The position numbers were made by a program, and so were the translations under genes. Shown here one piece after another: positions 1 through 64,000 of a stretch of DNA of 64,000 bases; the stretch's first letter is position 1, and each line of letters opens with the position of its first letter. The stretch is from Amorphus orientalis. Lineage in GTDB: Bacteria; Pseudomonadota; Alphaproteobacteria; Rhizobiales; Amorphaceae. The stretch covers positions 958,001-1,022,000 of the forward strand of contig NZ_JAUSUL010000001.1 in the NCBI RefSeq assembly GCF_030814015.1. Reading direction: 5' to 3'. Below the pieces are notes generated by a model that ran no database searches, was not told the origin of the DNA, and saw nothing but the letters and a program-made list of their open reading frames with translations.

Positions 1-753
1 GACGGGGCGGCACCAGCCGGCGCTTGCCGCTTTGATTTTGACGGGAAAGCAGATCACCTCGAAGCCGGACGAGGGAAGCGTCTCCAGATTGGCGAGCTTC
101 TCCATGTGGCAATAGCCGTGGACCATCCCGGCGCGATGTCCTTCCCAGATCAGGGAGGCGTCGCCGGTCTCCGCGACCTTCTGGGCGGTGTAGGTGAACG
201 GCGCGTCCCAGCTCCACGCGTCGGTGCCGGTCACCTTCACGCCGCGGTCGGTCAGATAGAGGGTCGCGTCACGTCCCATCCCGCAGCCGGTCCCGACATA
301 GTCCGTCTCGCCATAGCGGTCGCCGGCGGCGGTGTTGACCAGCACGATGTCGCGCTCTTTCAGGTCATGGCCGATGCGCTTCAGCTCGGCCTCGACGTCG
401 GCGGCGGTGGCCACGTAGCCATTCTCGAAATGGCGGAAATCGAGTTTTACGCCGCGGCCCCAGCACCATTCCAGCGGCACCTCGTCGATGGTGATCGCCC
501 GCTGACCGCCGTCCATGGTGGAGTGGTAGTGATAGGGGGCGTCGATATGGGTCCCGTTGTGGGTGGAAATCGATACCTGCTCCACCGCCCAGCCTTCGCC
601 GCCGGGAAGCTGGTCGCGGGTCACGCCGGGGAAGAAAGACAGAAGCTGATCGGCGGTCTGCTCGTGGCCGAAATAGTCGATCCGCGGGCCGAGACCCGGC
701 GGGTCGGCGTACTCGGTGTTCTCCAGCGGGCGGGCGAGGTCGACGAGGCGCAT
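1..753 (-). CDS. Cyclase/kynurenine formamidase-like hydrolase, 3' end cut by window
   Basis: Reading the minus strand from the ATG at 753 gives 251 codons with no stop, so the C-terminus lies outside the window. About residue 65 there is THNGTHIDAPYHY, the HxGTHxDxPxH metal-binding signature of the cyclase family (PF04199), which includes kynurenine formamidase and related metal-dependent amide or lactone hydrolases. There is no signal peptide, so it is probably cytoplasmic. It is the last gene seen of an operon with a TRAP transporter (dctM ends 23 bp upstream), so it probably hydrolyses the imported compound or a product of it. The exact substrate cannot be read from the sequence. Confidence 0.88.
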   Translation of the reverse strand, partial: MRLVDLARPLENTEYADPPGLGPRIDYFGHEQTADQLLSFFPGVTRDQLPGGEGWAVEQVSISTHNGTHIDAPYHYHSTMDGGQRAITIDEVPLEWCWGRGVKLDFRHFENGYVATAADVEAELKRIGHDLKERDIVLVNTAAGDRYGETDYVGTGCGMGRDATLYLTDRGVKVTGTDAWSWDAPFTYTAQKVAETGDASLIWEGHRAGMVHGYCHMEKLANLETLPSSGFEVICFPVKIKAASAGWCRPV

Positions 754-776
754 GGGGGGTCTCCGGTTCGGGTCGG

Positions 777-2084
777 CTATCCGCCGAGGATGGCCAGGAC
801 AATCGGCGGAAACAGGATCACGAGCACGAGCACGGCGGCCATGATCAGGGCGAAGGGGGCCGCCCCCTTGAAGACATCGCCGAGTCCGATGCCGCTGTCC
901 TTGAGCGTGGACTGCACAACGAACACCGACAGGCCGAGCGGGGGCGTCAGCAGGCCGATTTCCACGGCCAGCACGGTGACGAGGCCGAGATGGATCGGGT
1001 CGATGCCGAGCTGCTGGGTGATCGGGAAGGCAAGCGGCACCGTGACCAGCATGATCGACGACGAATCCAGGATGGTGCCGAGAACGATCAGAAGCCCTGC
1101 GAACAGGAACAGGAAGCCGATCGGGCCGACCCCGGATGCGGTCGCGAATTCGGTGAGGGAGGCCGGGACGCCCGAAAAGGAGAGCATCCGGCCGTAGATC
1201 GAGGCGCCGATGATCAGGAACGACACCGCGGCGGTGATGTGTCCGGTCTGTACGGCGATCCGCCAGAAGCCGGTGGCGTTCACGCGCCGCAGCGCGAGGG
1301 TCAACGCCAGCGCGAGCAGGGCACCCACGGCGCCGGCCTCCGTGGGCGTGAAGAAGCCGGTGTAGATGCCACCGAGCACGACGGCCGCGAGCCCCAGGAC
1401 CGGCGCCAGCATGCGGAAATGGCTGCGCCCGGACGGAGCAGATGCGGCGGCGGCCGGTTTTTCGAAGAGGGAGGGGCGGAACCGGCCGAGGATCAGCAGG
1501 AAGGCACAGTAAGCGAGGGCCAGAAGGAGGCCGGGACCGACCCCGCCCAGAAACAGGTCGCCGATGGAGGAATCGGTCAGGACGGCGAACAGGATCAGGA
1601 GCAGGCTCGGCGGGATCAGCATGCCCAGAACCGAGGAGCCGGCCACCACGCCGACGGCAATCGATCTCGCGTAGCCGGCGGCCATCATCTCCGGCACGGC
1701 GACCTTGGCGAAGACGGCCGCGGAGGCGATGGAGATGCCGGTGATCGCCGCGAAGACGGCATTGGAAAGCACCGTCGCGATACCGAGCCCGCCGCGCACG
1801 TTGCGTGTCATCGCGCTGATGGCGGTGAAGGTGTCGCGTCCGAGGCCGCTTTCGGAGACGGCGATCCCCATCAGCACGAAGAGCGGCACCACGCCGAACG
1901 TGTAGCTGGCGATGCTCTCCGTCGCGGCGAGCGCGACGAAGGAGAAGGCGAGCTTGAGCTTGCCGGTAATCGCCCACACGCCGAACAGCGACACCGTGGA
2001 GAGCGCGATGGCGACATGGACGCCGGAATAGATCGCGACGACGATCGCGATCAGCGACAGGTAGCCGATCGTTAGCGGATCCAC
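777..2084 (-). CDS. dctM: TRAP transporter large membrane subunit, DctM family (system 1)
   Basis: The 435-residue protein is almost wholly hydrophobic with about a dozen membrane segments, the usual size and make-up of DctM, the subunit that carries substrate across the inner membrane using the sodium gradient. Family-typical stretches include VPLFVLMGIAVSESGLG near residue 65 and GSSVLGMLIPPSLLLI near residue 150. It follows dctQ by 6 bp and precedes the cyclase gene by 23 bp on the minus strand, so the four genes dctP-dctQ-dctM-cyclase form one operon. It is clearly a paralogue of the DctM at 27923-29236. Confidence 0.93.
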   Translation of the reverse strand: MDPLTIGYLSLIAIVVAIYSGVHVAIALSTVSLFGVWAITGKLKLAFSFVALAATESIASYTFGVVPLFVLMGIAVSESGLGRDTFTAISAMTRNVRGGLGIATVLSNAVFAAITGISIASAAVFAKVAVPEMMAAGYARSIAVGVVAGSSVLGMLIPPSLLLILFAVLTDSSIGDLFLGGVGPGLLLALAYCAFLLILGRFRPSLFEKPAAAASAPSGRSHFRMLAPVLGLAAVVLGGIYTGFFTPTEAGAVGALLALALTLALRRVNATGFWRIAVQTGHITAAVSFLIIGASIYGRMLSFSGVPASLTEFATASGVGPIGFLFLFAGLLIVLGTILDSSSIMLVTVPLAFPITQQLGIDPIHLGLVTVLAVEIGLLTPPLGLSVFVVQSTLKDSGIGLGDVFKGAAPFALIMAAVLVLVILFPPIVLAILGG

Positions 2085-2090
2085 GGCGGC

Positions 2091-2633
2091 CTACTCCGGA
2101 TGCCGCAGGCGCCGGGCAGCGATCAGCGCGGACAGAAGGAACGACAGCGACAGCAGCACCGAGCCGGCCACGATGATGGCCAGGAAGGGCCAGACGGGGA
2201 GGGTGAAGTGGCCCGACACCCCCTCCATCTCGCCGCGCTCGAAGGCCCGGACCACCTTGGGCCAGACCGCCCAGGCAAGTGCGGCGGTAAAGCCGAGGCC
2301 GATCAACTGGGCGACCAGATCGAAGCCGGCCGCAATACGCGGGCGCGATTTCGCGATGAGGGTCAGGAGACCGTCGGAGCGGATCATCTGACCCTTCCAG
2401 TGGGTGTGTGCGACCTGAAGGAAGACGATGCCCACGATGGAATACTTGACCATCTCCGGTACACCCGCGATGGGGCTTAGAAAGGCGTTCCGCCCGACCA
2501 CGTCGGCCACGATCAGCACCATCAGGAGCAGGATCCAGGTGGTGGCGACGACGTTGGTCAGGGACATGACCAGACCGAGGAGCCGGACGAGTGCCGGCTC
2601 CCGTGTGTCCATTGTGGTGGGGGCGGACGCCAT
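2091..2633 (-). CDS. dctQ: TRAP transporter small membrane subunit, DctQ family (system 1)
   Basis: The 180-residue protein has four hydrophobic segments, the normal architecture of DctQ, which pairs with DctM in the inner membrane. VADVVGRNAF near residue 45 is the typical first-helix signature of the family. It lies between dctP (12 bp upstream) and dctM (6 bp downstream). A second in-frame ATG eight codons in (2612) is an alternative start, and neither start has a strong ribosome-binding site. Confidence 0.9.
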   Translation of the reverse strand: MASAPTTMDTREPALVRLLGLVMSLTNVVATTWILLLMVLIVADVVGRNAFLSPIAGVPEMVKYSIVGIVFLQVAHTHWKGQMIRSDGLLTLIAKSRPRIAAGFDLVAQLIGLGFTAALAWAVWPKVVRAFERGEMEGVSGHFTLPVWPFLAIIVAGSVLLSLSFLLSALIAARRLRHPE

Positions 2634-2645
2634 TCCGGGACCGGC

Positions 2646-3716
2646 CTAGTTCTGGGTCCAGTCGCGCGGCAGCTCGGCCCCGCCGGCGCGCAGCTTGTCG
2701 AGATAGGTTTCGACCACGACGGTGCCGGCCAGGCCCTTGTCCTCCTGCTCCTTCGCCCATTCCATGGGGATGTTGGGCAGCGCGTTGGCCCACTCCGCCT
2801 GGGCCTCGGGCGAGAGTTCGGAAATCTCCGCGCCGTTTTCCTCCATAGAGGTGAAGGCGGCCTGCACGCGCTGCTCCAAGCCGGCGCGGTATGCCTTGGC
2901 GAAGGCCTCGACGCCGGTGTCGATGGCGGCCTTCACCTCGTCGGGCAGGCCGTCGTACCAGTCCTTGTTGGCGACGATGCCGCCGGCATACTGGGCGCCG
3001 AAATGGGTCCGGGTCACGTACTTGGCCACCTCTTGCAGCTTGGCGGCTGCAGCGGCCGTCGGAAACACGATGACGCCCTCGGTTACACCGGTCTGAAGGT
3101 CGTTGTAGTAGGTGGTCAGGTTGCCGGAAACGCCAACGGCGCCGGTGCCCTTCAGCCAGTTAACGGCCGGTCCGGGGGCATTGATCTTGCGGCCTTCCAG
3201 ATCCGCGATGGAGTCCACCGGGAACTGGGTCATCAGGAGATAGTCCTCCAGCCCGAAGCCGCCGCCGAGATAGACCAGATCGTGCTCCTCCCAAAGCTTG
3301 CGCATGTCGGGGATCTCGTCGTGCATGTCGTCGACCGAGGTCAGCACGAGGTCCACGTCCGGTGAACCGAACGGCGTGACGTAGGAGACGTTCTGCAGGG
3401 ACAGGAGCGACGGCTCGAACAGGCTCGGAACGATCCCGATCTGGGCGAGCCCGTCCTCCAGGGCCTCCAGCTCGCCGCCAACATTGGCCAGCGTGCCGCC
3501 ATAGGCCTCCATCCAGTCGATGTCGTAGTCGGTGCCTTCGAGCGCCTGGTCGACGGCCGGGATGAAGGCTTCGCTCAGCGTCTTCACCCACAGGAAGACC
3601 GGCGGATGGCCGTTGACCACGGTTGCGTCGATCGTTTCGGCATGGGCAGGGCCGGCGGCGGCGGTGGCGAGCATGGCGGAGACGGCCGCGCCGCCGAGAA
3701 GCGAGCGTAATGACAT
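2646..3716 (-). CDS. dctP: TRAP transporter periplasmic substrate-binding protein, DctP family (system 1)
   Basis: The ATG at 3716 was chosen because GGGAGGA sits 4 bases before it and the protein then opens with a signal peptide (MSLRSLLGGAAVSAM, cleavage near AHA-ET). The mature part has the DctP fold, including the TTYYNDLQTGV stretch of the ligand-binding hinge. It delivers substrate to the DctQM pair encoded next in the operon. In most DctP proteins the carboxylate is clamped by an Arg in a KxRxP-type motif; here that place reads RKINAPG, with Asn instead of Arg. It resembles the DctP at 26256-27329, so the two systems may take related ligands. The 390-codon frame starting further upstream is less likely because it would begin before the signal peptide. 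Confidence 0.92.
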   Translation of the reverse strand: MSLRSLLGGAAVSAMLATAAAGPAHAETIDATVVNGHPPVFLWVKTLSEAFIPAVDQALEGTDYDIDWMEAYGGTLANVGGELEALEDGLAQIGIVPSLFEPSLLSLQNVSYVTPFGSPDVDLVLTSVDDMHDEIPDMRKLWEEHDLVYLGGGFGLEDYLLMTQFPVDSIADLEGRKINAPGPAVNWLKGTGAVGVSGNLTTYYNDLQTGVTEGVIVFPTAAAAAKLQEVAKYVTRTHFGAQYAGGIVANKDWYDGLPDEVKAAIDTGVEAFAKAYRAGLEQRVQAAFTSMEENGAEISELSPEAQAEWANALPNIPMEWAKEQEDKGLAGTVVVETYLDKLRAGGAELPRDWTQN

Positions 3717-3829
3717 CAGATCCTCCCGTGTCGGTCCGTTCGACGGGCCGAGCCGGCCGTCCTGGACCCCTGTTCGCGCATCCTTGCCAGACTCGGCGCG
3801 CACGCCTTTCATGGCCACAGGCCACTCGG

Positions 3830-3868
3830 CTTGATAAATTTATCTGAACGTACGTATAAATTGTCAAG
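3830..3868. promoter_or_regulatory. Candidate operator between dctP and the divergent TetR gene
   Basis: The outer ends, CTTGATAAATT and its imperfect complement AATTGTCAAG, form a dyad centred near 3849. Inside are a perfect 12-bp palindrome GATAAATTTATC (3833-3844) and an 8-bp palindrome ACGTACGT (3848-3855). It is AT-rich in a GC-rich region and lies in the 180-bp gap between two divergent genes, the usual place for a TetR binding site. Binding by the neighbouring regulator is inference. Confidence 0.5.
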
Positions 3869-3896
3869 CGTGGAAAACAGGCGAGGACAGTCGGGC

Positions 3897-4622
3897 GTGA
3901 CGAAGACGCGGACCGGCCGGGCAGACGATGCTTCCGACGTCAGGGAGGTCGGCCCGGCCAAGGAAGATGGACGGCTTCTGCGCGGCGAGGCAACGCGCGA
4001 GCGGGTGCTGGATGCGGCCGAGCGCCTGTTCGCCGACCAGGGCTTCGATGCGGTCTCGATCCGCCAGATCGCCCAGGAAGCCGGCGTGACCCTCGGCGTC
4101 GTCGGGTTTCACGGCGGGGCAAAACTCGACCTCTTCCGGACCATCCTCGCGCGCCGGGTGGAGATGCTGTCTTCGGTGCGGCTGAAAGCGCTCGACGGGA
4201 TCGACGCGCGGCGGGAACCGGCCACGCTTCACGAACTCGTCGACGCCTATATCGGGCCCTATATCGAGTTTGCAGCCGAGGGCGACCCGCAGTGGAATGC
4301 CTATGCGCGGCTGATCGCACGCACTGTCAGCGACGACCGCTGGTACCCGCAGGTGCGCGACTTCTACGATCCCGTGGCCCGTCGGTACATCGACGCGATC
4401 GCGCGGCTCTATCCGTCGGCCGACCGGGAGACGATTGCCGCGGCGCTGGTGATGTCGGTGGCGTGCATGCTGTCGGTGGTGGCCTCGACCGCCCGGATCG
4501 CGGGCCTGTCCCAGGCGGAGGCCGCCGATCTGCCGACCGGGGCGCCGGACGTACGGGCCTACAAATCGGTGCTGATCGATTTCTGCGCCGGCGGCATCGA
4601 GCGGGCGATCACGTCCGCCTGA
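3897..4622 (+). CDS. TetR/AcrR-family transcriptional regulator
   Basis: An N-terminal TetR helix-turn-helix is clear (RERVLDAAERLFADQGF, then VSIRQIAQEAGVTLGVVGFH), followed by an all-helical ligand-binding domain of about 150 residues, the normal size. GTG at 3897 was preferred because GAGGA lies 9 bases before it; GTG at 3870 and ATG at 3831 are in frame, but the ATG lies inside the candidate operator. The end of the DNA-binding domain reads GFHGGAKLDLF where most members have YYHFGSKEGLF, a mild departure. Divergent placement from the dctP operon suggests it represses that operon, its own gene, and perhaps the CoA-transferase genes that follow 85 bp downstream. Confidence 0.85.
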   Translation: MTKTRTGRADDASDVREVGPAKEDGRLLRGEATRERVLDAAERLFADQGFDAVSIRQIAQEAGVTLGVVGFHGGAKLDLFRTILARRVEMLSSVRLKALDGIDARREPATLHELVDAYIGPYIEFAAEGDPQWNAYARLIARTVSDDRWYPQVRDFYDPVARRYIDAIARLYPSADRETIAAALVMSVACMLSVVASTARIAGLSQAEAADLPTGAPDVRAYKSVLIDFCAGGIERAITSA

Positions 4623-4707
4623 GCACCTCCGTCTCGCCGCTTGCGCTTCGCGGTTGAAATGCGGCAAGTTCCGCCGGGCTCAGCCGGTTCAATCAAGAAG
4701 ATCGAGT

Positions 4708-5562
4708 ATGACCAAGTTCCTTTCCCTACACGATGCCATTGCGCAGAACGTTCACGACGGGGACGTCGTCGCGTTCGAGGGGTTCACCCACCTAATTCCG
4801 ATCGCCGCGGGCCACGAGGCGATCCGCCAGGGCATCAAGGACCTGACCGTGGTCCGCATGACGCCCGACATCATCTACGACCAGATGATCGGCATGGGCA
4901 TGGTGAAGAAGGCGATCTTCTCCTATGCCGGCAATCCGGGCGTGGGGCTTCTGCGCCGGATGCGGGATGCCGTCGAGAACGCCTGGCCGCGCCCGCTGGA
5001 GATCGAGGAACACAGCCACGCCGCCATGGCGAACGCCTACGAGGCCGGTGCTGCCGGCCTGCCCTGCGCGATCTTCCGCGGCTACAAGGGTGCCGATCTC
5101 GCGAACGTCAACCCGAATATCAGGTCGGTGACCTGCCCCTTTACCGGGGAAGAGCTCGCCGCGGTTCCGGCCATCCGTCCGGACGTGTCCGTCATCCATG
5201 CCCAGAAGGCCGACGCCAAGGGCAACGTCCTCGTCGAAGGCATCGTCGGTATCCAGAAGGAAGCCGTGCTCGCCGCAAAGCGCGCCGTCGTCACCGTGGA
5301 AGAGGTCGTCGACGATCTGGAGTGCGGGCCGAACGCCTGCGTGCTGCCGGACTGGACCATCGCCGCGATCGCCGTCGTGCCGGGTGGGGCGCATCCGTCC
5401 TATACCCAGGGCTATTACGACCGGGACAACTCCACCTATCTGGAATGGGACAAGGTGTCGGCGGACCGCGAGGCCTTCCAGACCTGGATCGAGGACAATG
5501 TGCTCGACGTCGGACCGGACGTCTTTGCCCAGCGCATCGAGAATTTGAGGAGCGCCGCATGA
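4708..5562 (+). CDS. Class I CoA-transferase subunit A (glutaconate/3-oxoacid type)
   Basis: The 284-residue product matches the alpha subunit of family I CoA-transferases such as GctA: an N-terminal GDVVAFEGFTH glycine-rich CoA-binding region near residue 20 and APxxxHP-type VPGGAHPS near residue 225. The ATG at 4708 was chosen since it starts the conserved domain and leaves room for the upstream TetR gene. The gene overlaps the B subunit by 4 bp (ATGA), so the two are translationally coupled. The enzyme would move CoA from a donor such as succinyl-CoA or acetyl-CoA onto a carboxylic acid in the cytoplasm. The ring-opening hydrolases IpdAB share this fold and are an alternative, but the B subunit keeps a glutamate at the catalytic position. 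Confidence 0.88.
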   Translation: MTKFLSLHDAIAQNVHDGDVVAFEGFTHLIPIAAGHEAIRQGIKDLTVVRMTPDIIYDQMIGMGMVKKAIFSYAGNPGVGLLRRMRDAVENAWPRPLEIEEHSHAAMANAYEAGAAGLPCAIFRGYKGADLANVNPNIRSVTCPFTGEELAAVPAIRPDVSVIHAQKADAKGNVLVEGIVGIQKEAVLAAKRAVVTVEEVVDDLECGPNACVLPDWTIAAIAVVPGGAHPSYTQGYYDRDNSTYLEWDKVSADREAFQTWIEDNVLDVGPDVFAQRIENLRSAA

Positions 5563-6353
5563 GCGATCTCGGTTTCACCCCCGACGAAATCATGACCATT
5601 GCGGCGGCCCGCGCGCTGACCAACGACGACGTCTGCTTCGTCGGCATCGGCGCACCGTCCGCCGCCTGCAACGTGGCCCGGCTGACCCACGCGCCGGACA
5701 TCACGCTGATCTACGAATCCGGAACCATCGGCACGGCGCCCGACGTGCTGCCACTGTCCATCGGCGACGGCGAGCTGTGCGAGACGGCGGTGACCACGGT
5801 CGCGGTGCCGGAGATGTTCCGATACTGGCTGCAGGGCGGGCGGATCTCGATCGGCTTTCTGGGTGCGGCCCAGCTCGACCGGTTCGGCAACATCAACACC
5901 ACCGTGATCGGCGACTACAACAAGCCGAAGGTGCGGCTGCCGGGCGGCGGCGGGGCGCCGGAGATCGCGTCGTCGTGCGGTGAGATCTACATCACCATGA
6001 AGCAGTCCCTGCGCGGCATGGTGGAGAAGATCGATTTCTTCACCTCGTTCGGCCACGGCGAAGGCGGCGATCACCGCCAGCGTCTCGGCATCACCACCAA
6101 GGGGCCGACCCGTCTGATCACCGACCTCGCCATGTGGAAGCCGGATCCGGAGACGAAGGAGTTCACCGTGGTGTCGCTGCATCCGGGCGTCACCCGTGAC
6201 GACGTCCAGGCGACCTGCGGATGGACCGTGAAATTCGCCGACGATCTGGAAGAGACCCCGCGGCCGACGGAGCTGGAGCTGACGACGCTGCGGGACCTCA
6301 AGGCGCGCACCGAGGCGGCGCATTCGGGCGGACGCAAGCCGAAGGCCGCATGA
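5559..6353 (+). CDS. Class I CoA-transferase subunit B
   Basis: The 264-residue product is the partner of the preceding subunit. YESGTIG near residue 50 places a glutamate where family I enzymes have the Glu that forms the glutamyl-CoA thioester, which argues for true CoA-transferase activity. LPGGGGAPEIAS near residue 130 is the typical glycine loop. It overlaps subunit A by 4 bp. Together with the TRAP operon and cyclase to the left, it probably activates an imported carboxylic acid, but no specific substrate can be assigned. Confidence 0.88.
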   Translation: MSDLGFTPDEIMTIAAARALTNDDVCFVGIGAPSAACNVARLTHAPDITLIYESGTIGTAPDVLPLSIGDGELCETAVTTVAVPEMFRYWLQGGRISIGFLGAAQLDRFGNINTTVIGDYNKPKVRLPGGGGAPEIASSCGEIYITMKQSLRGMVEKIDFFTSFGHGEGGDHRQRLGITTKGPTRLITDLAMWKPDPETKEFTVVSLHPGVTRDDVQATCGWTVKFADDLEETPRPTELELTTLRDLKARTEAAHSGGRKPKAA

Positions 6354-6384
6354 CGCGCGTGAGTGGAGCGGCGGTGGTGTCCCG

Positions 6385-7173
6385 ATGACGAAAAAACCGC
6401 CGCCCATTCCGAAGCTCGACAAGACCAGCTACCGCCACCAGCTCCATGCGCTACAGATCGAGCTGGTGAAGCTGCAGCGCCACTTCATCCGCTGCGACGA
6501 CAAGATCCTGGTGATCGTTGAAGGCCGGGACACGGCCGGCAAGGATGGGGTGATCAAGCGGATCACCGAGCACCTGAGCCCGCGCGAGACCCGCACCGTC
6601 GCGCTCGGCAAACCCTCAGATAGGGACCGCTCCGCCTGGTACTTCCAGCGCTACGTGCCGCATCTTCCGGCGGCGCAGGAGTTCGTCCTGTTCAACCGGA
6701 GCTGGTACAATCGCGCCGGCGTCGAGCGGGTCATGGGGTTCTGCAGCGAAGGCGAGTATCAGGAGTTCATGGAAACGGTGCTCGAATTCGAGCACATGCT
6801 GGTCCGCTCCGGCATCAAGCTGATGAAATACTATCTCGACATCAGTTTGCCGGAGCAGCTGGAGCGGCTTGAGGCGCGGCGGACCGATCCGCTGAAACAG
6901 TGGAAGGTCTCGCCGATCGACGAGACTGCCGCCGAGCATTGGGACGCCTACAGCACCGCCCGCAACGAGATGCTGGCCCGCACCCACAATCCGATCACGC
7001 CGTGGACGATCGTACGCGCCGACGTGAAGCGTCAGGCACGGGTCAACCTGATCGCGGACCTGCTCTCCCGGCTGGACTACGCCGAGAAGGACCCGGGCGT
7101 TCTTGCGATCGATCCCACCATCGTTTTCGACTTCAAACCGCGGTTCATTTCGTCGGGGCTGATTGCGCCCTGA
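6385..7173 (+). CDS. ppk2: Polyphosphate kinase 2 family protein
   Basis: The 262-residue protein has the PPK2 Walker A motif GRDTAGKDG near residue 50 and the Walker B region FNRSWYNRAGVE near residue 110. The lid contains the arginine-rich segment RRTDPLKQWKVSPID near residue 165. PPK2 enzymes transfer phosphate between polyphosphate and nucleotides, usually making GTP or ATP from the diphosphate. Its length is that of single-domain PPK2. It starts 31 bp after the CoA-transferase and points the same way, so co-transcription is possible, but there is no obvious functional link. Direction and nucleotide preference cannot be read from the sequence. Confidence 0.92.
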   Translation: MTKKPPPIPKLDKTSYRHQLHALQIELVKLQRHFIRCDDKILVIVEGRDTAGKDGVIKRITEHLSPRETRTVALGKPSDRDRSAWYFQRYVPHLPAAQEFVLFNRSWYNRAGVERVMGFCSEGEYQEFMETVLEFEHMLVRSGIKLMKYYLDISLPEQLERLEARRTDPLKQWKVSPIDETAAEHWDAYSTARNEMLARTHNPITPWTIVRADVKRQARVNLIADLLSRLDYAEKDPGVLAIDPTIVFDFKPRFISSGLIAP

Positions 7174-7419
7174 GATCCGGCCCGAGGCTCGCGCGATGGC
7201 ACGAAACAACGGGTCGGTGCGTTGCCCAGCACCCGGAATGCGTCGTCTGCATCACGCAAGACGGTCCAGACTCGAATCCTGTTCCATGTTATTGCTGATT
7301 GTTATTGCCCCTTGTTTTTCAGGGGGATAAAGACATTCGCCGGTCGCGCTGAGATCGCTTTGTTAGGCGGCAAAAAAAGTGCGGTGAACGGCGGTTTCGA
7401 TTGGTCGGATGGTTGGCGA

Positions 7420-10400
7420 ATGCGGTTGCGTGCTGGTCTTGTAAAAACCGGACTTCTCGTTGCCCTTGGGGCGTTCTCAGTTTCTTCCGTTGGGGCACAG
7501 GAGGTCGGGCAGATCCGGTCCGACTCCCGGTTTGCCGTGCGCGACGCGCTCCTGCAGGCCGCTGGCTACGGCGATCGGTCGCTGATCGCCAGCGTGGTGG
7601 AAAATGCGCGGCTGACGCCGGACCGGGCGGATCTGATCGCCACGACGGCGACCGGGTTGCGTCCGGACCTGGCCGAGCGGATCCGCCGGGCTGCAACGGT
7701 CGGGCGCGATCTGGCTGCAACCTCCGCGGGCGGCGCGGCCGGCGCCACGGGCGCAACAAACGGCCCGCTTGCCAATCCCACGCCCTATCCCGGCGGCAAC
7801 CCGAACATCCCGATTGCCTCGCTGAGCGAGTATCAGCGCAACTATGGCCTGGAGGCCATCCACGCCGACGCGGCGCTGGCCAAGGGGCTGACGGGCAAGG
7901 GGGTGATTGTCGGTGTGATCGATACCGGCATCGACGTGCGCCCGGACGGCAGCATTCATCCGGAATTCGAGGGGCGTCTTGACCCACGGTCCACGAGCTT
8001 CCTGTATTGGTTCAATCGGGATCTGGTGTGCCAGTCCAATGACCTCTCTCTCTGCCCGACCTTTTCCGAGGACGAGGTCGTCGATGCTTTCGATCAGGGT
8101 CCGACGGACTCGATGGATCAGCAGAACCACGGCACCCATGTGTCCGGCATCATCGGCGCAGGACAGAACGGGTTCGGCATGCAGGGCGTCGCGCCGGACG
8201 CGAAGATCCTGGCGGTCAAGGCGATCAGCCAAGGCTATAATGTCGTCCTTGACGACGGAGAATCCGTCGCAACCTACCAGCTCGAACGCTGCGGTCTGGC
8301 CATTGCCAACGATGACTGCGATCCGATCGGGGGCGACCAGGGCGAGCCGACCAAGGCGTTCAACTATCTCGCCCAGTTTCCCGATGTGAAGGTGATCAAC
8401 GGCAGTTTCGGGCCCAACGCCCCGGATGGTTCGGTGAGTTGGGATCTTGGCGATGCGGAAGACCAGGAGGCTCTGCTGGAAGACGCGCGTGCGGTGCGCT
8501 CCAGCCTCGATGCGGGCCAGATCATCGTCATGGCCGCGGGCAACTCCCGTCTGGAAGCTCCGGTGATGTCGGAGAGCCCGAACGGGATCGGCCTCTATCC
8601 TTTCATTCAGCCGGCGAACCAGAATGCTCGTAACTCGGCCGGCGCGCTGATCTATGACGATCACGGGACGGGACTGGACCTGTCCTTCACGTCGCCGGCG
8701 GGGCTTGCTGCGGCGGAAGCGGCGGACGGCAAGGCGCGCGGCCGGATCGTGGTGGTGGTGGCGCTGGACGCCTACAACAACCTCGCGAGCTACTCGCAGA
8801 TGTGCGGTGCGGCCAAGGAGTGGTGCGTGTCGGCTCCCGGCGGTGACCAGGTCGCGCCTTACTTCCCCGACAGCGGCCTGCCCGGCGATCGCGGGATCCT
8901 GTCCACGATCCCGAAGAACAACTATGCCTTCGAGTCCGGCACGTCGATGGCGTCTCCGAACGTTGCGGGTGCGATTGCGGTTCTGATCGAGGCGTATCCG
9001 ACGTTCACGCCGGCTGAGATCGTGCACATCCTGTTCACGACGGCGGAGGATCTGGGCGCGCCTGGCGTGGACGCGGTGTTCGGCTGGGGGCTTGTGCGCC
9101 TGGACCGGGCGCTGTCGGTGGGTCCGATCGGCATGACCGGAACGGGCACGTATACGGTCGGCGCGTCGGGCGGCGACACGCGCTGGCTGGTGGACTTCAC
9201 CAGCGACGGCAGCCTGGATAAGCAGGGCTCCGGCACGCTGACGGTCGCGAGCAAGGCGACGTTCCGGCAGGCCTCGGCGGTGGACGGGGGCACGCTGGCC
9301 GTTGGCGGCACGCTGACCACGCCGCGGCTTGCGGTGAACCAGGGCGGCCGGCTGTCGGGCACGGGCTCCGTTGTGGCGGACGTGACGGTCGCCGGCGAGC
9401 TTGCGCCGGGCGCCTCGCCGGGCACCCTGAGCGTGACGGGCGACCTGACGCTGACGGAGACGGCGACGACGACGATCGAGGTTGACGGGACCGGGACGGG
9501 CAGCGGCGCGGGCAATTACGACCGGATCATCGTCAACGGGTCGGGCTCGGTCTTTACGGCGGGCGGCACGCTGGCGCCGGTGCTGCGCGGGATCTCCGGA
9601 TCGGCGACCAACAGCTTCACGCCGTCGGTGGGCCAGCAGTTCGCGGTCGTGCAGGTGCCGTCGGGCACGGTGACGGGCTCGTTCTCGGGGGTACGGCAGC
9701 CGGCGTCGGGGCTTCCGGCGGGAACGCGGTTCGACGTGCTCTACTATCCGAGCGTGCTGACGCTGGCGGCGACGCCGGCGAGCTACGCCAACCTTGCGGC
9801 CCTCGGGATCGGTCAGACGGGGAACGAGCGGGCGTTCGGGTCGGCGCTGGACGCGGCGCGTCCGGCGGCGGGCGTGCGGCCGTCTGCGGCGACGAACGAG
9901 CTGTTCAACACGCTCTACGCGGCGAGCGAGGCGGATCTGGCAGCGGGCTTCTCCAGCCTGACGGGTCAGCTTCACGCGGAGATGGGCACGACGGCGGTTC
10001 GCTCGGTTGGCCGGTTCGCGGAGACGATCGGGTCGCGTCAGCTGGGTCTGATGGCGGACTGGCTGACGGCGCAGTCGGCACCCTATGGCGAGGGCCAGGC
10101 GTGGGTCGAGGCGGAGACGACGCTGACGGACGTGGGCGCGTCCGGCGGTGTGTCGGGCTACGATGCGCGCTCGACGAACGTGGCGTTCGGCGTGGATCAC
10201 CGGGTGAGCGCGCGGGTCGCGCTCGGCTTCGCGGCGGCCTACGAGTATGCGGACGTGTCGTCGGATGCTCACGGGTCGGGCGACGTGACGACGTATCAGG
10301 CGGGTCTCTACGGGACGTTCGATGCGGGCGTGGTGGCGCTGGCGGCCCGCGGCGGCCTGAGCTACGGGGACCTGTCGACGAGCCGGACGACGGCGCTCCG

Positions 10401-10908
10401 CGGCTACGGGGCGACGGCAAGCGCGGACGGCCACGGGTTCGGCGGGTTTGCGGAGGCGACCGCGTTCCGGGCGTTCGAGACGCCGGTGGTGACGGTGACC
10501 CCGTCGGCGACGCTGGGCTACCGGGCGTTCGGGCGGGACGCGATGACCGAGAGCGGCAGCGTGTTCGCGCTGTCGGTCCCGAGCGAGACGTTCTCCGAGA
10601 CCCAGACGACGCTCGCGGTGGCCCTGTCACGGCGGTTCGCGCTGGGCAACGGGTTCGTGCTGGAGCCGGTGCTGAGCGCCGGGTGGCGGCACGACTACGC
10701 GGATGTGGCGCAGACGTCGGACCTCGGCATCCTCGGGGCGTCCTACGACGTGGCCGGAGCGGACGTGGGCCGGGACGCGTTCCTGGGCGAGGTGACCATG
10801 ACGGCGCTGAAGGGCGACCGCTTCGCTCTCGGCGCCTCCTGGCAGGCGGAGCTCCGCGACAACCTCACCGCCCACACCTTCCAGGCAGAGGCCAGCTTCC
10901 GCTTCTGA
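7420..10908 (+). CDS. Autotransporter serine protease, subtilisin (S8) passenger, copy 1
   Basis: The 1162-residue protein opens with a signal peptide (MRLRAGLVKTGLL..., cleavage near VGA-QE), which fixes the ATG at 7420. A short helical region (residues about 35-95) precedes an S8 domain with the full triad: Asp168 in VIDTGID, His237 in HGTHVSG, Ser509 in GTSMASP. Then come glycine-rich beta-helix repeats (VDGGTLAVGGTL..., about 600-760) of the autotransporter-associated type. The last ~270 residues are a type Va beta-barrel ending in SFRF, with the terminal aromatic that BAM recognises. The protease would be exported by Sec, threaded through its own barrel and shown at or released from the surface. 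From 8938 to the end it is nearly identical to the copy at 40191-43673. Confidence 0.95.
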   Translation: MRLRAGLVKTGLLVALGAFSVSSVGAQEVGQIRSDSRFAVRDALLQAAGYGDRSLIASVVENARLTPDRADLIATTATGLRPDLAERIRRAATVGRDLAATSAGGAAGATGATNGPLANPTPYPGGNPNIPIASLSEYQRNYGLEAIHADAALAKGLTGKGVIVGVIDTGIDVRPDGSIHPEFEGRLDPRSTSFLYWFNRDLVCQSNDLSLCPTFSEDEVVDAFDQGPTDSMDQQNHGTHVSGIIGAGQNGFGMQGVAPDAKILAVKAISQGYNVVLDDGESVATYQLERCGLAIANDDCDPIGGDQGEPTKAFNYLAQFPDVKVINGSFGPNAPDGSVSWDLGDAEDQEALLEDARAVRSSLDAGQIIVMAAGNSRLEAPVMSESPNGIGLYPFIQPANQNARNSAGALIYDDHGTGLDLSFTSPAGLAAAEAADGKARGRIVVVVALDAYNNLASYSQMCGAAKEWCVSAPGGDQVAPYFPDSGLPGDRGILSTIPKNNYAFESGTSMASPNVAGAIAVLIEAYPTFTPAEIVHILFTTAEDLGAPGVDAVFGWGLVRLDRALSVGPIGMTGTGTYTVGASGGDTRWLVDFTSDGSLDKQGSGTLTVASKATFRQASAVDGGTLAVGGTLTTPRLAVNQGGRLSGTGSVVADVTVAGELAPGASPGTLSVTGDLTLTETATTTIEVDGTGTGSGAGNYDRIIVNGSGSVFTAGGTLAPVLRGISGSATNSFTPSVGQQFAVVQVPSGTVTGSFSGVRQPASGLPAGTRFDVLYYPSVLTLAATPASYANLAALGIGQTGNERAFGSALDAARPAAGVRPSAATNELFNTLYAASEADLAAGFSSLTGQLHAEMGTTAVRSVGRFAETIGSRQLGLMADWLTAQSAPYGEGQAWVEAETTLTDVGASGGVSGYDARSTNVAFGVDHRVSARVALGFAAAYEYADVSSDAHGSGDVTTYQAGLYGTFDAGVVALAARGGLSYGDLSTSRTTALRGYGATASADGHGFGGFAEATAFRAFETPVVTVTPSATLGYRAFGRDAMTESGSVFALSVPSETFSETQTTLAVALSRRFALGNGFVLEPVLSAGWRHDYADVAQTSDLGILGASYDVAGADVGRDAFLGEVTMTALKGDRFALGASWQAELRDNLTAHTFQAEASFRF

Positions 10909-10920
10909 GAAGGTCAGAGC
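8938..10920 (+). repeat. Long direct repeat, copy 1 (3' part of autotransporter gene)
   Basis: This stretch and 41703-43685 lie at a constant offset of 32765 bp with no insertions or deletions. By-eye comparison shows only scattered single-base differences, and about 16 amino acid changes in roughly 656 residues. The match continues 12 bases past the stop codon, ending in GGTCAGAGC. Upstream, similarity is patchy: 8733-8876 is also near-identical, while 8877-8937 is clearly divergent. Confidence 0.9.
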
Positions 10921-10938
10921 ATTCCGGGAAGACAGGAG

Positions 10939-10968
10939 CGGCTCCGGGACACTCCCGGGGCCGTTTTT
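10939..10968 (+). terminator. Rho-independent terminator after autotransporter copy 1
   Basis: An 11-bp stem, CGGCTCCGGGA paired with TCCCGGGGCCG (one G-U pair), has a 3-base loop and is followed directly by five Ts. It lies 31 bp after the stop codon. Confidence 0.85.
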
Positions 10969-11003
10969 CGTAGGTGGGGCCGGCTGCGGTGGCGAATGCC
11001 GGG

Positions 11004-12680
11004 TCAGGCGGCAGTGTCCACCCGCGGCGCGAGAGCGGCCACCGCCTTGCGGCATTCCTCGGGAAAGAGATGAGCGGGAACGGGGCGGGCGAAGTGATAG
11101 CCCTGGAACAGGCGGCAGCCCACATCCATCAGGGCGGCGAGTTCCTCGGCCCGCTCCACGCCTTCCGCCACGAGCTGGATACCGAGGCCGCGCGACAGGG
11201 TGGCGATCGACGTGCAGATCGCATGCAACCGCTGATCCCGGTCGACATCCTGCACGAACATCCGGTCGATCTTCATCTCGTCGAAATTGAAGTTCGCGAC
11301 GTAGCGCATGTTCGAATAGTCGGCACCGAAATCGTCCAGGGAGATACCGACGCCGCGGTCGCGGAGCTGGCCTATCGACTGTTCCACATGGGGCAGGTCC
11401 GTGAGCAGGACGCTCTCGGTAATTTCGATCTTGATATCCGCGTGGCGGATTCCGGCCGACCCGACAGCGTGATCGATCTTATGGACCAGATCAGGATCTC
11501 TGAACTGCTCGGCGGAGAGGTTGATGGAGATACGTGGCGCCTCATGGCCGCCGGCCTTCCAGGTGCGGATCTGGTTGCAGGCTGCGTTGAATGTAAACTC
11601 GCCGAGTTGAATGATAAGTCCGCTCTCTTCGGCGATGGCAATGAAATCGGACGGCGGGATGTTGCCAAGTTGCGGATGTCGCCACCTGATGAGGGCTTCG
11701 GCCGCGACCACGCTGGAGAGCTCGGCGTCGACGATCGGCTGATAGTGGAGCTCGAATTCGCCCCGTTTCAACGCCTGACGGAGGTCCTGATCCAGCATGA
11801 AGCGGCGTCGCGCGGTGTCGTTCGAGACCTCGGAGAAATAGGAGACGGCGGCTCCCGTGTTGAAGTTCTGGACCGTTGCGGCCGAGAGAGCGGCGCTGAG
11901 GAGCTCGGCCGCCTGGGCTGCGTGCTCCGGGAAGCAGGCGACGCCGATACTGATCTTCGGATAGTACAGGCTTCGACCGTACCGGATGGGGGCGGTCAGA
12001 TGACCGTGCAGCGCCTCGAGATGCCGGTGGAGCGCGGCCGGGTCGGCCAGCGGCATGGCGAACTTGAAGGTCGCGGAACTCGTCCTGCCGAGAGCGCTTG
12101 CCCCGGCATGCTCCTGCAGCCGCTCGGCGAGTGTCAGGATAACGCGGTTCGTCGCCTCGAAACTCATGAGCGTTTCGATTTCCGCGAAATTGCTGATGCG
12201 AACGCAAACGCCCGCGATAGGGTCGCCCTTCGCGATCAGCGACTCCACCTGCTCGATCAGTTCCGGGCGGCGGCCCAGCATGCTGACGGGGTCGAAATGT
12301 GTCAGCCGCTTGAGCGCAGTGTCGAGGTCGCGGATGGTGACGTCGGTGTCGCGCATCAGCGCGCCAGCTTCATCTTCGAATTCCCGCGGCAGTTCTGGGA
12401 GTGCACGTCGCGTCCGATAGTCTCCCAGCGCTTTCGAGGCCGCCATGATGGGCGCGAGAAGCTGGTTGAGGACGAACAACGTGATTGCGGTACCGACCAA
12501 CGTCGCCGCAAGGACAACGAATACGATCGGTGCCAGCGCGCGCCAGCTCCCTTCCTGATTGATTGCGAAATAGAGGATCAGGACGATCAGCGGCACGTGA
12601 ATGCCGAAAAAGGTCACCACGAGGATCTTGCCCGAGTAATTCAGGAAGCGAATTCGGGACAACAGGGCATAGAGATGCAT
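11004..12680 (-). CDS. Membrane c-di-GMP phosphodiesterase with degenerate GGDEF and intact EAL domain
   Basis: The 558-residue protein has two N-terminal membrane helices (about residues 18-40 and 47-72), a short linker and a degenerate GGDEF domain in which the GGDEF signature is absent (that region reads LGRTSSATFKFAM). A complete EAL domain follows: EALIRW, NLS, EITES, DDFGADYS, KIDRMF, EGVE and FQGY are all present, so every known metal-binding or catalytic residue of the family is kept. It should hydrolyse c-di-GMP to pGpG at the inner membrane, with the dead GGDEF possibly acting as a GTP sensor. It is convergent with the autotransporter gene and stands alone as a transcription unit. 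Confidence 0.92.
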   Translation of the reverse strand: MHLYALLSRIRFLNYSGKILVVTFFGIHVPLIVLILYFAINQEGSWRALAPIVFVVLAATLVGTAITLFVLNQLLAPIMAASKALGDYRTRRALPELPREFEDEAGALMRDTDVTIRDLDTALKRLTHFDPVSMLGRRPELIEQVESLIAKGDPIAGVCVRISNFAEIETLMSFEATNRVILTLAERLQEHAGASALGRTSSATFKFAMPLADPAALHRHLEALHGHLTAPIRYGRSLYYPKISIGVACFPEHAAQAAELLSAALSAATVQNFNTGAAVSYFSEVSNDTARRRFMLDQDLRQALKRGEFELHYQPIVDAELSSVVAAEALIRWRHPQLGNIPPSDFIAIAEESGLIIQLGEFTFNAACNQIRTWKAGGHEAPRISINLSAEQFRDPDLVHKIDHAVGSAGIRHADIKIEITESVLLTDLPHVEQSIGQLRDRGVGISLDDFGADYSNMRYVANFNFDEMKIDRMFVQDVDRDQRLHAICTSIATLSRGLGIQLVAEGVERAEELAALMDVGCRLFQGYHFARPVPAHLFPEECRKAVAALAPRVDTAA

Positions 12681-12970
12681 GACGCTATCGATTGTCCGGG
12701 AGGGCGGGTGTGAACCCTGATTGTACGACGAAGGGAAGTTCTTGCGGAGCGGACGATCCTACAGCGTCAAGCTTCCCCCGAGGTTGCAAACCGCAGGGTT
12801 GGCGTTGGTCGTCCGGTGCGCGCATCGGCGGGTCCCTCGCGATGGGCGACCGGCCCGTATCTTGCTAGTTCGGTATACCTATTGTCTATCGCCGGAAAAT
12901 CGACCGTATCCGGACAAGTCTCCGTGATATGTGTACGACGACCGGGCCTCAAAGACCGGAAGGGACCTTC

Positions 12971-13555
12971 ATGCTTCGCGCGATCCTCGTTCTTGCTGCT
13001 CTGTCTGTGCTCAGCGTTCCCGTGGCTGCCCACACGGGGGCGACCGGGACATCGGGTTTGGCTGTCGGGTTCTCCCATCCGCTCGGCGGTCTTGATCATG
13101 TTCTTGCGATGGTTGCGGTCGGGTTGCTCGCCGTCGGGCAGGGGGGACGGTGGACCTGGGCCCTGCCGGCGGCCTTCGTCGGGATGATGGTTCTGGGCGG
13201 GGTTGCAGGCATGGCCGGCGCGCCGATGCCGGCGGTGGAACTCGGTATCCAGGGCTCCGCCGTCGTTCTCGGACTGGCGATCGCGGCAGGCAACCGCTGC
13301 CCTGGGCCGCTGGCGCTTGTCCTGGTTGCCGGTCTGGCGCTGTTCCATGGACATGCGCACGGGACCGAGATGCCGGCTGCGATTGCGGCCGTCGAATACG
13401 GGATTGGATTCGCGGTTGCGACGTTGTTGCTGCACGGTGCAGGGCTCGGGCTCGGAGCCGTTCCGCGTTTGTTGGGGCGGGAGTTCGCGCGTCCTGCCGG
13501 GGCAGTCGGCGGTCTGGCGATCGCGGCTCTGGGACTGACCGTCCTCATAGGCTAA
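12971..13555 (+). CDS. HupE/UreJ-family metal permease
   Basis: The 194-residue product has a signal-like first helix (MLRAILVLAALSVLSVPVAA) and about six more hydrophobic segments. HPLGGLDH near residue 37 is the conserved HPxxGxDH motif of the HupE/UreJ family, and FHGHAHGTE near residue 120 adds a second histidine cluster. Family members are low-affinity nickel or cobalt permeases in the inner membrane. AAGGGA lies 6 bases before the ATG at 12971. No hydrogenase or urease gene is nearby; the cobalt-type nitrile hydratase at 57060 is the only likely user of such a metal in the window, but it is 44 kb away. Confidence 0.9.
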   Translation: MLRAILVLAALSVLSVPVAAHTGATGTSGLAVGFSHPLGGLDHVLAMVAVGLLAVGQGGRWTWALPAAFVGMMVLGGVAGMAGAPMPAVELGIQGSAVVLGLAIAAGNRCPGPLALVLVAGLALFHGHAHGTEMPAAIAAVEYGIGFAVATLLLHGAGLGLGAVPRLLGREFARPAGAVGGLAIAALGLTVLIG

Positions 13556-13676
13556 GCCGGGCGGCAACCGGCCTGCCCTGTGCGCGCGCGTTGCGTTCAC
13601 AGAACCTGAATGAGGCGTCGACACGCGCCGTTGACCACTTCGTCGAAGCAGAGGCGACAAGCTGGTCATCGGTGCT

Positions 13677-16600
13677 ATGGTTCTGGAACTCGAACAATCT
13701 GCGAGCGTTCTCAGCACTTGGGCTGGTGTCGGAATGATGTCGCGCGAAGCCGAAACGTTACCTGCCGAGACAGCGCTTGGCGGCGAAACCGCCGAGCGCC
13801 GGCTTCAGCATGCGCTCAACGAGAATCTTGCCGGGCGGATCCATCCGATCGCTGCGCTGCTCGGCCCAGCGGCGATTCTGACGATCGGACTGGTTCTGGG
13901 CGAAGCAGTCGCAACTCTCGGATATCGGCTCGTTCTTCTGGCGAGCGTGGCGGTTGCCGCGCTCGAAGTCTATGTTGCCGTCCGGTTCAGACGCAGCCCG
14001 ACGAGGTTGCATCGCCCGGCCTACTGGCGTCGCATCTTCCTGGCTGTGGCAATGGTCGGCGGCATCGTGTGGGGGGCCGCCGGTGTCCTTCTCTTCGTTC
14101 CGGAGAATCAGAGCGGGCCCGTCGGATTCATCGTGCCCCTGCTCCTGGCGGCGGTGTGCGGTGCCTATGTCGCCTGGCGATCGGCGTCCCCAATTGCCGT
14201 CGTCGTGTTCGTTACCCTCGCGCTCGGGCCGCTGGTCGCGATGCTCGCATTGTCCGGCTCCAGCGAAAGCCTGGCGCTTGCCGGCATGTTGTGTCTCTAC
14301 GCGGCCGGGCTGGGGGCTTTCTGTCTCAACAATCACCGCGTGCTGGTCGAGGCGATAACGCTTCGGCTGGATCGCGATCTTGAGCACGCGAGACTGCGCG
14401 AAAGTGCGACAACACTGGCTCGGATTGCCGAAAATCTGCCGGACGCAATCTTCCAGGCGGTGGTTCCGCCGGGGAGTGACGGATATCTGAGCTATGTGAG
14501 CGGCAGTCTGATCCAGCTGCTCGCTTTGCCTCCGGACCACGCGCCTCGGTCAGTACGCAGCATCATTGGCAGGATCGACCCGCGCGACCGGGAACGCGTT
14601 CGCAGCGGAGTCCGGAAACGGGTTGCGGATGGCCAGGTGTGGAACGACGAGTTTCGGGTCCAGCATCCAGAAAAGGGGCTGATCTGGATCGAGTCACATG
14701 CTTCCGCCGAAACCCATCCGGATGGCAGCAGGGTCTGGTACGGCTCCATGCGCGAGACGACGGAGCGCCGTCAGCTTGTCGACCGCATCCGCGTGCAGGC
14801 GGCCGCAATGGCCACCGCCGATACCGGGATTGTGATCGTCGACTCCCGGCTTGAGGAAAAACCTATCATTTACGCGAACCGGGCCTTCGAGGAGATCGTC
14901 GGCCATACCTGCGAAGGGGATCTCTCCTGCAGCCTGTTCGAGTTCGTGGCGCGGTCGCCGGAAGATCAGGGCGCCACCGAATTGCGGGACGCTCTCAGGC
15001 GGGACGAACCTGTCTCCATGCGGGTGCAGTTCAACCGACGGTCCGGAGATCCCTTCTGGGCGGAAGTGACGGTCTCGGCGGTGGTCGGGATCGACGGAGA
15101 CCGGACCTATCAGACCGTCATCATCGCGGACGTCTCCGAACGTCTTCGCATCGAGGCCGAACTCAAGGCAAGCGAAGCCAGATACCGGTCAATCGTGGAG
15201 GATCAGGTCGAACTGATCTGCCGGTTCAAGCCCGATACCACGCTGACCTACGTGAACCCGGCCTATGCCACGTCGTTCGGACGTACCAGCGACGACCTCC
15301 TCGGCCGTCCTTTCATCGCCTTCCTGCCGGCGTCGGACAGGCCACGGGCACTGGAACATCTCAGCCGGATCACTCCACAGAGGCCTCTGCGTTCGTTCGA
15401 GTATCGCGTGACGCGCCCGGATGGCGAAGTGCGCTGGCAGGAGTGGACGGACCGGGGGATCTTCGACGAGACCGGCGAGCTCATCGAGTTCCAGTCGATC
15501 GGACGCGACATCACCGATCGCAAGAAGATCGAAGCCCAGCTGCGCGACAGTGAAGCGCGCTATCGTTCGATCGTCGAGCAGCACCTGGACATGATCGTCC
15601 GCTTCAAGCCGGACACCCTGGTCACGTTCGCCAACGAGGTCTACTGCCGGCATGTCGGCGTGCCGATGAGCGAGATCGTCGGCTTCCGCTTTCTGGACTA
15701 TGTCCCAGACGACGAAAAGGAGGCGGTGCTCGCTCACTACAACGGCTTTACCTTGGCCGAGCCGTGGAAATCCTTCGAGCACCACGTGGTGCTTCCCGAT
15801 GGCCGCCGCCGGCTTCATCGCTGGACTGACAGGGCGGTGTTCGACGACGACGGAAACGTCGTGGAGATCCAGTCGATCGGGCGCGACGTGACCGAGGACA
15901 AGGCCCGCCAGGAGCGTATCCGCCTGCTGGCGGCCGTCTTCGAAGCGACCCGCGACGGTGTCTTCGTCATCGACGATCGCTGGCGGATCATTACTGTCAA
16001 CGAAGCCTTCGCCCGCATCACGCAATACGAGCAGGGAGAGGTGGCTGGGCGGGACCTGCGCCGGCTGCCGGCCATTGCGGCGTCGCGGAAGCTGCTTCCG
16101 GCGATCGTCGGATCGGTTCGCTCGAAGGGGTTCTGGAAGGGCGAGGTATGGGGCTGCCGCAAGAACGGCGACCGCGTTCCGCTGTTGTGCTCCATCAACG
16201 CGCTCATCGGCGATGACGGTCAAATCGTGAACTATGTCGGTGTCTTCACCGACATCACCCGTCTCAAGGAAACCGAACGCCGGCTCGTCGATCTGGCCAA
16301 CAACGATGAGCTGACCGGGCTTCCCAACCGGCGCAAGTTCGTTGCCGACCTCGATGCGGCCATGCGCGACGCCTCCCAGAGCGACGAGGGGCTCGCCGTT
16401 CACTACCTCGACCTGGATGACTTCAAGTACGTGAACGACACCTACGGGCACGATATCGGCGACCGGCTCCTGACCGCCGTCGCCGGGCGGCTCCAGTCCG
16501 CGCTGCGGACCACTGATCTCGTCTCGCGCTTCGGAGGCGACGAGTTCCTGATCCTGCAGCCCAACGTGCGCTCGAAACTGCAGGCCTCGGTCCTTGCCGA

Positions 16601-17615
16601 GCGGGTGCGCTCCTGCTTCGAGACCCCTGTCGAGATCGAACCCGGCCGGGAGATCTTCATCCAGACATCCGTCGGCATCAGCCGCTTCCCGGGCGACGGA
16701 GAGAGCGCGCTCGAGCTGATCGGCCATGCCGACGCGGCGGCCTATCAGGCGAAGCGGGAGGGCAAGGGGTCCTATCAGTTCTATGAGGGCTCGCTCACGC
16801 TCGCCTCGGCTCAGCGCCTCGAGGTCCAGGCCAACATTCGAGGCGCCCTCAGCCGCCGCGAGTTCGACGTCTACTATCAGCCGGTCGTCAACCTGTCCGG
16901 CCGCGTCGCCGGGACGGAAGCGCTGGTGCGTTGGCACAGGCCGGCCCAGGGGATCGTCCTGCCGGACGCGTTCATACCCATCGCGGAAGAGACCGGGCTG
17001 ATCTTCGAGATCGACCGCCTGGTCCTGTTCGAGGCCTGTCGCCGCGCCAAGCTCTGGCAGACCCAGATGCTTCAGCCGGGTATCGTCTCGGTGAACCTCT
17101 CACCTCGGGAACTCATCGTCGACGAGACGGAGACCACGATCCGTTCGGCGCTGGAGTATTCAGGCCTTCCCCCGAGCAATCTGGAAATCGAGGTGACGGA
17201 AAGCGCCTTGACCGATTCCGGCGATCGCGGGAGCCGGCTTCTGAAACGGCTCAAGGAGAGCCTGGGCGTGAAGATCGCCATCGACGATTTCGGCAAGGGG
17301 GCGTCGTCGCTCGGACGACTTCACGAAATGCCGGTCGACAAGATCAAGATCGACCGCTCGTTCGTCTCCTTCGTCGACGAGTCCGTCGAGAAACAGGCGA
17401 TCTGCGAGTTGATTGCCGTGCTGGGCCAGAAGCTCGGGCTGACCGTCCAGGGCGAAGGCATCGAGCGGCCGGAGGAACTGGAGGTCCTCAAGACCATGGG
17501 CTGCTCCCAGTTCCAGGGGTACCTGTTCGGCAAGCCGATGCCGGCAGACGACATGGAAGTCTATCTGCGCGCTGACCTCGCCGCCAACGACGTGGTCCAG
17601 TCCCCGACCGGGTGA
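13677..17615 (+). CDS. Multi-PAS GGDEF-EAL c-di-GMP signalling protein with membrane N-terminus
   Basis: The 1312-residue protein begins with about five to six membrane helices (residues about 57-225). Then come several PAS/PAC units: two adjacent ones are close repeats (RYRSIVEDQVELICRFKPDT and RYRSIVEQHLDMIVRFKPDT), and another (FEATRDGVFVIDD) leads into the output domains. The GGDEF signature FGGDEF is intact near residue 952. The EAL domain starts near residue 1040, with EALVRW at about 1081 and ESALT, IDDFGKG, KIDRSF, GEGIE and FQGY following. Both diguanylate cyclase and phosphodiesterase activities are therefore possible. The start is uncertain: ATGs at 13734 and 13737 are in frame and none has a good ribosome-binding site. 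Confidence 0.92.
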   Translation: MVLELEQSASVLSTWAGVGMMSREAETLPAETALGGETAERRLQHALNENLAGRIHPIAALLGPAAILTIGLVLGEAVATLGYRLVLLASVAVAALEVYVAVRFRRSPTRLHRPAYWRRIFLAVAMVGGIVWGAAGVLLFVPENQSGPVGFIVPLLLAAVCGAYVAWRSASPIAVVVFVTLALGPLVAMLALSGSSESLALAGMLCLYAAGLGAFCLNNHRVLVEAITLRLDRDLEHARLRESATTLARIAENLPDAIFQAVVPPGSDGYLSYVSGSLIQLLALPPDHAPRSVRSIIGRIDPRDRERVRSGVRKRVADGQVWNDEFRVQHPEKGLIWIESHASAETHPDGSRVWYGSMRETTERRQLVDRIRVQAAAMATADTGIVIVDSRLEEKPIIYANRAFEEIVGHTCEGDLSCSLFEFVARSPEDQGATELRDALRRDEPVSMRVQFNRRSGDPFWAEVTVSAVVGIDGDRTYQTVIIADVSERLRIEAELKASEARYRSIVEDQVELICRFKPDTTLTYVNPAYATSFGRTSDDLLGRPFIAFLPASDRPRALEHLSRITPQRPLRSFEYRVTRPDGEVRWQEWTDRGIFDETGELIEFQSIGRDITDRKKIEAQLRDSEARYRSIVEQHLDMIVRFKPDTLVTFANEVYCRHVGVPMSEIVGFRFLDYVPDDEKEAVLAHYNGFTLAEPWKSFEHHVVLPDGRRRLHRWTDRAVFDDDGNVVEIQSIGRDVTEDKARQERIRLLAAVFEATRDGVFVIDDRWRIITVNEAFARITQYEQGEVAGRDLRRLPAIAASRKLLPAIVGSVRSKGFWKGEVWGCRKNGDRVPLLCSINALIGDDGQIVNYVGVFTDITRLKETERRLVDLANNDELTGLPNRRKFVADLDAAMRDASQSDEGLAVHYLDLDDFKYVNDTYGHDIGDRLLTAVAGRLQSALRTTDLVSRFGGDEFLILQPNVRSKLQASVLAERVRSCFETPVEIEPGREIFIQTSVGISRFPGDGESALELIGHADAAAYQAKREGKGSYQFYEGSLTLASAQRLEVQANIRGALSRREFDVYYQPVVNLSGRVAGTEALVRWHRPAQGIVLPDAFIPIAEETGLIFEIDRLVLFEACRRAKLWQTQMLQPGIVSVNLSPRELIVDETETTIRSALEYSGLPPSNLEIEVTESALTDSGDRGSRLLKRLKESLGVKIAIDDFGKGASSLGRLHEMPVDKIKIDRSFVSFVDESVEKQAICELIAVLGQKLGLTVQGEGIERPEELEVLKTMGCSQFQGYLFGKPMPADDMEVYLRADLAANDVVQSPTG

Positions 17616-17654
17616 CTCTTTTCCCTCTTCGTCCAGGTGGAAGGTCGGAGACGG

Positions 17655-18356
17655 TTATTCGGCCGCACGCCGGCCGGCCTCGACGGAGGTGCGGAGGGCG
17701 GCGATGTTCTCGCCGTAGACGGTCGGCTGCGCGGCCGTGCCGCCCTTGAACACGGCGGATCCGGCGACCAGGACATCCGCCCCAGCCGCAAAGGCGTCCG
17801 GCGCGGTCTCCGGCGTGATGCCGCCGTCCACCTCGATGTGGATGGGACGGTCGCCGATCATCGAGCGCAGTTCGGCGATCTTCGGAAGCATCGCGGAAAT
17901 GAAGCTCTGCCCGCCGAAGCCCGGGTTCACCGTCATCACGCATACCAGGTCGATCCGGTCGAGCACATGGACGATTGCGCTGGCCGGCGTGGCCGGATTG
18001 AGCGCCACGCCCGTGCGGCACCCGGCGGCCCGCACGGCTTGAAGCGTGCGGTCTAGATGCGGCCCGGCTTCGGCGTGCACGGTGATGACGTCGGCACCGG
18101 CGTCGGCGAAGGCCGAGATGTAGGGATCGACCGGAGCGATCATGAGATGCACGTCCATCACCGTGCGTACGTGGGGGCGAAGCGCCTTCACCACGGGCGG
18201 TCCGAACGTGATGTTCGGGACGAAGTGCCCGTCCATGACATCAAGGTGGACCCAGTCGCAGCCCTGATCCTCGATCGCCCGGCATTCGGCCCCGAGTTCC
18301 GCAAAGTTGGCACTGAGGATCGACGGTGCGATCTTGAGAGAGCGATCGAAGCGCAT
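17655..18356 (-). CDS. rpe: Ribulose-phosphate 3-epimerase
   Basis: The 233-residue TIM barrel has all family signatures: SILSANF near residue 13, LDVMDGHFVPN near 38 (metal ligands His and Asp), VHLMI near 70, MTVNPGFGGQ near 142 and EVDGGI near 178. It interconverts ribulose 5-phosphate and xylulose 5-phosphate in the pentose phosphate (and Calvin) pathways in the cytoplasm. The ATG at 18356 is the one that starts the conserved SLKIAPSILSA block. It is convergent with the PAS-GGDEF-EAL gene and shares no operon with neighbours. Confidence 0.95.
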   Translation of the reverse strand: MRFDRSLKIAPSILSANFAELGAECRAIEDQGCDWVHLDVMDGHFVPNITFGPPVVKALRPHVRTVMDVHLMIAPVDPYISAFADAGADVITVHAEAGPHLDRTLQAVRAAGCRTGVALNPATPASAIVHVLDRIDLVCVMTVNPGFGGQSFISAMLPKIAELRSMIGDRPIHIEVDGGITPETAPDAFAAGADVLVAGSAVFKGGTAAQPTVYGENIAALRTSVEAGRRAAE

Positions 18357-18763
18357 GGCGTGGTCTCGTTTCTGGCACCGCCGGTATCGAGAAGCGTGCG
18401 CCAGCCGGTCGGGCAGGCGTTGCAGGTTCGGCGAGCCGGGCCGTTTGTCCGGAAAGTGCGGTGTCCGACGGTTCAATTCAAGTCGGTGGCGACAATCGCC
18501 GGTGGATTGCGCTGCGGAAACCAGCTGGTCGCCGAAGACGTTGTCCAGTCGGCTGGTGTCTGCTCGATCGATTCGCTGGTCGGACAGTTTCTTTTCGCAT
18601 GCCGAAAAGTAGATGGTTCGTAATCGGTATTTCAGTTCGGCAGAGATCCCGAATTCTTTCTATCTGAGGTCGCTTAACTCGGAATATTCACATGCGGTGA
18701 GAGATTGACGGATCGCGAACAATGGTGTCTTTACTGGCAAAATTCAAAACAGGAGGATTGTGA
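18357..18763. other. 407-bp intergenic region between rpe and the metE-like gene
   Basis: No coding frame in this gap looks real. The right third is more AT-rich. A possible plus-strand promoter is TTGACG (18705-18710), 17 bases, then TCTTTA (18728-18733), a weak -10. AGGAGG at 18751-18756 is a strong ribosome-binding site 7 bases before the ATG at 18764. Two tRNA-like GGTTC stretches were checked and lack paired arms. Confidence 0.5.
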
Positions 18764-19801
18764 ATGAGCGCGGGCAACCGTCTACTCCCGACTTCTCTGG
18801 TCGGATCCTATGCGATGCCGGACTGGCTGATCGACAAGGCCAAGCTCGCCGGTCGGTTTCCGCCGCGCACGCGGGCTGCCGAGCTGTGGCGGATCGCGCC
18901 GGAATTTCTGGAGGAGGCGCAGAACGACGCCACGCTGATCGCCATCCGCGACCAGGAGAGGGCCGGTCTCGACATCATCACCGACGGTGAGATGCGCAGG
19001 GAAAGCTATTCGAACAGGTTCGCCACGGCGCTCGAGGGCGTCGATATCGACAATCCGGGAACGGCCCTGGACCGGTCCGGACATCCCAACCCCGTTCCGC
19101 GTGTCGTCGGCAAGGTGCGGCGCAAGCATGCGGTCGAGGTCGAGGACGTGAAGTTCCTGCGCGCCAACACGGACCGCCGGGTCAAGATCACCGTGCCCGG
19201 CCCGTTCACCATGTCCCAGCAGGCCCAGAACGATTTCTACGAGTCGGAAGCGGAAATGGCGATGGACTACGCCGCAGCCGTCAACGAGGAGATCAGGGAC
19301 CTCTTCGCGGCCGGTGCCGACATCGTCCAGATCGACGAGCCCTATATGCAGGCGCGTCCGGAGAAGGCGGAAGAGTACGGCCTCGAGGCGCTCAACGCCG
19401 CTCTGGCCGGAGTGAAGGGGGAGACGGCCGTCCACATCTGCTTCGGCTATGCGGCCATCATCCATGCCCGCCCGGAAGGCTATTCCTTCCTGCCCCAGTT
19501 CTCCGGCTGCAGCTGCAATGCCGTGTCGATCGAGACGGCCCAGTCGAACCTGGACACGTCGGTTCTCGAAACGCTGCCGGACAAGACCATCATCCTCGGC
19601 GTGCTCGACCTGTCCGATCCGGAAATCGAGACACCGGAGAAGGTTGCCGAGCGCATCCGCCGCGGGTTGGAGCATCATCCGGCGGAGAAGATCGTCGTGG
19701 CGCCGGATTGCGGCCTGAAGTACCTGCCGCGCGACGTCGCCTTCGGCAAGATGAAGGCGATGGCCGACGGCGCGGCGATCGTGCGCGCCGAGCTCCAGTA
19801 G
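18764..19801 (+). CDS. Cobalamin-independent methionine synthase C-terminal-type methyltransferase
   Basis: The 345-residue protein corresponds to the catalytic C-terminal barrel of MetE only; full MetE is about 750 residues. Zinc ligands are plausible at HICFG (about residue 226) and the PDCGLK cysteine (about 319), with QIDEP near 195 matching the conserved MetE loop. Such short proteins transfer methyl groups to thiols, and many are found near catabolic genes rather than methionine genes. A strong AGGAGG precedes the start. It is convergent with the amidohydrolase gene and no partner folate-binding domain is nearby, so the methyl donor is unknown. Confidence 0.88.
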   Translation: MSAGNRLLPTSLVGSYAMPDWLIDKAKLAGRFPPRTRAAELWRIAPEFLEEAQNDATLIAIRDQERAGLDIITDGEMRRESYSNRFATALEGVDIDNPGTALDRSGHPNPVPRVVGKVRRKHAVEVEDVKFLRANTDRRVKITVPGPFTMSQQAQNDFYESEAEMAMDYAAAVNEEIRDLFAAGADIVQIDEPYMQARPEKAEEYGLEALNAALAGVKGETAVHICFGYAAIIHARPEGYSFLPQFSGCSCNAVSIETAQSNLDTSVLETLPDKTIILGVLDLSDPEIETPEKVAERIRRGLEHHPAEKIVVAPDCGLKYLPRDVAFGKMKAMADGAAIVRAELQ

Positions 19802-19882
19802 GCTCTGAAACGGAGACCCGTGCGGCCGGTCCGGTCGCACGGGTCGCTCATTACCGGTCGGCCGGCGGTGCGACGATTATCC

Positions 19883-21394
19883 TCAGGACCCGAACAAGTC
19901 CCGCTCCACACCCGCCGTCTCGAACAGATAGTCGCGGCTGGCCTCGAGCTCATCGCGCAGGCGCGGAATGTTGAAGCCGACGACCTCGCCCTTCCACTTC
20001 TTGACCCGGCCGTCGACCATCACCGTGTCCACGTTGGAGCGCTCCATCAGCGTGGCCACGGCGCCCGGCACGTTGTTGAGCGGCGCCACGTTCAGGCTGG
20101 TGGCGTCCAGAAGGACCAGGTCCGCCGCCTTGCCCGGCGTCAGCGAGCCGGTCACGCCGTCGAGCTTGAGGCCCCGGGCGCCCTCGAGGGTGGCGAAGCG
20201 GATCACGTCGCGCGGCGTGAGCAGGGTCGGATAGTCTTCGCCGGCCAGCGCCTTTTCGTTGGCGAACATGCGCTGCAGCGTCATGGCCGACCGCATCTGC
20301 GTGAACGGATCGGCGGTCATCGTGCATTCCACGTCGCTGGAGAGCGAGGGCTGCATGCCGAGATCGAGAGCGGTCTGGATCGGCGGCGTTCCGTGCCGCA
20401 TCTGCATCTCGATCGGAACCGAAAGCGAGACATGAGCCCCGGCGTCGGCAGCGGCCTGCCAGGCCATCTCGCTCATTCCCGTCATGTGGATGAAGATGTT
20501 GTCGGCGCCGAACTGGCCGCTCCGGGCGAGTTCGTCGAACGTGTCGGCCATGCCGAAGGTCCCGACCACGTGCAGCGCGATGGGCAGGCCGAGCTCGCGG
20601 CCGATTTCCCAGGCTGCCTCGTAGTTCGGGATGTAGATCTCGCCGCCCATCACCATGGTCAGGAGCTGGTCGTCCGACGAAAAAAACTGCTCGCGGAGGC
20701 GGCGAGCGTCCTGCGGATACCTCACATCGTCGCCCCAGCCCTCGAAGTAACCGAAGACGGACCGTCGCCCGGTATCGCGCAGCGCTTCGATGGCGGCGTC
20801 GGAGTGCTCGGGCGTGTGGTGGATCTGGCTGACGTCCATCACCGTGGTGACGCCCGCGTCGATCTGGGCGATGCCGGCGAACAGCTCGTTGATGTAGACG
20901 TCTTCGGGCCGGTAGATGACCGAGAACTTCTGCAGGATGGTGTCGTAGTAGTTCTGTTCGTTGGTCGGCCGGCCGTCATTGATCAGAATGCCGTCGGCCA
21001 GAAAGCTCCTGAGCGCCGTCTCGAACTGATGATGGTGGGTGTCGATGAAGCCCGGCATCACGATCATGCCGTCCGCGTCGACTACGGCGGCGTCGCTGCC
21101 CGCGTCGATGGAGGGTGCGATCTCCGCGATCTTGCCGTCGCGCACAAGCACGTCGGCCGCCGGAAAGTCGCCGACGTCGGGATCCATGGAGAGGACGGCG
21201 CCGCCCCGGATCAGCACCGGGCGGTCGGCCTGAGACGCCCAGTCCGGCAGCGCGCTTGACTGCTGTGCCGAAGCCTGGTTGCCGAGAGCCGGCAACGCCG
21301 CGGCGCCCGCCGCGACGGCGGCCGTTGTCTTCAGGAACCCGCGCCGGGTCGCCTGGGGTCCCCGGCCGGCCTTCGCGTCACATATCCTGCACAT
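19883..21394 (-). CDS. Tat-exported amidohydrolase-family hydrolase
   Basis: The 503-residue protein starts at the ATG at 21394, with AGGAGG 5 bases upstream. The first residues MCRICDAK carry a CxxC, followed by a twin-arginine signal ATRRGFLKTT and a hydrophobic alanine-rich stretch, so it should be folded in the cytoplasm and exported to the periplasm. The mature part is a metal-dependent amidohydrolase: GFIDTHHHQF near residue 95 is the HxH metal site, and ALHVVG and IHMTGMSE carry later ligands. Family members deaminate or hydrolyse rings and amides. It is the last gene of the iclR-ligB-ligA unit, 80 bp after ligA with a hairpin between, so expression may differ from that of the dioxygenase. 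Confidence 0.88.
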   Translation of the reverse strand: MCRICDAKAGRGPQATRRGFLKTTAAVAAGAAALPALGNQASAQQSSALPDWASQADRPVLIRGGAVLSMDPDVGDFPAADVLVRDGKIAEIAPSIDAGSDAAVVDADGMIVMPGFIDTHHHQFETALRSFLADGILINDGRPTNEQNYYDTILQKFSVIYRPEDVYINELFAGIAQIDAGVTTVMDVSQIHHTPEHSDAAIEALRDTGRRSVFGYFEGWGDDVRYPQDARRLREQFFSSDDQLLTMVMGGEIYIPNYEAAWEIGRELGLPIALHVVGTFGMADTFDELARSGQFGADNIFIHMTGMSEMAWQAAADAGAHVSLSVPIEMQMRHGTPPIQTALDLGMQPSLSSDVECTMTADPFTQMRSAMTLQRMFANEKALAGEDYPTLLTPRDVIRFATLEGARGLKLDGVTGSLTPGKAADLVLLDATSLNVAPLNNVPGAVATLMERSNVDTVMVDGRVKKWKGEVVGFNIPRLRDELEASRDYLFETAGVERDLFGS

Positions 21395-21428
21395 CGTTTC
21401 CTCCTGGCTTGTCTTCTTTGAAGTCGAC

Positions 21429-21455
21429 GAGCCGGGCGGAAAGGCCGCCGGGCTC
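21429..21455 (-). other. Intercistronic hairpin between ligA and the amidohydrolase gene
   Basis: On the minus strand GAGCCCGGCGG pairs with CCGCCCGGCTC, with one internal C-C mismatch and a 5-base loop. No T-tract follows, so it looks like an mRNA-stability or partial termination element rather than a full terminator. Confidence 0.45.
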
Positions 21456-21474
21456 CGGCGTGCCCGACTGGCGG

Positions 21475-21846
21475 TCAGGTTTCGACCGATGGATAGTCCC
21501 TGCCTGTCCAGCCCTGCAGCTTCTGGGCGAACTCGCGCTGGAAGGCGAGGGGGCCATTCTCCTTCATGTAGGGCTCGTCGTAGATCCCGATGAAGATGGT
21601 CAGGTTCAGAAAGAAATGGGCCCCCATCTCGAACAGCGCCACGAAGTCGTGCTCGACCAGCGCCCGCCGCTCTTCCTCGGTGAAACCGTGCACGGTGGAG
21701 GCTTCGACGTCGTTGCCGATGAGCTTGGGACCTATCGACTGCTCCCAGGTGGCGACGAAATTCTTCGGGTCCTCGGCATAGCGCTGCAGGTGCTCGGGGT
21801 TTGCATCGGTCTGGTAGAGGAACTTGTTGACGTAGTACTTGCTCAT
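21475..21846 (-). CDS. ligA: Extradiol dioxygenase small (alpha) subunit, LigA family
   Basis: The 123-residue, mostly helical protein resembles LigA, the small subunit of class II extradiol dioxygenases such as protocatechuate 4,5-dioxygenase. EEERRALVEHDFVALFEMGAH in the middle is the LigA-type core that caps the catalytic subunit's active site. It overlaps ligB by 4 bp (ATGA), so the two subunits are made together. The similarity places it in the family, but the true substrate (protocatechuate, gallate or another catechol) cannot be told from the sequence. Confidence 0.85.
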   Translation of the reverse strand: MSKYYVNKFLYQTDANPEHLQRYAEDPKNFVATWEQSIGPKLIGNDVEASTVHGFTEEERRALVEHDFVALFEMGAHFFLNLTIFIGIYDEPYMKENGPLAFQREFAQKLQGWTGRDYPSVET

Positions 21847-22715
21847 GCCGCCTTCTCCTCGGCCTGGGCCTTCGGGTACCAGGTGATGTAGGCCTCCATG
21901 GTGTGGAACAGGTCGAGATTGTCGACATAGTCAGCCTGTTCCGGACCGGCGACGCCCAGCATCAGGATGAAGTTCAGAAAGCCATGGGTGGCGTTGCCGC
22001 TCTTTGCCATCGTCTCGTGGGTGACGTTGGCCAGGATCGCTTCGACGTCGCCGGCCCGCAGCCACTCGATCGCCTGGCGGTCGAACTCGGGGTCCGGCCC
22101 GGTTTCCATGAACTGGCGCGGCCCGCCGAGCTCCAGGGACAGGTGCCCGGTGCCGATCGCGGCCACCCGCTTGTCGGACGGATAGTCGTCGATCGCCTTC
22201 CGGATCGCCCGGCCGAGATCATAGAAGCGCTTCGGCGACGGCAGCGGCGGGGCGAAGATGTTGGTGTAGATCGGCACCACCGGGAGATCGTTGTCCGGGC
22301 GAACGGTGATGATGGGGCAGATGATGGAGTGATCGATCTTCAACTCGTTCGAGAAGGCGAAGTCGAACCCCTGATCCATCAGGTGCTGGTGCATGTAGCG
22401 CGACATGTCCATGTCGCCTTCCAGCACGTATTTCGGAATGCCGAATTCCCGCTCCTCGTTGTAGAACGTCGCGTCATAGCGTTCGGCCTTGCCGATCAGG
22501 AACTGCGGGCAGTTGTCCAGGAAGATCTGGTGGAAGTGGTCCGAGCCGACCATCACCAGAATGTCGGGTTTGGCGGCGGAAAGCGTCTCCCGGTACAGCT
22601 CTACCTTGCGCTTCCACTCCGGCGCCTGGGGAATCTGCTCCTCCGGCGGCATTGTGGTCGCCCGGAGGTAGAACGGGTGATGCGTGGACGCCAGTGTCGC
22701 AACAAGTTCTGCCAA
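21843..22715 (-). CDS. ligB: Extradiol dioxygenase catalytic (beta) subunit, LigB family
   Basis: A TTG start at 22715 was chosen over the upstream ATG at 22748. GGAGGAGG (22723-22730) lies 7 bases before this TTG, and this start puts the first iron-ligand histidine at residue 12 in ASTHHPF, as in LigB of Sphingobium. The second histidine, in SDHFH, falls near residue 60, also as expected. The protein of about 290 residues has the class II extradiol dioxygenase fold and would use Fe(II) and oxygen to open a catechol ring next to the hydroxyls. It lies downstream of, and on the same strand as, iclR, and diverges from the citryl-CoA lyase operon. Confidence 0.88.
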   Translation of the reverse strand: MAELVATLASTHHPFYLRATTMPPEEQIPQAPEWKRKVELYRETLSAAKPDILVMVGSDHFHQIFLDNCPQFLIGKAERYDATFYNEEREFGIPKYVLEGDMDMSRYMHQHLMDQGFDFAFSNELKIDHSIICPIITVRPDNDLPVVPIYTNIFAPPLPSPKRFYDLGRAIRKAIDDYPSDKRVAAIGTGHLSLELGGPRQFMETGPDPEFDRQAIEWLRAGDVEAILANVTHETMAKSGNATHGFLNFILMLGVAGPEQADYVDNLDLFHTMEAYITWYPKAQAEEKAA

Positions 22716-22820
22716 GTCTTTCCCTCCTCCGTTCGGGTGAATGCTCACCCGCTCCAGCGATGCGGACCGGGTAGACCCGGATCCGTCCGATTTTGTCGGC
22801 CCCGTGCGTGGGGCAGTCTG

Positions 22821-23645
22821 TCAGTTGCCGATCACCGACTGCAGCACGGGGTAGCGCTCGATCGACTGACCGATACGCGCCGCGACCATCCGCAGGGTCG
22901 GCAGCCGCTCCGCCACAAGCGATTCCGGCGTCACCATGCCGGTGTAGCCGGACGTGTTCAGGGCGGCGACGGTCCGCCCGTCGACGCCGCGGACGGGAAC
23001 GGCCAGCGCCGTGATGCCGTAGTCGAGCTGGTCGACCGTGGTCGCGTAGCCCGCTTCCCGGACGGCCAGAATCTCGCGATGGAGTTCCGCCGGGTCAGTG
23101 AGCGACTTTGTCGTCAGCGCCTGCGGCTGGACCGTGGCGATGTAGTCCTCGAGCTCGCAGTCCGGCAGACCGGCAAGCAGCACGCGTCCGAGCGAGGTCG
23201 CGCAGGCCGGATAGCGGGCGCCGACGACCGCGGCCGCGCGGCGCTGACGCTGCACGGTGTTGTGGGCGATGTAGATGACGTCGTGACCGTCGAGCGTGCC
23301 GACCGAAGAGGCGTCCCCGAAGCGCTGGACAAGTTCGCGCAGTTCCGGCTGCATGACCTCGTCCAGACGCGACGCGAAATAGAAAGCCGAACCGAGGGTC
23401 ATCACGCGCGGACGCAGGTGAAAACGCTTGTTGCGCTGTCCGACGTAGCCGAGAGTCTGAAGGGTGATCAGGCTGCGACGGGCCGCGGCCGGTGACAGAT
23501 TTACGCGACGGGCGACCTCGCTCAGCGTCATCTCCGGATGGGCGGCGTCAAAGCACTCCAGGATGGCCAATCCCTTGGCCAGGGCCTCGACGAACTCCGA
23601 GGGCCGGACGGGCTCCTCCACCGGGATCGCCTCGCTCAACGCCAC
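22821..23645 (-). CDS. IclR-family transcriptional regulator of the aromatic locus
   Basis: The 274-residue product has the IclR winged helix (ALAKGLAILECF, MTLSEVARRVNLSPAAARRSL, LQTLGYV) and the effector domain (ALAVPVRG and a conserved ALN region), resembling PcaR/PobR-type regulators of aromatic degradation. GTG at 23645 is chosen because AAGGGGG lies about 8 bases before it; a longer frame reaches 23771 but its start has no conserved sequence. It sits between the minus-strand ligBA genes and the plus-strand lyase operon, and a perfect palindrome at 23824-23840 is its likely binding site. It could activate or repress both sides in response to an aromatic acid. Confidence 0.88.
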   Translation of the reverse strand: MALSEAIPVEEPVRPSEFVEALAKGLAILECFDAAHPEMTLSEVARRVNLSPAAARRSLITLQTLGYVGQRNKRFHLRPRVMTLGSAFYFASRLDEVMQPELRELVQRFGDASSVGTLDGHDVIYIAHNTVQRQRRAAAVVGARYPACATSLGRVLLAGLPDCELEDYIATVQPQALTTKSLTDPAELHREILAVREAGYATTVDQLDYGITALAVPVRGVDGRTVAALNTSGYTGMVTPESLVAERLPTLRMVAARIGQSIERYPVLQSVIGN

Positions 23646-23777
23646 CTGTTCATCCCCCTTCGACTGCGGATCCCGGCCGCGTTTCCCGCAGAAAGCGGAG
23701 GTTCTGGGCGGAGAGGCAACTGTCGAACCGGGGTCGCGCCTGCTCCCTCGCCGCTCGGCCGGGACGGCCAATGCCGC

Positions 23778-23806
23778 TTGACGCCAAGCTAGTGGACGTC
23801 TAATTT
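23778..23806 (+). promoter_or_regulatory. Sigma-70-like promoter for the citryl-CoA lyase operon
   Basis: TTGACG at 23778-23783, a 17-base spacer and TAATTT at 23801-23806 give a near-consensus vegetative promoter. It lies 45 bp before the ATG at 23852. Confidence 0.6.
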
Positions 23807-23823
23807 TTCGGCAAGAGCAAATT

Positions 23824-23840
23824 TTTTCGCAGTGCGAAAA
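23824..23840. promoter_or_regulatory. 17-bp palindromic operator, probable IclR-family site
   Basis: TTTTCGCAGTGCGAAAA is a perfect palindrome of two 8-bp arms around one base. TTCGC...GCGAA pairs are typical of IclR regulators of aromatic catabolism. It sits just past the predicted transcription start of the lyase operon, where bound protein would block elongation or initiation. Confidence 0.65.
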
Positions 23841-23851
23841 CGGAGTTCAGG

Positions 23852-24649
23852 ATGCGCATCGGGAAGCAGGATCAAGCCTTTACGGCGATTGCCACGTCTG
23901 ACGCGGACTCGATCACCGTGCGGGGCTTCGATTTGTGCGATGACCTGATCGGCAAGATCGACATGACCGACTATTTCTGGCTGCTGGTGACCGGGGAGAG
24001 GGCCAACGAGCAGCAGCGCGTCATGATGAACGCCTGCCTCGTGTCGATTGCCGAACATGGCCTGGTGCCGAGCGTGCAGGCCGCCCGCATGACGCTCGCC
24101 GCCGCGCCGGAGGCCTATCAGGGCGCAATGAGCGCCGGCATCCTGGGCATGGGCTCGGTCGTCGCCGGCAGTTCCGAAGTTGCCGGCACCTATCTCCACG
24201 AGGTGCTGGAGGCCGGCCGGAAGAGCGGCGATCTCGAAGCGGCTGCCAAGGAAAGCCTGGAAGGCCTGAAGGCCGCGAAGAAGAAGGTGCCCGGTCTCGG
24301 CCATCCGCAGCACTCCACCGGCGACCCGCGCGCCAACCGCCTTCTTGCGGTCGCCGACGAACAGAAGCTGACCGGCGACTACATCGAAACGCTGCAGATC
24401 CTCGCGCGTCTCGCGCCCGACATCATGGGCCGGCCGCTGCCGATCAACGTTTCGGGCGCGATCCCGGCAACGATTCTGGACGCCGGCTGGCCGGTGCAGG
24501 CGATCAAAGCGATCCCGATCCTGGCCCGCACGGCCGGGCTTGCCGCCCACCTCCTGGAGGAATCCCAGCGTTCCATCGGCTTCATCATGTCAAACCAGGC
24601 CGATCTGGCCATCGCGTATGACGGCAAGCCGTCCAATAAGACGGCGTGA
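23852..24649 (+). CDS. Citryl-CoA lyase (citrate synthase-like)
   Basis: The 265-residue protein is a short citrate synthase-fold enzyme with the lyase-type active site: GLGHPQHSTGDPR near residue 150 holds the conserved histidine and a CoA/citrate-contacting arginine. Citrate synthases are usually over 370 residues, so this matches stand-alone citryl-CoA lyases, which split citryl-CoA or a similar 3-hydroxy-acyl-CoA into acetyl-CoA and an oxo acid such as oxaloacetate. CGGAG lies 9 bases before the ATG. It is followed 13 bp later by a class III CoA-transferase, which would make its CoA-ester substrate. The pairing beside ligAB suggests action late in ring degradation; that link is inference. 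Confidence 0.85.
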   Translation: MRIGKQDQAFTAIATSDADSITVRGFDLCDDLIGKIDMTDYFWLLVTGERANEQQRVMMNACLVSIAEHGLVPSVQAARMTLAAAPEAYQGAMSAGILGMGSVVAGSSEVAGTYLHEVLEAGRKSGDLEAAAKESLEGLKAAKKKVPGLGHPQHSTGDPRANRLLAVADEQKLTGDYIETLQILARLAPDIMGRPLPINVSGAIPATILDAGWPVQAIKAIPILARTAGLAAHLLEESQRSIGFIMSNQADLAIAYDGKPSNKTA

Positions 24650-24662
24650 GGAGGCAGCCCCG

Positions 24663-25805
24663 ATGCAGATCCTGAAGAACATCCGCGTCATCGAACTGGG
24701 CACCTACATCACAGGGCCGGCGGCCGGCATGCATCTGGCCGATCTGGGCGCGGACGTGATCAAGGTGGAGCGACCCGGCTCCGGCGATCCGTTCCGGGCC
24801 TTCAAGGGCGGGCTCTATTCGCCGCACTACCAGACCTACAACCGGAACAAGCGCTCCATCGCCCTCGATACGAAGGACGAGGACGATCTCAAGGTCTTCA
24901 ACGAACTGATCGCCGGGGCGGACGTGTTCATCCAGAACTTCCGTCCGGGCGTGGCCGACAAGCTCAATGTCGGGGAAGACACCCTGCGTGCGATCAATCC
25001 GAAGATCATCTATTGCGCCATTTCCGGCTTCGGTCAGAGCGGCCCGGCGAAGGACCGGCCTGCCTACGACACCGTTGCCCAGGCTGCGAGCGGGTTCCTG
25101 CGACTGGTCACGCCCCCGGAAAATCCCCGGGTGATCGGTCCGGCCATTGCCGACGCCATCACCGGCCAATACGCGGCGATGGGCATTCTGGCCGCGCTTC
25201 TGGAGCGTCATGATACCGGCACGGGCCGGCGTCTCGACATCTCGATGCTGGAGGCGATGACCCATTTCAACCTCGACAGCTTCACCCACTATTTCAGCAT
25301 GGGCGAGGTGATGGGTCCGCTGTCCCGGCCGGTGGTGTCGCAGTCGTACACGTTCGAGTGCGCTGACGGGAAATGGATCGCCATCCACCTGTCGTCGCCG
25401 ACGAAGTTCTGGGAAGGCCTTCTGGAGGCAACGGGCAAGCAGGAGCTCAACGAGGATCCGCGCTTCAACGAGCGCCTTTCCCGGATCGAGCATCAGGACG
25501 ACCTGATCGAGATCTTCACGCCGGTCTTCAAGTCGGAGTCCAGAGATGTGTGGTGCGAGCGGCTCCTGGCCAACGAGGTCCCGCATTCGCCTGCCTACGA
25601 TTCCGACGAGGCGCTGGAGGATCCCCAGGCCAAGCATCTCGGCATCGAAGTGAGTGCCACCCACGCGGAAATGGGTGAGTTCCGCACCGTCCGGCCGCCG
25701 TACAGCTTCGATGGCGAGGCGGCGAAGACCGTCCTGCCGCCGCCGACGCTGGACGAGCACGGCGCGCAAATTCGCCAGGAACTGGCGCAGCGAAAAGCGG
25801 GCTAA
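24663..25805 (+). CDS. CaiB/BaiF (class III) CoA-transferase
   Basis: The 380-residue protein begins MQILKNIRVIELG, the standard N-terminus of the family, and includes GADVIKVERPGSGD near residue 33, NFRPG near 95 and the PAYD motif near 138, whose Asp forms the aspartyl-CoA intermediate. Class III enzymes move CoA between carboxylates without a free acid anhydride. With the lyase gene 13 bp upstream, the likely job is to activate a citrate-like tricarboxylate or hydroxy-diacid for cleavage. The start at 24663 follows GAGGAGG closely. Confidence 0.9.
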   Translation: MQILKNIRVIELGTYITGPAAGMHLADLGADVIKVERPGSGDPFRAFKGGLYSPHYQTYNRNKRSIALDTKDEDDLKVFNELIAGADVFIQNFRPGVADKLNVGEDTLRAINPKIIYCAISGFGQSGPAKDRPAYDTVAQAASGFLRLVTPPENPRVIGPAIADAITGQYAAMGILAALLERHDTGTGRRLDISMLEAMTHFNLDSFTHYFSMGEVMGPLSRPVVSQSYTFECADGKWIAIHLSSPTKFWEGLLEATGKQELNEDPRFNERLSRIEHQDDLIEIFTPVFKSESRDVWCERLLANEVPHSPAYDSDEALEDPQAKHLGIEVSATHAEMGEFRTVRPPYSFDGEAAKTVLPPPTLDEHGAQIRQELAQRKAG

Positions 25806-25831
25806 CCGCAAGCCACTAGGGGAGGAGCAGG

Positions 25832-26236
25832 GTGCAGGAGGAAACAACGCCTCAGGCCTTGCCGGTCGACGATGTCATGGCCGCCAGCAAGGAGATGCTG
25901 CAGAAGCAGCTCTATGTGATCTTCACCACGCCGGTGGACGGGATCGGCCCCGTTCTGGCGTGCCTGGAAGAACATCTGGCGTTTCAGGTCGCGCTGGAGA
26001 CCGACGGCATCCTGTTCGCGGCCGGTCCGATGTGGACCGATGACGAACAGAGCTGGGAGGGCGACGGGATGGTGGTCGTCCGGGCAGCATCGCGCGCGGA
26101 AGCCATCGAAATCGCCGAACGAGATCCCATGCACATCAAGGGCGCGCGCTCATTCCGGGTGCGCCCGTGGATGATCAACGAGGGGACGATGACGATCCGG
26201 CTGGACCATTCCAGCCAGACCTACAGAATTCTTTGA
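25832..26236 (+). CDS. YciI-like protein
   Basis: The 134-residue product starts at a GTG with GGGGAGGAG 5 bases upstream. Its core (QLYVIFTTPVDG, GPMWTDDEQSWEGDGMVVVRA, AIEIAERDPMHIKGARSF) is the YciI fold, related to muconolactone isomerase. Functions in the family range from isomerases and dehalogenases to unknown roles. Its position between the CoA-transferase and dctP suggests a part in the same pathway, perhaps isomerising a ring-cleavage product. That role is inference from fold and place only. Confidence 0.75.
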   Translation: MQEETTPQALPVDDVMAASKEMLQKQLYVIFTTPVDGIGPVLACLEEHLAFQVALETDGILFAAGPMWTDDEQSWEGDGMVVVRAASRAEAIEIAERDPMHIKGARSFRVRPWMINEGTMTIRLDHSSQTYRIL

Positions 26237-26255
26237 ACCAAAGAGGGAGGACTCG

Positions 26256-27329
26256 ATGAAACCCATTTTCGCTCTGCTCGTGGCAGGTGCCACGGCGCTG
26301 CCGATGTCCGCATCGGCCCAGGAGACCATCAATCTGACCGTGGCTTCCAGCCATCCGCTGGTGGTCCCTTGGGTCGGGATGATCAAGTCGCACTTCATGG
26401 CGAGGACCGACGAGATCCTGGCTGAGACCGGCAACTACGAGATCCAGTGGAACGAGGCGTTCGGCGGCCAGCTCTACAAGGCGAACGCGACGCTGACCTC
26501 GGTGGAGGAAGGCATCACCGACATCGGCTGGGTCTTCTCCTTCCTTGAGCCGGCGAAGCTGCCGCTCAGCCAAGCCTCCAGCTACGCCCCGTTCGCGACC
26601 GCCAATCCGCCGGTCCAGCTCGAGGTGATGCAGGAGCTGTTCGAGACCAACGAGGCCTTCCGTGAGGAGTGGGAACAGTACAATCTGAAAGTGCTCGGCT
26701 TCACCGGCACCGATATGTACGACATCTACACCAAGGAGCCGCTGGAAGGCATCGACGACATCAACGGCATGAAGCTTTCCGCACCCGGCGTGCTGGGCAA
26801 CTGGCTCCGCGGCACCGGGGCGAACGCCGTCGATGGTGCGTTGACCACCTATTACACCGACATCCAGACCGGCGTTTCCGACGGCACGCTCTCGCTGGCC
26901 CTCGGGATCCTGCCGACCAAGGTCTACGAGGTGGCGCCGTACATCAACCGCTTCGACGCCGGTGTCGCCTTCTCCGGCGCGGTGGCCATCAATCGCGACG
27001 TCTGGGACAGCCTTCCCGAAGAAGTCCAGAACGCGATGGTCGAGGCCGGCGAATACTACACCGAGGCCCATGGCAAGGACCTTCTGGAGCGGCACGAGTT
27101 TGCCCTGAACAAGATGGTCGAGCTCGGCGCCGACCAGGATCCGCCTGTCCAGATCATCGAGATGCCGCAGGAAGAGCGGGCGAAGTGGGTGAACATGCTG
27201 CCCGACATCGCCGGCGAATGGGCTGAAGGCCTGGAGGCGCAGGGCGTCCCGGCCGAAGCGTTCCTGGCCGCCTACATGGATGGCCTGCGCGAGCGCGGCG
27301 AAGAGCCCGTGCGCGACTGGGACAAGTAA
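26256..27329 (+). CDS. dctP: TRAP transporter periplasmic substrate-binding protein, DctP family (system 2)
   Basis: A signal peptide (MKPIFALLVAGATALPMSASA, cleavage near ASA-QE) is followed by a DctP-fold protein of 357 residues in all. GGGAGGA lies just before the ATG. TTYYTDIQTGV matches the hinge region also seen in the system 1 protein, and both end in an RDW motif. As in that protein, the usual substrate-clamping Arg is missing: the site reads MKLSAPG, with Ser. The gene begins 19 bp after the YciI-like gene, so the transporter and the catabolic genes form one operon, and its substrate is probably the starting compound of this pathway. Confidence 0.92.
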   Translation: MKPIFALLVAGATALPMSASAQETINLTVASSHPLVVPWVGMIKSHFMARTDEILAETGNYEIQWNEAFGGQLYKANATLTSVEEGITDIGWVFSFLEPAKLPLSQASSYAPFATANPPVQLEVMQELFETNEAFREEWEQYNLKVLGFTGTDMYDIYTKEPLEGIDDINGMKLSAPGVLGNWLRGTGANAVDGALTTYYTDIQTGVSDGTLSLALGILPTKVYEVAPYINRFDAGVAFSGAVAINRDVWDSLPEEVQNAMVEAGEYYTEAHGKDLLERHEFALNKMVELGADQDPPVQIIEMPQEERAKWVNMLPDIAGEWAEGLEAQGVPAEAFLAAYMDGLRERGEEPVRDWDK

Positions 27330-27362
27330 GCCGCTTCCGAAAGTCAGGACGGGCCGGGTCAG

Positions 27363-27926
27363 ATGGCAGCCAATCCCGAGAAAGCGACCGTCTCCGCCGA
27401 GCGGAGGCGGTCGCCGATCGAAATCGCCTGGGCCTGGCTCGTTGAGGGCCTGGCCGCAGTCGGAACCGTGATGATCTGCATCCTCATGGGGATCATCTGT
27501 GCCGATATCGTCGCACGCAACGCGATGGGATCGTCGCTCCCGCTGATCTCCGAGCTCGGCGCGCTGCTTCTGGTGATGATCGTCGCCCTTCAATTCGCAG
27601 CCACCGTGCGCGCCGACCGACTGGCGCGCACGGAAATCTTCTTCGTGACGTTCCGTGACCGCTATCCGCGCGGCGGAGCCTTTCTTTCCGCGCTTTTCAA
27701 TCTTGTCGGAGCCCTGATGATCGGCGGCATCGCATGGGCGACGGTCCACATTCTCCAGAAGGACCTCGATTCGGGCGAGTTCATCGGCGTGCCCGGTATC
27801 GCCACGCTTCCGGTCTGGCCGTTCCGCGTCTTCATCCTGATCGGCATGACGATCACCGCGCTCGAATTCGCCCGTCAGATGGTGGCCGACCTCTGGCGCC
27901 TGGTGAGCGGGAGGGCCGCGGCGTGA
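27363..27926 (+). CDS. dctQ: TRAP transporter small membrane subunit, DctQ family (system 2)
   Basis: The 187-residue protein has four hydrophobic segments and the IVARNAMGSSLPLISELG signature of DctQ near residue 50. It follows dctP by 33 bp and overlaps dctM by 4 bp (GTGA), so it is coupled to it. Confidence 0.9.
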   Translation: MAANPEKATVSAERRRSPIEIAWAWLVEGLAAVGTVMICILMGIICADIVARNAMGSSLPLISELGALLLVMIVALQFAATVRADRLARTEIFFVTFRDRYPRGGAFLSALFNLVGALMIGGIAWATVHILQKDLDSGEFIGVPGIATLPVWPFRVFILIGMTITALEFARQMVADLWRLVSGRAAA

Positions 27927-29236
27927 GTCCTTTGGAAATCGGCGGCTTCGCCGTCCTCGGCCTTCTGGTCTTCATCTATCTGGGCATGCCCATCGGGATC
28001 GGCATGCTGGCCGTCTCGTTCGTCGGCGTTGCCTTCATCCGCAACGACCTCGTCGCCATGCGCATGCTCGGTGCCGTGGCCAACGATTCCCTGCGCGAAT
28101 ATCTCTTCGCGGTCGTGCCGCTGTTCGTGCTGATGGGGCTTCTGGTCACCGTATCGGGGGTCGGCAAGGACACGTTCGACGTCTTCGAGCGATTGCTCAG
28201 GAAGCTGACCGCCGGGCTCGGCATTGCCACGGTCTTCGCCAACGCGGTCTTCGCCTCCATCACCGGCATCTCGATCGCCTCTGCCACGGTGTTCAGCCGG
28301 GTCGCGGTGCCGGAGATGACCCGCCACGGCTACACCAAGAAGTTCGCCACCGGCGTCGTCGCAGGATCCTCTGTGCTGGGCATGCTGATCCCGCCATCGC
28401 TGCTGATGATCGTGTACGCGGTGCTTGCCGAAGAGTCGGTCGGTCGGATGTTCCTGGCCGGCATCGGTCCCGGCATCCTGCTGGCGGTCGCCTTCTCCGT
28501 GACGATCGTCCTGCTCGCGCGGACCCGGAAGAAATTCGTCTTCGACAATCCAGACGACACCGAAACCTACACCGACATTTCCGGTCTCTCCGTCCTCCGC
28601 AAGGCGGTGCCGATCGGAGCGCTGATGCTGGTGGTGCTGGGCGGTCTCTATGGCGGGTTTCTCAACCCGACGGAAGCCGGCGCGGCCGGTGCGTTCGGAG
28701 CGCTCGTCATCGCCATCCTGCGCCGGTCGCTGCCGCCGCGCGTGTTCTGGAACCTGCTGGTGGAGACCGGGCAGATCACTGTCTCGGTGCTGATCCTGAT
28801 CCTGGCCGCAACGTTCTTCAGCCGGATGCTGGCCCTGTCGGGCGTGCCGCGGGAGCTGGCAGAATTTTTCCTGGAGGGGCCGATCGGTCCCTACGGTTTC
28901 CTGCTGGTCTATCTGCTTCTGATCATCGCGCTCGGGATGCTGATCGATTCCATTTCGATCATGCTCATCCTGCTGCCGATCGCGCTGCCGGTCGCGGAGG
29001 CTGCGAACTTCGACATGATCTGGTTCGGCGTGCTCACGGTGGTAGCCGTGGAGATCGGGCTCCTGACCCCGCCCTTCGGGTTATCCATCTATACGATCAA
29101 GTCGGCGATGAACGATCCGGACCTCCCCGTCTCCGAGATCTTCCGCGGCGCTCTTCCGTTCGTTCTGGCGATGATGATGTCGCTGTTGATCCTGGTGATG
29201 GTGCCGTCGATCTCGACCTGGCTGGCCCGGCTCTAA
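27923..29236 (+). CDS. dctM: TRAP transporter large membrane subunit, DctM family (system 2)
   Basis: The GTG at 27923 overlaps the dctQ stop codon. The 437-residue protein is the usual DctM length, with about 12 membrane segments, VVPLFVLMGLLVTVSGVG near residue 60 and GSSVLGMLIPPSLLMI near residue 145. These stretches are nearly the same as in the system 1 DctM (777-2084), so the two are close paralogues. It closes the lyase-transferase-TRAP operon, and a strong hairpin lies just after the stop codon. Confidence 0.93.
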   Translation: MSPLEIGGFAVLGLLVFIYLGMPIGIGMLAVSFVGVAFIRNDLVAMRMLGAVANDSLREYLFAVVPLFVLMGLLVTVSGVGKDTFDVFERLLRKLTAGLGIATVFANAVFASITGISIASATVFSRVAVPEMTRHGYTKKFATGVVAGSSVLGMLIPPSLLMIVYAVLAEESVGRMFLAGIGPGILLAVAFSVTIVLLARTRKKFVFDNPDDTETYTDISGLSVLRKAVPIGALMLVVLGGLYGGFLNPTEAGAAGAFGALVIAILRRSLPPRVFWNLLVETGQITVSVLILILAATFFSRMLALSGVPRELAEFFLEGPIGPYGFLLVYLLLIIALGMLIDSISIMLILLPIALPVAEAANFDMIWFGVLTVVAVEIGLLTPPFGLSIYTIKSAMNDPDLPVSEIFRGALPFVLAMMMSLLILVMVPSISTWLARL

Positions 29237-29239
29237 AGC

Positions 29240-29275
29240 CCTTGTCGCTCAGACGGAGATATCTGGGCGACAAGG
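29240..29275. terminator. Hairpin between two convergent dctM genes
   Basis: CCTTGTCGCTCAGA pairs with TCTGGGCGACAAGG, a 14-bp stem with one T-G pair and an 8-base loop. It starts 4 bp after the stop of the plus-strand dctM and is followed by the tail of the minus-strand operon. It has no T-run on either side, so it may act as a two-way stabiliser or a weak bidirectional terminator. Confidence 0.6.
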
Positions 29276-29372
29276 CGTAGCTGCGGGTTCGACTGCCTGG
29301 ACCCAGTTCCCTTCGAACCGACGTCGCATGGCCGGCACCCGCCACGGTGCAGGCAGGCCAGCCGACAGCCGG

Positions 29373-30779
29373 TCAGCCCATCGCCAGGCGCGGCAGCCAG
29401 AGCACGATGGCGGGGAACGCGATCAGCAGGCCGATGGTGATGCCGTCGGCGATGAAGAACGGCGTGACGCCGCGGAACACGTCCTGGACCGACAGGTCTT
29501 CGCGCACGCCGGCCACGACGAAACAGTTCAGGCCTATCGGTGGCGTGATCAGACAGAACTCCGCCATCTTGACCACCAGGATGCCGAACCAGACGGCGCA
29601 CAGCGGACCGCTCATACCGAAGGCGGAATCTTCCGCGGCGACACCCATACCGCCGTTCAGCGCCATCACGGCGGGGAACACGACCGGCAGCGTGAGCAGC
29701 ATCATGCCGATGGCATCCATGAACATGCCGAGGACGGCATAGGCCAGCAGGATCAGGACCAGGGTCATCCAGGGAGACTGGTCGAGACCGGAGATCCAGT
29801 CGGCGAAGGCCGTGGGAAGCTGGGCGAAGCCCAGGAACCGGACATAGATCAGCACGCCCCAGATGATCGTGAAGATCATGATGGAGAGCTTGGCGGTTTC
29901 CAGGAGCGCGGAGCGGAATTCGGGCCAGCGCATGCCATGCCAGACGGCCATGCAGAAGATCACGAACGCGCCGATCGCGCCGCCTTCCGTCGGCGTTCCC
30001 CACGCATTTCCGCCGAACGGGTTGTAGACGAACAGGATGATAAGGGCGACGACGGCGATGACCGGAAGAACGGGGGGCAGGGACCGCAGACGCGCGCCCC
30101 AGCCGAAGCCGCCGACCGGAGGCCCGAAGCCCTTGATCACGATCGCGAGCCCGACGACCAGCCCGCCGTAGATCAGCGCCGAGAAGAGGCCGGGCAGGAA
30201 GCCCGCCAGGAGCAGCATGCCCACGTCCTGCTCGACGATGATGGCGTAGATCACCAGGATCGCAGAGGGCGGGATCAGCGAGGCGAGCGTGCCGCCCGCC
30301 GCGACCACGCCGGCAGCGAAGCGCTTGTCGTAGCCGATTGCCAGCATCTCAGGGATCGCGACACGCGCGAACACGGCCGACGTGGCGATCGAGGCGCCGG
30401 AGACGGCGGCGAATCCGGCGGTGGAGAAGATGGTCGCGACCGCAAGGCCGCCCGGCAGCCAGCCCATCCAGCGCTTGGCCGCTTCGAACAGCGCCCGGGT
30501 CAGGCCGGCATAGTAGGCGAGATAGCCGATCAGGATGAAGGTCGGGATCAGCGAGAGGGCCTGGCTCGACACCTTGGAGTGGGGAACCTGTCCGGCAGTC
30601 TTGGTGGCGATCTCGATGGCCCAGCCAAGCTCGCCGGAATCGTAGCCCTTCTTGGACCAGAAGATCCAGACAAGCCCGATCAGGCCGGCAATCGCGGCGG
30701 CGAACGCCACCCGCATTCCGATCACGACCAGCACGAGAAGCCCGGCGGTGACGTAGATGCCGATTTCGATCGGTTCCAT
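29373..30779 (-). CDS. dctM: TRAP transporter large membrane subunit, DctM family (system 3)
   Basis: The 468-residue protein starts MEPIEIGIYVTAG at 30779 and has about 12-13 membrane segments. GWLPGGLAVATIFSTAGFAA and GTLASLIPPSAILVIYA are the family signatures. It is longer than the other two DctM proteins in the window and clearly from a different branch. It follows dctQ by 2 bp in the operon dctP-dctQ-dctM, which diverges from the dctBD two-component genes. Confidence 0.93.
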   Translation of the reverse strand: MEPIEIGIYVTAGLLVLVVIGMRVAFAAAIAGLIGLVWIFWSKKGYDSGELGWAIEIATKTAGQVPHSKVSSQALSLIPTFILIGYLAYYAGLTRALFEAAKRWMGWLPGGLAVATIFSTAGFAAVSGASIATSAVFARVAIPEMLAIGYDKRFAAGVVAAGGTLASLIPPSAILVIYAIIVEQDVGMLLLAGFLPGLFSALIYGGLVVGLAIVIKGFGPPVGGFGWGARLRSLPPVLPVIAVVALIILFVYNPFGGNAWGTPTEGGAIGAFVIFCMAVWHGMRWPEFRSALLETAKLSIMIFTIIWGVLIYVRFLGFAQLPTAFADWISGLDQSPWMTLVLILLAYAVLGMFMDAIGMMLLTLPVVFPAVMALNGGMGVAAEDSAFGMSGPLCAVWFGILVVKMAEFCLITPPIGLNCFVVAGVREDLSVQDVFRGVTPFFIADGITIGLLIAFPAIVLWLPRLAMG

Positions 30780-30781
30780 TT

Positions 30782-31444
30782 CTAGGCGTCCTTGCTGCCC
30801 GCCGCGGACGCGGACGAGCTCTGATCGGAAAGCGCCGAGGCTTCTTTCTCGGCCTGGGCCGCCGCGTCCTCGATCAGCGGCACGGCGACGGGCTTGTCGG
30901 TGTTCTCCGCGATGGCGCGGACATAGCCCCACAGCTGGAGCACGAGGCGCACGCACATGACGGCGAAGGCAAGCGGCACGATCAGCTTGGCCGGCCAGAT
31001 CGGGAGCGCGATGTCGATGGTGGAATCCCGTGACCAGAGGGGAGCCGCAAAGTCGAACGAGCGCAGGAAGTGGGACCAGGATCCCCAGACCAGAAGCATC
31101 ATCAGAAGCAGGATGAAGAAGGTCGTGATGAATTCCGCGATCCAGAGTGCCCGGCCGTGCAGGGTGCCGACCACGATGTCCATCCGGATGTGGCCGCCGA
31201 GCCGCTGGACGTAGGCGATGCCGGTGATGGCGATGAGCGGCATCACCTGTTCGATCCAGTCGACATATCCGGGGACGGGCTGGTTGAAGAAGTTGCGCCC
31301 GGCGACCGAAATCACGGCCAGGATCATCAGGCCGAAAACCGACAGGCCGGAGATCAGGCCGAGAAAGCCTTCCAGCCGAAAAAGGGCACGGTCCAGGCGC
31401 GACAACAGACTGTCGTCGGACAGGATGCTCGAAGAGCCTGCCAT
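30782..31444 (-). CDS. dctQ: TRAP transporter small membrane subunit, DctQ family (system 3)
   Basis: The 220-residue protein has four membrane helices (VFGLMILAVISVAGRNFF is the first-helix signature) and an extra C-terminal tail of about 40 polar residues rich in Ala, Glu and Ser, which the other two DctQ proteins lack. A hairpin with a short T-run lies between this gene and dctP, so it is probably made at lower levels than the binding protein. Confidence 0.9.
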   Translation of the reverse strand: MAGSSSILSDDSLLSRLDRALFRLEGFLGLISGLSVFGLMILAVISVAGRNFFNQPVPGYVDWIEQVMPLIAITGIAYVQRLGGHIRMDIVVGTLHGRALWIAEFITTFFILLLMMLLVWGSWSHFLRSFDFAAPLWSRDSTIDIALPIWPAKLIVPLAFAVMCVRLVLQLWGYVRAIAENTDKPVAVPLIEDAAAQAEKEASALSDQSSSASAAGSKDA

Positions 31445-31469
31445 GATGGCTGACCTTGATTGAGAACGG

Positions 31470-31500
31470 AAAAGACCCCGCCCGGAAGCCGGACGGGGTC
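31470..31500 (-). terminator. Attenuator-like hairpin between dctP and dctQ (system 3)
   Basis: On the minus strand GACCCCGTCCGG pairs with CCGGGCGGGGTC, with one T-G pair and a small loop, followed by TTTT. It sits 13 bp after the dctP stop and 25 bp before the dctQ start. Such elements let the binding protein be made in excess over the membrane subunits. Confidence 0.6.
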
Positions 31501-31513
31501 ATATGTCAGAGAC

Positions 31514-32548
31514 TTACTCGGTCGCGCCGCCGTGCTCGGCCTTGTAGGTCTCGATGAACTCGACCGTCTGGTCGTAGAGCTCCTGCGCCGGCAGGCCGCG
31601 CGCATTGTTCTCCTCGATCCAGGCCTGGGCGACCGGATCGGCCACACGACCGCGGAAGTCGGCGATCTCGTCCTCGTCGTAGGTGACGGTTTCGATGCCT
31701 TCCTCGTCGAGTTTGGGCTGCCAGCGGGCCATCGTGTTGTTCTGGTAGAAGTCGATGTAGTGGTTGAGAGCCTCGTCGACCGACCCGAGCAGGGCCTCGC
31801 GGTGCTCGTCCGACAGCGACTCAAGCGCGTCGGTGTTCACCACCACCGGGCAGTTCACCGTGCCGGGGTTGAGGTTGGTGGTCCACCACTGGCCGCCCTC
31901 GACGGTGCCGAAGGCGAGGTGGGCGTGCGGGGCGAAGGCCGCGCCCTGGATCACACCGGAATCCAGCGCCTGACGGACTTCCGTCGCCGACATGGAGGTC
32001 GGGACTGCGCCGACGCGCTCCATCGCCTCCCCGATGCCGCCGGTGGCGCGGACGGTGAAGCCGTCATAGTCCGACAGCGACGTGAGCGGCTCGCCCTTGC
32101 CGACGATGTTGTACTGGGGCATGGGCGACGGCATCAGCAGCGTCGCGTTCCAGCGGGCGAGATCCTTCTTCACCGCGGGGTGCTGATAGATCTCTTCCGA
32201 CAGCGCGCGCTCCAGCTCCAGCGAGTCGACGCCGAGGAACGGCAGTTCCAGAACGGTGATGCTCGGGTTCTTGTCGCGATGGTAGCCGGCGCAGAACTGG
32301 GCCATCTCGAAGGCGCCGATGGACAGGCCGTCGAGATTTTCGCGGTTGTTGGACAGGCCGCCATAGGAAATGTTCAGGGTGAAGTCGCCGTTGGTCTTCT
32401 GGTCGACCAGCTCTGCGAGCTTTTCCACGTGCTCGGTGAAGGCGCGGCGCTTGCCCCAGAGCGACACGTTCCACTGTTCGGCGAACGCCGGCGCGACATA
32501 GAGCGTCGCGAAGGCGGCGGCGAGGGTGAGGGTAGTCGCTTTCTTCAT
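31514..32548 (-). CDS. dctP: TRAP transporter periplasmic substrate-binding protein, DctP family (system 3)
   Basis: The ATG at 32548 is preceded by GGGAGGA and opens a signal peptide (MKKATTLTLAAAFATL, cleavage near AFA-EQ), giving 344 residues. Unlike the other two DctP proteins here, it keeps the conserved arginine at the ligand site (DGFTVRATGG), so it likely binds a carboxylate in the usual way. It is transcribed away from dctBD, whose sensor probably reports the same ligand. Confidence 0.92.
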   Translation of the reverse strand: MKKATTLTLAAAFATLYVAPAFAEQWNVSLWGKRRAFTEHVEKLAELVDQKTNGDFTLNISYGGLSNNRENLDGLSIGAFEMAQFCAGYHRDKNPSITVLELPFLGVDSLELERALSEEIYQHPAVKKDLARWNATLLMPSPMPQYNIVGKGEPLTSLSDYDGFTVRATGGIGEAMERVGAVPTSMSATEVRQALDSGVIQGAAFAPHAHLAFGTVEGGQWWTTNLNPGTVNCPVVVNTDALESLSDEHREALLGSVDEALNHYIDFYQNNTMARWQPKLDEEGIETVTYDEDEIADFRGRVADPVAQAWIEENNARGLPAQELYDQTVEFIETYKAEHGGATE

Positions 32549-32647
32549 GGTATCCTCCCAGGATTCATTCGAATTTCTTTTGCGGACTCTTATCGTCGGT
32601 GCGGAGCTCCTCCAATGAATCAAACCGCCGGCCGCTCAGGTCCTTGC

Positions 32648-32699
32648 CTGCGGATTTCCGCAGGGCCGTCGCGGGCTCTATGCTGGTAGGGTCCAGCAT
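32648..32699. promoter_or_regulatory. Two inverted repeats between dctP and dctB
   Basis: CTGCGGATTTCCGCAG (32648-32663) has 7-bp arms with a 2-base centre. ATGCTGG...CCAGCAT (32680-32699) has 7-bp arms with a 6-base spacer. They lie in the 195-bp region between two divergent operons, so either could bind the DctD-like regulator. No GG-N10-GC sigma-54 promoter was found in this region by eye. Confidence 0.5.
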
Positions 32700-32743
32700 G
32701 CCGCGTCGCGCAGCGAAAGTGCAACCTTAAGAGGATCGAAGCC

Positions 32744-34582
32744 GTGACCTCCCATGACGCATCGGCCGATCGGGCCGGGCCGTCCGGCCGGCTGCAAGGT
32801 CTCCGTCGCGCCGTATCGCGCTTTCGCCCGCCGCACATCCTGCCCGTAGCGGTTCTGCTGGTCGTGTTCGCCTGGTTGCTGATGGCGGTCGTTGTGCCCT
32901 ATTTCCGGGCCGACGAACGAAGCCGCGCCTCCGGTCGGCTGCTGGTCTACGAGACCGGCCTTCGCTCGGAGATCGAGCGTTTCGAGCACCTGCCGTTCGT
33001 GCTGGCCAGCGATCCCCGTGTCGTCGAGGTAGCGCGGGGCGGCGACCCGGCGGCGCTTAACGCGCGGCTCGAGACGTTTGCCGATCGCGCGGGCATCGAA
33101 GCCATCTATCTGATGGACCTGGACGGACAGACGATCGCCGCCTCCAACTATCGCGACGCCGGCTCCTATGTCGGGCAGAACTACAGCTTCCGGCCCTATT
33201 TCAAGGAGGCGAAGGCCGGCGGTACGGGGCATTTCTTTGGGGTTGGAGCCACGACCCGCCGTCCCGGTTACTTCATTGCCGTTCCCGTGCGCGACGCAGC
33301 GGACAGCGTCGTCGGGGTGATCGCGGTCAAGGTCGGTCTGCAGCAGCTGGAAACATCCTGGAATCAGAGCGGTGACGCCATCCTGGTCACCAACCGGGAC
33401 GGGGTCGTCGTGCTCGCATCCCAGCCCGAGTGGCGCTACCGGACGATTGACGGGACGACCGATGCCCAACTTCAGCGGATCCGCGACAATCGCCAGTTCG
33501 GCGGCGCGGATCTGGAGATGTTCGGGGGCACCAGCGAGCAAGGGGTCGCGGTTCCGCGGGAGTTTGCCAACGCCATCCACCTGACCAGCGCGAACCTGCC
33601 CCATGGATGGGCGCTGCATTATCTCGCCGACGATCAGGAGGCCCGGACCCGGGCCTGGCTGGTGGCGGCCGGCGCGCTGGTGCTGGTCATGCTCAGCCTG
33701 CTGGCGGCGCAGCTTCTGAGAACAGCCCGCATCCGCCGCGCCCTCGGCCGGTCGGAGGCGGAGGAGGCGTCGCTGCGCAGGATGAACGAACGCCTGGAGC
33801 ACGAAATCGAGGAACGCCGCGCGGCGGAAACGCGGCTCGAACAGACCCAGAGCGAGCTGCGCCGGGCGAGCCGGCTCGCGGCCCTCGGGCAGCTTGCCGC
33901 CTCCGTCAATCACGAGCTCGCCCAGCCGCTTGCGGCCATGCGCAACCAGCTCATGGCCCTCGATCTTGCCCGACAAAACGCGCAGTCTGACCAAAGCGCA
34001 CCGGCTGCCGATCAGCGCATGCTCGGGCGCCTGTCGTCCCTCCTGGACCGGATGGAGGGCATTACCCGTCAGCTCAAATTCTTCAGCAAGCCGGGCGACG
34101 GCATGATGACGCGCATCGACCTGCGCGAGGCGGTCCCGGAAGCGCTGGCCCTGGTCCAGCCCAACATCGATGCGAACGAGGTGGTCGTCGAGGTGAACCT
34201 CCCCGAAACGCCGATCGCGATCCGCGGCAACCGGCTCCGGATCGAACAGGTTCTGGTCAATCTCCTGCGCAACGGTATCGACGCCATGGAGGAAAGCGAC
34301 GACCGCCGGCTGCGTCTGGACCTCCAGAGCGACGGCGCATTCGGTCGGCTTCTGGTGAGCGACAGCGGCACCGGCCTCGGCGATCGCACGATGGACGAAC
34401 TGGCCGAGCCGTTCGTCACCTCCCGCGCCTCCGGCAAAGGCATGGGGCTGGGCCTGTCGATCTCCCGCGAGATCGTGCGCGAACATGGCGGGACGCTGAG
34501 GGCCTGGAACGGCGGCTTCGGAGATGTGGGTGCCGTCGTCGAGGTCGCGCTGCCGCTGACCTTGGATACCGAACCGACATGA
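32744..34582 (+). CDS. dctB: DctB-like sensor histidine kinase
   Basis: The 612-residue protein starts at a GTG. Two membrane helices (about residues 31-51 and 305-326) flank a periplasmic double-PAS (PDC) sensor with YLMDLDGQTIAASNY and SYVGQNYSFRPYF, the DctB dicarboxylate-type pocket. A coiled coil leads to the histidine kinase core: His390 in SVNHELAQPLAAMRNQ, the N-box near NLLRNGIDAMEE, and G-boxes DSGTGLG and GMGLGLS. It would sense the periplasmic substrate of the neighbouring TRAP system and phosphorylate the regulator encoded next, with which it overlaps by 4 bp. Confidence 0.93.
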   Translation: MTSHDASADRAGPSGRLQGLRRAVSRFRPPHILPVAVLLVVFAWLLMAVVVPYFRADERSRASGRLLVYETGLRSEIERFEHLPFVLASDPRVVEVARGGDPAALNARLETFADRAGIEAIYLMDLDGQTIAASNYRDAGSYVGQNYSFRPYFKEAKAGGTGHFFGVGATTRRPGYFIAVPVRDAADSVVGVIAVKVGLQQLETSWNQSGDAILVTNRDGVVVLASQPEWRYRTIDGTTDAQLQRIRDNRQFGGADLEMFGGTSEQGVAVPREFANAIHLTSANLPHGWALHYLADDQEARTRAWLVAAGALVLVMLSLLAAQLLRTARIRRALGRSEAEEASLRRMNERLEHEIEERRAAETRLEQTQSELRRASRLAALGQLAASVNHELAQPLAAMRNQLMALDLARQNAQSDQSAPAADQRMLGRLSSLLDRMEGITRQLKFFSKPGDGMMTRIDLREAVPEALALVQPNIDANEVVVEVNLPETPIAIRGNRLRIEQVLVNLLRNGIDAMEESDDRRLRLDLQSDGAFGRLLVSDSGTGLGDRTMDELAEPFVTSRASGKGMGLGLSISREIVREHGGTLRAWNGGFGDVGAVVEVALPLTLDTEPT

Positions 34583-35934
34583 TCGACGCGACCCGTCCTT
34601 CCGCTCCGCCCCGCCGCATTCTGGTGGTCGACGACGACGCAGGCATGCGGGATTCCCTTGAGGATCTGCTGTCGGCTGCCGGCTGGACCGTCACCACGTT
34701 CGGCCGGGCTGCAACCGCGCTGGCGAAGCTTCCGGAAGTCAATCCGGACGTGGTCCTGGCCGACGTGCGCATGCCGGGTATGTCCGGGCTGGAGCTCCTG
34801 CGGGAACTTGCCAAGCCCGAGATGCCACCTGTGGTGCTGATCTCCGCACACGGCGACATTCCCATGGCCGTGACCGCGGTCCAGGAAGGTGCCTACAGCT
34901 TCGTGGAGAAGCCCTACGAGCCGCATCGGCTGCTCAGCATCGTGCAGCATGCGGCCGACCAGTTCCGCATGGCGGCTGACACGAAGCGCCTGCGCGCCCG
35001 GCTGGCCAGCCTCTCCGGTCTCGACCGGGTGCTTCTCGGCCAGACCGAGGAGATCCGCACCCTGCGTCAGGACGTGCTGGACCTCGCAGAATCCGAAGCG
35101 CCGGTCCTCCTCGTGGGCGAGACGGGAACCGGAAAGGAACTGGTTGCCCGGGCCCTTCACGATCTCGGGGCACGGCCCGGCGGGCCGTTCGTCGCCATCA
35201 ACTGCGCGACCCTCGAACAAGACCGGTTCGAGATGGAGATGTTCGGCGCAAAGGACGGCCCCCGGGGCTTTCTCGGCGAGGCCGACCGCGGATCTCTCTT
35301 TCTCGACGAGATCTGCAGTTGCCCGGAGCGGGTTCAGGCCAAGCTCCTCCGCGCGATCGAGACAGGCACCTTCAACCCCGTCGGGGCGGATAGCGGCGCC
35401 TCTTCGGATTTCCGCCTGATCTCCGCCTCTAATCTGGAGCCGGAGAAAGCGGTACGCGAGGGCCTTCTGCGCGCGGACGTCTTCTATCGCATCAACACAT
35501 TCGTGCTGCGGCTGCCGCCGCTGCGCCAGCGGCTGGAAGACCTGCCGCTGCTCTACTCCCACTTTCTGGACGAGTTCGCGGCGGTCTACGAGATCGAGCC
35601 GCCCCAGACGAGCCACGAGGACATGGCAGCGCTTCTGGCTCACGACTGGCCGGGGAATGTCCGCGAACTCCGCCATGTCGCCGAGCGGCATGTGCTGGCG
35701 GCGCGCAGGGGACGCGGATCTGCGGCGGAGGCCATGTCGAACGATCAGCAGCGCTCCGAGTTTCCAGGAACGCTGCGGGAAGCCGTCGCGGCATTCGAGC
35801 GGGAAATGGTGGGGCGCGCGATCCGGGCCCATTCCGGCCGGATGGACGCCGCCGCGGAGGCGCTCGGTATCGGACGGCGGACGCTGAACGAGAAGATCGT
35901 CAAGCTCGGCCTTGACAAGGACAACTGGCTCTGA
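34579..35934 (+). CDS. dctD: DctD-like AAA+ response regulator lacking the GAFTGA loop
   Basis: The 451-residue protein has a receiver domain (phosphorylated Asp62, Lys111), an AAA+ domain with Walker A GETGTGKE (180-187) and Walker B SLFLDEI (239-245), and a C-terminal Fis-type helix-turn-helix (GRMDAAAEALGIGRRTLNEKI). In DctD and NtrC, the loop between LFG and Walker B holds GAFTGA, which touches sigma-54. Here that stretch is MFGAKDGPRGFLGEADRG, about ten residues shorter and without GAFTGA. Known members without the motif, such as HupR and Rhodobacter NtrC, act on sigma-70 promoters. It overlaps the kinase gene by 4 bp and probably controls the divergent dctPQM. Confidence 0.9.
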   Translation: MIDATRPSAPPRRILVVDDDAGMRDSLEDLLSAAGWTVTTFGRAATALAKLPEVNPDVVLADVRMPGMSGLELLRELAKPEMPPVVLISAHGDIPMAVTAVQEGAYSFVEKPYEPHRLLSIVQHAADQFRMAADTKRLRARLASLSGLDRVLLGQTEEIRTLRQDVLDLAESEAPVLLVGETGTGKELVARALHDLGARPGGPFVAINCATLEQDRFEMEMFGAKDGPRGFLGEADRGSLFLDEICSCPERVQAKLLRAIETGTFNPVGADSGASSDFRLISASNLEPEKAVREGLLRADVFYRINTFVLRLPPLRQRLEDLPLLYSHFLDEFAAVYEIEPPQTSHEDMAALLAHDWPGNVRELRHVAERHVLAARRGRGSAAEAMSNDQQRSEFPGTLREAVAAFEREMVGRAIRAHSGRMDAAAEALGIGRRTLNEKIVKLGLDKDNWL

Positions 35935-36085
35935 CGGCACCGGCCAGGACCTGTGCCCTCGGCCGGGCTTGAGCGGTGCAGCGGGGGGGGGACGCGATGT
36001 CGCGGGGGCGACGCGGCGCACCAGTTTCAGGGGATGCTGAGCCGCTTCCGGACGGGCGCCTCCGGCGACCTGAGCTCCGCTGCGG

Positions 36086-36127
36086 TATAATTCGAATTTG
36101 CTAAATTAGACATTATGAATATATAGA
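36086..36127 (+). promoter_or_regulatory. AT-rich promoter region with palindromes upstream of the sulfur module
   Basis: A perfect TATAAT (36086-36091) overlaps the palindrome AATTCGAATT (36089-36098), which runs into AATTTGCTAAATT (36095-36107). A second possible promoter is TTGCTA (36098-36103), 18 bases, then TATAGA (36122-36127). In sulfide-responsive operons of this type the repressor (BigR/SqrR, ArsR family) binds AT-rich palindromes at the promoter; no such regulator gene is seen here. Confidence 0.45.
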
Positions 36128-36197
36128 GGCCCGTCGCGGACGCCGGCCCGATCGGCCCGTCCGCTCGATGGGATTCCTTTTCCGCAGGAGCTTGCCT

Positions 36198-36647
36198 TTG
36201 CCTTTGGTTGCAACCGAGTTTACCCCGTGGTCCGCCCTTGCCGGCGGCGTCCTGATCGGCCTTTCGTCAGTCATGCTGATGCTGTTCTTCGGGCGCATTG
36301 CGGGGATCATCGGGGTCGTCGCCCGCGCGGTATCCGCGGTTGCCGTGCCGGCCATCGACCGGAACTGGCGGATTGCCTTCATCGTGGGCCTGTTCGCAGC
36401 GCCCCTGACAGTGATGGCGATCACCGGGTCTCCGGTCGAGCAGACCGTTTCCGACAATCTTCCTCTGATGGCGTTCGCTGGCCTTCTGGTCGGCTTCGGA
36501 ACCGCCCTCGGCTTCGGCTGCACATCCGGCCACGGCGTGTGCGGTCTCGCCCGTCTCTCGCGCCGATCCATGGTGTCGGTGGCCGTCTTCATGGGTGCCG
36601 CGATCGCGACCGTCTACATCCTTCGTCACGCGACGGGGGTGCTGTGA
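36198..36647 (+). CDS. YeeE/YedE-family sulfur transport protein, first half
   Basis: TTG at 36198 is chosen because AGGAG (36186-36190) lies 7 bases upstream and the protein then begins just before TEFTPWSALAGG, the usual family start. An in-frame ATG at 36168 has no ribosome-binding site. About four to five membrane segments are seen, with GFGCTSGHGVCGL carrying conserved cysteines that relay thiosulfate-type sulfur. It overlaps the next gene by 1 base (TGATG), so the two halves are co-made and likely form one transporter. Confidence 0.85.
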   Translation: MPLVATEFTPWSALAGGVLIGLSSVMLMLFFGRIAGIIGVVARAVSAVAVPAIDRNWRIAFIVGLFAAPLTVMAITGSPVEQTVSDNLPLMAFAGLLVGFGTALGFGCTSGHGVCGLARLSRRSMVSVAVFMGAAIATVYILRHATGVL

Positions 36648-37093
36648 TGCGGGTACTCTTCGGTTTTCTGAGCGGCCTGCTGTTCGGTCTCGGCCTTGTC
36701 GTATCCGGCATGGCGAACCCGGCGAAGGTCCTCTCGTTTCTCGATCTGTTCGGGGCCTGGGACCCGAGCCTGATCTTCGTCATGGGGGGCGCCGTGGTCG
36801 TGACGTTCGTCGGCTACCGGCTCGTGCTGAAGCGGTCCGCGCCGATGTTCATGAGCGGGTTCGACCTTCCCGGCACCCGCCTGATCGATGCGCGGCTGGT
36901 GCTCGGCGCCATGGTGTTCGGCATCGGCTGGGGGATCGGCGGCTATTGTCCGGGCCCGGCGCTGACGGCGCTGCCGCTGCTTGCGCCCGGAACGCTGGTC
37001 TTCGTACCCGCGATGCTCGTTGGAATCTGGGGCGGCGTGATCCTGCGCGGATCCACTTTGTTCACTCGCAATCAGAAGGAAGCAACGGCATGA
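36647..37093 (+). CDS. YeeE/YedE-family (DUF6691-type) membrane protein, second half
   Basis: The 148-residue protein has about four membrane segments, starting LFGFLSGLLFGLGLVVSGMANPAKVL, which is the family signature, and a conserved cysteine in IGGYCPGPALTAL. It pairs with the preceding protein. The stop overlaps the start of the metallo-beta-lactamase gene by 4 bp, so the three genes form a tight operon for sulfur compound uptake and oxidation. Confidence 0.85.
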   Translation: MRVLFGFLSGLLFGLGLVVSGMANPAKVLSFLDLFGAWDPSLIFVMGGAVVVTFVGYRLVLKRSAPMFMSGFDLPGTRLIDARLVLGAMVFGIGWGIGGYCPGPALTALPLLAPGTLVFVPAMLVGIWGGVILRGSTLFTRNQKEATA

Positions 37094-38040
37094 CAAGTCA
37101 GCTTCAACAGCCGGTCGTCCGTCACTCTCCCTCTCGCGGTCCCGGTAGCGCGGACGTCTGGGGCATCTACGAGCCGGATACCGGCTCGATCCAGTATGTC
37201 TGCGCCGACCCGGAGACGAAGAAGGCCGCGCTGATCGACGTCGTCTGGAACTTCGATCCGAAGCACTACGCCACCAGTACGACATCAATGGATCAGGTCC
37301 TCGACCTCGTGAAGGCGGAAGGCCTGACCGTCGAATGGGTGCTCGACACCCATCCCCATGCCGATCACTGGATGGCTTCGGCCCACCTGAAGGAGAGGAC
37401 CGGCGCCCCAAACGCCATCGGCGAGAAGGTGAAGGAAATCTCCGGGATCTGGGCGGAGCTCTACAATCTTCCCGGCGCCTTCGATCCGGAGCGGGATTTC
37501 GACCGCCTGTTTGCCGACGGTGACACGTTCAAGATCGGCAATCTCGACGTCCGCGTGATCCTGTCCCCGGGCCATACGCTCGGCTCGATCACCTACGTTG
37601 TCGGTGACGCCGCGTTCGTCCACGACACGTTGATGTATCCTGACGCCGGAACCTCCCGGACCGACTTCCCCGGAGGCAGCGCTGCCGTCCTCTGGGACTC
37701 CCTCCAGACAATCCTCTCGCTGCCGGCCGAGACTCGGCTTTATGTGGGGCACGACTACGGCACGTCCGAGCGCGATGAGCCCATGTGGGAGGCGACGGTC
37801 GCCGAGCACAAGGCCGGCAACATCCACGTGAAGGACGGTACGAAACGGGAGGACTGGATCGCCATCCGGGAGAAACGGGATGCCACGCTGGCGTTGCCCG
37901 ATCGCATCCTGGCTGCGCTTCAGGTCAATCTCCGCGGCGGTCGTCTGCCGGCGCCGGAGGCGGACGGGCACTTCTATCTGAAGCTGCCGCTGAACCGGTT
38001 CGGGTCTTACGACGAGCAGGATCCGCCTCACGTGGCCTAG
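37090..38040 (+). CDS. MBL-fold hydrolase, persulfide dioxygenase-like
   Basis: The 316-residue protein has the metallo-beta-lactamase signature THPHADHW (residues about 86-93), later metal ligands in SPGHT and HDTLMYPDAG, and GHDYG near residue 220. The arrangement matches ETHE1/Blh-type persulfide dioxygenases, which oxidise glutathione persulfide to sulfite. Co-location with YeeE/YedE proteins and a SulP transporter supports a role in sulfide detoxification or thiosulfate use. Glyoxalase II is an alternative in this fold, but the context favours sulfur. Confidence 0.85.
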   Translation: MTSQLQQPVVRHSPSRGPGSADVWGIYEPDTGSIQYVCADPETKKAALIDVVWNFDPKHYATSTTSMDQVLDLVKAEGLTVEWVLDTHPHADHWMASAHLKERTGAPNAIGEKVKEISGIWAELYNLPGAFDPERDFDRLFADGDTFKIGNLDVRVILSPGHTLGSITYVVGDAAFVHDTLMYPDAGTSRTDFPGGSAAVLWDSLQTILSLPAETRLYVGHDYGTSERDEPMWEATVAEHKAGNIHVKDGTKREDWIAIREKRDATLALPDRILAALQVNLRGGRLPAPEADGHFYLKLPLNRFGSYDEQDPPHVA

Positions 38041-38149
38041 CAGATCGGGGGCGGTCGCGCCGTCGTGTGCAGCCGAGATTCGGGTTCACAGTCGTTCGAG
38101 CATGGCCGGGACCCTCCGCTCGCTGAAGGGATCTGAAAGCAGCAGTCCG

Positions 38150-39925
38150 ATGAAGCGTTTTTCCGTTGCCAGCTATCTGCCCATTCTCGACTGGGGGCGG
38201 ACCTATAGCGCCCGCACGCTGACGGGCGATCTGGTGGCGGCGGTGATCGTCACCATCATGCTGATCCCCCAGTCGCTGGCCTATGCGCTCCTGGCCGGGC
38301 TGCCCCCGGTGGTCGGGCTCTATGCCTCGATCCTGCCGCTCCTGATCTACGCCCTCTTCGGCACCAGCCGGACACTGGCCGTGGGGCCGGTCGCCGTGGT
38401 GTCGCTGATGACGGCCGCGGCGGTCTCCGAAGTCGCGGCTCCGGGCAGCGCGGAATATGTCGCGGCGGCGGCGCTGCTCGCCCTGATCTCGGGCGCGATG
38501 CTGCTCGTGCTCGGCCTGTTCCGGCTCGGCTTCATCGCCAACCTTCTGTCCCACGCCGTGATCTCCGGCTTCATCACCGCCTCCGGAATCCTGATCGCGG
38601 TCTCCCAGCTGAAACACATTCTCGGGGTATCGGCGGGCGGCCGCAACCTGGTGGAGATCGTCGTTTCGATCTCGGGCACGCTGGGACAGATAAATGTCCA
38701 TACGCTCGCCATCGGGATGGTCTCGGTCGGCTTCCTGTTCTGGGTGCGCACCGGGCTGAAGCCGCTTCTGATGAAGACCGGCTTGAGCCCCTTCGTCGCC
38801 GGATTGGTGTCGCGGGCCGGTCCGGTGATCGCTGTCGCCGTCAGCATTCTGGCGGTTCTCACCTTCGACCTGGCCGATAAGGGCGTGCGCATCGTCGGCG
38901 AGATCCCGGCGGGGCTGCCGCCGCTGCATCTGCCCATGATCGACATGTCGCTGGTCCTGGGACTGATCGGGCCGGCCGCGTTGATCTCCGTGATCGGGTT
39001 CGTGGAGTCCGTCTCGGTCGCCCAGACTCTGGCTGCCAAGCGCCGGCAGACCATCACGCCGAACCAGGAGCTCGTCGGACTGGGGGCTGCAAACATCGCC
39101 TCCGCGTTCTCCGGCGGCTATCCGGTAACCGGCGGGTTCGCGCGGTCGGTGGTGAACTTCGATGCCGGCGCGGAAACGCCGGCTGCGGGCGCTTTCACTG
39201 CCATCGGCATCGCGCTCGCCTCGTTGTTTCTCACCCCGCTGCTCTATTTCCTGCCGATCGCCACCCTGGCCGCGACCATCATCGTCGCAGTGCTCAGCCT
39301 GGTGGATTTCGCCGCGCTGAAGCGGACCTGGGCCTATTCGCGCCACGACTTCGCGGCGATGATCACCACGATCGTGGTGACGCTGGCCGTCGGGGTCGAG
39401 GCGGGCGTCGTGACCGGTGTCGGCCTCTCGATCGCGCTGCTCCTGTGGCGAACCTCCCGCCCGCACATCGCCATCGTCGGTCAGGTGCCGGGCACCGAGC
39501 ACTTCCGGAACGTGAAGCGCCACGAGGTCGTCACCGATCCCCGGATTCTCTCGCTGCGGATCGACGAGAGCCTGAATTTCGCCAATGCCCGCACGATCGA
39601 GGACTTCATCCTCAACGAGATCGCGCAGCGTCCCTCGGTTCGGCATCTGGTGCTGCAGTGCACGGCGGTGAACGAAATCGACGGAAGCGCGCTGGAGAGC
39701 CTGGAGCTGATCATGCACCGATTGTCCGACCAGGGCATCGCGCTGCATCTGTCGGAGGTGAAGGGGCCGGTGATGGACCGGCTCAAGCGGGCGTCCTTCC
39801 TCGAGCACCTGACTGGCGGCGTCTACCTGACCCATTATCAGGCGATGGCAGCTCTGGCAGTCGGCTTCGCCGGTGAGGCGTGTCCGCCGGATCGGTCGGC
39901 AAGGGCTTCCGAGCCGCATTCCTGA
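38150..39925 (+). CDS. SulP-family anion transporter with STAS domain
   Basis: The 591-residue protein has 10-12 membrane segments, with QSLAYALLAGLPPVVGLYAS near residue 40 as the SulP signature, and a C-terminal cytoplasmic STAS domain (about 460-570: LSLRIDESLNFANART and VLQCTAVNEIDGSALESL). SulP proteins carry sulfate, bicarbonate or other anions. The ATG at 38150 is used; an in-frame ATG at 38102 is possible and neither has a strong ribosome-binding site. Sitting 109 bp after the persulfide dioxygenase-like gene, it may export or import sulfate or sulfite. Confidence 0.92.
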   Translation: MKRFSVASYLPILDWGRTYSARTLTGDLVAAVIVTIMLIPQSLAYALLAGLPPVVGLYASILPLLIYALFGTSRTLAVGPVAVVSLMTAAAVSEVAAPGSAEYVAAAALLALISGAMLLVLGLFRLGFIANLLSHAVISGFITASGILIAVSQLKHILGVSAGGRNLVEIVVSISGTLGQINVHTLAIGMVSVGFLFWVRTGLKPLLMKTGLSPFVAGLVSRAGPVIAVAVSILAVLTFDLADKGVRIVGEIPAGLPPLHLPMIDMSLVLGLIGPAALISVIGFVESVSVAQTLAAKRRQTITPNQELVGLGAANIASAFSGGYPVTGGFARSVVNFDAGAETPAAGAFTAIGIALASLFLTPLLYFLPIATLAATIIVAVLSLVDFAALKRTWAYSRHDFAAMITTIVVTLAVGVEAGVVTGVGLSIALLLWRTSRPHIAIVGQVPGTEHFRNVKRHEVVTDPRILSLRIDESLNFANARTIEDFILNEIAQRPSVRHLVLQCTAVNEIDGSALESLELIMHRLSDQGIALHLSEVKGPVMDRLKRASFLEHLTGGVYLTHYQAMAALAVGFAGEACPPDRSARASEPHS

Positions 39926-40085
39926 CTTTGATGACGTCGCCCGCCGCCTTCCCCCGGGCAGCGCTGAAGCCGGACAACGCGGCAGAACGCGCCGGCGTGA
40001 CCGGCTGCAAGACCGGCTGTTCGATCTCTTCCCGTTGTGCCCCTGCCGCGAAAATGGTTGCCCCTGCAATTTGAGGAGGTTACTG

Positions 40086-40121
40086 GTGGAGTTAGGGCGG
40101 GTTGGAGCCTCTTCCCGTTAA
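40086..40121 (+). CDS. Possible 11-residue leader peptide upstream of autotransporter copy 2
   Basis: GAGGAGG (40073-40079) lies 6 bases before a GTG that opens a frame of 11 codons ending in TAA. It is a stronger ribosome-binding site than that of the autotransporter gene itself, 70 bases downstream, and copy 1 has nothing like it. It may be a leader peptide or a chance site. Confidence 0.3.
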   Translation: MELGRVGASSR

Positions 40122-40190
40122 TTATCAATAGTTTATATGCGTGCCCCGGCGTCGGGTTCGTGTCCGTTCAAAAAACGCGTCGGGGTTGGA

Positions 40191-43100
40191 ATGCGCACAG
40201 GACTGATCAAGACGGCACTCGTCATCTCGGTGCTCGTGGGTGCGGCGGGAGGGGCCGTCGGTGAGGATGCTGGGCCGGCCGCCCTATCGCCATCGTCTGC
40301 CGTGCGCGATGCGCTGGTCCAGGCCGCCGGCTACGGCGACCGGTCGCTGATCGCCAGCGTCGCGGAGAATGCGCGGCTGACACCGGACCGGGCGGATCTG
40401 ATCGCCACGACGGCGACCGATCTGAGGCCGGATCTGGCCGGACGGATCCGCCGGGCCGCAACGGTCGGGCGGGAACTCGCCGCGACGTATACCGGCGGCG
40501 CTGCCGGTATGAATTCGGCAAGCGCGCCTGCGGCCAATCCGACGCCCTATCCGGGCGGCAACGCGGACATCCCGATTGCCTCGCTCAGCGAGTACCAGCG
40601 CAACTACAGCCTCGACGCGATGCATGTGGATGCTGCGCTTGCCCAGGGGCTGACGGGCAAGGGGGTGGTGGTCGGCGTGATCGACACCGGCATCGACAGG
40701 CGCCCGGACGGGTCGGTGCATCCCGAATTCGCCGGCCGGATCGATCCCCGGTCGACGAGCTTCCTGCACTGGTTCGACCACGACCTGGTCTGCGAATCCA
40801 ACGACACTTGGAACTGTGACCGGTTTTCGGACGCGGAGATCCTGGCCGCCTTCGATCAGGGGCTGACGGACTCGATGGATCAGGAGGGGCACGGGACCCA
40901 CGTGTCCGGCATCATCGGCGCCGGCCGGAACGGCTTCGGCATGCAGGGCGTCGCGCCCGAGGCGACGATCCTGGCGGTCAAGGCGATCACCCAGGGTGGG
41001 ATCGTGTTGACGGACGACGGCGACATCGTGTCGACATACGACCTCGAGCGATGCGGTCGGGCGGCCGCAAACGACGACTGCGATCCGATCGGGGGCAGTG
41101 GCGACGAGCCCGCGAAAGCGTTCAATTACCTGGCTCAGTTTTCCGACGTGAAGGTTATCAACGGCAGCTTCGGTCCCAACGAGGATGACGGCGCCGTGAC
41201 CTGGGATCTCGGAGATGCGGAGCAGCAGGAAGACGACTTGCTGCCCGAGGCCCGGGCCATGCGCGAGAATCTGGATGCCGGACAGATCATCGTCATGGCG
41301 GCAGGTAATGCACGGGACGACTCTCCGATCCTGTCGGAAAATCCGATCGGAGCGGGCCTCTATCCTTTCATTCAGCCGGCCAATCAGGATGCTCGTAACT
41401 CCGCCGGTGCGCTGATCTATGACGATCACGGCACCGGGATCGATCTGAGCTTCACGTCGCCGGCGGGTCTCGCGGCGGCGGAAGCGGCCGACGGCAAGGC
41501 GCGCGGCCGGATCGTGGTGGTGGTGGCGCTGGACGCCTACAACAACCTCGCGAGCTACTCGCAGATGTGCGGTGTGGCGAAGGAGTGGTGCGTGTCGGCT
41601 CCCGGCGGCGACCAGGTCGCGCCTTACTTCCCCGACAGCGGGCTTCCGGGGGACCGGGGCATTTATTCGACGGTGCCTGAGGACAGCTACAAATTCGATT
41701 CAGGCACGTCGATGGCGTCTCCGAACGTTGCGGGTGCGATTGCGGTTCTGATCGAGGCGTATCCGACGTTCACGCCGGCGGAGATCGTGCACATCCTGTT
41801 CACGACGGCGGAGGATCTGGGCGCGCCTGGCGTGGACGCGGTGTTCGGCTGGGGGCTTGTGCGCCTGGACCGGGCGCTGTCGGTGGGTCCGATCGGCATG
41901 ACCGGAACGGGGACGTATACGGTCGGCGCGTCGGGCGGCGACACGCGGTGGCTGGTGGACTTCACCAGCGACGGCAGCCTGGAGAAGCAGGGCTCCGGCA
42001 CGCTGACGGTCGCGAGCAAGGCGGCGTTCCGGCAGGCCTCGGCGGTTGACGGGGGCACGCTGGCGGTTGGCGGCACGCTGACCACGCCGCGGCTTGCGGT
42101 GAACCAGGGCGGCCGTCTGTCGGGCACGGGCTCCGTTGTGGCGGACGTGACGGTCGCCGGCGAGCTTGCGCCGGGCGCCTCGCCGGGCACCCTGAGCGTG
42201 ACGGGCGACCTGACGCTGACGGAGACGGCGACGACGACGATCGAGGTTGACGGGACCGGGACGGGCAGCGGCGCGGGCAATTACGACCGGATCATCGTCA
42301 ACGGGTCGGGCTCGGTCTTTACGGCGGGGGGCACGCTGGCGCCGGTGCTGCGCGGGATCTCCGGATCGGCGACCAACAGCTTCACGCCGGCGGTGGGCCA
42401 GCAGTTCGCGGTCGTGCAGGTGCCGTCGGGCAGCGTGACGGGCTCGTTCTCCGGGGTGCGGCAGCCGGCGTCGGGCCTTCCGGCGGGAACGCGGTTCGAC
42501 GTGCTCTACTATCCGAGCGTGCTGACGCTGGCGGCGACGCCTGCGAGCTACGCGAACCTTGCGGCCCTCGGGATCGGTCAGACGGGGAACGAGCGGGCGT
42601 TCGGGTCGGCGCTGGACGCGGCGCGTCCGGCGGCGGGCGTGCGGCCGGCGAGTGCCGACAACGAGCTGTTCAACACGCTCTATTCGGCGAGCGAGGCGGA
42701 TCTGGCAGCGGGCTTCTCCAGCCTGACGGGTCAGCTTCACGCGGAGATGGGGACGACGGCGGTTCGCTCGGTTGGCCGGTTCGCGGACACGATCGGGTCG
42801 CGTCAGCTGGGGCTGATGGCGGACTGGCTGACGGCGCAGTCGGCGGCCTATGGCGAGGGCCAGGCGTGGGTGGAGGCGGAGACGACGCTGACGGACGTGG
42901 GCGCGTCCGGCGGTGTGTCGGGCTACGATGCGCGCTCGACGAACGTGGCGTTCGGCGTGGATCACCGGGTGAGCGCGCGGGTCGCGCTCGGCTTCGCGGC
43001 GGCCTACGAGTATGCGGACGTGTCGTCGGATGCTCACGGGGCGGGCGACGTGACGACGTATCAGGCGGGTCTCTACGGGACGTTCGATGCGGGCGTGGTG

Positions 43101-43673
43101 GCGCTGGCGGCCCGCGGCGGCCTGAGCTACGGGGACCTGTCGACGAGCCGGACGACGGCGCTCGGCGGCTACGGGGCGACGGCAAGCGCGGACGGCCACG
43201 GGTTCGGCGGGTTCGCGGAAGCGACCGCGTTCCGGGCGTTCGAGACGCCGGTGGTGACGGTGACGCCGTCGGCGACGCTGGGCTACCGGGCGTTCGGGCG
43301 GGACGCGATGACCGAGAGCGGCAGCGTGTTCGCGCTGTCGGTCCCGAGCGAGACGTTCTCCGAGACCCAGACGACGCTTGCGGTGGCCTTCTCGCGTCGG
43401 TTCGCGCTGGGCAACGGCTTCGTGCTGGAGCCGGTGCTGAGCGCCGGCTGGCGGCACGACTATGGGGACGTGGCGCAGACGTCGGACCTCGGCATCCTGG
43501 GCGCGTCCTACGACGTGGCCGGAGCGGATGTGGGCCGGGACGCGTTCCTGGGCGAGGTGACCCTGACGGCGCTGAAGGGCGACCGCTTCGCCCTCGGCGC
43601 CTCCTACCAGGCGGAACTGCGCGACAATCTCACCGCCCACACCTTCCAGGCAGAGGCCAGCTTCCGCTTCTGA
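40191..43673 (+). CDS. Autotransporter serine protease, subtilisin (S8) passenger, copy 2
   Basis: The 1160-residue protein has a signal peptide (MRTGLIKTALVISVLVGAA), a short helical region, an S8 domain with Asp165, His234 and Ser507 as the triad, beta-helix repeats and the same type Va barrel ending SFRF. Over the last ~656 residues only about 16 differ from copy 1 (7420-10908), while the protease domain before that is only about three quarters identical, with changes concentrated in likely surface loops. The gene is convergent with livF, whose stop codon lies 6 bp after its own. It would be exported to the cell surface like copy 1, probably with altered cleavage specificity. Confidence 0.95.
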   Translation: MRTGLIKTALVISVLVGAAGGAVGEDAGPAALSPSSAVRDALVQAAGYGDRSLIASVAENARLTPDRADLIATTATDLRPDLAGRIRRAATVGRELAATYTGGAAGMNSASAPAANPTPYPGGNADIPIASLSEYQRNYSLDAMHVDAALAQGLTGKGVVVGVIDTGIDRRPDGSVHPEFAGRIDPRSTSFLHWFDHDLVCESNDTWNCDRFSDAEILAAFDQGLTDSMDQEGHGTHVSGIIGAGRNGFGMQGVAPEATILAVKAITQGGIVLTDDGDIVSTYDLERCGRAAANDDCDPIGGSGDEPAKAFNYLAQFSDVKVINGSFGPNEDDGAVTWDLGDAEQQEDDLLPEARAMRENLDAGQIIVMAAGNARDDSPILSENPIGAGLYPFIQPANQDARNSAGALIYDDHGTGIDLSFTSPAGLAAAEAADGKARGRIVVVVALDAYNNLASYSQMCGVAKEWCVSAPGGDQVAPYFPDSGLPGDRGIYSTVPEDSYKFDSGTSMASPNVAGAIAVLIEAYPTFTPAEIVHILFTTAEDLGAPGVDAVFGWGLVRLDRALSVGPIGMTGTGTYTVGASGGDTRWLVDFTSDGSLEKQGSGTLTVASKAAFRQASAVDGGTLAVGGTLTTPRLAVNQGGRLSGTGSVVADVTVAGELAPGASPGTLSVTGDLTLTETATTTIEVDGTGTGSGAGNYDRIIVNGSGSVFTAGGTLAPVLRGISGSATNSFTPAVGQQFAVVQVPSGSVTGSFSGVRQPASGLPAGTRFDVLYYPSVLTLAATPASYANLAALGIGQTGNERAFGSALDAARPAAGVRPASADNELFNTLYSASEADLAAGFSSLTGQLHAEMGTTAVRSVGRFADTIGSRQLGLMADWLTAQSAAYGEGQAWVEAETTLTDVGASGGVSGYDARSTNVAFGVDHRVSARVALGFAAAYEYADVSSDAHGAGDVTTYQAGLYGTFDAGVVALAARGGLSYGDLSTSRTTALGGYGATASADGHGFGGFAEATAFRAFETPVVTVTPSATLGYRAFGRDAMTESGSVFALSVPSETFSETQTTLAVAFSRRFALGNGFVLEPVLSAGWRHDYGDVAQTSDLGILGASYDVAGADVGRDAFLGEVTLTALKGDRFALGASYQAELRDNLTAHTFQAEASFRF

Positions 43674-43685
43674 GGAGGTCAGAGC
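41703..43685 (+). repeat. Long direct repeat, copy 2 (3' part of autotransporter gene)
   Basis: Second copy of the repeat at 8938-10920, at a constant offset of 32765 bp. The repeat runs past the gene's stop and takes in the last 7 bases of the livF coding strand (43679-43685), a stretch also present after copy 1 where no livF exists. Confidence 0.9.
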
Positions 43686-44394
43686 CCGAGATAGGCCGCC
43701 CTGACCCGGTCGTTCGTCAACAGGTCGGCGCCAGTGCCCTCCAGTTCGACCCGTCCGTTCTCCAGCACGTAGCCGCGGCTGGAGATCTCCAGAGACTGCA
43801 TCACGTTCTGCTCGACGAGGAGCACCGTGGTGCCGTTCGCGTTCAGGGTCTCGACCACCTCGAACATCTGTTCTGTCAGGAGCGGCGAGAGCCCCAGGGA
43901 CGGTTCGTCGAACATGATGAGCACCGGTTCGGCCATCAGGCAGCGGGAGATGGCGAGCATCTGCTGTTCGCCGCCGGAGAGTGTGCCCGCCGCCTGCCGC
44001 CGCCGTTCCGCGAGCCGGGGAAACGTCTCGAAGGCGATTTCCAGGTTCCGGGCGCGCCGGGCTTTCGACCGTTTCAGGGCTCCACCCAGTTCCAGGTTCT
44101 CCTGCACCGACAGCGAAGGGAAAATGCAGCGTCCTTCGGCGACCTGGCCGATCCCGAGCTCGCAGACTGCGTTGCTGTCACGTCCCGCGATTTCCATGCC
44201 GTCGAAGCGGATGGACCCGGCTGACGGCCGCAGCATGCCCGCGATCGCCCGGATCAGCGAGGTCTTTCCCGCGCCGTTGGCTCCGACGACGGAGACGAGT
44301 TCCCCGCGCCCCACCGACAGGCTCACGCCGTCGAGGGCCCGGGCTTCGCCGTAGTGCAGGACGAGACCATCAATGGTCAGGATCGGTCCGTCGG

Positions 44395-44398
<4 letters not shown>
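43679..44398 (-). CDS. livF: Branched-chain amino acid-type ABC transporter ATPase LivF
   Basis: The 239-residue ATPase has Walker A GANGAGKTS, the signature LSGGEQQ and Walker B VLIMFDEPS, with the GLSPLLTEQ stretch typical of LivF. It starts at a GTG that overlaps the livG stop by 4 bp. It is the last gene of the molybdenum hydroxylase-livKHMGF operon and powers import together with LivG. Confidence 0.93.
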
Positions 44399-45112
<714 letters not shown>

Positions 45113-45120
<8 letters not shown>

Positions 45121-46114
45121 CGGAACCTCCGTCCGTCTCGTCCGGCCTCTGGCGGCGGGTCGCGAGGCGGCGCAGCCGCGGCCAGATGCCCTCCGGCAGG
45201 AACACGATCACCAGGAAGACCATCACGCCGTAGACGAATGTATTGAGGCCGAAGATGCCGACATGCTGACCGACGTCGTTGGCGATCTCCGTCACCGGAA
45301 CGACGAAGAAGGCGCCGACGATCGGGCCGACGAGCGTGCCGAGGCCGCCGATGATCGGGGCGATGATGATCTCAATCGACATGCCCATGCCGAGCATGGA
45401 ATCGGGAAACAGGCTGCCGTTCATGAGGCCGAACAGGCCGCCGGCGACCGCCGTCATCGCTCCGCTGATCGCGACCACGAGGATCTTCATGCTGCGGGCC
45501 CGCACGCCGAGCGCCCGGGCAGCCTCCTCGTCCTCGCGGATGGCACGCCAGAAGAAGCCGTGCCGGCCGTTGACCAGCAGGGCGGAGATCGCCGTGACGG
45601 CGGCTGCCAGCACCAGGAAGGCGTAGTAGAACAGCAGGCCCGACCCGCGCAGGTGCAGCAGGATACTCTCGTCCGGACCGAGCGATGGCAGAAAGACGCC
45701 GCCGGCGCCGCCGACATAGTCCCAGTTGTCGAACAGGAGGCGGAAGAACTCGGCGAAGGCGATGGTCAGAAGCGCGAAGTAGACGCCGCGGACGGAGAAG
45801 CGGAAGCCGAGCCAGGCGATGACGACACCCATCGCCGCACCCACCAGTGCGCCGAGCGGCAGACCGATCCAGGGCACGACGCCGTAGCGCGAGGCGAGCA
45901 CTGCTGTCACATAGCCGCCCAGGCCCAGAAACAGCGAGTTTCCCAGCGACAGGATGCCGGTATAGCCCATCATCAGGTTCCAGGCCTGGCCGACGCACAC
46001 ATAGAAGAAGATGATCGTGAGCAGGGAGAGCCAGTAAGGCGACAGGGCGAGCGGCGCGAAGCCGAAGACAAGAAGCGCCGCGGCCGATGCCGCGAGGGGG
46101 AGGGTGCGGGTCAT
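45113..46114 (-). CDS. livM: Branched-chain amino acid-type ABC transporter permease LivM
   Basis: The 333-residue membrane protein has about nine helices and the GYTGILSLGNSLFLGLGGY family signature near residue 48. Its start overlaps the livH stop by 4 bp. It is the usual LivM partner of LivH. Confidence 0.92.
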
Positions 46115-46983
46115 CGGCGGCCTCCCGCAGCGCCGAACAGGCCAGCCGGGCGTACGAGGAGGACCAGCACGAGAAGAGCATAGGAGAACATGCTCTTCAT
46201 GGAGGGATTGATCATCACGGCGGCGAGCGCCTCCACGATACCGATCAGGATGCCTCCGGCGATCGCGCCGGGGATGCTGCCGAGCCCGCCGATAATGACG
46301 ACGATGAAGGCGAGGAGGGTGAATTCCGGCGCAAGGAACGGATGGGTGTCGAACATCGGAGCGACGAGGGCGCCGGCCGCTCCTGCGCAGGCCATCCCGA
46401 TGCCGGCGGTGATCGCGAACACGCGATTGATGCGGATGCCGATCACCTCCGCGCCGATCCGGCTGTCGGCGGCCGCGCGGATGGCCTGGCCGGTGGTGGT
46501 GAAGCGGAGGAAGACGAACAGCAGCGCCATCAGGACGATCGCGCCGGCGGCGGCCTGAACCCGCGTCATGTCGAGCCGCAACGGACCGATGTCGAAGGTC
46601 TCGAAGCTGGCCATCGAGAAGATGCCGCGCGGGGTCGGTCCGAACAGCATCATGTGCAGTCCGGTGATCACAAGCGCGAACGAGATGAACAGGATGAACT
46701 GGACGTGGTGGGGCCGGCTGATGAAGGCGTTCACGACGGTGAGCTGCAGCACATAGCCGAGCGCAAACAGCGCCAGCGCGGCGACCGGCATTGCCGCAAG
46801 GGGCGAGATGCCGATCAGCTCGAAGCACCAGTAGCCGATATACATGCCGATCACGACCATCTCGCCATGGGCGAAATTCACCAGGCGCATCACCCCGAAG
46901 ATGATGGTTAGGCCGATCGCGATGAGCGCGTAGACGACGCCATTCAGGACGCCTCCCGCGAGCACCTGCAGATAAAGATCCAT
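46111..46983 (-). CDS. livH: Branched-chain amino acid-type ABC transporter permease LivH
   Basis: The 290-residue membrane protein has about eight helices and the VNFAHGEMVVIGMYIGYW signature near residue 35. The ATG at 46983 is used; an in-frame TTG at 47013 adds ten residues but has no better ribosome-binding site. A long perfect hairpin lies between it and livK. Confidence 0.92.
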   Translation of the reverse strand: MDLYLQVLAGGVLNGVVYALIAIGLTIIFGVMRLVNFAHGEMVVIGMYIGYWCFELIGISPLAAMPVAALALFALGYVLQLTVVNAFISRPHHVQFILFISFALVITGLHMMLFGPTPRGIFSMASFETFDIGPLRLDMTRVQAAAGAIVLMALLFVFLRFTTTGQAIRAAADSRIGAEVIGIRINRVFAITAGIGMACAGAAGALVAPMFDTHPFLAPEFTLLAFIVVIIGGLGSIPGAIAGGILIGIVEALAAVMINPSMKSMFSYALLVLVLLVRPAGLFGAAGGRR

Positions 46984-47069
46984 CGAATGCGCGATCCCGT
47001 TGATTGTCGCCAAGGGGCGGCGACAGACGGCGGACGGACCGGACGAAGCCCGATCCGCGTCCGGTCGGC

Positions 47070-47103
47070 CCGGGGATCCGCCTGTTCGACGGCGGATCCC
47101 CGG
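47070..47103 (-). other. Perfect 13-bp hairpin between livK and livH
   Basis: CCGGGGATCCGCC and GGCGGATCCCCGG form a perfect stem with an 8-base loop. There is no T-run after it on the minus strand, so it is likely an mRNA-processing or stability element that keeps the livK message abundant relative to the permease genes. Confidence 0.6.
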
Positions 47104-47123
47104 TCATGCTGAGTGAACCGCGC

Positions 47124-48359
47124 CTACCGGTCCTGGAACGGCGTCATCGGGAAGATCGGCTCGGCCACCGCGATCTCCTGCGGGCCGATGACGAGCGGCT
47201 CGCTGTCCTGGTTCTGAAGCATCACGCCACCGATGTTCGGGTTCTGGCCCTTCTCGTTGAAGACGATCGGCCCGCCATACATCACGTGGTCCTTGAGGTC
47301 GGTCGTCTTCAGCGCGTCGTGGATCGCGGCCGGTTCGCCCGACTGGGCGCGGCTGAGGGCATCGACGGCGATCTCGACCGCTTCGTAGGAGAACCCGACG
47401 TTCAGCTCGAAGCGCTCGTTCGGGTATTCCTTGTTGAAGGAGGCGATGGTCTGCTTGGTCAGGTCACGCGTCGGATCGTACCAGGGCACGGAAACCATGT
47501 ACTGGTCGCCGTACTTGCCGGTGGCGTCGGTGAAAGCCTTCTCGTACGGGCCCGGGCTCCCCGGTCCGATGATGCCCATCGGGTTGTAGTTCTGACGCAC
47601 CATCTCGCGCACGATCAGGATGGCGTCGTTGACCCGGGTCACCGGCATGAGCAGGTCGGCGCCGGTCGCCTTGGCCTTGGCCACCTCCACCGACAGATCA
47701 CGGGCGCGCAGGTCATAGGAGATCTGGTCGACGATCTCGATCGGAACGTCGAGCTTGTCCCAAAGCGCGTTGATCCCGCCGGTAACGCCCTTGCCGAAGG
47801 TGTCGTTGACGTGGAGCAGCACGGCGGTCTTGGGCTGGACGCCGGTATGGGCGAACAGGTCCTTGATGCGCGCCACGGCGTTGTAGACGAGGGTGGTCGC
47901 CGGCGGAAAGTTGCGGAAGAGCTGGGTGAAGCCCTGCTCGGTGATCTGCGGCGCGGAGGCGATGTTGACCAGGATCGGCACCTTCGCCTGTTCCGCGGCC
48001 TGGGCGGCGGAGATGGTCGCGCCGGTGTCCCATGCGCCGATCAGGAGCGTGCAGCCGTCCTGGATCAGGCGTTCGGCCGCGACGCGACCGTTCTCCGGCA
48101 CCGATTCCGTATCGGCATAGACGAACTCGACGGGCATCCCGGCCTTTTCGGACAGAAGCTTGGCACCGAGCTCGACGCCCCGCAGCGAGGCCTGGCCGGG
48201 CGCGGCGAGAACGCCGGACGTGGGGAGGATCACGCCGATCTTGACCGGCTTGCCCTGGGCCCAGACCGGGCGGCCGATGAAGGGGGCGGAGAGTGCGGCC
48301 GCACCGGCTGCCTGAAGAAGGCGACGGCGCGAGATATCCCATTCGTGCTTGGTCGTCAT
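47124..48359 (-). CDS. livK: ABC transporter periplasmic binding protein, LivK type, Tat-exported
   Basis: The 411-residue protein starts MTTKHEWDISRRRLLQAAG, a twin-arginine signal, so it is likely exported folded. The mature part has the Peripla_BP_6 fold (KPVKIGVILPTSG, TLLIGAWDTGATISAAQAAE). Such proteins in catabolic operons often bind aromatic or heterocyclic compounds, urea or amides rather than amino acids. It is 65 bp downstream of the molybdenum hydroxylase large subunit. Confidence 0.93.
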   Translation of the reverse strand: MTTKHEWDISRRRLLQAAGAAALSAPFIGRPVWAQGKPVKIGVILPTSGVLAAPGQASLRGVELGAKLLSEKAGMPVEFVYADTESVPENGRVAAERLIQDGCTLLIGAWDTGATISAAQAAEQAKVPILVNIASAPQITEQGFTQLFRNFPPATTLVYNAVARIKDLFAHTGVQPKTAVLLHVNDTFGKGVTGGINALWDKLDVPIEIVDQISYDLRARDLSVEVAKAKATGADLLMPVTRVNDAILIVREMVRQNYNPMGIIGPGSPGPYEKAFTDATGKYGDQYMVSVPWYDPTRDLTKQTIASFNKEYPNERFELNVGFSYEAVEIAVDALSRAQSGEPAAIHDALKTTDLKDHVMYGGPIVFNEKGQNPNIGGVMLQNQDSEPLVIGPQEIAVAEPIFPMTPFQDR

Positions 48360-48424
48360 GGCTGTGGTCTCCTGCTCTGGATCTGCCGGTTCGCCGGCTT
48401 TTTATGGATCAATCGGGTTTTGGA

Positions 48425-50725
48425 TCAGGTCGTGCCGTCCGCCTGCGCCTCAAGCGCGGCCAGCACGCGTTCCGGTGTGATCGGCAATTCGGTGATGCGC
48501 ACGCCCACGGCGTCCTCGATCGCGTTGGCGATTGCCGGGGCGATCGGCAGCATCGCGCCCTCGCCCATGCCCTTGGCACCGAACGGGCCGGGGCCGTGGC
48601 CCTGCTCCTGGGTAATGGCGATGAAGGTTTCCGGCAGATCCTCGGCGAGGGGGACGCGGTAGGTGAGCGCCTCGCCGTTCACCAGGCGGGTGCCGTCATA
48701 GATCATCCGTTCGAACAGGGCCTGGCCGAGCCCCATGAGAGCCGCGCCCTCGTCCTGGCCGCGGCAGACCAGCTTGTGGATCGCCCGGCCCGCATCGCCG
48801 CTGACCACCAGCTTGTGGATCGCGATTTGACCGGTCTCACGGTCGACCGACAGGTCGACGGCGGCCCAGCCGATTTCCCAGAAGACGCTCTTGGTCTCCA
48901 GCGGGGCGTGGTGGTCGTTCGGCTGCTTGTGGAATCCTTCGCCGGTGAATTCGAAGCCCGTGCCGCCATACCGGCCCATGATGATCGGCGCGAGCGGCTT
49001 CGCCTCGTTGCCGTGGATCACCGTCCAGTTGTCGAGACGGAGCGCATCGGGCGTGGTGCCGAGCTCCTCGGCCGCCATCTGGAGCACCTGATCGCGCACG
49101 GACTGGGCGGCGCGCTGCACCGCCTGGCCCATCACCGAGATGCCGGAGGAGGCATTGGTTCCCTGATCGAAGGGAATGTAGCGGGTGTCGAGGGGCAGGT
49201 AGGCGACGCGGTCGAGAGGTGCGGCCAGGATTTCGGCGACGACCTGGGCCAGCGCCGTGCGCGCGCCCTGGCCGATCTCCACCGTGCCGCACGACAGGTG
49301 GATGTCGCCGAAGGTCGAGACCTTCACCCGCGCCTGTGCGGGCTTGTTGACGCCGCCGCCGTCCTTGAAGCCGAGCCCAAGGCCCACGCCGCGGTTGGGC
49401 TTGCGCGGTTCGAAATATCCGGCCTCGCGGGCAACCAGATCGAGACCCTCGGCCAGATCGCTGTCACAGCCGCTCTCGCCGGGCACGAACGGCTCGCCGA
49501 GATCGATCATGTTCTTCAGCCGCATCTCCAGCGGGTCGATGCCGAGCCGGCGCGCGATCATGTCGACCTGGCTGTCGCTGGCCCAGGTCGCCTGGGTGCC
49601 GCCGAACCCGCGATAGGGGCCGGCGGGCGCCGTGTTCGTCATCACGCACTGGCAGACGCTGTCGATGTGCTTGTAGCGATAGGGTCCCGGCATCCGGTAG
49701 CCGGCCTTTTCGGAGACCAGCGGGCTGGCATCGGAGTAGGCGCCGGAATCCAGCAGCACCTCAGACTGGCGCGCGATCAGGGTTCCGTCCGCCTTCACGC
49801 CGGTGCGGACCTTCAGGATGGCGGCGTGCTGGGTGTTGGTGAGAAAGTTCTCCTCCATCGTCAGGCAGAAGCGGACCGGGCGGCCGGTCATCCGCGACAG
49901 GAGAACCGCGATCGGCTCCGTCTTGCAGTTGTTCTTGGCGCCGAAGCCGCCGCCGACATAGGGCACGCGCACGGTGATCCGGTTCTCCGGCACCTTGAAG
50001 ATCCGGCAGAGCTCCTTGCGCAGCGGGAACGGGTTCTGGCTGCTGGTGACGACCTCGATCTCGCCGCCGTCCTTCCAGTGCGCCACGCAAACGAACGGCT
50101 CCAGATGCATGTGGTGCATGCGGGAGAAGCGGAAGGTGTCCTCGAAGACGTGATCGGCCTCCTCGAAGGCGGCCGGGTCGCCGGTCCGGTAGCAGTATTC
50201 GTAGCAGACGTTGCGCCGCGGCCTGAGCCGGCCGGCCGAGCCGGCGCCATAGGGCGGCACGATGCCCATCGGCTCGGTCTCGAACAACTCGGCTGCGTCG
50301 TCGGCCAGCGCGGCTTCGATGGTCGGCACGGAGGGAAGATCCTCGTACTCGACGCGAATCTTGCGGAGGGCGGCGTTTGCGGAGGCCTCGTCGACGGCCG
50401 CCACGGCGGCAATCATGTCGCCCTCGTAGCGGACCTTGTCGGTGGCGACGATCGGCTGGTCTTTGATGAAGTAGCCGTAGACGGGCATCATCGTGCCGTC
50501 ATCCAGGTCGGGCCCGGTCAGGACGGCGTGGACGCCCGGCATCTCACGGGCCTCCGATGCGTCGATCGCGACGATCCGGGCGTGGGCGCGGGGCGAGCGC
50601 AGCACCTTTGCGTGCAGCATCCCCGGCATGGCTTCGTCGACAGTGTAGCGGGCCCGTCCGGTAACTTTGTCTCGGGCGTCGGCACGTTCGACGTCGGCGC
50701 CGATGACGCGAAGCATCTCCGTCAT
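48425..50725 (-). CDS. Molybdenum hydroxylase large subunit (xanthine dehydrogenase family)
   Basis: The 766-residue subunit has the aldehyde oxidase/xanthine dehydrogenase molybdopterin-binding domains. SSQNPFPLRKELCRIF, VGGGFGAKNN, GPYRGFGGTQATWASD and the catalytic glutamate in FGAKGMGEGAM are all in place. The RGFGG form resembles xanthine dehydrogenase and benzoyl-CoA-reductase-like hydroxylases rather than CO dehydrogenase (which has a cysteine there). It would hydroxylate an aromatic heterocycle or similar carbon next to nitrogen, using water. It overlaps the 2Fe-2S subunit by 4 bp. No maturation protein such as XdhC is in the window. Confidence 0.9.
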   Translation of the reverse strand: MTEMLRVIGADVERADARDKVTGRARYTVDEAMPGMLHAKVLRSPRAHARIVAIDASEAREMPGVHAVLTGPDLDDGTMMPVYGYFIKDQPIVATDKVRYEGDMIAAVAAVDEASANAALRKIRVEYEDLPSVPTIEAALADDAAELFETEPMGIVPPYGAGSAGRLRPRRNVCYEYCYRTGDPAAFEEADHVFEDTFRFSRMHHMHLEPFVCVAHWKDGGEIEVVTSSQNPFPLRKELCRIFKVPENRITVRVPYVGGGFGAKNNCKTEPIAVLLSRMTGRPVRFCLTMEENFLTNTQHAAILKVRTGVKADGTLIARQSEVLLDSGAYSDASPLVSEKAGYRMPGPYRYKHIDSVCQCVMTNTAPAGPYRGFGGTQATWASDSQVDMIARRLGIDPLEMRLKNMIDLGEPFVPGESGCDSDLAEGLDLVAREAGYFEPRKPNRGVGLGLGFKDGGGVNKPAQARVKVSTFGDIHLSCGTVEIGQGARTALAQVVAEILAAPLDRVAYLPLDTRYIPFDQGTNASSGISVMGQAVQRAAQSVRDQVLQMAAEELGTTPDALRLDNWTVIHGNEAKPLAPIIMGRYGGTGFEFTGEGFHKQPNDHHAPLETKSVFWEIGWAAVDLSVDRETGQIAIHKLVVSGDAGRAIHKLVCRGQDEGAALMGLGQALFERMIYDGTRLVNGEALTYRVPLAEDLPETFIAITQEQGHGPGPFGAKGMGEGAMLPIAPAIANAIEDAVGVRITELPITPERVLAALEAQADGTT

Positions 50726-51228
50726 CGGGCGCCTCCGGCGGTCCGCATGGCGGCGGCGGCCTCCTCGATCGCCTCGATGATCAGCTGATAGCCGGTGCAG
50801 CGGCAGACGTTGGACGAGATCCAGTCCTTGATCGTCGCGCGGTCCGGGTCGGGGTTCTCGGCGAGCAGCCCCTTGGCCAGCACGATCATGCCGGAGGTGC
50901 AGAAGCCGCACTGGAAGGCGCTCTTTCGGGCGAAGGCGGCCTGGACCGGATCGAGGCCTTCGCTGCTCTCCAGTCCCTCGATTGTGGTCACGGCACAGCC
51001 GTCCACCTCGAAGGCGAAGGTCGAGCAGCTTGCCCGCGGCGTGCCGTCGACGAGAACGTTGCAGGCGCCGCAGACGGTGCGGCCGCAGGCGATCTTGGTG
51101 CCCTTGAGATAGAGATCGTCCCGAAGGAGGTCGGCCAGAACCCGATTGGTTGTGGTGGCCACCGAGACGGGATTGCCGTTCAGCGTGAAGTGCACGTCGA
51201 GGCGACCGTCGAGGGATACTGCCGTCAT
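50722..51228 (-). CDS. Molybdenum hydroxylase 2Fe-2S subunit
   Basis: The 168-residue subunit has two 2Fe-2S sites: a plant-ferredoxin type, CGRTVCGACNVLVDG with a later cysteine in RASC, and a helical type, CGFC...CRCTGY. It passes electrons from the molybdenum centre to FAD in the third subunit. It overlaps both neighbours by 4 bp, so all three subunits are coupled. Confidence 0.93.
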   Translation of the reverse strand: MTAVSLDGRLDVHFTLNGNPVSVATTTNRVLADLLRDDLYLKGTKIACGRTVCGACNVLVDGTPRASCSTFAFEVDGCAVTTIEGLESSEGLDPVQAAFARKSAFQCGFCTSGMIVLAKGLLAENPDPDRATIKDWISSNVCRCTGYQLIIEAIEEAAAAMRTAGGAR

Positions 51229-52049
51229 GCCGGATCTCCAAGACGCGCGATCTGCCGGCGCAGGAAGGCGGCGCCGGCTTTCGCGACATAGGACCGGCCC
51301 ACCGCCGGATCGTGAAAGTCGTCCGGAAGCTTCGCGAAGACCGTCTCGGGTGCATCGGCTGCTGCGGCGTCCGTCCACCAGGGGCGCAGAAACTCCGTCG
51401 CGACGACGACGCGATGGGTCGCATCGACCCCTGAACCGCGCCGGCAGAGCGCCTGGGTGACCGTCGGCCGCAGGGAGCGCTCGTAGTCGATGGCCGGAGC
51501 GCCGGCGAGTGGAATCGAAACGGAGACGAGCAGCGGGTGGGCGCTCAGGTCGGCGTCCCAGATCTTGTCAACCGGAAGCTCCGTCACGCCGGCGGGGCCG
51601 GCGAAACGCGCGCTGGCGCCGAGGGCCGTCAGAAGGATGGAGAGCTCGTAGCGCGTCCGTCGCGCCATCAGGTTGCCGCCAAGCGTCGCCTGTCGGCGGA
51701 TCCGCACCGTGGCGATCTTGCGCCAGGATGCGGCAAGTCCCGGAACGGCATCGAGAGCCGGATGCTGCCAGGCTTCGTCGTGGGTCAGCCGCGCGCCAAG
51801 GACGAGGGCGTCCGCGGTCTGCTCGACCGCTTTCATCTCTTCGATCCGGTCGATCCAGATCAGCGACGCCGGTGTGGCGCCTTCGCGCAGCCAGGCAAAG
51901 AAATCGGTGCCGCCGGCAAAGATCGCGGCCGGTGCGGGCGCTTCTGCGAGATCGGCGATGGCGTCGTCGACGGACGCGGGCCGGAACAGCGCGACGGGCG
52001 GCAGGTCCGACTGAGTGACGGATATGCTTCCGGAAGCGTAGACCTCCAA
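51225..52049 (-). CDS. Molybdenum hydroxylase FAD-binding subunit
   Basis: The 274-residue subunit has the CO dehydrogenase medium-chain fold with FAGGTDFFAWLREG (FAD pyrophosphate site) near residue 45 and ATLGGNLMARRTR near residue 120. The start is a TTG at 52049 with GAGGGG 6 bases upstream; no ATG is available near the conserved N-terminus. It heads an operon of eight genes with livKHMGF. Confidence 0.88.
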   Translation of the reverse strand: MEVYASGSISVTQSDLPPVALFRPASVDDAIADLAEAPAPAAIFAGGTDFFAWLREGATPASLIWIDRIEEMKAVEQTADALVLGARLTHDEAWQHPALDAVPGLAASWRKIATVRIRRQATLGGNLMARRTRYELSILLTALGASARFAGPAGVTELPVDKIWDADLSAHPLLVSVSIPLAGAPAIDYERSLRPTVTQALCRRGSGVDATHRVVVATEFLRPWWTDAAAADAPETVFAKLPDDFHDPAVGRSYVAKAGAAFLRRQIARLGDPA

Positions 52050-52563
52050 GTTTATCCCCTCATCTCCGGAATGTTCATATTTGAACTTTATTTTCTTTAT
52101 TGGTCAATCTGACCATATCGATTCCAAGGTGGCAACCCTGAAGCAGGCGAAATCGGTGTTCGATCTTTGCGGTCGCGGGAACAAACGGCGGCGCACCCGA
52201 TGCTTGGGAGCGTGAAGACTTGCGTCTTCAATGGAATTCTTGGTGCTCGTGGCGTCGGCAATGCGGCCGAACGTTGTGGGAGAGGGGATGTGCCAACCAC
52301 GCTTCGGGCGCATTCAACGCTGACGGTTCATGGTGGCAAATGCGATGCCGGGCTGATATTTCGTCGACGGGCGACCGGCGGAGCCGAACGCTTTGGGCCG
52401 TCGGGTCGGCCGATCCGCCGCCAATCCCGCAGGACGAAGCCGCCGCGCGCTTTGCTCTCCACAAGGGCAGGAGTATTGGCGGTGACCTGTCCGCCAGACA
52501 CGGCCCATTCGAGCCGTGACAGCTTTTTTTGATCGTTCCGACCGTTTTCAAACCGGGGGTTCC
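52050..52563. other. 514-bp region between molybdenum hydroxylase operon and hpaH
   Basis: No convincing gene is seen. Next to the molybdenum hydroxylase start lie the operator and promoter listed separately. Further right are a 7-bp hairpin TGAAGAC-TTGC-GTCTTCA (52213-52230) and, near the right end, CACGGC...GCCGTG (52499-52518) followed after five bases by a run of seven Ts (52524-52530), a possible plus-strand terminator of an unseen small transcript. Confidence 0.4.
52073..52115 (-). promoter_or_regulatory. Promoter and GntR-like operator of the molybdenum hydroxylase operon
   Basis: TGGTCAATCTGACCA (52101-52115) has perfect 6-bp arms with a 3-base centre, close to the TGGTnnnACCA-type site of GntR-family regulators. 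On the minus strand it contains TTGACC (52102-52107), a possible -35, 17 bases from TCAAAT (52079-52084), a possible -10. A second inverted repeat, GTTCATATTTGAAC (52073-52086), overlaps the -10. No GntR gene is in the window. Confidence 0.5.
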
Positions 52564-53346
52564 ATGCTCACAGACGACCAGCGCCGCGAAGCCGTCGCAT
52601 CCCTTCTCGAAAGTCACCGGACAAAGGTGCAGGGCCGCCGGCCCTCCGAAATGTTCCCGGATATCGAGATCGAGGACAGCTATGCGATCTCGTCCATGGT
52701 CGCGGAGGCTAAGGTCGCCGAGGGACGCAAGGTGGTCGGGCACAAGATCGGTCTGACCTCCAAGGCGATGCAGGCGTCGTCGAAGATCGATGAGCCGGAC
52801 TATGGTTATCTCTTCGACGACCTGGTGCTGCAGGACGGTGCCAAGGTGCCGTTCGAGAATTTCTGCGTCCCGCGGGTCGAGCCGGAGTTGACCTTCATCC
52901 TCAAGGAGCCGCTCAAGGGGCCGGGTGTGGGGCTCGTCGACGTCCTGCGCGCCACGGAATGGGTCGTACCCTCGATCGAGATCATCGACGCGCGCGTCAC
53001 GGAACCGCGCAAGATCTTCGATACGGTCGCCGACAATGGTGCCGCGGCCGGTATCGTGCTCGGCGGGCGTCCGGTGCGCCCGGACGAGGTGGACCTGCGC
53101 TGGGTCGGCGCGATCTTCTACCGCAACTCCGAGATCGAGGAGACGGGACTTGCCGCCGGTGTGCTGGGCCATCCGGCGATGGCCATCGCCTGGCTCGCCA
53201 ACAAGCTGGGTCCGTTCGGAACCGTGCTGGAGCCGGGTCACCTGATGCTCTCCGGTTCCTTCACGCGTCCGGTCTGGGCAACCAAGGGCGACACGCTTCA
53301 CGCCGACTTTGGACCGCTGGGCTCGGTTGCGGTGCAGTTCACATGA
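52564..53346 (+). CDS. hpaH: Fumarylacetoacetase/MhpD-HpaH-type 2-oxo-alkenoate hydratase
   Basis: The 260-residue protein starts at the ATG at 52564. [12 protein letters not shown] near residue 60 and VEPELTFIL near residue 105, with its acidic metal ligands, are the MhpD/HpaH signatures. Such enzymes add water to 2-oxo-hept-4-ene-1,7-dioate or a similar oxo-alkenoate in meta-cleavage pathways. It is followed by HpaI-type aldolase with a 4-bp overlap, the order seen in homoprotocatechuate degradation. Confidence 0.87.
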
Positions 53347-54110
53347 CCGGCGCTCCGAAGAACGCCTTCAAGGCGCGGCTTCTGGCCGGCGAGACGCAGT
53401 GGGGCCTGTGGAGCTCGCTCGCCAGCCCCGTCGCCGCCGAGGCGCTGTCGTTGACCGGCTTCGACTGGATGCTGTTCGACACCGAGCACAGCCCCGTCGA
53501 AGTGGCCGCCCTGCAGCCGATCCTCCAGGCCGCTGCCGTTGGCACGGCCCAGGCGGTCGCGCGCCCGGCGTGGAACGACAAGGTCCTGATCAAGCGGCTT
53601 CTGGACATCGGCGTGCAGACGGTGCTGGTCCCGTTCATCCAGACGCCCGAGGAAGCCGAGGCTGCGGTCGCCGCCACCCGCTATCCGCCGGAGGGCATCC
53701 GCGGCGTGGCCGGATCCACCCGCGCCAGCCGGTACGGGATGGCGGCGGGCTATCTGCAGTCGGCCAACGAGGAGATCTGCGTTCTGGTCCAGATCGAGAC
53801 CGGGCAGGCGCTGGAGCGGCTGGAGGAGATTGCCGCGGTTAAGGGCGTCGACGGTGTCTTCATCGGACCGTCGGACCTCTCCGCGTCGATGGGGTATCTC
53901 GGCCAGCCCGGGGCGGAGCCGGTCCAGGACGCCATCCGGTCCGCGGCCGGAAGGATTGCCGCGACGGGCAAGGCCTCCGGGATCCTGGCGACCAAGGCCG
54001 AGGATGCGCTGCGCTACCGCGACTGGGGCTATAAATTCGTGGCCGCCGGTGTCGATACGGGCCTGATGATGGGTGCCGCCCGCGGATTGCGGAGCCAGCT
54101 CGGCGAATAG
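53343..54110 (+). CDS. hpaI: HpaI-type class II aldolase (4-hydroxy-2-oxoheptanedioate aldolase family)
   Basis: The 255-residue protein has the HpaI/HhlI signatures: FDTEHSPVEV near residue 45 (catalytic His), VARPAWNDKVLIKRLLDIG near 78, LVQIETG near 145 (metal Glu) and IGPSDLSASMG near 175 (metal Asp). It would split a 4-hydroxy-2-oxo acid into pyruvate and an aldehyde. It acts straight after the hydratase encoded upstream. Confidence 0.9.
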   Translation: MTGAPKNAFKARLLAGETQWGLWSSLASPVAAEALSLTGFDWMLFDTEHSPVEVAALQPILQAAAVGTAQAVARPAWNDKVLIKRLLDIGVQTVLVPFIQTPEEAEAAVAATRYPPEGIRGVAGSTRASRYGMAAGYLQSANEEICVLVQIETGQALERLEEIAAVKGVDGVFIGPSDLSASMGYLGQPGAEPVQDAIRSAAGRIAATGKASGILATKAEDALRYRDWGYKFVAAGVDTGLMMGAARGLRSQLGE

Positions 54111-54137
54111 GGCCACGCGGGCACCTGCCGGCGCGGC

Positions 54138-54710
54138 CTATTCCGCGCCGGTGGCGGGTTCCTGATCGGCCTTCATCGGCTTGATCAGCTTCATGGCCTC
54201 CCGGAACCGCGGGTTCCGGGAATCGCCGAGCCATTCGAACAGCACCATTTCGGTGGTGACCGGTTCCGCGCCGTGGCGCTCCATGCGGCGGCAGGCGGCT
54301 TTCCGGTTGTCCTCGATCCGCGATCCTATGGCGTCCTGAACCACGGCGACGTCGCAGCCATGCGCCAGCAGACCGAGAACGGTCTGCAGGACACAGACAT
54401 GAGCCTCGCAGCCGGCAACGACGTACCGGCCTTCGGGGCGGATCGCTTCGGCGATCGAGGGCGTCTTCATGCTGTCGAATGTTGTCTTCGAATAGACGGG
54501 GACGTCCGCGTCCAGAAGTCCGGGTACCGTGCCGCCGAGGCCCTCCGGATACTGCTCGGTTGCGCTGATGGGCACGTCCAGCAGGCGCGCGGCGGCGATC
54601 AGCCGCCGGGCGTTGGCGACGACCCGACCGCTGTCAGCGATCGCCGGCATCAGTCGTTGCTGAAGGTCGATGATCAGCAGTGTGCTCGTCTGCGCCTCAA
54701 GGGCCGGCAT
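54138..54710 (-). CDS. Isochorismatase-fold hydrolase
   Basis: The 190-residue cysteine hydrolase has the family triad: Asp in LLIIDLQQRL, Lys in YSKTTFD and Cys in GCEAHVC. Family members include nicotinamidase, maleamate amidase and N-carbamoyl hydrolases. The start at 54710 has AGGGAGG just upstream and overlaps the TetR stop region by 14 bp. An amide-hydrolysing role would suit the nitrile hydratase encoded 2.4 kb away, but that link is inference. Confidence 0.88.
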   Translation of the reverse strand: MPALEAQTSTLLIIDLQQRLMPAIADSGRVVANARRLIAAARLLDVPISATEQYPEGLGGTVPGLLDADVPVYSKTTFDSMKTPSIAEAIRPEGRYVVAGCEAHVCVLQTVLGLLAHGCDVAVVQDAIGSRIEDNRKAACRRMERHGAEPVTTEMVLFEWLGDSRNPRFREAMKLIKPMKADQEPATGAE

Positions 54711-55329
54711 GGTGTCCTCCCTGGATCGAGCGGACCTGATCATCGACATAGCGCTGCATCAGGTCCCGGGCATTGGCCCCGAACATGCGGATCCGTCCGG
54801 TGTGCAGCAGAAGCAACAGGCCGGTGGCGTGGGCGAAGACGTCCACCATAAGGATATCGGCCGAGTCCGTATCGGCTCCCAGATCGGTCGCCGCCTCTGC
54901 GATCGGGCGCAGCGCCGCTTCCAGCGCCCGATTGAGCATCAGGTCCCGTTCGCGGCCGAGCCCCGCCGGCTTCATGCCGCCCCGGAACAGATAGAAGCCG
55001 AGATCGAGGTCCTGCGGATGATGGGCATAGAAATCGAAAAAGGCCATCGCGGCTGAGCGAAGACGCGCTTCGCCTTTCTCCTCGCCGGCGGCGTCCGCGA
55101 CCCGGCGTCCGAGCGCGCCAAGGGACTCCGACAGCAGCTCGGCGTAGATCGCTTCCTTGGACTCGAAGTGGAAGTAGAGCGCGGCCGGCGTGTAGCCGGC
55201 CCGCGCCGCTACAGAGCGCAGGCTCGCTCCTTCCAGGCCCGTTTCCGCGAACACCTCACGGGCGGCGGCGAGAATGGCCTCGCGTTTTGCGGCGGAGGCC
55301 CTGCTGCGCATCGGACGGACGTCGGACAT
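54697..55329 (-). CDS. TetR-family transcriptional regulator
   Basis: The 210-residue protein has the TetR helix-turn-helix (ILAAAREVFAETGLEGASLRSVAARAGYTPAALYFHF) near residue 20 and a C-terminal helical domain. ATG at 55329 is used; an in-frame start upstream lies in the promoter. It diverges from the HpaB-family gene and a dyad overlapping the -10 of that gene is its likely operator. It is coupled to the hydrolase downstream. Confidence 0.9.
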   Translation of the reverse strand: MSDVRPMRSRASAAKREAILAAAREVFAETGLEGASLRSVAARAGYTPAALYFHFESKEAIYAELLSESLGALGRRVADAAGEEKGEARLRSAAMAFFDFYAHHPQDLDLGFYLFRGGMKPAGLGRERDLMLNRALEAALRPIAEAATDLGADTDSADILMVDVFAHATGLLLLLHTGRIRMFGANARDLMQRYVDDQVRSIQGGHHAGP

Positions 55330-55337
55330 CGGATCTC

Positions 55338-55377
55338 TTGACAGAATTAAACACTGTTCAATAATCCTAACGGTGTT
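55338..55377 (+). promoter_or_regulatory. Promoter with overlapping TetR-type operator
   Basis: TTGACA (55338-55343), 16 bases, then AATAAT (55360-55365) form a strong plus-strand promoter. AACACTGTT (55350-55358) and AACGGTGTT (55369-55377) form an inverted repeat (8 of 9 bases) spanning the -10. Regulator binding there would block the gene at 55407. Confidence 0.7.
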
Positions 55378-55406
55378 CGATTTTCCGCGCAAGCCGAGGT
55401 GCCGGC

Positions 55407-56936
55407 ATGTTGATGACCGCAGACGACTATCGCGACTCCCTCCGCGCCTATGCGCCGCGCGTGTTCGTGGACGGCGAACGTGTCGAGAGCGTCGCCGACG
55501 ATCCGCGGCTCTCGCCCGGCATCAACGGCGTCGGCGTGACCTATGACTTCGCTCACCGCGCCGAGCACGCGCATCTGATGACGGCGGTCGAGGCGACCAG
55601 CGGCAAGACCGTCAACCGGATGCTGCACATCGACGGTTCGGCACAGGACCTTCTCAACAAGCTCGAGGCCGTCCGGCTCGTCTGCAAGGTGTCCGGCTGC
55701 GCCCAGCGCTATCTGAGCCACGACGCGCTGAATGGTCTCTTCCAGGCCACCCGCCGCACCGATCACACCCACGGGACCGACTATCATCAGCGCTTCCTGG
55801 CCTATCTGCACGACGTGCAGGATCGCGACCTCACGCTCGGCGTCGCCATGACCGACGCCAAGGGCGACCGGTCGAAGCGGCCGGGCCAGCAGGCAAACCC
55901 GGACGTCTATGTGCGCATCAAGGAGCGGCGGGCCGACGGTATCGTCATCAGCGGCACCAAGGCGATCGTGACCGGCGCGCCGTACATGCACGAGTTCCTG
56001 GTCATGCCGTGCAGAACCCACGCGCCGGAGGACAGCGACTACGCCGTGTGCTGCGCGGTTCCGATCGATGCGGACGGCGTGACGATCGTCGCGCGACCCG
56101 CTGGCCGGCCGGGAGAGGCGGCAGCGAAGTTCTCCGCCCGCTACGGCCAGTCGACGGGCGTGGTCATCTTCGACGACGTCTTCGTGCCCCACGACCGGGT
56201 CTTCCTTGCCGGCGAGACCGAGGAAGGCGGCTTTCTGACGACCAGCTACGCGCATCATCACCGGCAGTCCTGCATCGGCGCGCGCGCCGGTTTCGGCGAT
56301 CTCCTGATCGGGGCCGGTGCGCTGATGATCGAGGCGAACGGTCTGGATCCCGACCGGCACGGCCACATCCGCGAGGCCATGGTCGACCTGATCACCATCA
56401 CCGAGAGCTTCTTTGCCTGCGGCGTCGCCTCGTCGGTCTACTGCGTCGATGATCCGGCGCGATCGGTCATGCCGGATCCGGTCTTCGCCAATATCGGCAA
56501 GCTGCTTCTGGCAACGAAGATCTACGACATGCACAAGCTCGCCCACTATGTCTCGGGCGGCCTGATTGTGGCATTGCCGGGCCCGGACGAGGACCACAAC
56601 CCCGAGACCCAGGCCTCGCTCGCCGCCGTCCTTGCCGGCCGTGAGGACATTCCCGCCGAACGGCGTCTGGAGGTGTCCCGGTTCATCGAGGATCTGACCG
56701 CCTCGCACCAGGGCGGCTGGTACTCGGTGATCTCGCTGCACGGGGGCGGGTCGCCGGAGGCCATGAAGCGCGAGATATGGCGCAACTATCCGCTCGCGGA
56801 AAAGACCGATCTGGTCGACCAGCTGCTCGATCGCGGGATTTACGACCAGGGCCAGAGGGTCTCCCGACAGCCGGGCCGCTGTTGCGTCAGGGGCTGCGAG
56901 GCGCCGAGGCGGATCACCGGAGAAGCGGCCGAGTGA
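55407..56936 (+). CDS. HpaB-family flavoprotein (4-hydroxyphenylacetate hydroxylase/hydroxybutyryl-CoA dehydratase superfamily)
   Basis: The 509-residue protein has the HpaB N-, middle and C-terminal domains (RDLTLGVAMTDAKGDRSKRP near residue 145). The superfamily includes FADH2 hydroxylases and the iron-sulfur enzyme 4-hydroxybutyryl-CoA dehydratase. Two points deserve note: VCKVSGCAQRY near residue 93 has two cysteines five apart, and HHHRQSCIGARAGFGD near residue 290 has His and Cys close together. These recall, but do not match, the cluster-binding residues of the dehydratase. No HpaC flavin reductase gene is nearby. The role is thus hydroxylase or dehydratase-like. It has its own TetR-regulated promoter and precedes the nitrile hydratase genes by 123 bp. 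Confidence 0.82.
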   Translation: MLMTADDYRDSLRAYAPRVFVDGERVESVADDPRLSPGINGVGVTYDFAHRAEHAHLMTAVEATSGKTVNRMLHIDGSAQDLLNKLEAVRLVCKVSGCAQRYLSHDALNGLFQATRRTDHTHGTDYHQRFLAYLHDVQDRDLTLGVAMTDAKGDRSKRPGQQANPDVYVRIKERRADGIVISGTKAIVTGAPYMHEFLVMPCRTHAPEDSDYAVCCAVPIDADGVTIVARPAGRPGEAAAKFSARYGQSTGVVIFDDVFVPHDRVFLAGETEEGGFLTTSYAHHHRQSCIGARAGFGDLLIGAGALMIEANGLDPDRHGHIREAMVDLITITESFFACGVASSVYCVDDPARSVMPDPVFANIGKLLLATKIYDMHKLAHYVSGGLIVALPGPDEDHNPETQASLAAVLAGREDIPAERRLEVSRFIEDLTASHQGGWYSVISLHGGGSPEAMKREIWRNYPLAEKTDLVDQLLDRGIYDQGQRVSRQPGRCCVRGCEAPRRITGEAAE

Positions 56937-57059
56937 GGTAAGGCATTCCACCGCCCGGCAGCGCGCGGCAGCCGGAAATCGTTTTTTCTTGCGGACAGAT
57001 TGCCTGCCGCGTCGAATGAATTAGGCTCGCGGGATCGACCTTTAGCCGAGAGCCACGCC

Positions 57060-57695
57060 TTGAGTGCCGATCACGATCATCCCCATGGGCACGATCATTC
57101 CCACGAGAATGCCTACGACCCGATGACCGCACGGGTCCGGGCGCTGGAGACCATCCTTGTGGAAAAGGGGCTGGTCGATCCCGCCGCCGTCGACGCCATC
57201 GTGGAAACCTACGAGTCCCGGGTGGGGCCGCAGAACGGGGCCCGGGTGGTTGCGAAGGCGTGGGTCGATCCGGATTATCGCGCGTGGCTCGAGGAAGACG
57301 CCACGGCCGCCATTAATTCGCTCGACATCTCCGGTCGCCAGGCCGAGCACATGAACGCGGTTTTCAACACGCCGGAAACCCACAACGTCGTCGTCTGCAC
57401 CCTGTGCTCCTGCTATCCGTGGGCCGTGCTGGGGCTGCCGCCGGTTTGGTACAAGTCGCCGCCCTACCGGTCGCGGGTCGTGATGAAACCGCGGGAGGTG
57501 CTGGCAGAGTTCGGCCTTGTGCTGCCCGCGGAGACAACGATCCGGGTCTGGGACTCCACGTCCGAGCAGCGCTATCTCGTGGTGCCCATGCGTCCGGCGG
57601 GGGCCGACCACATGAGTGAGGACGAGCTCGCCGCGCTGGTTACCCGCAATTCCATGATCGGTACCGGCCTGCCGAAAACGCCGGGAGCAGTCTGA
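57060..57695 (+). CDS. nthA: Nitrile hydratase alpha subunit, cobalt type
   Basis: The 211-residue protein starts at a TTG that keeps the histidine-rich N-terminus ([15 protein letters not shown]) usual for this subunit; a start at 57000 is also in frame. VCTLCSCY near residue 118 is the metal-binding claw. Threonine between the first two cysteines marks the cobalt type (iron enzymes have serine). It turns nitriles into amides in the cytoplasm together with the beta subunit, whose gene overlaps by 1 base. Confidence 0.92.
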
Positions 57696-58363
57696 TGGAG
57701 GGGCCTCAGGATCTCGGCGGCAAGATGGGCTTCGGGCCGATCTCGCCCGAACCGGAGACCGAGGAGCCGTTGTTCCATGCGGCCTGGGAGCCGCGCGTTC
57801 TTGGCGTCACGCTGTGCTGCGGCGCGCTCGGCTACTGGTCGCTCGACGGGATGCGCCATGCGCGCGAAAGCCTGCCGCCGGCAACCTATCTCTCCGCCAG
57901 CTACTACCAGATCTGGGCCTACGCGCTGGAGAACATGCTGATCGCCAACGGCGAGCTCAGCGAAGAAGAGCTGCGCCTCGGCCGGATGAGGGCTCCGGGC
58001 AGGGCTCAGTCGAAGAAGCTTCCGGCCGCCAAGGTGCCCACCGTTCTCAGAACCGGCGGCCCGACGCTGCGCGAGACAGGCGCGGAGCCCGGTTTTGCCG
58101 TCGGTGACCGGGTGCGCACGCGCAACATGCACCCGGACGGTCACACGCGGCTTCCCAGCTACGCACGGGACAAGACCGGGACGATCACGGCCCGGCACGG
58201 GTGCCACGTCCTGCCGGACAGCAACGCCCACGGCCGGGGCGAGCAGCCCGAGTGGCTCTATACGGTGAACTTCGACGGCCGAACGCTGTGGGGAGACGAC
58301 GGCGATCCGAACGTCACAGTCTCCATCGATGCCTGGGAAAGCTATCTTGACCACGCTGAATGA
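57695..58363 (+). CDS. nthB: Nitrile hydratase beta subunit
   Basis: The 222-residue protein has the N-terminal DLGGKMGFGPI region and the C-terminal SH3-like domain (FAVGDRVRTRNMHPDGHTRLPSYARDKTGTI) of nitrile hydratase beta. It forms an alpha-beta dimer and lines the metal site with arginines. It overlaps the next gene by 35 bp. Confidence 0.92.
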   Translation: MEGPQDLGGKMGFGPISPEPETEEPLFHAAWEPRVLGVTLCCGALGYWSLDGMRHARESLPPATYLSASYYQIWAYALENMLIANGELSEEELRLGRMRAPGRAQSKKLPAAKVPTVLRTGGPTLRETGAEPGFAVGDRVRTRNMHPDGHTRLPSYARDKTGTITARHGCHVLPDSNAHGRGEQPEWLYTVNFDGRTLWGDDGDPNVTVSIDAWESYLDHAE

Positions 58364-58721
58364 CGTCTTCGGATCCGACCGCCTGAGTGGAGCGGACGGT
58401 GAGCGCGGGTTCTCCGAACCCTGGGAGGTTCAGGTTTTCGCGCTCACGCGCGCCCTGATCGCGAACGGCGTCTTTTCGGAAAGCGAATGGGCCGAGACGT
58501 TCGGCGCTTTGCTGCATCAGCCGGACGCGCGCGACGATGCCGGCGACTACTATGCGCGGTTCGTGGCAGCGCTGGAGGAGCTTCTGGGCCGCAAGGCGAT
58601 TGCCGATCCCGAGCATGTCCAGGCTCTGACGGAGGCCTGGCATCGTGCGGCCGAAGCCACGCCGCACGGCAAGCCGATCGAGCTGGCCAACGACCCGCAC
58701 TCGTCCTCGGCTGTTCGCTGA
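58329..58721 (+). CDS. Nitrile hydratase accessory (activator) protein
   Basis: The 130-residue product resembles the small accessory proteins that insert cobalt into the alpha subunit (FSEPWEVQVFALTRALIANGVFSESEW is also similar to the beta subunit N-terminus). The ATG at 58329 overlaps nthB; TTG at 58347, with GGGA upstream, would shorten the protein by six residues. Order alpha-beta-activator matches known cobalt nitrile hydratase operons. No amidase follows. Confidence 0.85.
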   Translation: MPGKAILTTLNDVFGSDRLSGADGERGFSEPWEVQVFALTRALIANGVFSESEWAETFGALLHQPDARDDAGDYYARFVAALEELLGRKAIADPEHVQALTEAWHRAAEATPHGKPIELANDPHSSSAVR

Positions 58722-58746
58722 GGCGGGGCGGGGTCCAATCCACCGC

Positions 58747-60195
58747 TCAGATATCCAGGGACGGGGTCTTGCCGGTCTTTTCCAGTTCCCAGACCGCCTG
58801 CCAATGGCCGTTACGCCCCTCCAGGGTGAGGTAATTGCGCTGGGCCGCGTAAATCCCGCGCCGACCGGGAAGCGGATGCATCTTGATGCTGTGACCGGGA
58901 ACCGGCGTTTCTCCGAGACGGGCGAGGGCACCGAGCCCCAGCGCATAGGCGCGTGGCGGTTCGGGATGTGAGATTCCGGAGGCGACGAGCTGGTGAATGG
59001 GGCCGGGTGCTGCCTCCAGTGTGCCGCGCGTCGCCAGATGGATCTCGCCGGAGATCACCGTGACCGGCGTCTGCGGATTTTCGTGAACCGCGATCAGGCG
59101 TTCCAGAAAGCGCCGCCACTCCGCCCGATGAGCGTGGCTCTGCCACTGGTCGCGCAGGTCGTCTTCGTATTTTTCCATCCGCGAGGTGAGTTGCATCACC
59201 GCCTCGACCCAGGACAGGCGGGGACCGAGGGCCGGGACGCTGGAGAGCAGGAAGACGCGCCCATCGTCAACGGAGGAAAGCGAAGCTTCCAGCGCGCGCC
59301 AGCCGGTCTCGTCCATGACCCGGTCTGGACGCCGCTCGGACCTCAGATCGGGAGCGATGACCTGGGCACCGGGCATTCTCACATGCCAGCTCAGCGAGCG
59401 CCCGGTCGGATCCGTGCAGATCGGCGGGACCGATCCCGGAGCGACCCCGAACTGGAAGAGAAGTGCGGTTTCGCGCGCCACGGAGAACAGCGTCCGTCCG
59501 ACTGGCGAGTCCAGTTTTTCGACCGGAAGCGAGCCCCAGCCGTCACAGATGTCATGGTCGTCCCACATCGCGACAGACGGAATGCGGGCCATCAGCCAGG
59601 CGGTTTCAGGCTCGCTCAGGACCTCGACATAGCGCTCGAAGAATGCGCGCCGCAGGGCTGCGGCAGCCTCCTGCAGCAACGGGTCCGACACCGGCGTCGG
59701 ATCCGGGTCCGCATCGTTTGCCCAGCGTTGCGTGAGCGGGTGGGCGTCTGCCAGTTCATCGGCATAGATCTGGTCGCCGCCATGGAGCATGAGCTGGAAC
59801 GGCGATCGCTCGTGGTCGTGGACGAGGCGCGCCCAGAGCGCGTTCCTGTCCTGCTGGCTGCGGCCGCGATCACCGTGCTCCTGGCCGTTGCAGGAGACGA
59901 AGGCGATCCTGAGATCGCCTTCAAACGCGGAGTTCACCTCGTAGATGGCCCCGTCGACTTCGTACCAGCTGTCCCGCCGCATCGGCAGGCTGAAGGCGTA
60001 GCGGTACCCGCAGTTGCCGTCGGCGTCCCAGATCAGATCCGGCGCGACGCCGCCATCTTCCGTGATGAGCTTTGGCGGCTCCACATCCGAAGAGACGACG
60101 ATTAGGGCAGTGACATTCGACCGGCCGTCGGCTGCGCCCAGGAAGTAGAGTACGGGACCGAAGTGCACGGCTTGCATGTCCTCTGGCTGCGCCAT
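58747..60195 (-). CDS. PhoD-like metallophosphatase
   Basis: The 482-residue protein has PhoD-type metal-binding motifs: HGGDQIYAD near residue 140, MWDDHDICDGWG near 212 and ISGEIHLA near 385. PhoD enzymes are alkaline phosphatases or phosphodiesterases exported by Tat, but this one has no signal peptide, so it is probably cytoplasmic. The ATG at 60195 is used; the in-frame ATG at 60219 is inside an inverted repeat TTTCC...GGAAA and is less likely. Its substrate is unknown. It is convergent with the nitrile hydratase genes. Confidence 0.85.
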   Translation of the reverse strand: MAQPEDMQAVHFGPVLYFLGAADGRSNVTALIVVSSDVEPPKLITEDGGVAPDLIWDADGNCGYRYAFSLPMRRDSWYEVDGAIYEVNSAFEGDLRIAFVSCNGQEHGDRGRSQQDRNALWARLVHDHERSPFQLMLHGGDQIYADELADAHPLTQRWANDADPDPTPVSDPLLQEAAAALRRAFFERYVEVLSEPETAWLMARIPSVAMWDDHDICDGWGSLPVEKLDSPVGRTLFSVARETALLFQFGVAPGSVPPICTDPTGRSLSWHVRMPGAQVIAPDLRSERRPDRVMDETGWRALEASLSSVDDGRVFLLSSVPALGPRLSWVEAVMQLTSRMEKYEDDLRDQWQSHAHRAEWRRFLERLIAVHENPQTPVTVISGEIHLATRGTLEAAPGPIHQLVASGISHPEPPRAYALGLGALARLGETPVPGHSIKMHPLPGRRGIYAAQRNYLTLEGRNGHWQAVWELEKTGKTPSLDI

Positions 60196-60376
60196 GGAAT
60201 TCAACGGTCCTAGAGCCATTTCCGTTCAAATGGAAACGTCTCGGCGGCGGGAATTGGCTTCGGGTTTGCCGCTCCGGATCCGGAGGCGAGCAGACACATT
60301 TGGGGCCCGATGACCGGTCGAGCAAGGGACGGGCACCCCCGACCCGTATCGTTTGGTCGCGCCGACCGGTTCGCTC

Positions 60377-61063
60377 CTAGCCGTTTGCGCGCGGGGCTGT
60401 GAGGTAGGTCATCACGACATCGATCGCATGGGTGCGCCGTTCCGACAGCCAGTTGCTCTCGCCGAGATCCCGCTGGAACATGGCGGACAGCGTATGGCGC
60501 TGGGCGAGATGGGTGATGCACAGAGACAGGATCGTCACGTAGAGCTGGGCGGGATCGATGGAGACGGTGAAGACCCCGCTTTCCCGTCCGCGCGCGACCA
60601 GGTCGTCGATCGCCTGAACCAAAGGCAGCGTGGTGTCGGAGACCATCGGGAGCGTGTTTGCGAACCGGCCGTACGCGATGTTCTCGTTGCGAATGATGGC
60701 CACGAAGTCCGGATTGTCGCGGAGATAGTCGAAGGTGAACTCGACCAGACGCCGTATGCCGTCCTCGGGTTCCAGGGTGGTCAGGTCGAGCTGCCTCTCC
60801 AGCGCGCGGATCCGGGCGTAGGTGTCCTCCAGAGCCGCGCGATACAGATCCTCCTTGCCGCCGAAATAGCGGTAGATCATCTGGACGTTCGCTTCGGACG
60901 CACGCGAGATCTGGTCGATCCGCGCGCCGCTCAGCCCGTGCTCGGCAAAGGCATGGCGCGCCGCATCGAGGATGCGACGACGCGTTGCGTCCGCGTCCCG
61001 CTTGTGCTGCGCCCGCCCGGACGGCTTCGTCTTCCTGATCGCCACGTACCCCGAATCCTCCAT
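60377..61063 (-). CDS. TetR-family transcriptional regulator
   Basis: The 228-residue protein has a TetR helix-turn-helix near residue 30 (RRRILDAARHAFAEHGLSGARIDQISRASEANVQMIYRYF) and a helical effector domain. It diverges from a LivK-type binding protein gene (61405). Several inverted repeats lie between the two, one with TGTAA half-sites, and it probably controls that transport operon. Confidence 0.9.
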   Translation of the reverse strand: MEDSGYVAIRKTKPSGRAQHKRDADATRRRILDAARHAFAEHGLSGARIDQISRASEANVQMIYRYFGGKEDLYRAALEDTYARIRALERQLDLTTLEPEDGIRRLVEFTFDYLRDNPDFVAIIRNENIAYGRFANTLPMVSDTTLPLVQAIDDLVARGRESGVFTVSIDPAQLYVTILSLCITHLAQRHTLSAMFQRDLGESNWLSERRTHAIDVVMTYLTAPRANG

Positions 61064-61404
61064 GCCCGACGCTACTCTTAAAGCCGATCCGCCTGCTTCG
61101 GAATTCCCGACGGGTTAATTCCGCATCTCCGAACGGCCCCAACCGGCTCCCGCTTGGGGCGAATGCCTCGAATCGAGGCACGTGACGCCGATTTCACCAT
61201 GCCTGGTTTCCGAATGTCTCATGCCTTCGCGGTGGTCTTGCCGCGGCGGTATGTAAAAATTTGCTTACAATTTCCGGATTCCTGCCGCTTCGGCAACTCC
61301 GATCGCGCGCCAGGAGGGAATCTGGCCCGCCCGTTGCACAAAGCTTTCCCGACGGCAGGTGCGGCTCGCGCCCGCCGGCATCTATCCGGAAGGGGAGAGC
61401 AGTC
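61064..61404. promoter_or_regulatory. Intergenic control region with four inverted repeats
   Basis: This 341-bp gap holds no gene. It has CGGAATT...AATTCCG (61099-61123), GCCCCAA...TTGGGGC (61136-61160), the perfect palindrome TGCCTCGAATCGAGGCA (61164-61180) and TGTAA-N8-TTACA (61252-61269). Its position between a TetR gene and a divergent ABC operon suggests several binding sites, one or more for the TetR protein. GGGGAGAG precedes the start codon at 61405. Confidence 0.55.
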
Positions 61405-62601
61405 ATGAAAACAAACTTGAGGCTCAGAATGCTGCCGGCCGCGGTCGGCATGTCCATCGCCGCGTTGGGGTTGGCAGCGACGGCGGGAACGGCGCAGGCC
61501 GCCGATCCGATCAAACTCGGCCACGTCGCTGCTCTTTCGGGCGCGTCGGCGCAATCCGGCGAGGCGATCACAAGGGGGCTGCAGATCGCGATCGACGAGA
61601 TCAACGAGTCGGGCGGTCTGCTCGACGGTCGCATGATCGAGCTCGTCCAGCGCGACGATGAATCCAAGCCGCCCAAGGGCCTGATCGCCGCGCGCGAACT
61701 GATCTTCAACGAGGATGTCGCCGCTTTCTTCGGCGGCATCGATTCCCCGGTCTCGCTTGCGATCGCCCCCCTCGCGAACCAGGAGAAGACGCCGTTCATG
61801 GGCGTCTGGGCGGCGGCGACCGGCATCACCCGCAACGGGGCCGATCCCAACTACGTCTTTCGTGTCTCCGCCATCGACGCTCTGGTCGACGTCAAGCTGC
61901 TCGACTACGCCAACGAGAAGTTCGGCGCCTCCAAGGTCGGCCTGATGCTGATCAACAACCCCTGGGGCGAATCCAATGAGAAGGGCCTGACGGCGGCCGA
62001 CGAGGAGAACGACGCCGTCGAGATCGTCGGCATCGAGAAGTTCGAAGGCGCCGACGTCGACATGACGCCGCAGCTTACCCGCCTGAGGGACGCCGGCGCA
62101 GAGGCGATCATCCTCGTCGTCAACGCCCCTCCCGGCGCCCAGATGATGAAATCGCGCGAGCGCATGGGCTGGGACGCGCCGGTGGTTTCTCACTGGGGCA
62201 TCTCCGGCGGCCGCTTCCCGGAGCTCGCCGGGCCGACGGCGGGCGACGCCCACTTCGTGCAGACCTACTCCTTCTTCGGAGACCAGGGCGAAGTCGGCGA
62301 GGCGTTCCTGGAGAAGCTCATGGCCAAGTATCCGGAGATCAAGGGTCCGGAGGACGTGTTCTCACCGGTCGGCACCGCCAACGCCTACGATGCGATGCAT
62401 CTGATGGCGATGGCGATCGAGCAGGCCGGATCCACGGACGGCGATGCCATCCGCGAGGCGCTGGAGAATCTCGACGGCACGTACGAGGGCCTGATCAAGA
62501 CCTACACGAAGCCCTTCTCTCCGGACAATCACGATGCGCTGGGGCCGGAGGACTACATCATGGTCCACTACCAGGGTGATCAGGTCGTCCCGACCGAGTG
62601 A
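61405..62601 (+). CDS. ABC transporter periplasmic binding protein, LivK type (system 2)
   Basis: The 398-residue protein has a Sec signal peptide (MKTNLRLRMLPAAVGMSIAALG, cleavage near QA-AD) and the Peripla_BP_6 fold (IKLGHVAALSGASAQSGEAITRG). The ATG at 61405 has GGGGAGAG 5 bases upstream. It is unlike the Tat-exported LivK of the first system. Followed by livH and livM genes, it starts a separate importer. Confidence 0.93.
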   Translation: MKTNLRLRMLPAAVGMSIAALGLAATAGTAQAADPIKLGHVAALSGASAQSGEAITRGLQIAIDEINESGGLLDGRMIELVQRDDESKPPKGLIAARELIFNEDVAAFFGGIDSPVSLAIAPLANQEKTPFMGVWAAATGITRNGADPNYVFRVSAIDALVDVKLLDYANEKFGASKVGLMLINNPWGESNEKGLTAADEENDAVEIVGIEKFEGADVDMTPQLTRLRDAGAEAIILVVNAPPGAQMMKSRERMGWDAPVVSHWGISGGRFPELAGPTAGDAHFVQTYSFFGDQGEVGEAFLEKLMAKYPEIKGPEDVFSPVGTANAYDAMHLMAMAIEQAGSTDGDAIREALENLDGTYEGLIKTYTKPFSPDNHDALGPEDYIMVHYQGDQVVPTE

Positions 62602-62680
62602 TGCGTGACCCGGTCGGGCGGCGCGCGTCGCCCGGCCGCCTCATCGCGGTGCGACAGGCAAGTCGGCGAATGGACCACCC

Positions 62681-63556
62681 ATGATATTCCTCTCGGCCCT
62701 GATCACCGGCCTCGGGCTCGGCAGCATGTACGGGCTGCTCGCGCTCGGCTTCTACGTGACCTACGTGGTCTCCAACACGGTCAACTTCGCGCAGGGCTCG
62801 ACCATGATGCTCGGCGCGGTGCTCTGCTTTACCTTCTGGGTCACCCTCGGCTGGCCGGCGCCGCTGGCGATCGTCGTCGCCCTTATGTGCTGCGCGCTCT
62901 GGGGCGTGGTCGTCGAGCGGATCGCGGTCCGGCCCTTCGTCCGGCGTCAGTCCGAGGCCTGGCTGATGGCGACCGTCGCCCTCGGCATCGTTCTCGACAA
63001 CGTCGTGTTGTTCACGTTCGGCCGCGATCCGCGCGGCATGCCACCGACCCCGCTGGTGACGGAAGCGTTCGTGGTTGCCGGGGTCCGCGTCCAGCCCCAG
63101 CAGATCCTGATCCCCCTGGTGGGCATCGGCCTCGCTATCGCGTTCACGGTCTTTTCGCGGCGCACCCGTCATGGCCTGGCGATGCTGGCCGTCGTCCAGA
63201 ACGAGGCTGCGGCACGGCTGGTGGGTATCAATGTCGCGGTTGCCGTTTCGGCCGCCTTCGCCTTGTCCGGGTTTTTCGCCGGTGTCGCGGGCATCCTGAT
63301 CGCGCCGCTCTTCACCATCTCGTCGACCATGGGGACCATGTTCGGCATCAAGGCCTTCGCGGTCGCCATTCTCGGCGGGATCACCAATCCCTGGGGCGTG
63401 ATGTGCGCCGGTCTGCTTTACGGCGTTGCCGAAGCGATGATCACGGCGAGCTTCGGCTCGACCTACACCCAGATCATGGCCTTCTCGCTGGTGATCGTGG
63501 CGTTGGCGCTGCGGCCGGAGGGGCTGTTCGGACGAGCGAGCGTCAAGAAGGTATGA
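62681..63556 (+). CDS. livH: Branched-chain amino acid-type ABC transporter permease LivH (system 2)
   Basis: The 291-residue protein has about eight membrane helices and the VNFAQGSTMMLGAVL signature near residue 38. It overlaps the livM start by 4 bp. Confidence 0.92.
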   Translation: MIFLSALITGLGLGSMYGLLALGFYVTYVVSNTVNFAQGSTMMLGAVLCFTFWVTLGWPAPLAIVVALMCCALWGVVVERIAVRPFVRRQSEAWLMATVALGIVLDNVVLFTFGRDPRGMPPTPLVTEAFVVAGVRVQPQQILIPLVGIGLAIAFTVFSRRTRHGLAMLAVVQNEAAARLVGINVAVAVSAAFALSGFFAGVAGILIAPLFTISSTMGTMFGIKAFAVAILGGITNPWGVMCAGLLYGVAEAMITASFGSTYTQIMAFSLVIVALALRPEGLFGRASVKKV

Positions 63557-64000
63557 AGCTCTCTTATCTCCTTTCAGGCGGTCTGCTCGTTGCCCTCGCG
63601 CTGGCCGCGATCTTCACCGGCAACGGCTATCAGCTCTACATCCTCTCGCTGGTGGGACTGACGGCGATCGTCGGCATCGGCCTCAACATCCTGGTCGGGA
63701 TGTCGGGCCAGATCTCGCTCGGCCATGTCGCCTTTTATGCGATCGGGTCGTACACGGTGGCGATCCTGACGGTCGATCACGGCGTCAGCTTCTGGCTGGC
63801 GCTGCCGATCGCGGGGCTTCTCGCCGGCGTTGCCGGCGGCCTCCTGTCCATCCCGGCGCTGCGGGTTCGCGGACCCTATCTGGCGATGATCACCATCGCC
63901 TTCGGCTTCATCGTGGAGCAGAGCGCGGCGGAACTCGACGAACTCACCGGCGGCTGGAACGGCATCATGGGCATCCGCCCGCCGGAGCTCTTCGGCTTCG
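63553..64000 (+). CDS. livM: Branched-chain amino acid-type ABC transporter permease LivM (system 2), 5' part
   Basis: The ATG at 63553 overlaps the livH stop. The 149 codons read to the window edge show about four membrane helices, with GMSGQISLGHVAFYAIGSY near residue 50 and LRVRGPYLAMITIAFGFIV near 107, both LivM signatures. The gene is cut by the end of the window; ATPase genes probably follow. Confidence 0.9.
   Translation, partial: MKLSYLLSGGLLVALALAAIFTGNGYQLYILSLVGLTAIVGIGLNILVGMSGQISLGHVAFYAIGSYTVAILTVDHGVSFWLALPIAGLLAGVAGGLLSIPALRVRGPYLAMITIAFGFIVEQSAAELDELTGGWNGIMGIRPPELFGF

Follow-up and report, generated by a model that had tools for sequence, protein, structure and literature searches.

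Patchwork divergence of two subtilase autotransporter genes in Amorphus

Related systems and the Amorphus gene pair

Concerted evolution of outer membrane protein (OMP) genes by intragenomic conversion is described for babA/babB and homA/homB of Helicobacter pylori in two reports that cite Pride and Blaser 2002 (PMC2795765, PMC3960876). Segment 3 of homA/homB has a Ks of 0.051 within strains versus 0.202 between strains (PMC2795765, PMC3960876). As in the Amorphus pair analyzed here, the 3' segments of these OMP paralogues are alike within a strain, and their 5' segments form separate lineages. However, the Helicobacter genes come from a human pathogen of which many strains have been sampled, and their products are adhesins or OMPs of the Hop/Hom type, whereas the Amorphus genes code for subtilase autotransporters of an environmental alphaproteobacterium, their variable part is an enzyme, and the comparison covers two species with one genome each rather than strains, A. 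coralli being the sole congener compared. In Neisseria meningitidis tpsA/tpsC, recombination swaps the 3' cassette of a secreted protein gene and alters its function (PMC3848433); this is a two-partner secretion system with silent downstream cassettes in which the 3' end is varied, whereas in Amorphus the 3' end is kept alike. The best sequence match in PDB was Ssp of Serratia marcescens (PDB 8E7F, E 5e-35), in which a subtilase head is followed by a beta-helix (PMC9977779); similarity is low outside the catalytic motifs. Our literature searches, which covered open-licence papers, found no report of such conversion in subtilase autotransporters. With the Amorphus pair, the range of OMP concerted evolution, best known from adhesins of Helicobacter, extends to autotransporters with protease heads in an environmental alphaproteobacterium.

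The window, i.e., the whole 64,000-nucleotide stretch of DNA that was analyzed, contains the following two genes:

7420-10908, + strand: copy 1; leader, S8 subtilase domain, stalk and autotransporter barrel; 1162 aa
40191-43673, + strand: copy 2; same architecture; 1160 aa; PF00082 at 156-555 and PF03797 at 892-1140

In copy 1, PF00082 was detected at residues 159-557 (E 1e-47) and PF03797 at 894-1141 (E 4e-41; 2e-42 for the copy 2 barrel). The catalytic triad, assigned by alignment as Asp168/His237/Ser509 in copy 1, occupies columns that do not vary across five aligned homologues. Both proteins end in SFRF, with an aromatic last residue as for an autotransporter barrel, and both have an N-terminus that is hydrophobic when read by eye, a putative Sec leader. 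With a triad-containing S8 domain and a C-terminal barrel, both copies are predicted to be classical (type Va) subtilase autotransporters. The first-pass annotation of this DNA, made from the sequence alone, spoke of two proteases sharing one export system; the barrels are indeed similar, but each protein carries its own. An AlphaFold model of copy 1, built with five sequences, had a mean pLDDT of 32.

These were the only two close copies in the whole 4.7-Mb genome of this member of Amorphaceae (Hyphomicrobiales). They are direct repeats 33 kb apart within one 1.7-Mb contig, and TRAP transporter, CoA-transferase, citrate-synthase-like, histidine-kinase, PAS-GGDEF-EAL and other genes lie between them. 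The flanks of the two copies lack homology; the pair is therefore no recent segmental duplication that included flanks.

Divergence along the two genes

Base-by-base comparison of the copies at an offset of 32765, combined with a two-state HMM, divided the pair into the following segments (copy 1 coordinates, except for the copy 2 tract):

7555-7654, + strand: weakly similar propeptide patch, 6% different (HMM)
7655-8709, + strand: divergent stretch, i.e., propeptide end and the bulk of the protease; 24% of bases differ, pS ~0.5
8710-8876, + strand: inner near-identical patch, 2.4% different; partner 41475-41641
8877-8937, + strand: 61-bp divergent patch directly before the active-site serine codon; 24/61 bases differ (39%); partner 41642-41702
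8938-10920, + strand: homogenized 3' tract of copy 1, 97.0% identical in its coding part; partner 41703-43685
41703-43685, + strand: homogenized 3' tract of copy 2 (base-by-base comparison, HMM)
9883-9894, + strand: 12-bp cluster inside the 3' tract, 9/12 bases differ

DNA identity was 77% at 7530-8709, 97.6% at 8710-8876, 61% at 8877-8937 and 97.0% at 8938-10905. The 3' tract spans the end of the catalytic domain (from the active-site serine), the stalk, the linker, the barrel and 12 bp beyond the stop codon, and has no indels relative to its partner; at 10921, identity falls to chance. The protease region can be aligned at two offsets, 32762 and 32765, because of small indels within it. This layout bears out what had been annotated from the sequence, namely an indel-free near-identical stretch of 1983 bp, a shorter near-identical patch (8733-8876, slightly longer by HMM), 61 divergent bases between the two and a much less similar 5' protease region. 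The similar propeptide patch was missing from that annotation.

Synonymous difference between the copies was 0.50-0.56 in the protease versus 0.02-0.09 in the 3' tract, and overall it drops from ~0.5 to ~0.07 along the pair. The uniform synonymous divergence that would have spoken against the annotated mosaic was thus absent, and when third-position differences were shuffled 10,000 times, neither the observed run length nor the CUSUM was ever reached. Divergence also varies within the 3' tract: 1.8% of bases differ at 8938-9882 and 3.3% at 9895-10905 (HMM), and a step of 3.6-fold separates a part with 30/1650 differences from one with 20/306 (p 2e-5). Segments of the tract therefore differ in age, and more than one transfer event is likely.

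Amorphus coralli and Martelella homologues

Two homologues, designated s1 and s2, were found in A. coralli DSM 19760, both at contig ends. Their contigs end at the same codon with the final 437 bp identical, and two more A. coralli contigs, which share the repeat end, break off within the final 28 codons. The natural reading of these breaks is a collapsed repeat about equal in extent to the window tract. A. coralli illustrates that genes of this kind are lost or broken in short-read assemblies. In alignment columns, s1 and s2 differ by 4.5% at 22-150 (propeptide), 40% at 151-447 (protease), 4.7% at 447-491 (inner patch), 41% at 491-528 and 0.4% at 528-713. Part of the identity at the ends may be assembly overlap, but 550 bp at 0.4% difference exceeds what such overlap explains. 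The sister species therefore has a pair with the same mosaic layout. Approximately 50 bp after the stop codon are also common to two contig ends (C4 and C5), and on C4 they form the end of a gene for a GNAT acetyltransferase, which suggests that the copied unit included this flank and came from a C4-type locus. No conserved gene order between the window and A. coralli was found in the flanks retrieved.

The divergent patch before the active-site serine was considered as a preserved specificity loop, and this idea was rejected. The A. coralli patch lies mostly elsewhere (columns 491-528 versus 524-544), and shared functional selection on the patch is therefore unsupported.

Two further features of A. 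coralli were observed. Another contig (C9, 1501-2085 of the retrieved stretch) has a lone barrel fragment without protease or stalk, corresponding to approximately codons 967-1162 (partial PF03797); over its last ~114 bp, the fragment shares 97% identity with the ends of the A. coralli pair. It is a remnant and a possible recombination partner. The s2 protease has an Asp-rich insertion, DDDDDDDFDGDDDGDGDDDDD, near codon 200 of copy 1, which is absent in the other aligned homologues and is perhaps a calcium site.

Comparison between species provided a control for evolutionary rate, with codons 140-430 as the protease region and codons 508-673 as the 3' part; the control extends to codon 673, since the A. 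coralli assembly lacks codons 674-1134 and resumes with only the last 28 codons. Third-position differences between copies 1 and 2 numbered 130/291 in the protease and 7/166 in the 3' part. Between copy 1 and s1 they numbered 145/291 and 69/166 (Fisher p 1.5e-10 versus the window pair), and between s1 and s2 161/291 and 2/166 (p 4e-17). Synonymous difference in this testable 3' region was 0.43-0.45 to A. coralli versus 0.05 within the genome. High divergence of the 3' part between copy 1 and s1 excludes slow evolution up to codon 673.

Phylogenetic analyses of the 3' region, with the topology test limited to codons up to 673, grouped copy 1 with copy 2 and s1 with s2 (support 100 and 98), and topologies joining copy 1 with s1 or copy 2 with s2 were rejected (AU p <0.001). 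The 3' parts pair by species, and homogenization therefore happened separately in each. In the protease tree, copies 1 and 2 were sisters as well, and topologies joining either of them to s1 or s2 were rejected or disfavored; the evidence for the window pair is therefore its uneven divergence rather than the gene tree. For the window copies, no older paralogue lineages common to both species were found in the unconverted protease. The best protease tree left s1 and s2 unpaired, with s2 placed outside copy 1, copy 2 and s1 when protein sequences were used (79% support); species-wise pairing was not rejected with DNA (AU p 0.27) and was disfavored with protein (p 0.013). These topologies suggest that the duplication behind the window pair may postdate the divergence from A. 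coralli, with a later refresh of the 3' half of that pair, and that the protease of s2 may be an older or an imported one. Trees built from entire autotransporter genes of this kind combine two histories.

A contrast within the family was provided by Martelella strains 175.2 and IOP_24, each of which has three subtilase autotransporter copies. These proteins are ~60% identical to copy 1 and resemble the Amorphus pair in family, architecture and presence of several copies per genome, but all 6 within-genome pairs are evenly diverged, with synonymous difference of ~0.5-0.8 in nearly every region and no homogenized 3' part. Two of the copies group as orthologues across the two strains. Homogenization is therefore no automatic property of the family: Amorphus homogenizes, and Martelella does not. 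Family-wide searches, covering the window's family and the G135 family, found no further close homologues.

Probable recombination between the paralogues and its alternatives

We consider it probable that the window paralogues evolve in concert by repeated homologous recombination, with the protease core remaining diverged. Recombination between the paralogues, most simply repeated gene conversion, is well supported, and we infer that the conversion was non-reciprocal, within one genome and mediated by RecA. In this scheme, RecA-type recombination would repeatedly overwrite parts of one gene with the sequence of its paralogue. Most transfers would affect the stalk, the barrel and the final part of the catalytic domain, and some patches nearer the 5' end would be transferred as well. 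The protease core would remain diverged, being too low in identity for recombination, and converted proteases would possibly be selected against. Homologous recombination depends on a run of identical sequence, usually put at a few tens of bases in E. coli. The longest exact run shared in the protease core (7740-8470) is 23 bp, so a neutral account suffices, in which the diverged core escaped and the rest was overwritten. Crossing over between direct repeats such as these would result in deletion or duplication of the intervening 33 kb, and loss of the genes located there may be selected against. In kind, the Amorphus mosaic is ordinary gene conversion in a little-studied protein family.

The main competitor, to which we give a minor share of probability, is a recent whole-gene duplication followed by replacement of the protease segment in one copy by a diverged counterpart acquired from a different strain or species. 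This, too, would be homologous recombination, but with the protease head as the moving part. It is a live rival that is strongest for A. coralli s2, whose protease falls outside the other three and whose species-wise pairing is disfavored in the protein tree and unrejected with DNA. The A. coralli propeptides and 3' parts are also alike around a strongly diverged protease, and the GNAT-tail stretch lies downstream of both copies, as a copied unit would leave it. For the window pair, however, the protease heads are sisters, and the donor would have to be a close unsampled Amorphus; moreover, the alternating blocks and the unequal ages within the 3' tract require several events. Duplication of a single age without any recombination, the 3' half evolving slowly and the protease fast, has almost nothing left to recommend it. 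Outer-membrane barrels can be conserved, which would give a slow 3' half, but the testable 3' synonymous sites differ far more between species than within the genome, and Martelella paralogues diverge evenly over all regions.

An assembly artifact, in which reads of the two copies were merged across the repeat, is very unlikely. It would be in line with the break of the A. coralli assembly at this repeat and with the position of a second autotransporter pair of the window genome, whose genes likewise sit at contig ends, but the window copies both lie inside the 1.7-Mb contig and show 59 differences scattered over the 1968 coding bases of the 3' tract, with a longest exact run of 212 bp. The second pair (start of contig C2, 1-593, and end of contig C4, 1363-1953 of the retrieved stretch, in that genome) is 94.9% identical over the last 591 bp (barrel) and possibly reflects the same process.

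Repeated conversion between the paralogues had been annotated together with functional divergence of the proteases, and the two halves of this proposal fared differently. Recombination agrees with the patchy pS, the rate control, the species-wise 3' parts, the tract ages and the A. coralli pattern, whereas functional divergence is a conjecture. Protease dN/dS is ~0.19 (from pS and pN), indicative of purifying selection; this value suggests that both copies are maintained as working enzymes. Differences between the copies include position 376 (Ser/Ala), which follows the oxyanion asparagine, and residues 494-505, which precede the active-site serine; the subtilisin positions corresponding to these sites affect specificity. 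The residue changes are mild, and it is possible that the two proteases cut different targets. A modular pair, in which conversions of the core are purged and a constant stalk and barrel serve two maintained specificities, in parallel in two species, seems to us rather unlikely.

Two other features were noted in the window. The segments at 1508-1794 and 28210-28496 are inverted repeats of each other, with 72% complementarity over 287 nt. Because the latter segment falls within the ORF of a TRAP transporter DctM, the two arms are probably two homologous transporter genes. In addition, ARAGORN listed 28629-28714, within the DctM transporter ORF, as a tRNA-like element whose anticodon has two bases (tRNA-???), which is probably a false call.

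Follow-up and report, generated by a model that had tools for sequence, protein, structure and literature searches.

DctD of Sinorhizobium and Rhizobium is a group I bEBP that activates dctA with sigma-54. NtrC of Rhodobacter capsulatus works from a remote enhancer, VpsR, TyrR, DhaR and YplP carry other receiver or sensor domains, and at sigma-70 promoters, activators of class II sit near position -42. HupR, R. capsulatus NtrC, Caulobacter NtrC, VpsR and TyrR are reported to be devoid of GAFTGA and to act at sigma-70 promoters (PMC3162934, PMC10274813), and VpsR, TyrR, DhaR and YplP are listed among bEBP homologues with a defective GAFTGA (PMC3162934). PMC10274813 also ascribes an eight-residue L1 deletion to Caulobacter NtrC, and PMC12421884 reports that this GAFTGA-less protein raised sigma-54-dependent transcripts in some mutants. 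The existence of GAFTGA-less bEBP relatives acting at sigma-70 promoters is thus already known. Sigma-54 and sigma-70 activators differ in chemistry. No description of a DctD lineage having switched from the one to the other was found among the titles and opening lines of abstracts that were searched.

The regulator analysed here is encoded in a 64,000-nucleotide stretch of DNA from Amorphus orientalis (hereafter the window; Table 1). It resembles Sinorhizobium/Rhizobium DctD in its REC-AAA+-Fis layout, its DctB partner and its operator, whose 14-bp core TGCGGAAATCCGCA occurs within the S. meliloti binding site for DctD given in PMC11077940. Unlike that protein, it has neither GAFTGA nor a -24/-12 promoter, a TRAP transporter replaces dctA, the operator is proximal to the putative promoter, and the regulator is kept in genomes without detectable rpoN. 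It shares the bEBP type and the absence of GAFTGA with R. capsulatus NtrC, HupR and Caulobacter NtrC, but it is of the DctD lineage, is not an NtrC orthologue and has a local, seemingly single-target regulon, with a strong operator near -75 and a putative weak one near -42 instead of a remote enhancer. Its DctB/DctD/TRAP context sets it apart from VpsR, TyrR, DhaR and YplP. Brucella NtrX aligned with it as another protein without GAFTGA and with a shortened loop; however, their identity is only 34-35% and NtrX-like proteins fall outside the DctD family. What appears new is a DctD lineage with loop loss, unswitched sisters, a conserved operator and member genomes without detectable rpoN, in which the short-loop protein very probably controls its transporter genes via the ordinary polymerase.

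Table 1. Features of the dct locus (positions in the window)
Feature	Position	Strand	Basis
dctM, start placed at dctQ stop	29373..30782	-	Pfam
dctQ	30782..31444	-	ORF, Pfam
dctP, TRAP solute-binding protein, divergent from dctBD	31514..32548	-	ORF, Pfam
Putative -10, GATAAG, 15 bp from putative -35	32589..32594	-	inferred
Putative -35, TTGGAG, at place of the clade's TAGNCA	32610..32615	-	inferred
Operator 2 (putative, weak), GGCGGTTTGATTCA, 8/14 to core, spaced 33 bp from operator 1	32616..32629	-	alignment, resemblance
Operator 1, palindrome CTGCGGAAATCCGCAG, upstream of dctP	32648..32663	-	motif search
DctB-like sensor kinase (dCache_1, HisKA, HATPase_c)	32744..34582	+	ORF, Pfam
DctD-like response regulator, no sigma-54 contact loop	34579..35934	+	ORF, Pfam domains, tree
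Receiver domain, aa 14-122; Asp62 likely phospho-acceptor	34618..34944	+	Pfam, alignment
Walker A, GETGTGKE, aa 180-187	35116..35139	+	ORF, alignment
Shortened L1 stretch, aa 222-239; 8 residues below GAFTGA+ relatives	35242..35295	+	alignment
Walker B, LFLDE, aa 240-244	35296..35310	+	ORF, alignment
Fis-type HTH (HTH_8), aa 403-442	35785..35904	+	Pfam

The regulator, its loop and its descent

The 451-aa product matched Response_reg, Sigma54_activat, AAA_lid_14 and HTH_8, each above the Pfam cut-off. The initial annotation of this DNA had regarded Walker A, Walker B and the Fis domain as intact, which agrees with the Pfam domains and with residues conserved across 28 clade proteins. It had also reported the lack of GAFTGA and a loop about ten residues short. 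No GAFTGA occurred in the sequence, whether read alone or aligned with its relatives, and the shortening was confirmed but amounts to eight residues, the distance from FG to the residue before LFLDE being 18 residues versus 26 in GAFTGA+ relatives. The L1 stretch reads MFGAKDGPRGFLGEADRGSLFLDE and the MFG-to-SLFLDE interval AKDGPRGFLGEADRG. A sequencing error was discarded, the same deletion being present in a second genome of the genus (L097, 90% identical), as was a chance loss in a single genome, the deletion being clade-wide.

At least 28 distinct short-loop proteins, at least 51% identical to that of the window, were collected from 10 family genomes, 297 order genomes, 385 class genomes and one scan of named genomes (best 80 loci), and short-loop loci were identified from the alignment. 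Named members among the matches listed belonged to Leisingera, Roseovarius, Roseobacter SK209-2-6, Marivivens, Celeribacter, Amylibacter and Litoreibacter. The loop was 8 residues shorter in 26 of the 28 clade members, 3 shorter in L110 and 17 shorter in L127, and two close relatives keep it, as GAFTGA (L106) and GSFTGA (L107). A 75-row tree placed all 28 short-loop proteins in one group (SH-aLRT 99), sister to L106 and L107 (support 100), and the group and its two sisters were nested inside GAFTGA+ DctD-like proteins. Upon removal of the loop columns (60 rows), the group was recovered with 99/99 support and appeared in 98% of the 200 bootstrap replicates. The simplest account suggested by these sequences is one loop loss in the ancestor of a clade spanning several alphaproteobacterial groups.

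Membership of the NtrC or NtrX families was rejected, as NtrC-like rows (L030/L033) and NtrX-like rows branched outside the DctD family. The comparison with the DctD and NtrC families that had been suggested at the outset thus pointed to DctD descent, and the placement implies a loop loss separate from that of the NtrC-like and NtrX-like proteins included. The analogy initially drawn with HupR and Rhodobacter NtrC remains apt for the mechanism; it does not extend to kinship, since the protein lies in the DctD family in this tree, from which HupR was absent. The name DctD is based on the linkage to kinase and transporter genes and on the operator; none of the 25 best NCBIfam matches listed for the protein was a DctD model. 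The best PDB match by both structure and sequence was Brucella NtrX (5m7n/5m7p). An AlphaFold2 model built from 16 aligned sequences (pLDDT 80.7, pTM 0.50) served for fold confirmation only, its domain arrangement being unreliable.

Asp62, the Walker A Gly and Lys and Walker B Asp243 were invariant in the alignment of the 28 clade proteins, and Walker B Glu244 was kept in 27 of them. Arginines were found at the places of the first Arg finger, the second Arg finger and sensor II in 28/28, 27/28 and 28/28 proteins, respectively, the corresponding roles in the window protein being those we presume from bEBP anatomy. This conservation of ATPase residues argues for a continuing need to use ATP. A decaying, non-functional regulator could be evoked, as the protein lacks a motif on which its relatives depend and L127 has lost still more of the loop. 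This is scarcely credible, however: ATPase, phospho-acceptor and HTH residues are nearly invariant clade-wide (alignment of 28), at 52-90% identity to the window protein among 15 relatives, and both operator and gene linkage are retained.

Sigma-54 and the -24/-12 promoter class

The window genome contained three clear bEBP-type proteins, namely the one described here, an NtrC-like protein whose GAFTGA is complete (L001/L033) and an NtrX-like protein that lacks the motif (L022), the latter two named by similarity and not by family scan. It also contained one copy of rpoN, so the missing loop is not due to the absence of sigma-54 there. Both RpoN domains (PF04552 and PF00309) were searched across 31 genomes. 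The gene was detected in all three GAFTGA+ genomes and in 14 of the 28 clade genomes; neither domain search revealed it in the other 14, which include the cultured Celeribacter halophilus and Roseovarius tolerans. Completeness was 100% for two of these (G318 and G546) and 86% for a third (G185), and the remaining 11, several of them metagenome bins, had no completeness rating. In seven of the 14 genomes, GAFTGA was absent from all 28 bEBP-type AAA+ domains retrieved at E<=1e-15. Taken together, these observations indicate that the regulator persists in genomes in which it cannot be partnered by sigma-54. They also call for a correction of annotation, since sigma-54-activator domain models match short-loop DctDs even in genomes without rpoN.

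The promoter data were in line with this distribution. As initially annotated, no GG-N10-GC promoter lies between the divergent genes: the window dctP-dctB intergenic region was devoid of any TGGCAC-N5-TTGC match with both GG and GC, and the best partial match in the dctP region reached 8/10 without GG/GC (6/10 in L097). Within 450 bp after dctD, a -24/-12 box (9 or more matches out of 10, GG and GC included) was found in 27 of 53 GAFTGA+ loci versus none of 26 short-loop loci (p = 1.6e-6, a value that overstates independence because the rows are related). This count left out L120, which repeats the stretch of L112, L054, which coincides with L116, L107, whose contig ends after dctD, and the window and L097, in which dctPQM is divergent and the dctP regions were scored separately. 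Perfect boxes were present in 12 of 58 distinct GAFTGA+ loci (13/59 if G052 is counted twice), and the only one among 27 short-loop loci was located inside dctD.

The GAFTGA+ sister L106 displays a perfect TGGCAC-N5-TTGC before TAXI-TRAP genes, with a weaker operator upstream, and L116, a GAYTGA DctD with dctPQM about 50-64% identical to those of the window, has a perfect -24/-12 box and no detected operator of the CTGCGGAAATCCGCAG kind. Along with the box counts, these loci suggest that the -24/-12 box goes with the loop. A before state, represented by GAFTGA+ sisters, one of them with a visible -24/-12 box, coexists with an after state, the short-loop clade with its proximal operator. Both have the same type of kinase, core of the operator and class of transporter, which opens the individual steps to reconstruction and testing.

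The case for sigma-54 independence of the short-loop protein is strong, and the original suggestion that it does not use sigma-54 is supported by the rpoN distribution and by operators at promoters without -24/-12 boxes. Action through sigma-54 might nevertheless be conceived via a loop-free contact or via oligomers mixed with the NtrC-like GAFTGA+ protein encoded in the same genome, as the window genome retains RpoN and one GAFTGA+ bEBP, and as PMC12421884 connects a GAFTGA-less NtrC with sigma-54 genes in mutants affected in DNA binding. This is highly improbable given that rpoN went undetected in half of the clade genomes, and that a -24/-12 box was found after dctD in 0/26 clade loci and nowhere in the window dctP region.

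Operators and the putative sigma-70 promoter

Operator 1 is the only exact copy of CTGCGGAAATCCGCAG in the window genome, and all 21 short-loop dctP upstream regions first collected had one near-perfect version of it (13 to 16 of 16); none of 11,000 shuffled regions attained 14 of 16. A site matching the operator core at 12 or more of its 14 positions was found beside dctBD in 26 of the 28 clade members (the window and 25 of 27 others). The exceptions were L105 (G173) and L110 (G400). No such operator was found for L105, near which the TRAP genes were only distantly related (DctM 31%). The dctBD genes of G400 have no adjoining transporter, and the only exact operator copy of this genome precedes a dctPQM set located elsewhere (72.5/67.7/79.1% identical to that of the window), with the same downstream block, which links regulator and site in trans.

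Nine of the 385 class genomes had exact sites, namely 5 of 6 genomes with this DctD versus 4 of 379 without it (Fisher 1e-8), and in none of the latter four did they lie near dct genes. The sixth genome with this DctD (G546) had a 14-of-16 site. There is a strong case that the DctD operator is intact. A further target in the window genome was considered and rejected, the only other site with at most one mismatch (C1:1288604) having no dct gene around it.

Alignment of 27 regions on the block downstream of the palindrome gave GCRRWTTYCTTCATAGNCA, and the distance to the palindrome was within 3 bp in 26 of them. A -10-like NAWNNT followed TAGNCA by 17 bp, with A in 20/27 and T in 18/27 regions. 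With ties shared, 20.3 of the 27 regions had their best second operator match between +32 and +34 bp, versus a mean of 1.1 and a maximum of 5.6 in 1000 shuffling runs. Tandem operators with the same spacing were also found at many GAFTGA+ loci, for example at -75/-107 of a -24/-12 start. The block has the appearance of a second, weak operator set directly against a promoter of the sigma-70 type; it could also serve another protein, the second operator being recognised by resemblance. The window itself is a weak example, with an 8/14 match at +33, a better one (10/14) at +49 and a 15-bp spacer between TTGGAG and GATAAG versus the 17 bp usual in the clade, and a strict sigma-70 scan of positions 32540-32800 returned no promoter. 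Counted from the putative -10, operator 2 would be centred near -42 and operator 1 near -75. A proximal sigma-70 promoter at dctP can be proposed with moderate confidence.

The initial annotation had left the choice between activation of sigma-70 polymerase and repression. With regard to the latter, DctD bound to the same two operators would block the housekeeping polymerase until released by a signal, the lost loop being irrelevant. Operator 2 abuts the -35 region, and GAFTGA-less Caulobacter NtrC both activates and represses according to PMC12421884 and PMC10274813. Repression is nonetheless unlikely here. TAGNCA makes a poor putative -35 and no promoter emerged from the strict scan of the window, which fits a promoter that depends on an activator; the strong operator sits well upstream, and in GAFTGA+ kin, operators of this kind precede -24/-12 boxes, at which activation is required. 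Operator geometry favours the activator option, to which we attach moderate confidence.

The short-loop protein is probably a DctD by descent that has been converted to a proximal activator of the housekeeping polymerase at dctPQM, with an ATPase still under selection. In such a scheme, DctB would phosphorylate DctD, which would then bind the strong operator near -75 and, cooperatively, the weak one near -42. From this class-II-like position it would recruit or activate a sigma-70 type polymerase at dctPQM, both sigma-70 usage and the start site being predictions. ATP binding, and probably hydrolysis, may still serve oligomerisation, given the conservation of the ATPase residues. The observed elements of this explanation are the loop loss, its single origin, retention without rpoN, the DctD operator, the absence of -24/-12 boxes and the near-fixed operator spacing. 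More tentatively, an entire transport regulon may have moved, in one lineage, from one class of promoter to another: the tandem enhancer would have kept its 33-bp spacing but now adjoin a sigma-70 promoter, its sites falling at about -42 and -75, and the activator would have lost its loop yet kept its ATPase, becoming an ATP-hydrolysing class II activator, with loss of sigma-54 following in part of the lineage. The role of an AAA+ ATPase at a sigma-70 promoter could be addressed in a small, seemingly single-target system of this kind.

Linked kinase and transporter genes

A DctB-like kinase gene adjoined dctD in all 28 clade loci examined. The solved structures closest to DctP were chains 4nap/4pgn (E about 1e-17), which bear generic names that do not point to a particular substrate. 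In the four clade loci that were checked (L103, L113, L124 and L128), the gene after the operator encoded a TAXI-type binding protein (NMT1_3), suggesting that the regulator tracks TRAP-class transporters, not one substrate.

Gene order and neighbouring clusters

In the window, as in the same-genus relative (L097), dctPQM is transcribed divergently from dctBD across the intergenic region (32549-32743); most members of the short-loop clade carry dctBD and dctPQM in line. Owing to this divergence, one operator may act in both directions in the window. A second TRAP system is oriented toward the dctPQM cluster, and no palindromic operator scoring at least 14/16 was found near it in the window.

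Other features of the window, assigned by domain families
Feature	Families	Position	Strand
Second TRAP system	DctP, DctM	26256-29233	+
Sulfur-related cluster	Sulf_transp, DUF6691, metallo-beta-lactamase fold, SulP-type permease	36168-39925	+
Subtilase autotransporter	Peptidase_S8, Autotransporter	40137-43673	+

GAFTGA loss and variation in compared genomes

GAFTGA was absent from all 28 AAA+ bEBP-type domains (E<=1e-15) of the seven rpoN-less genomes searched (G318, G546, G677, G679, G680, G684 and G686).

Tree and alignment also delineated a separate GAFTGA-less DctD-like clade in Rhodobacterales-type genomes (L076, L079, L096, L140, L142 and L143), which is independent of the short-loop clade. 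Its aligned sequences, in which Walker B DE is replaced by ED and the Walker A Glu by Thr, suggest a possibly altered or lost ATPase.

Other DctD-like proteins displayed changed motifs: GFDGHV (L012/L115, genome G006), GAFPGA (L095), GAFTSA (L149) and GAFTDA (L150). In the alignment, the loop of the GFDGHV variant was close to full length.
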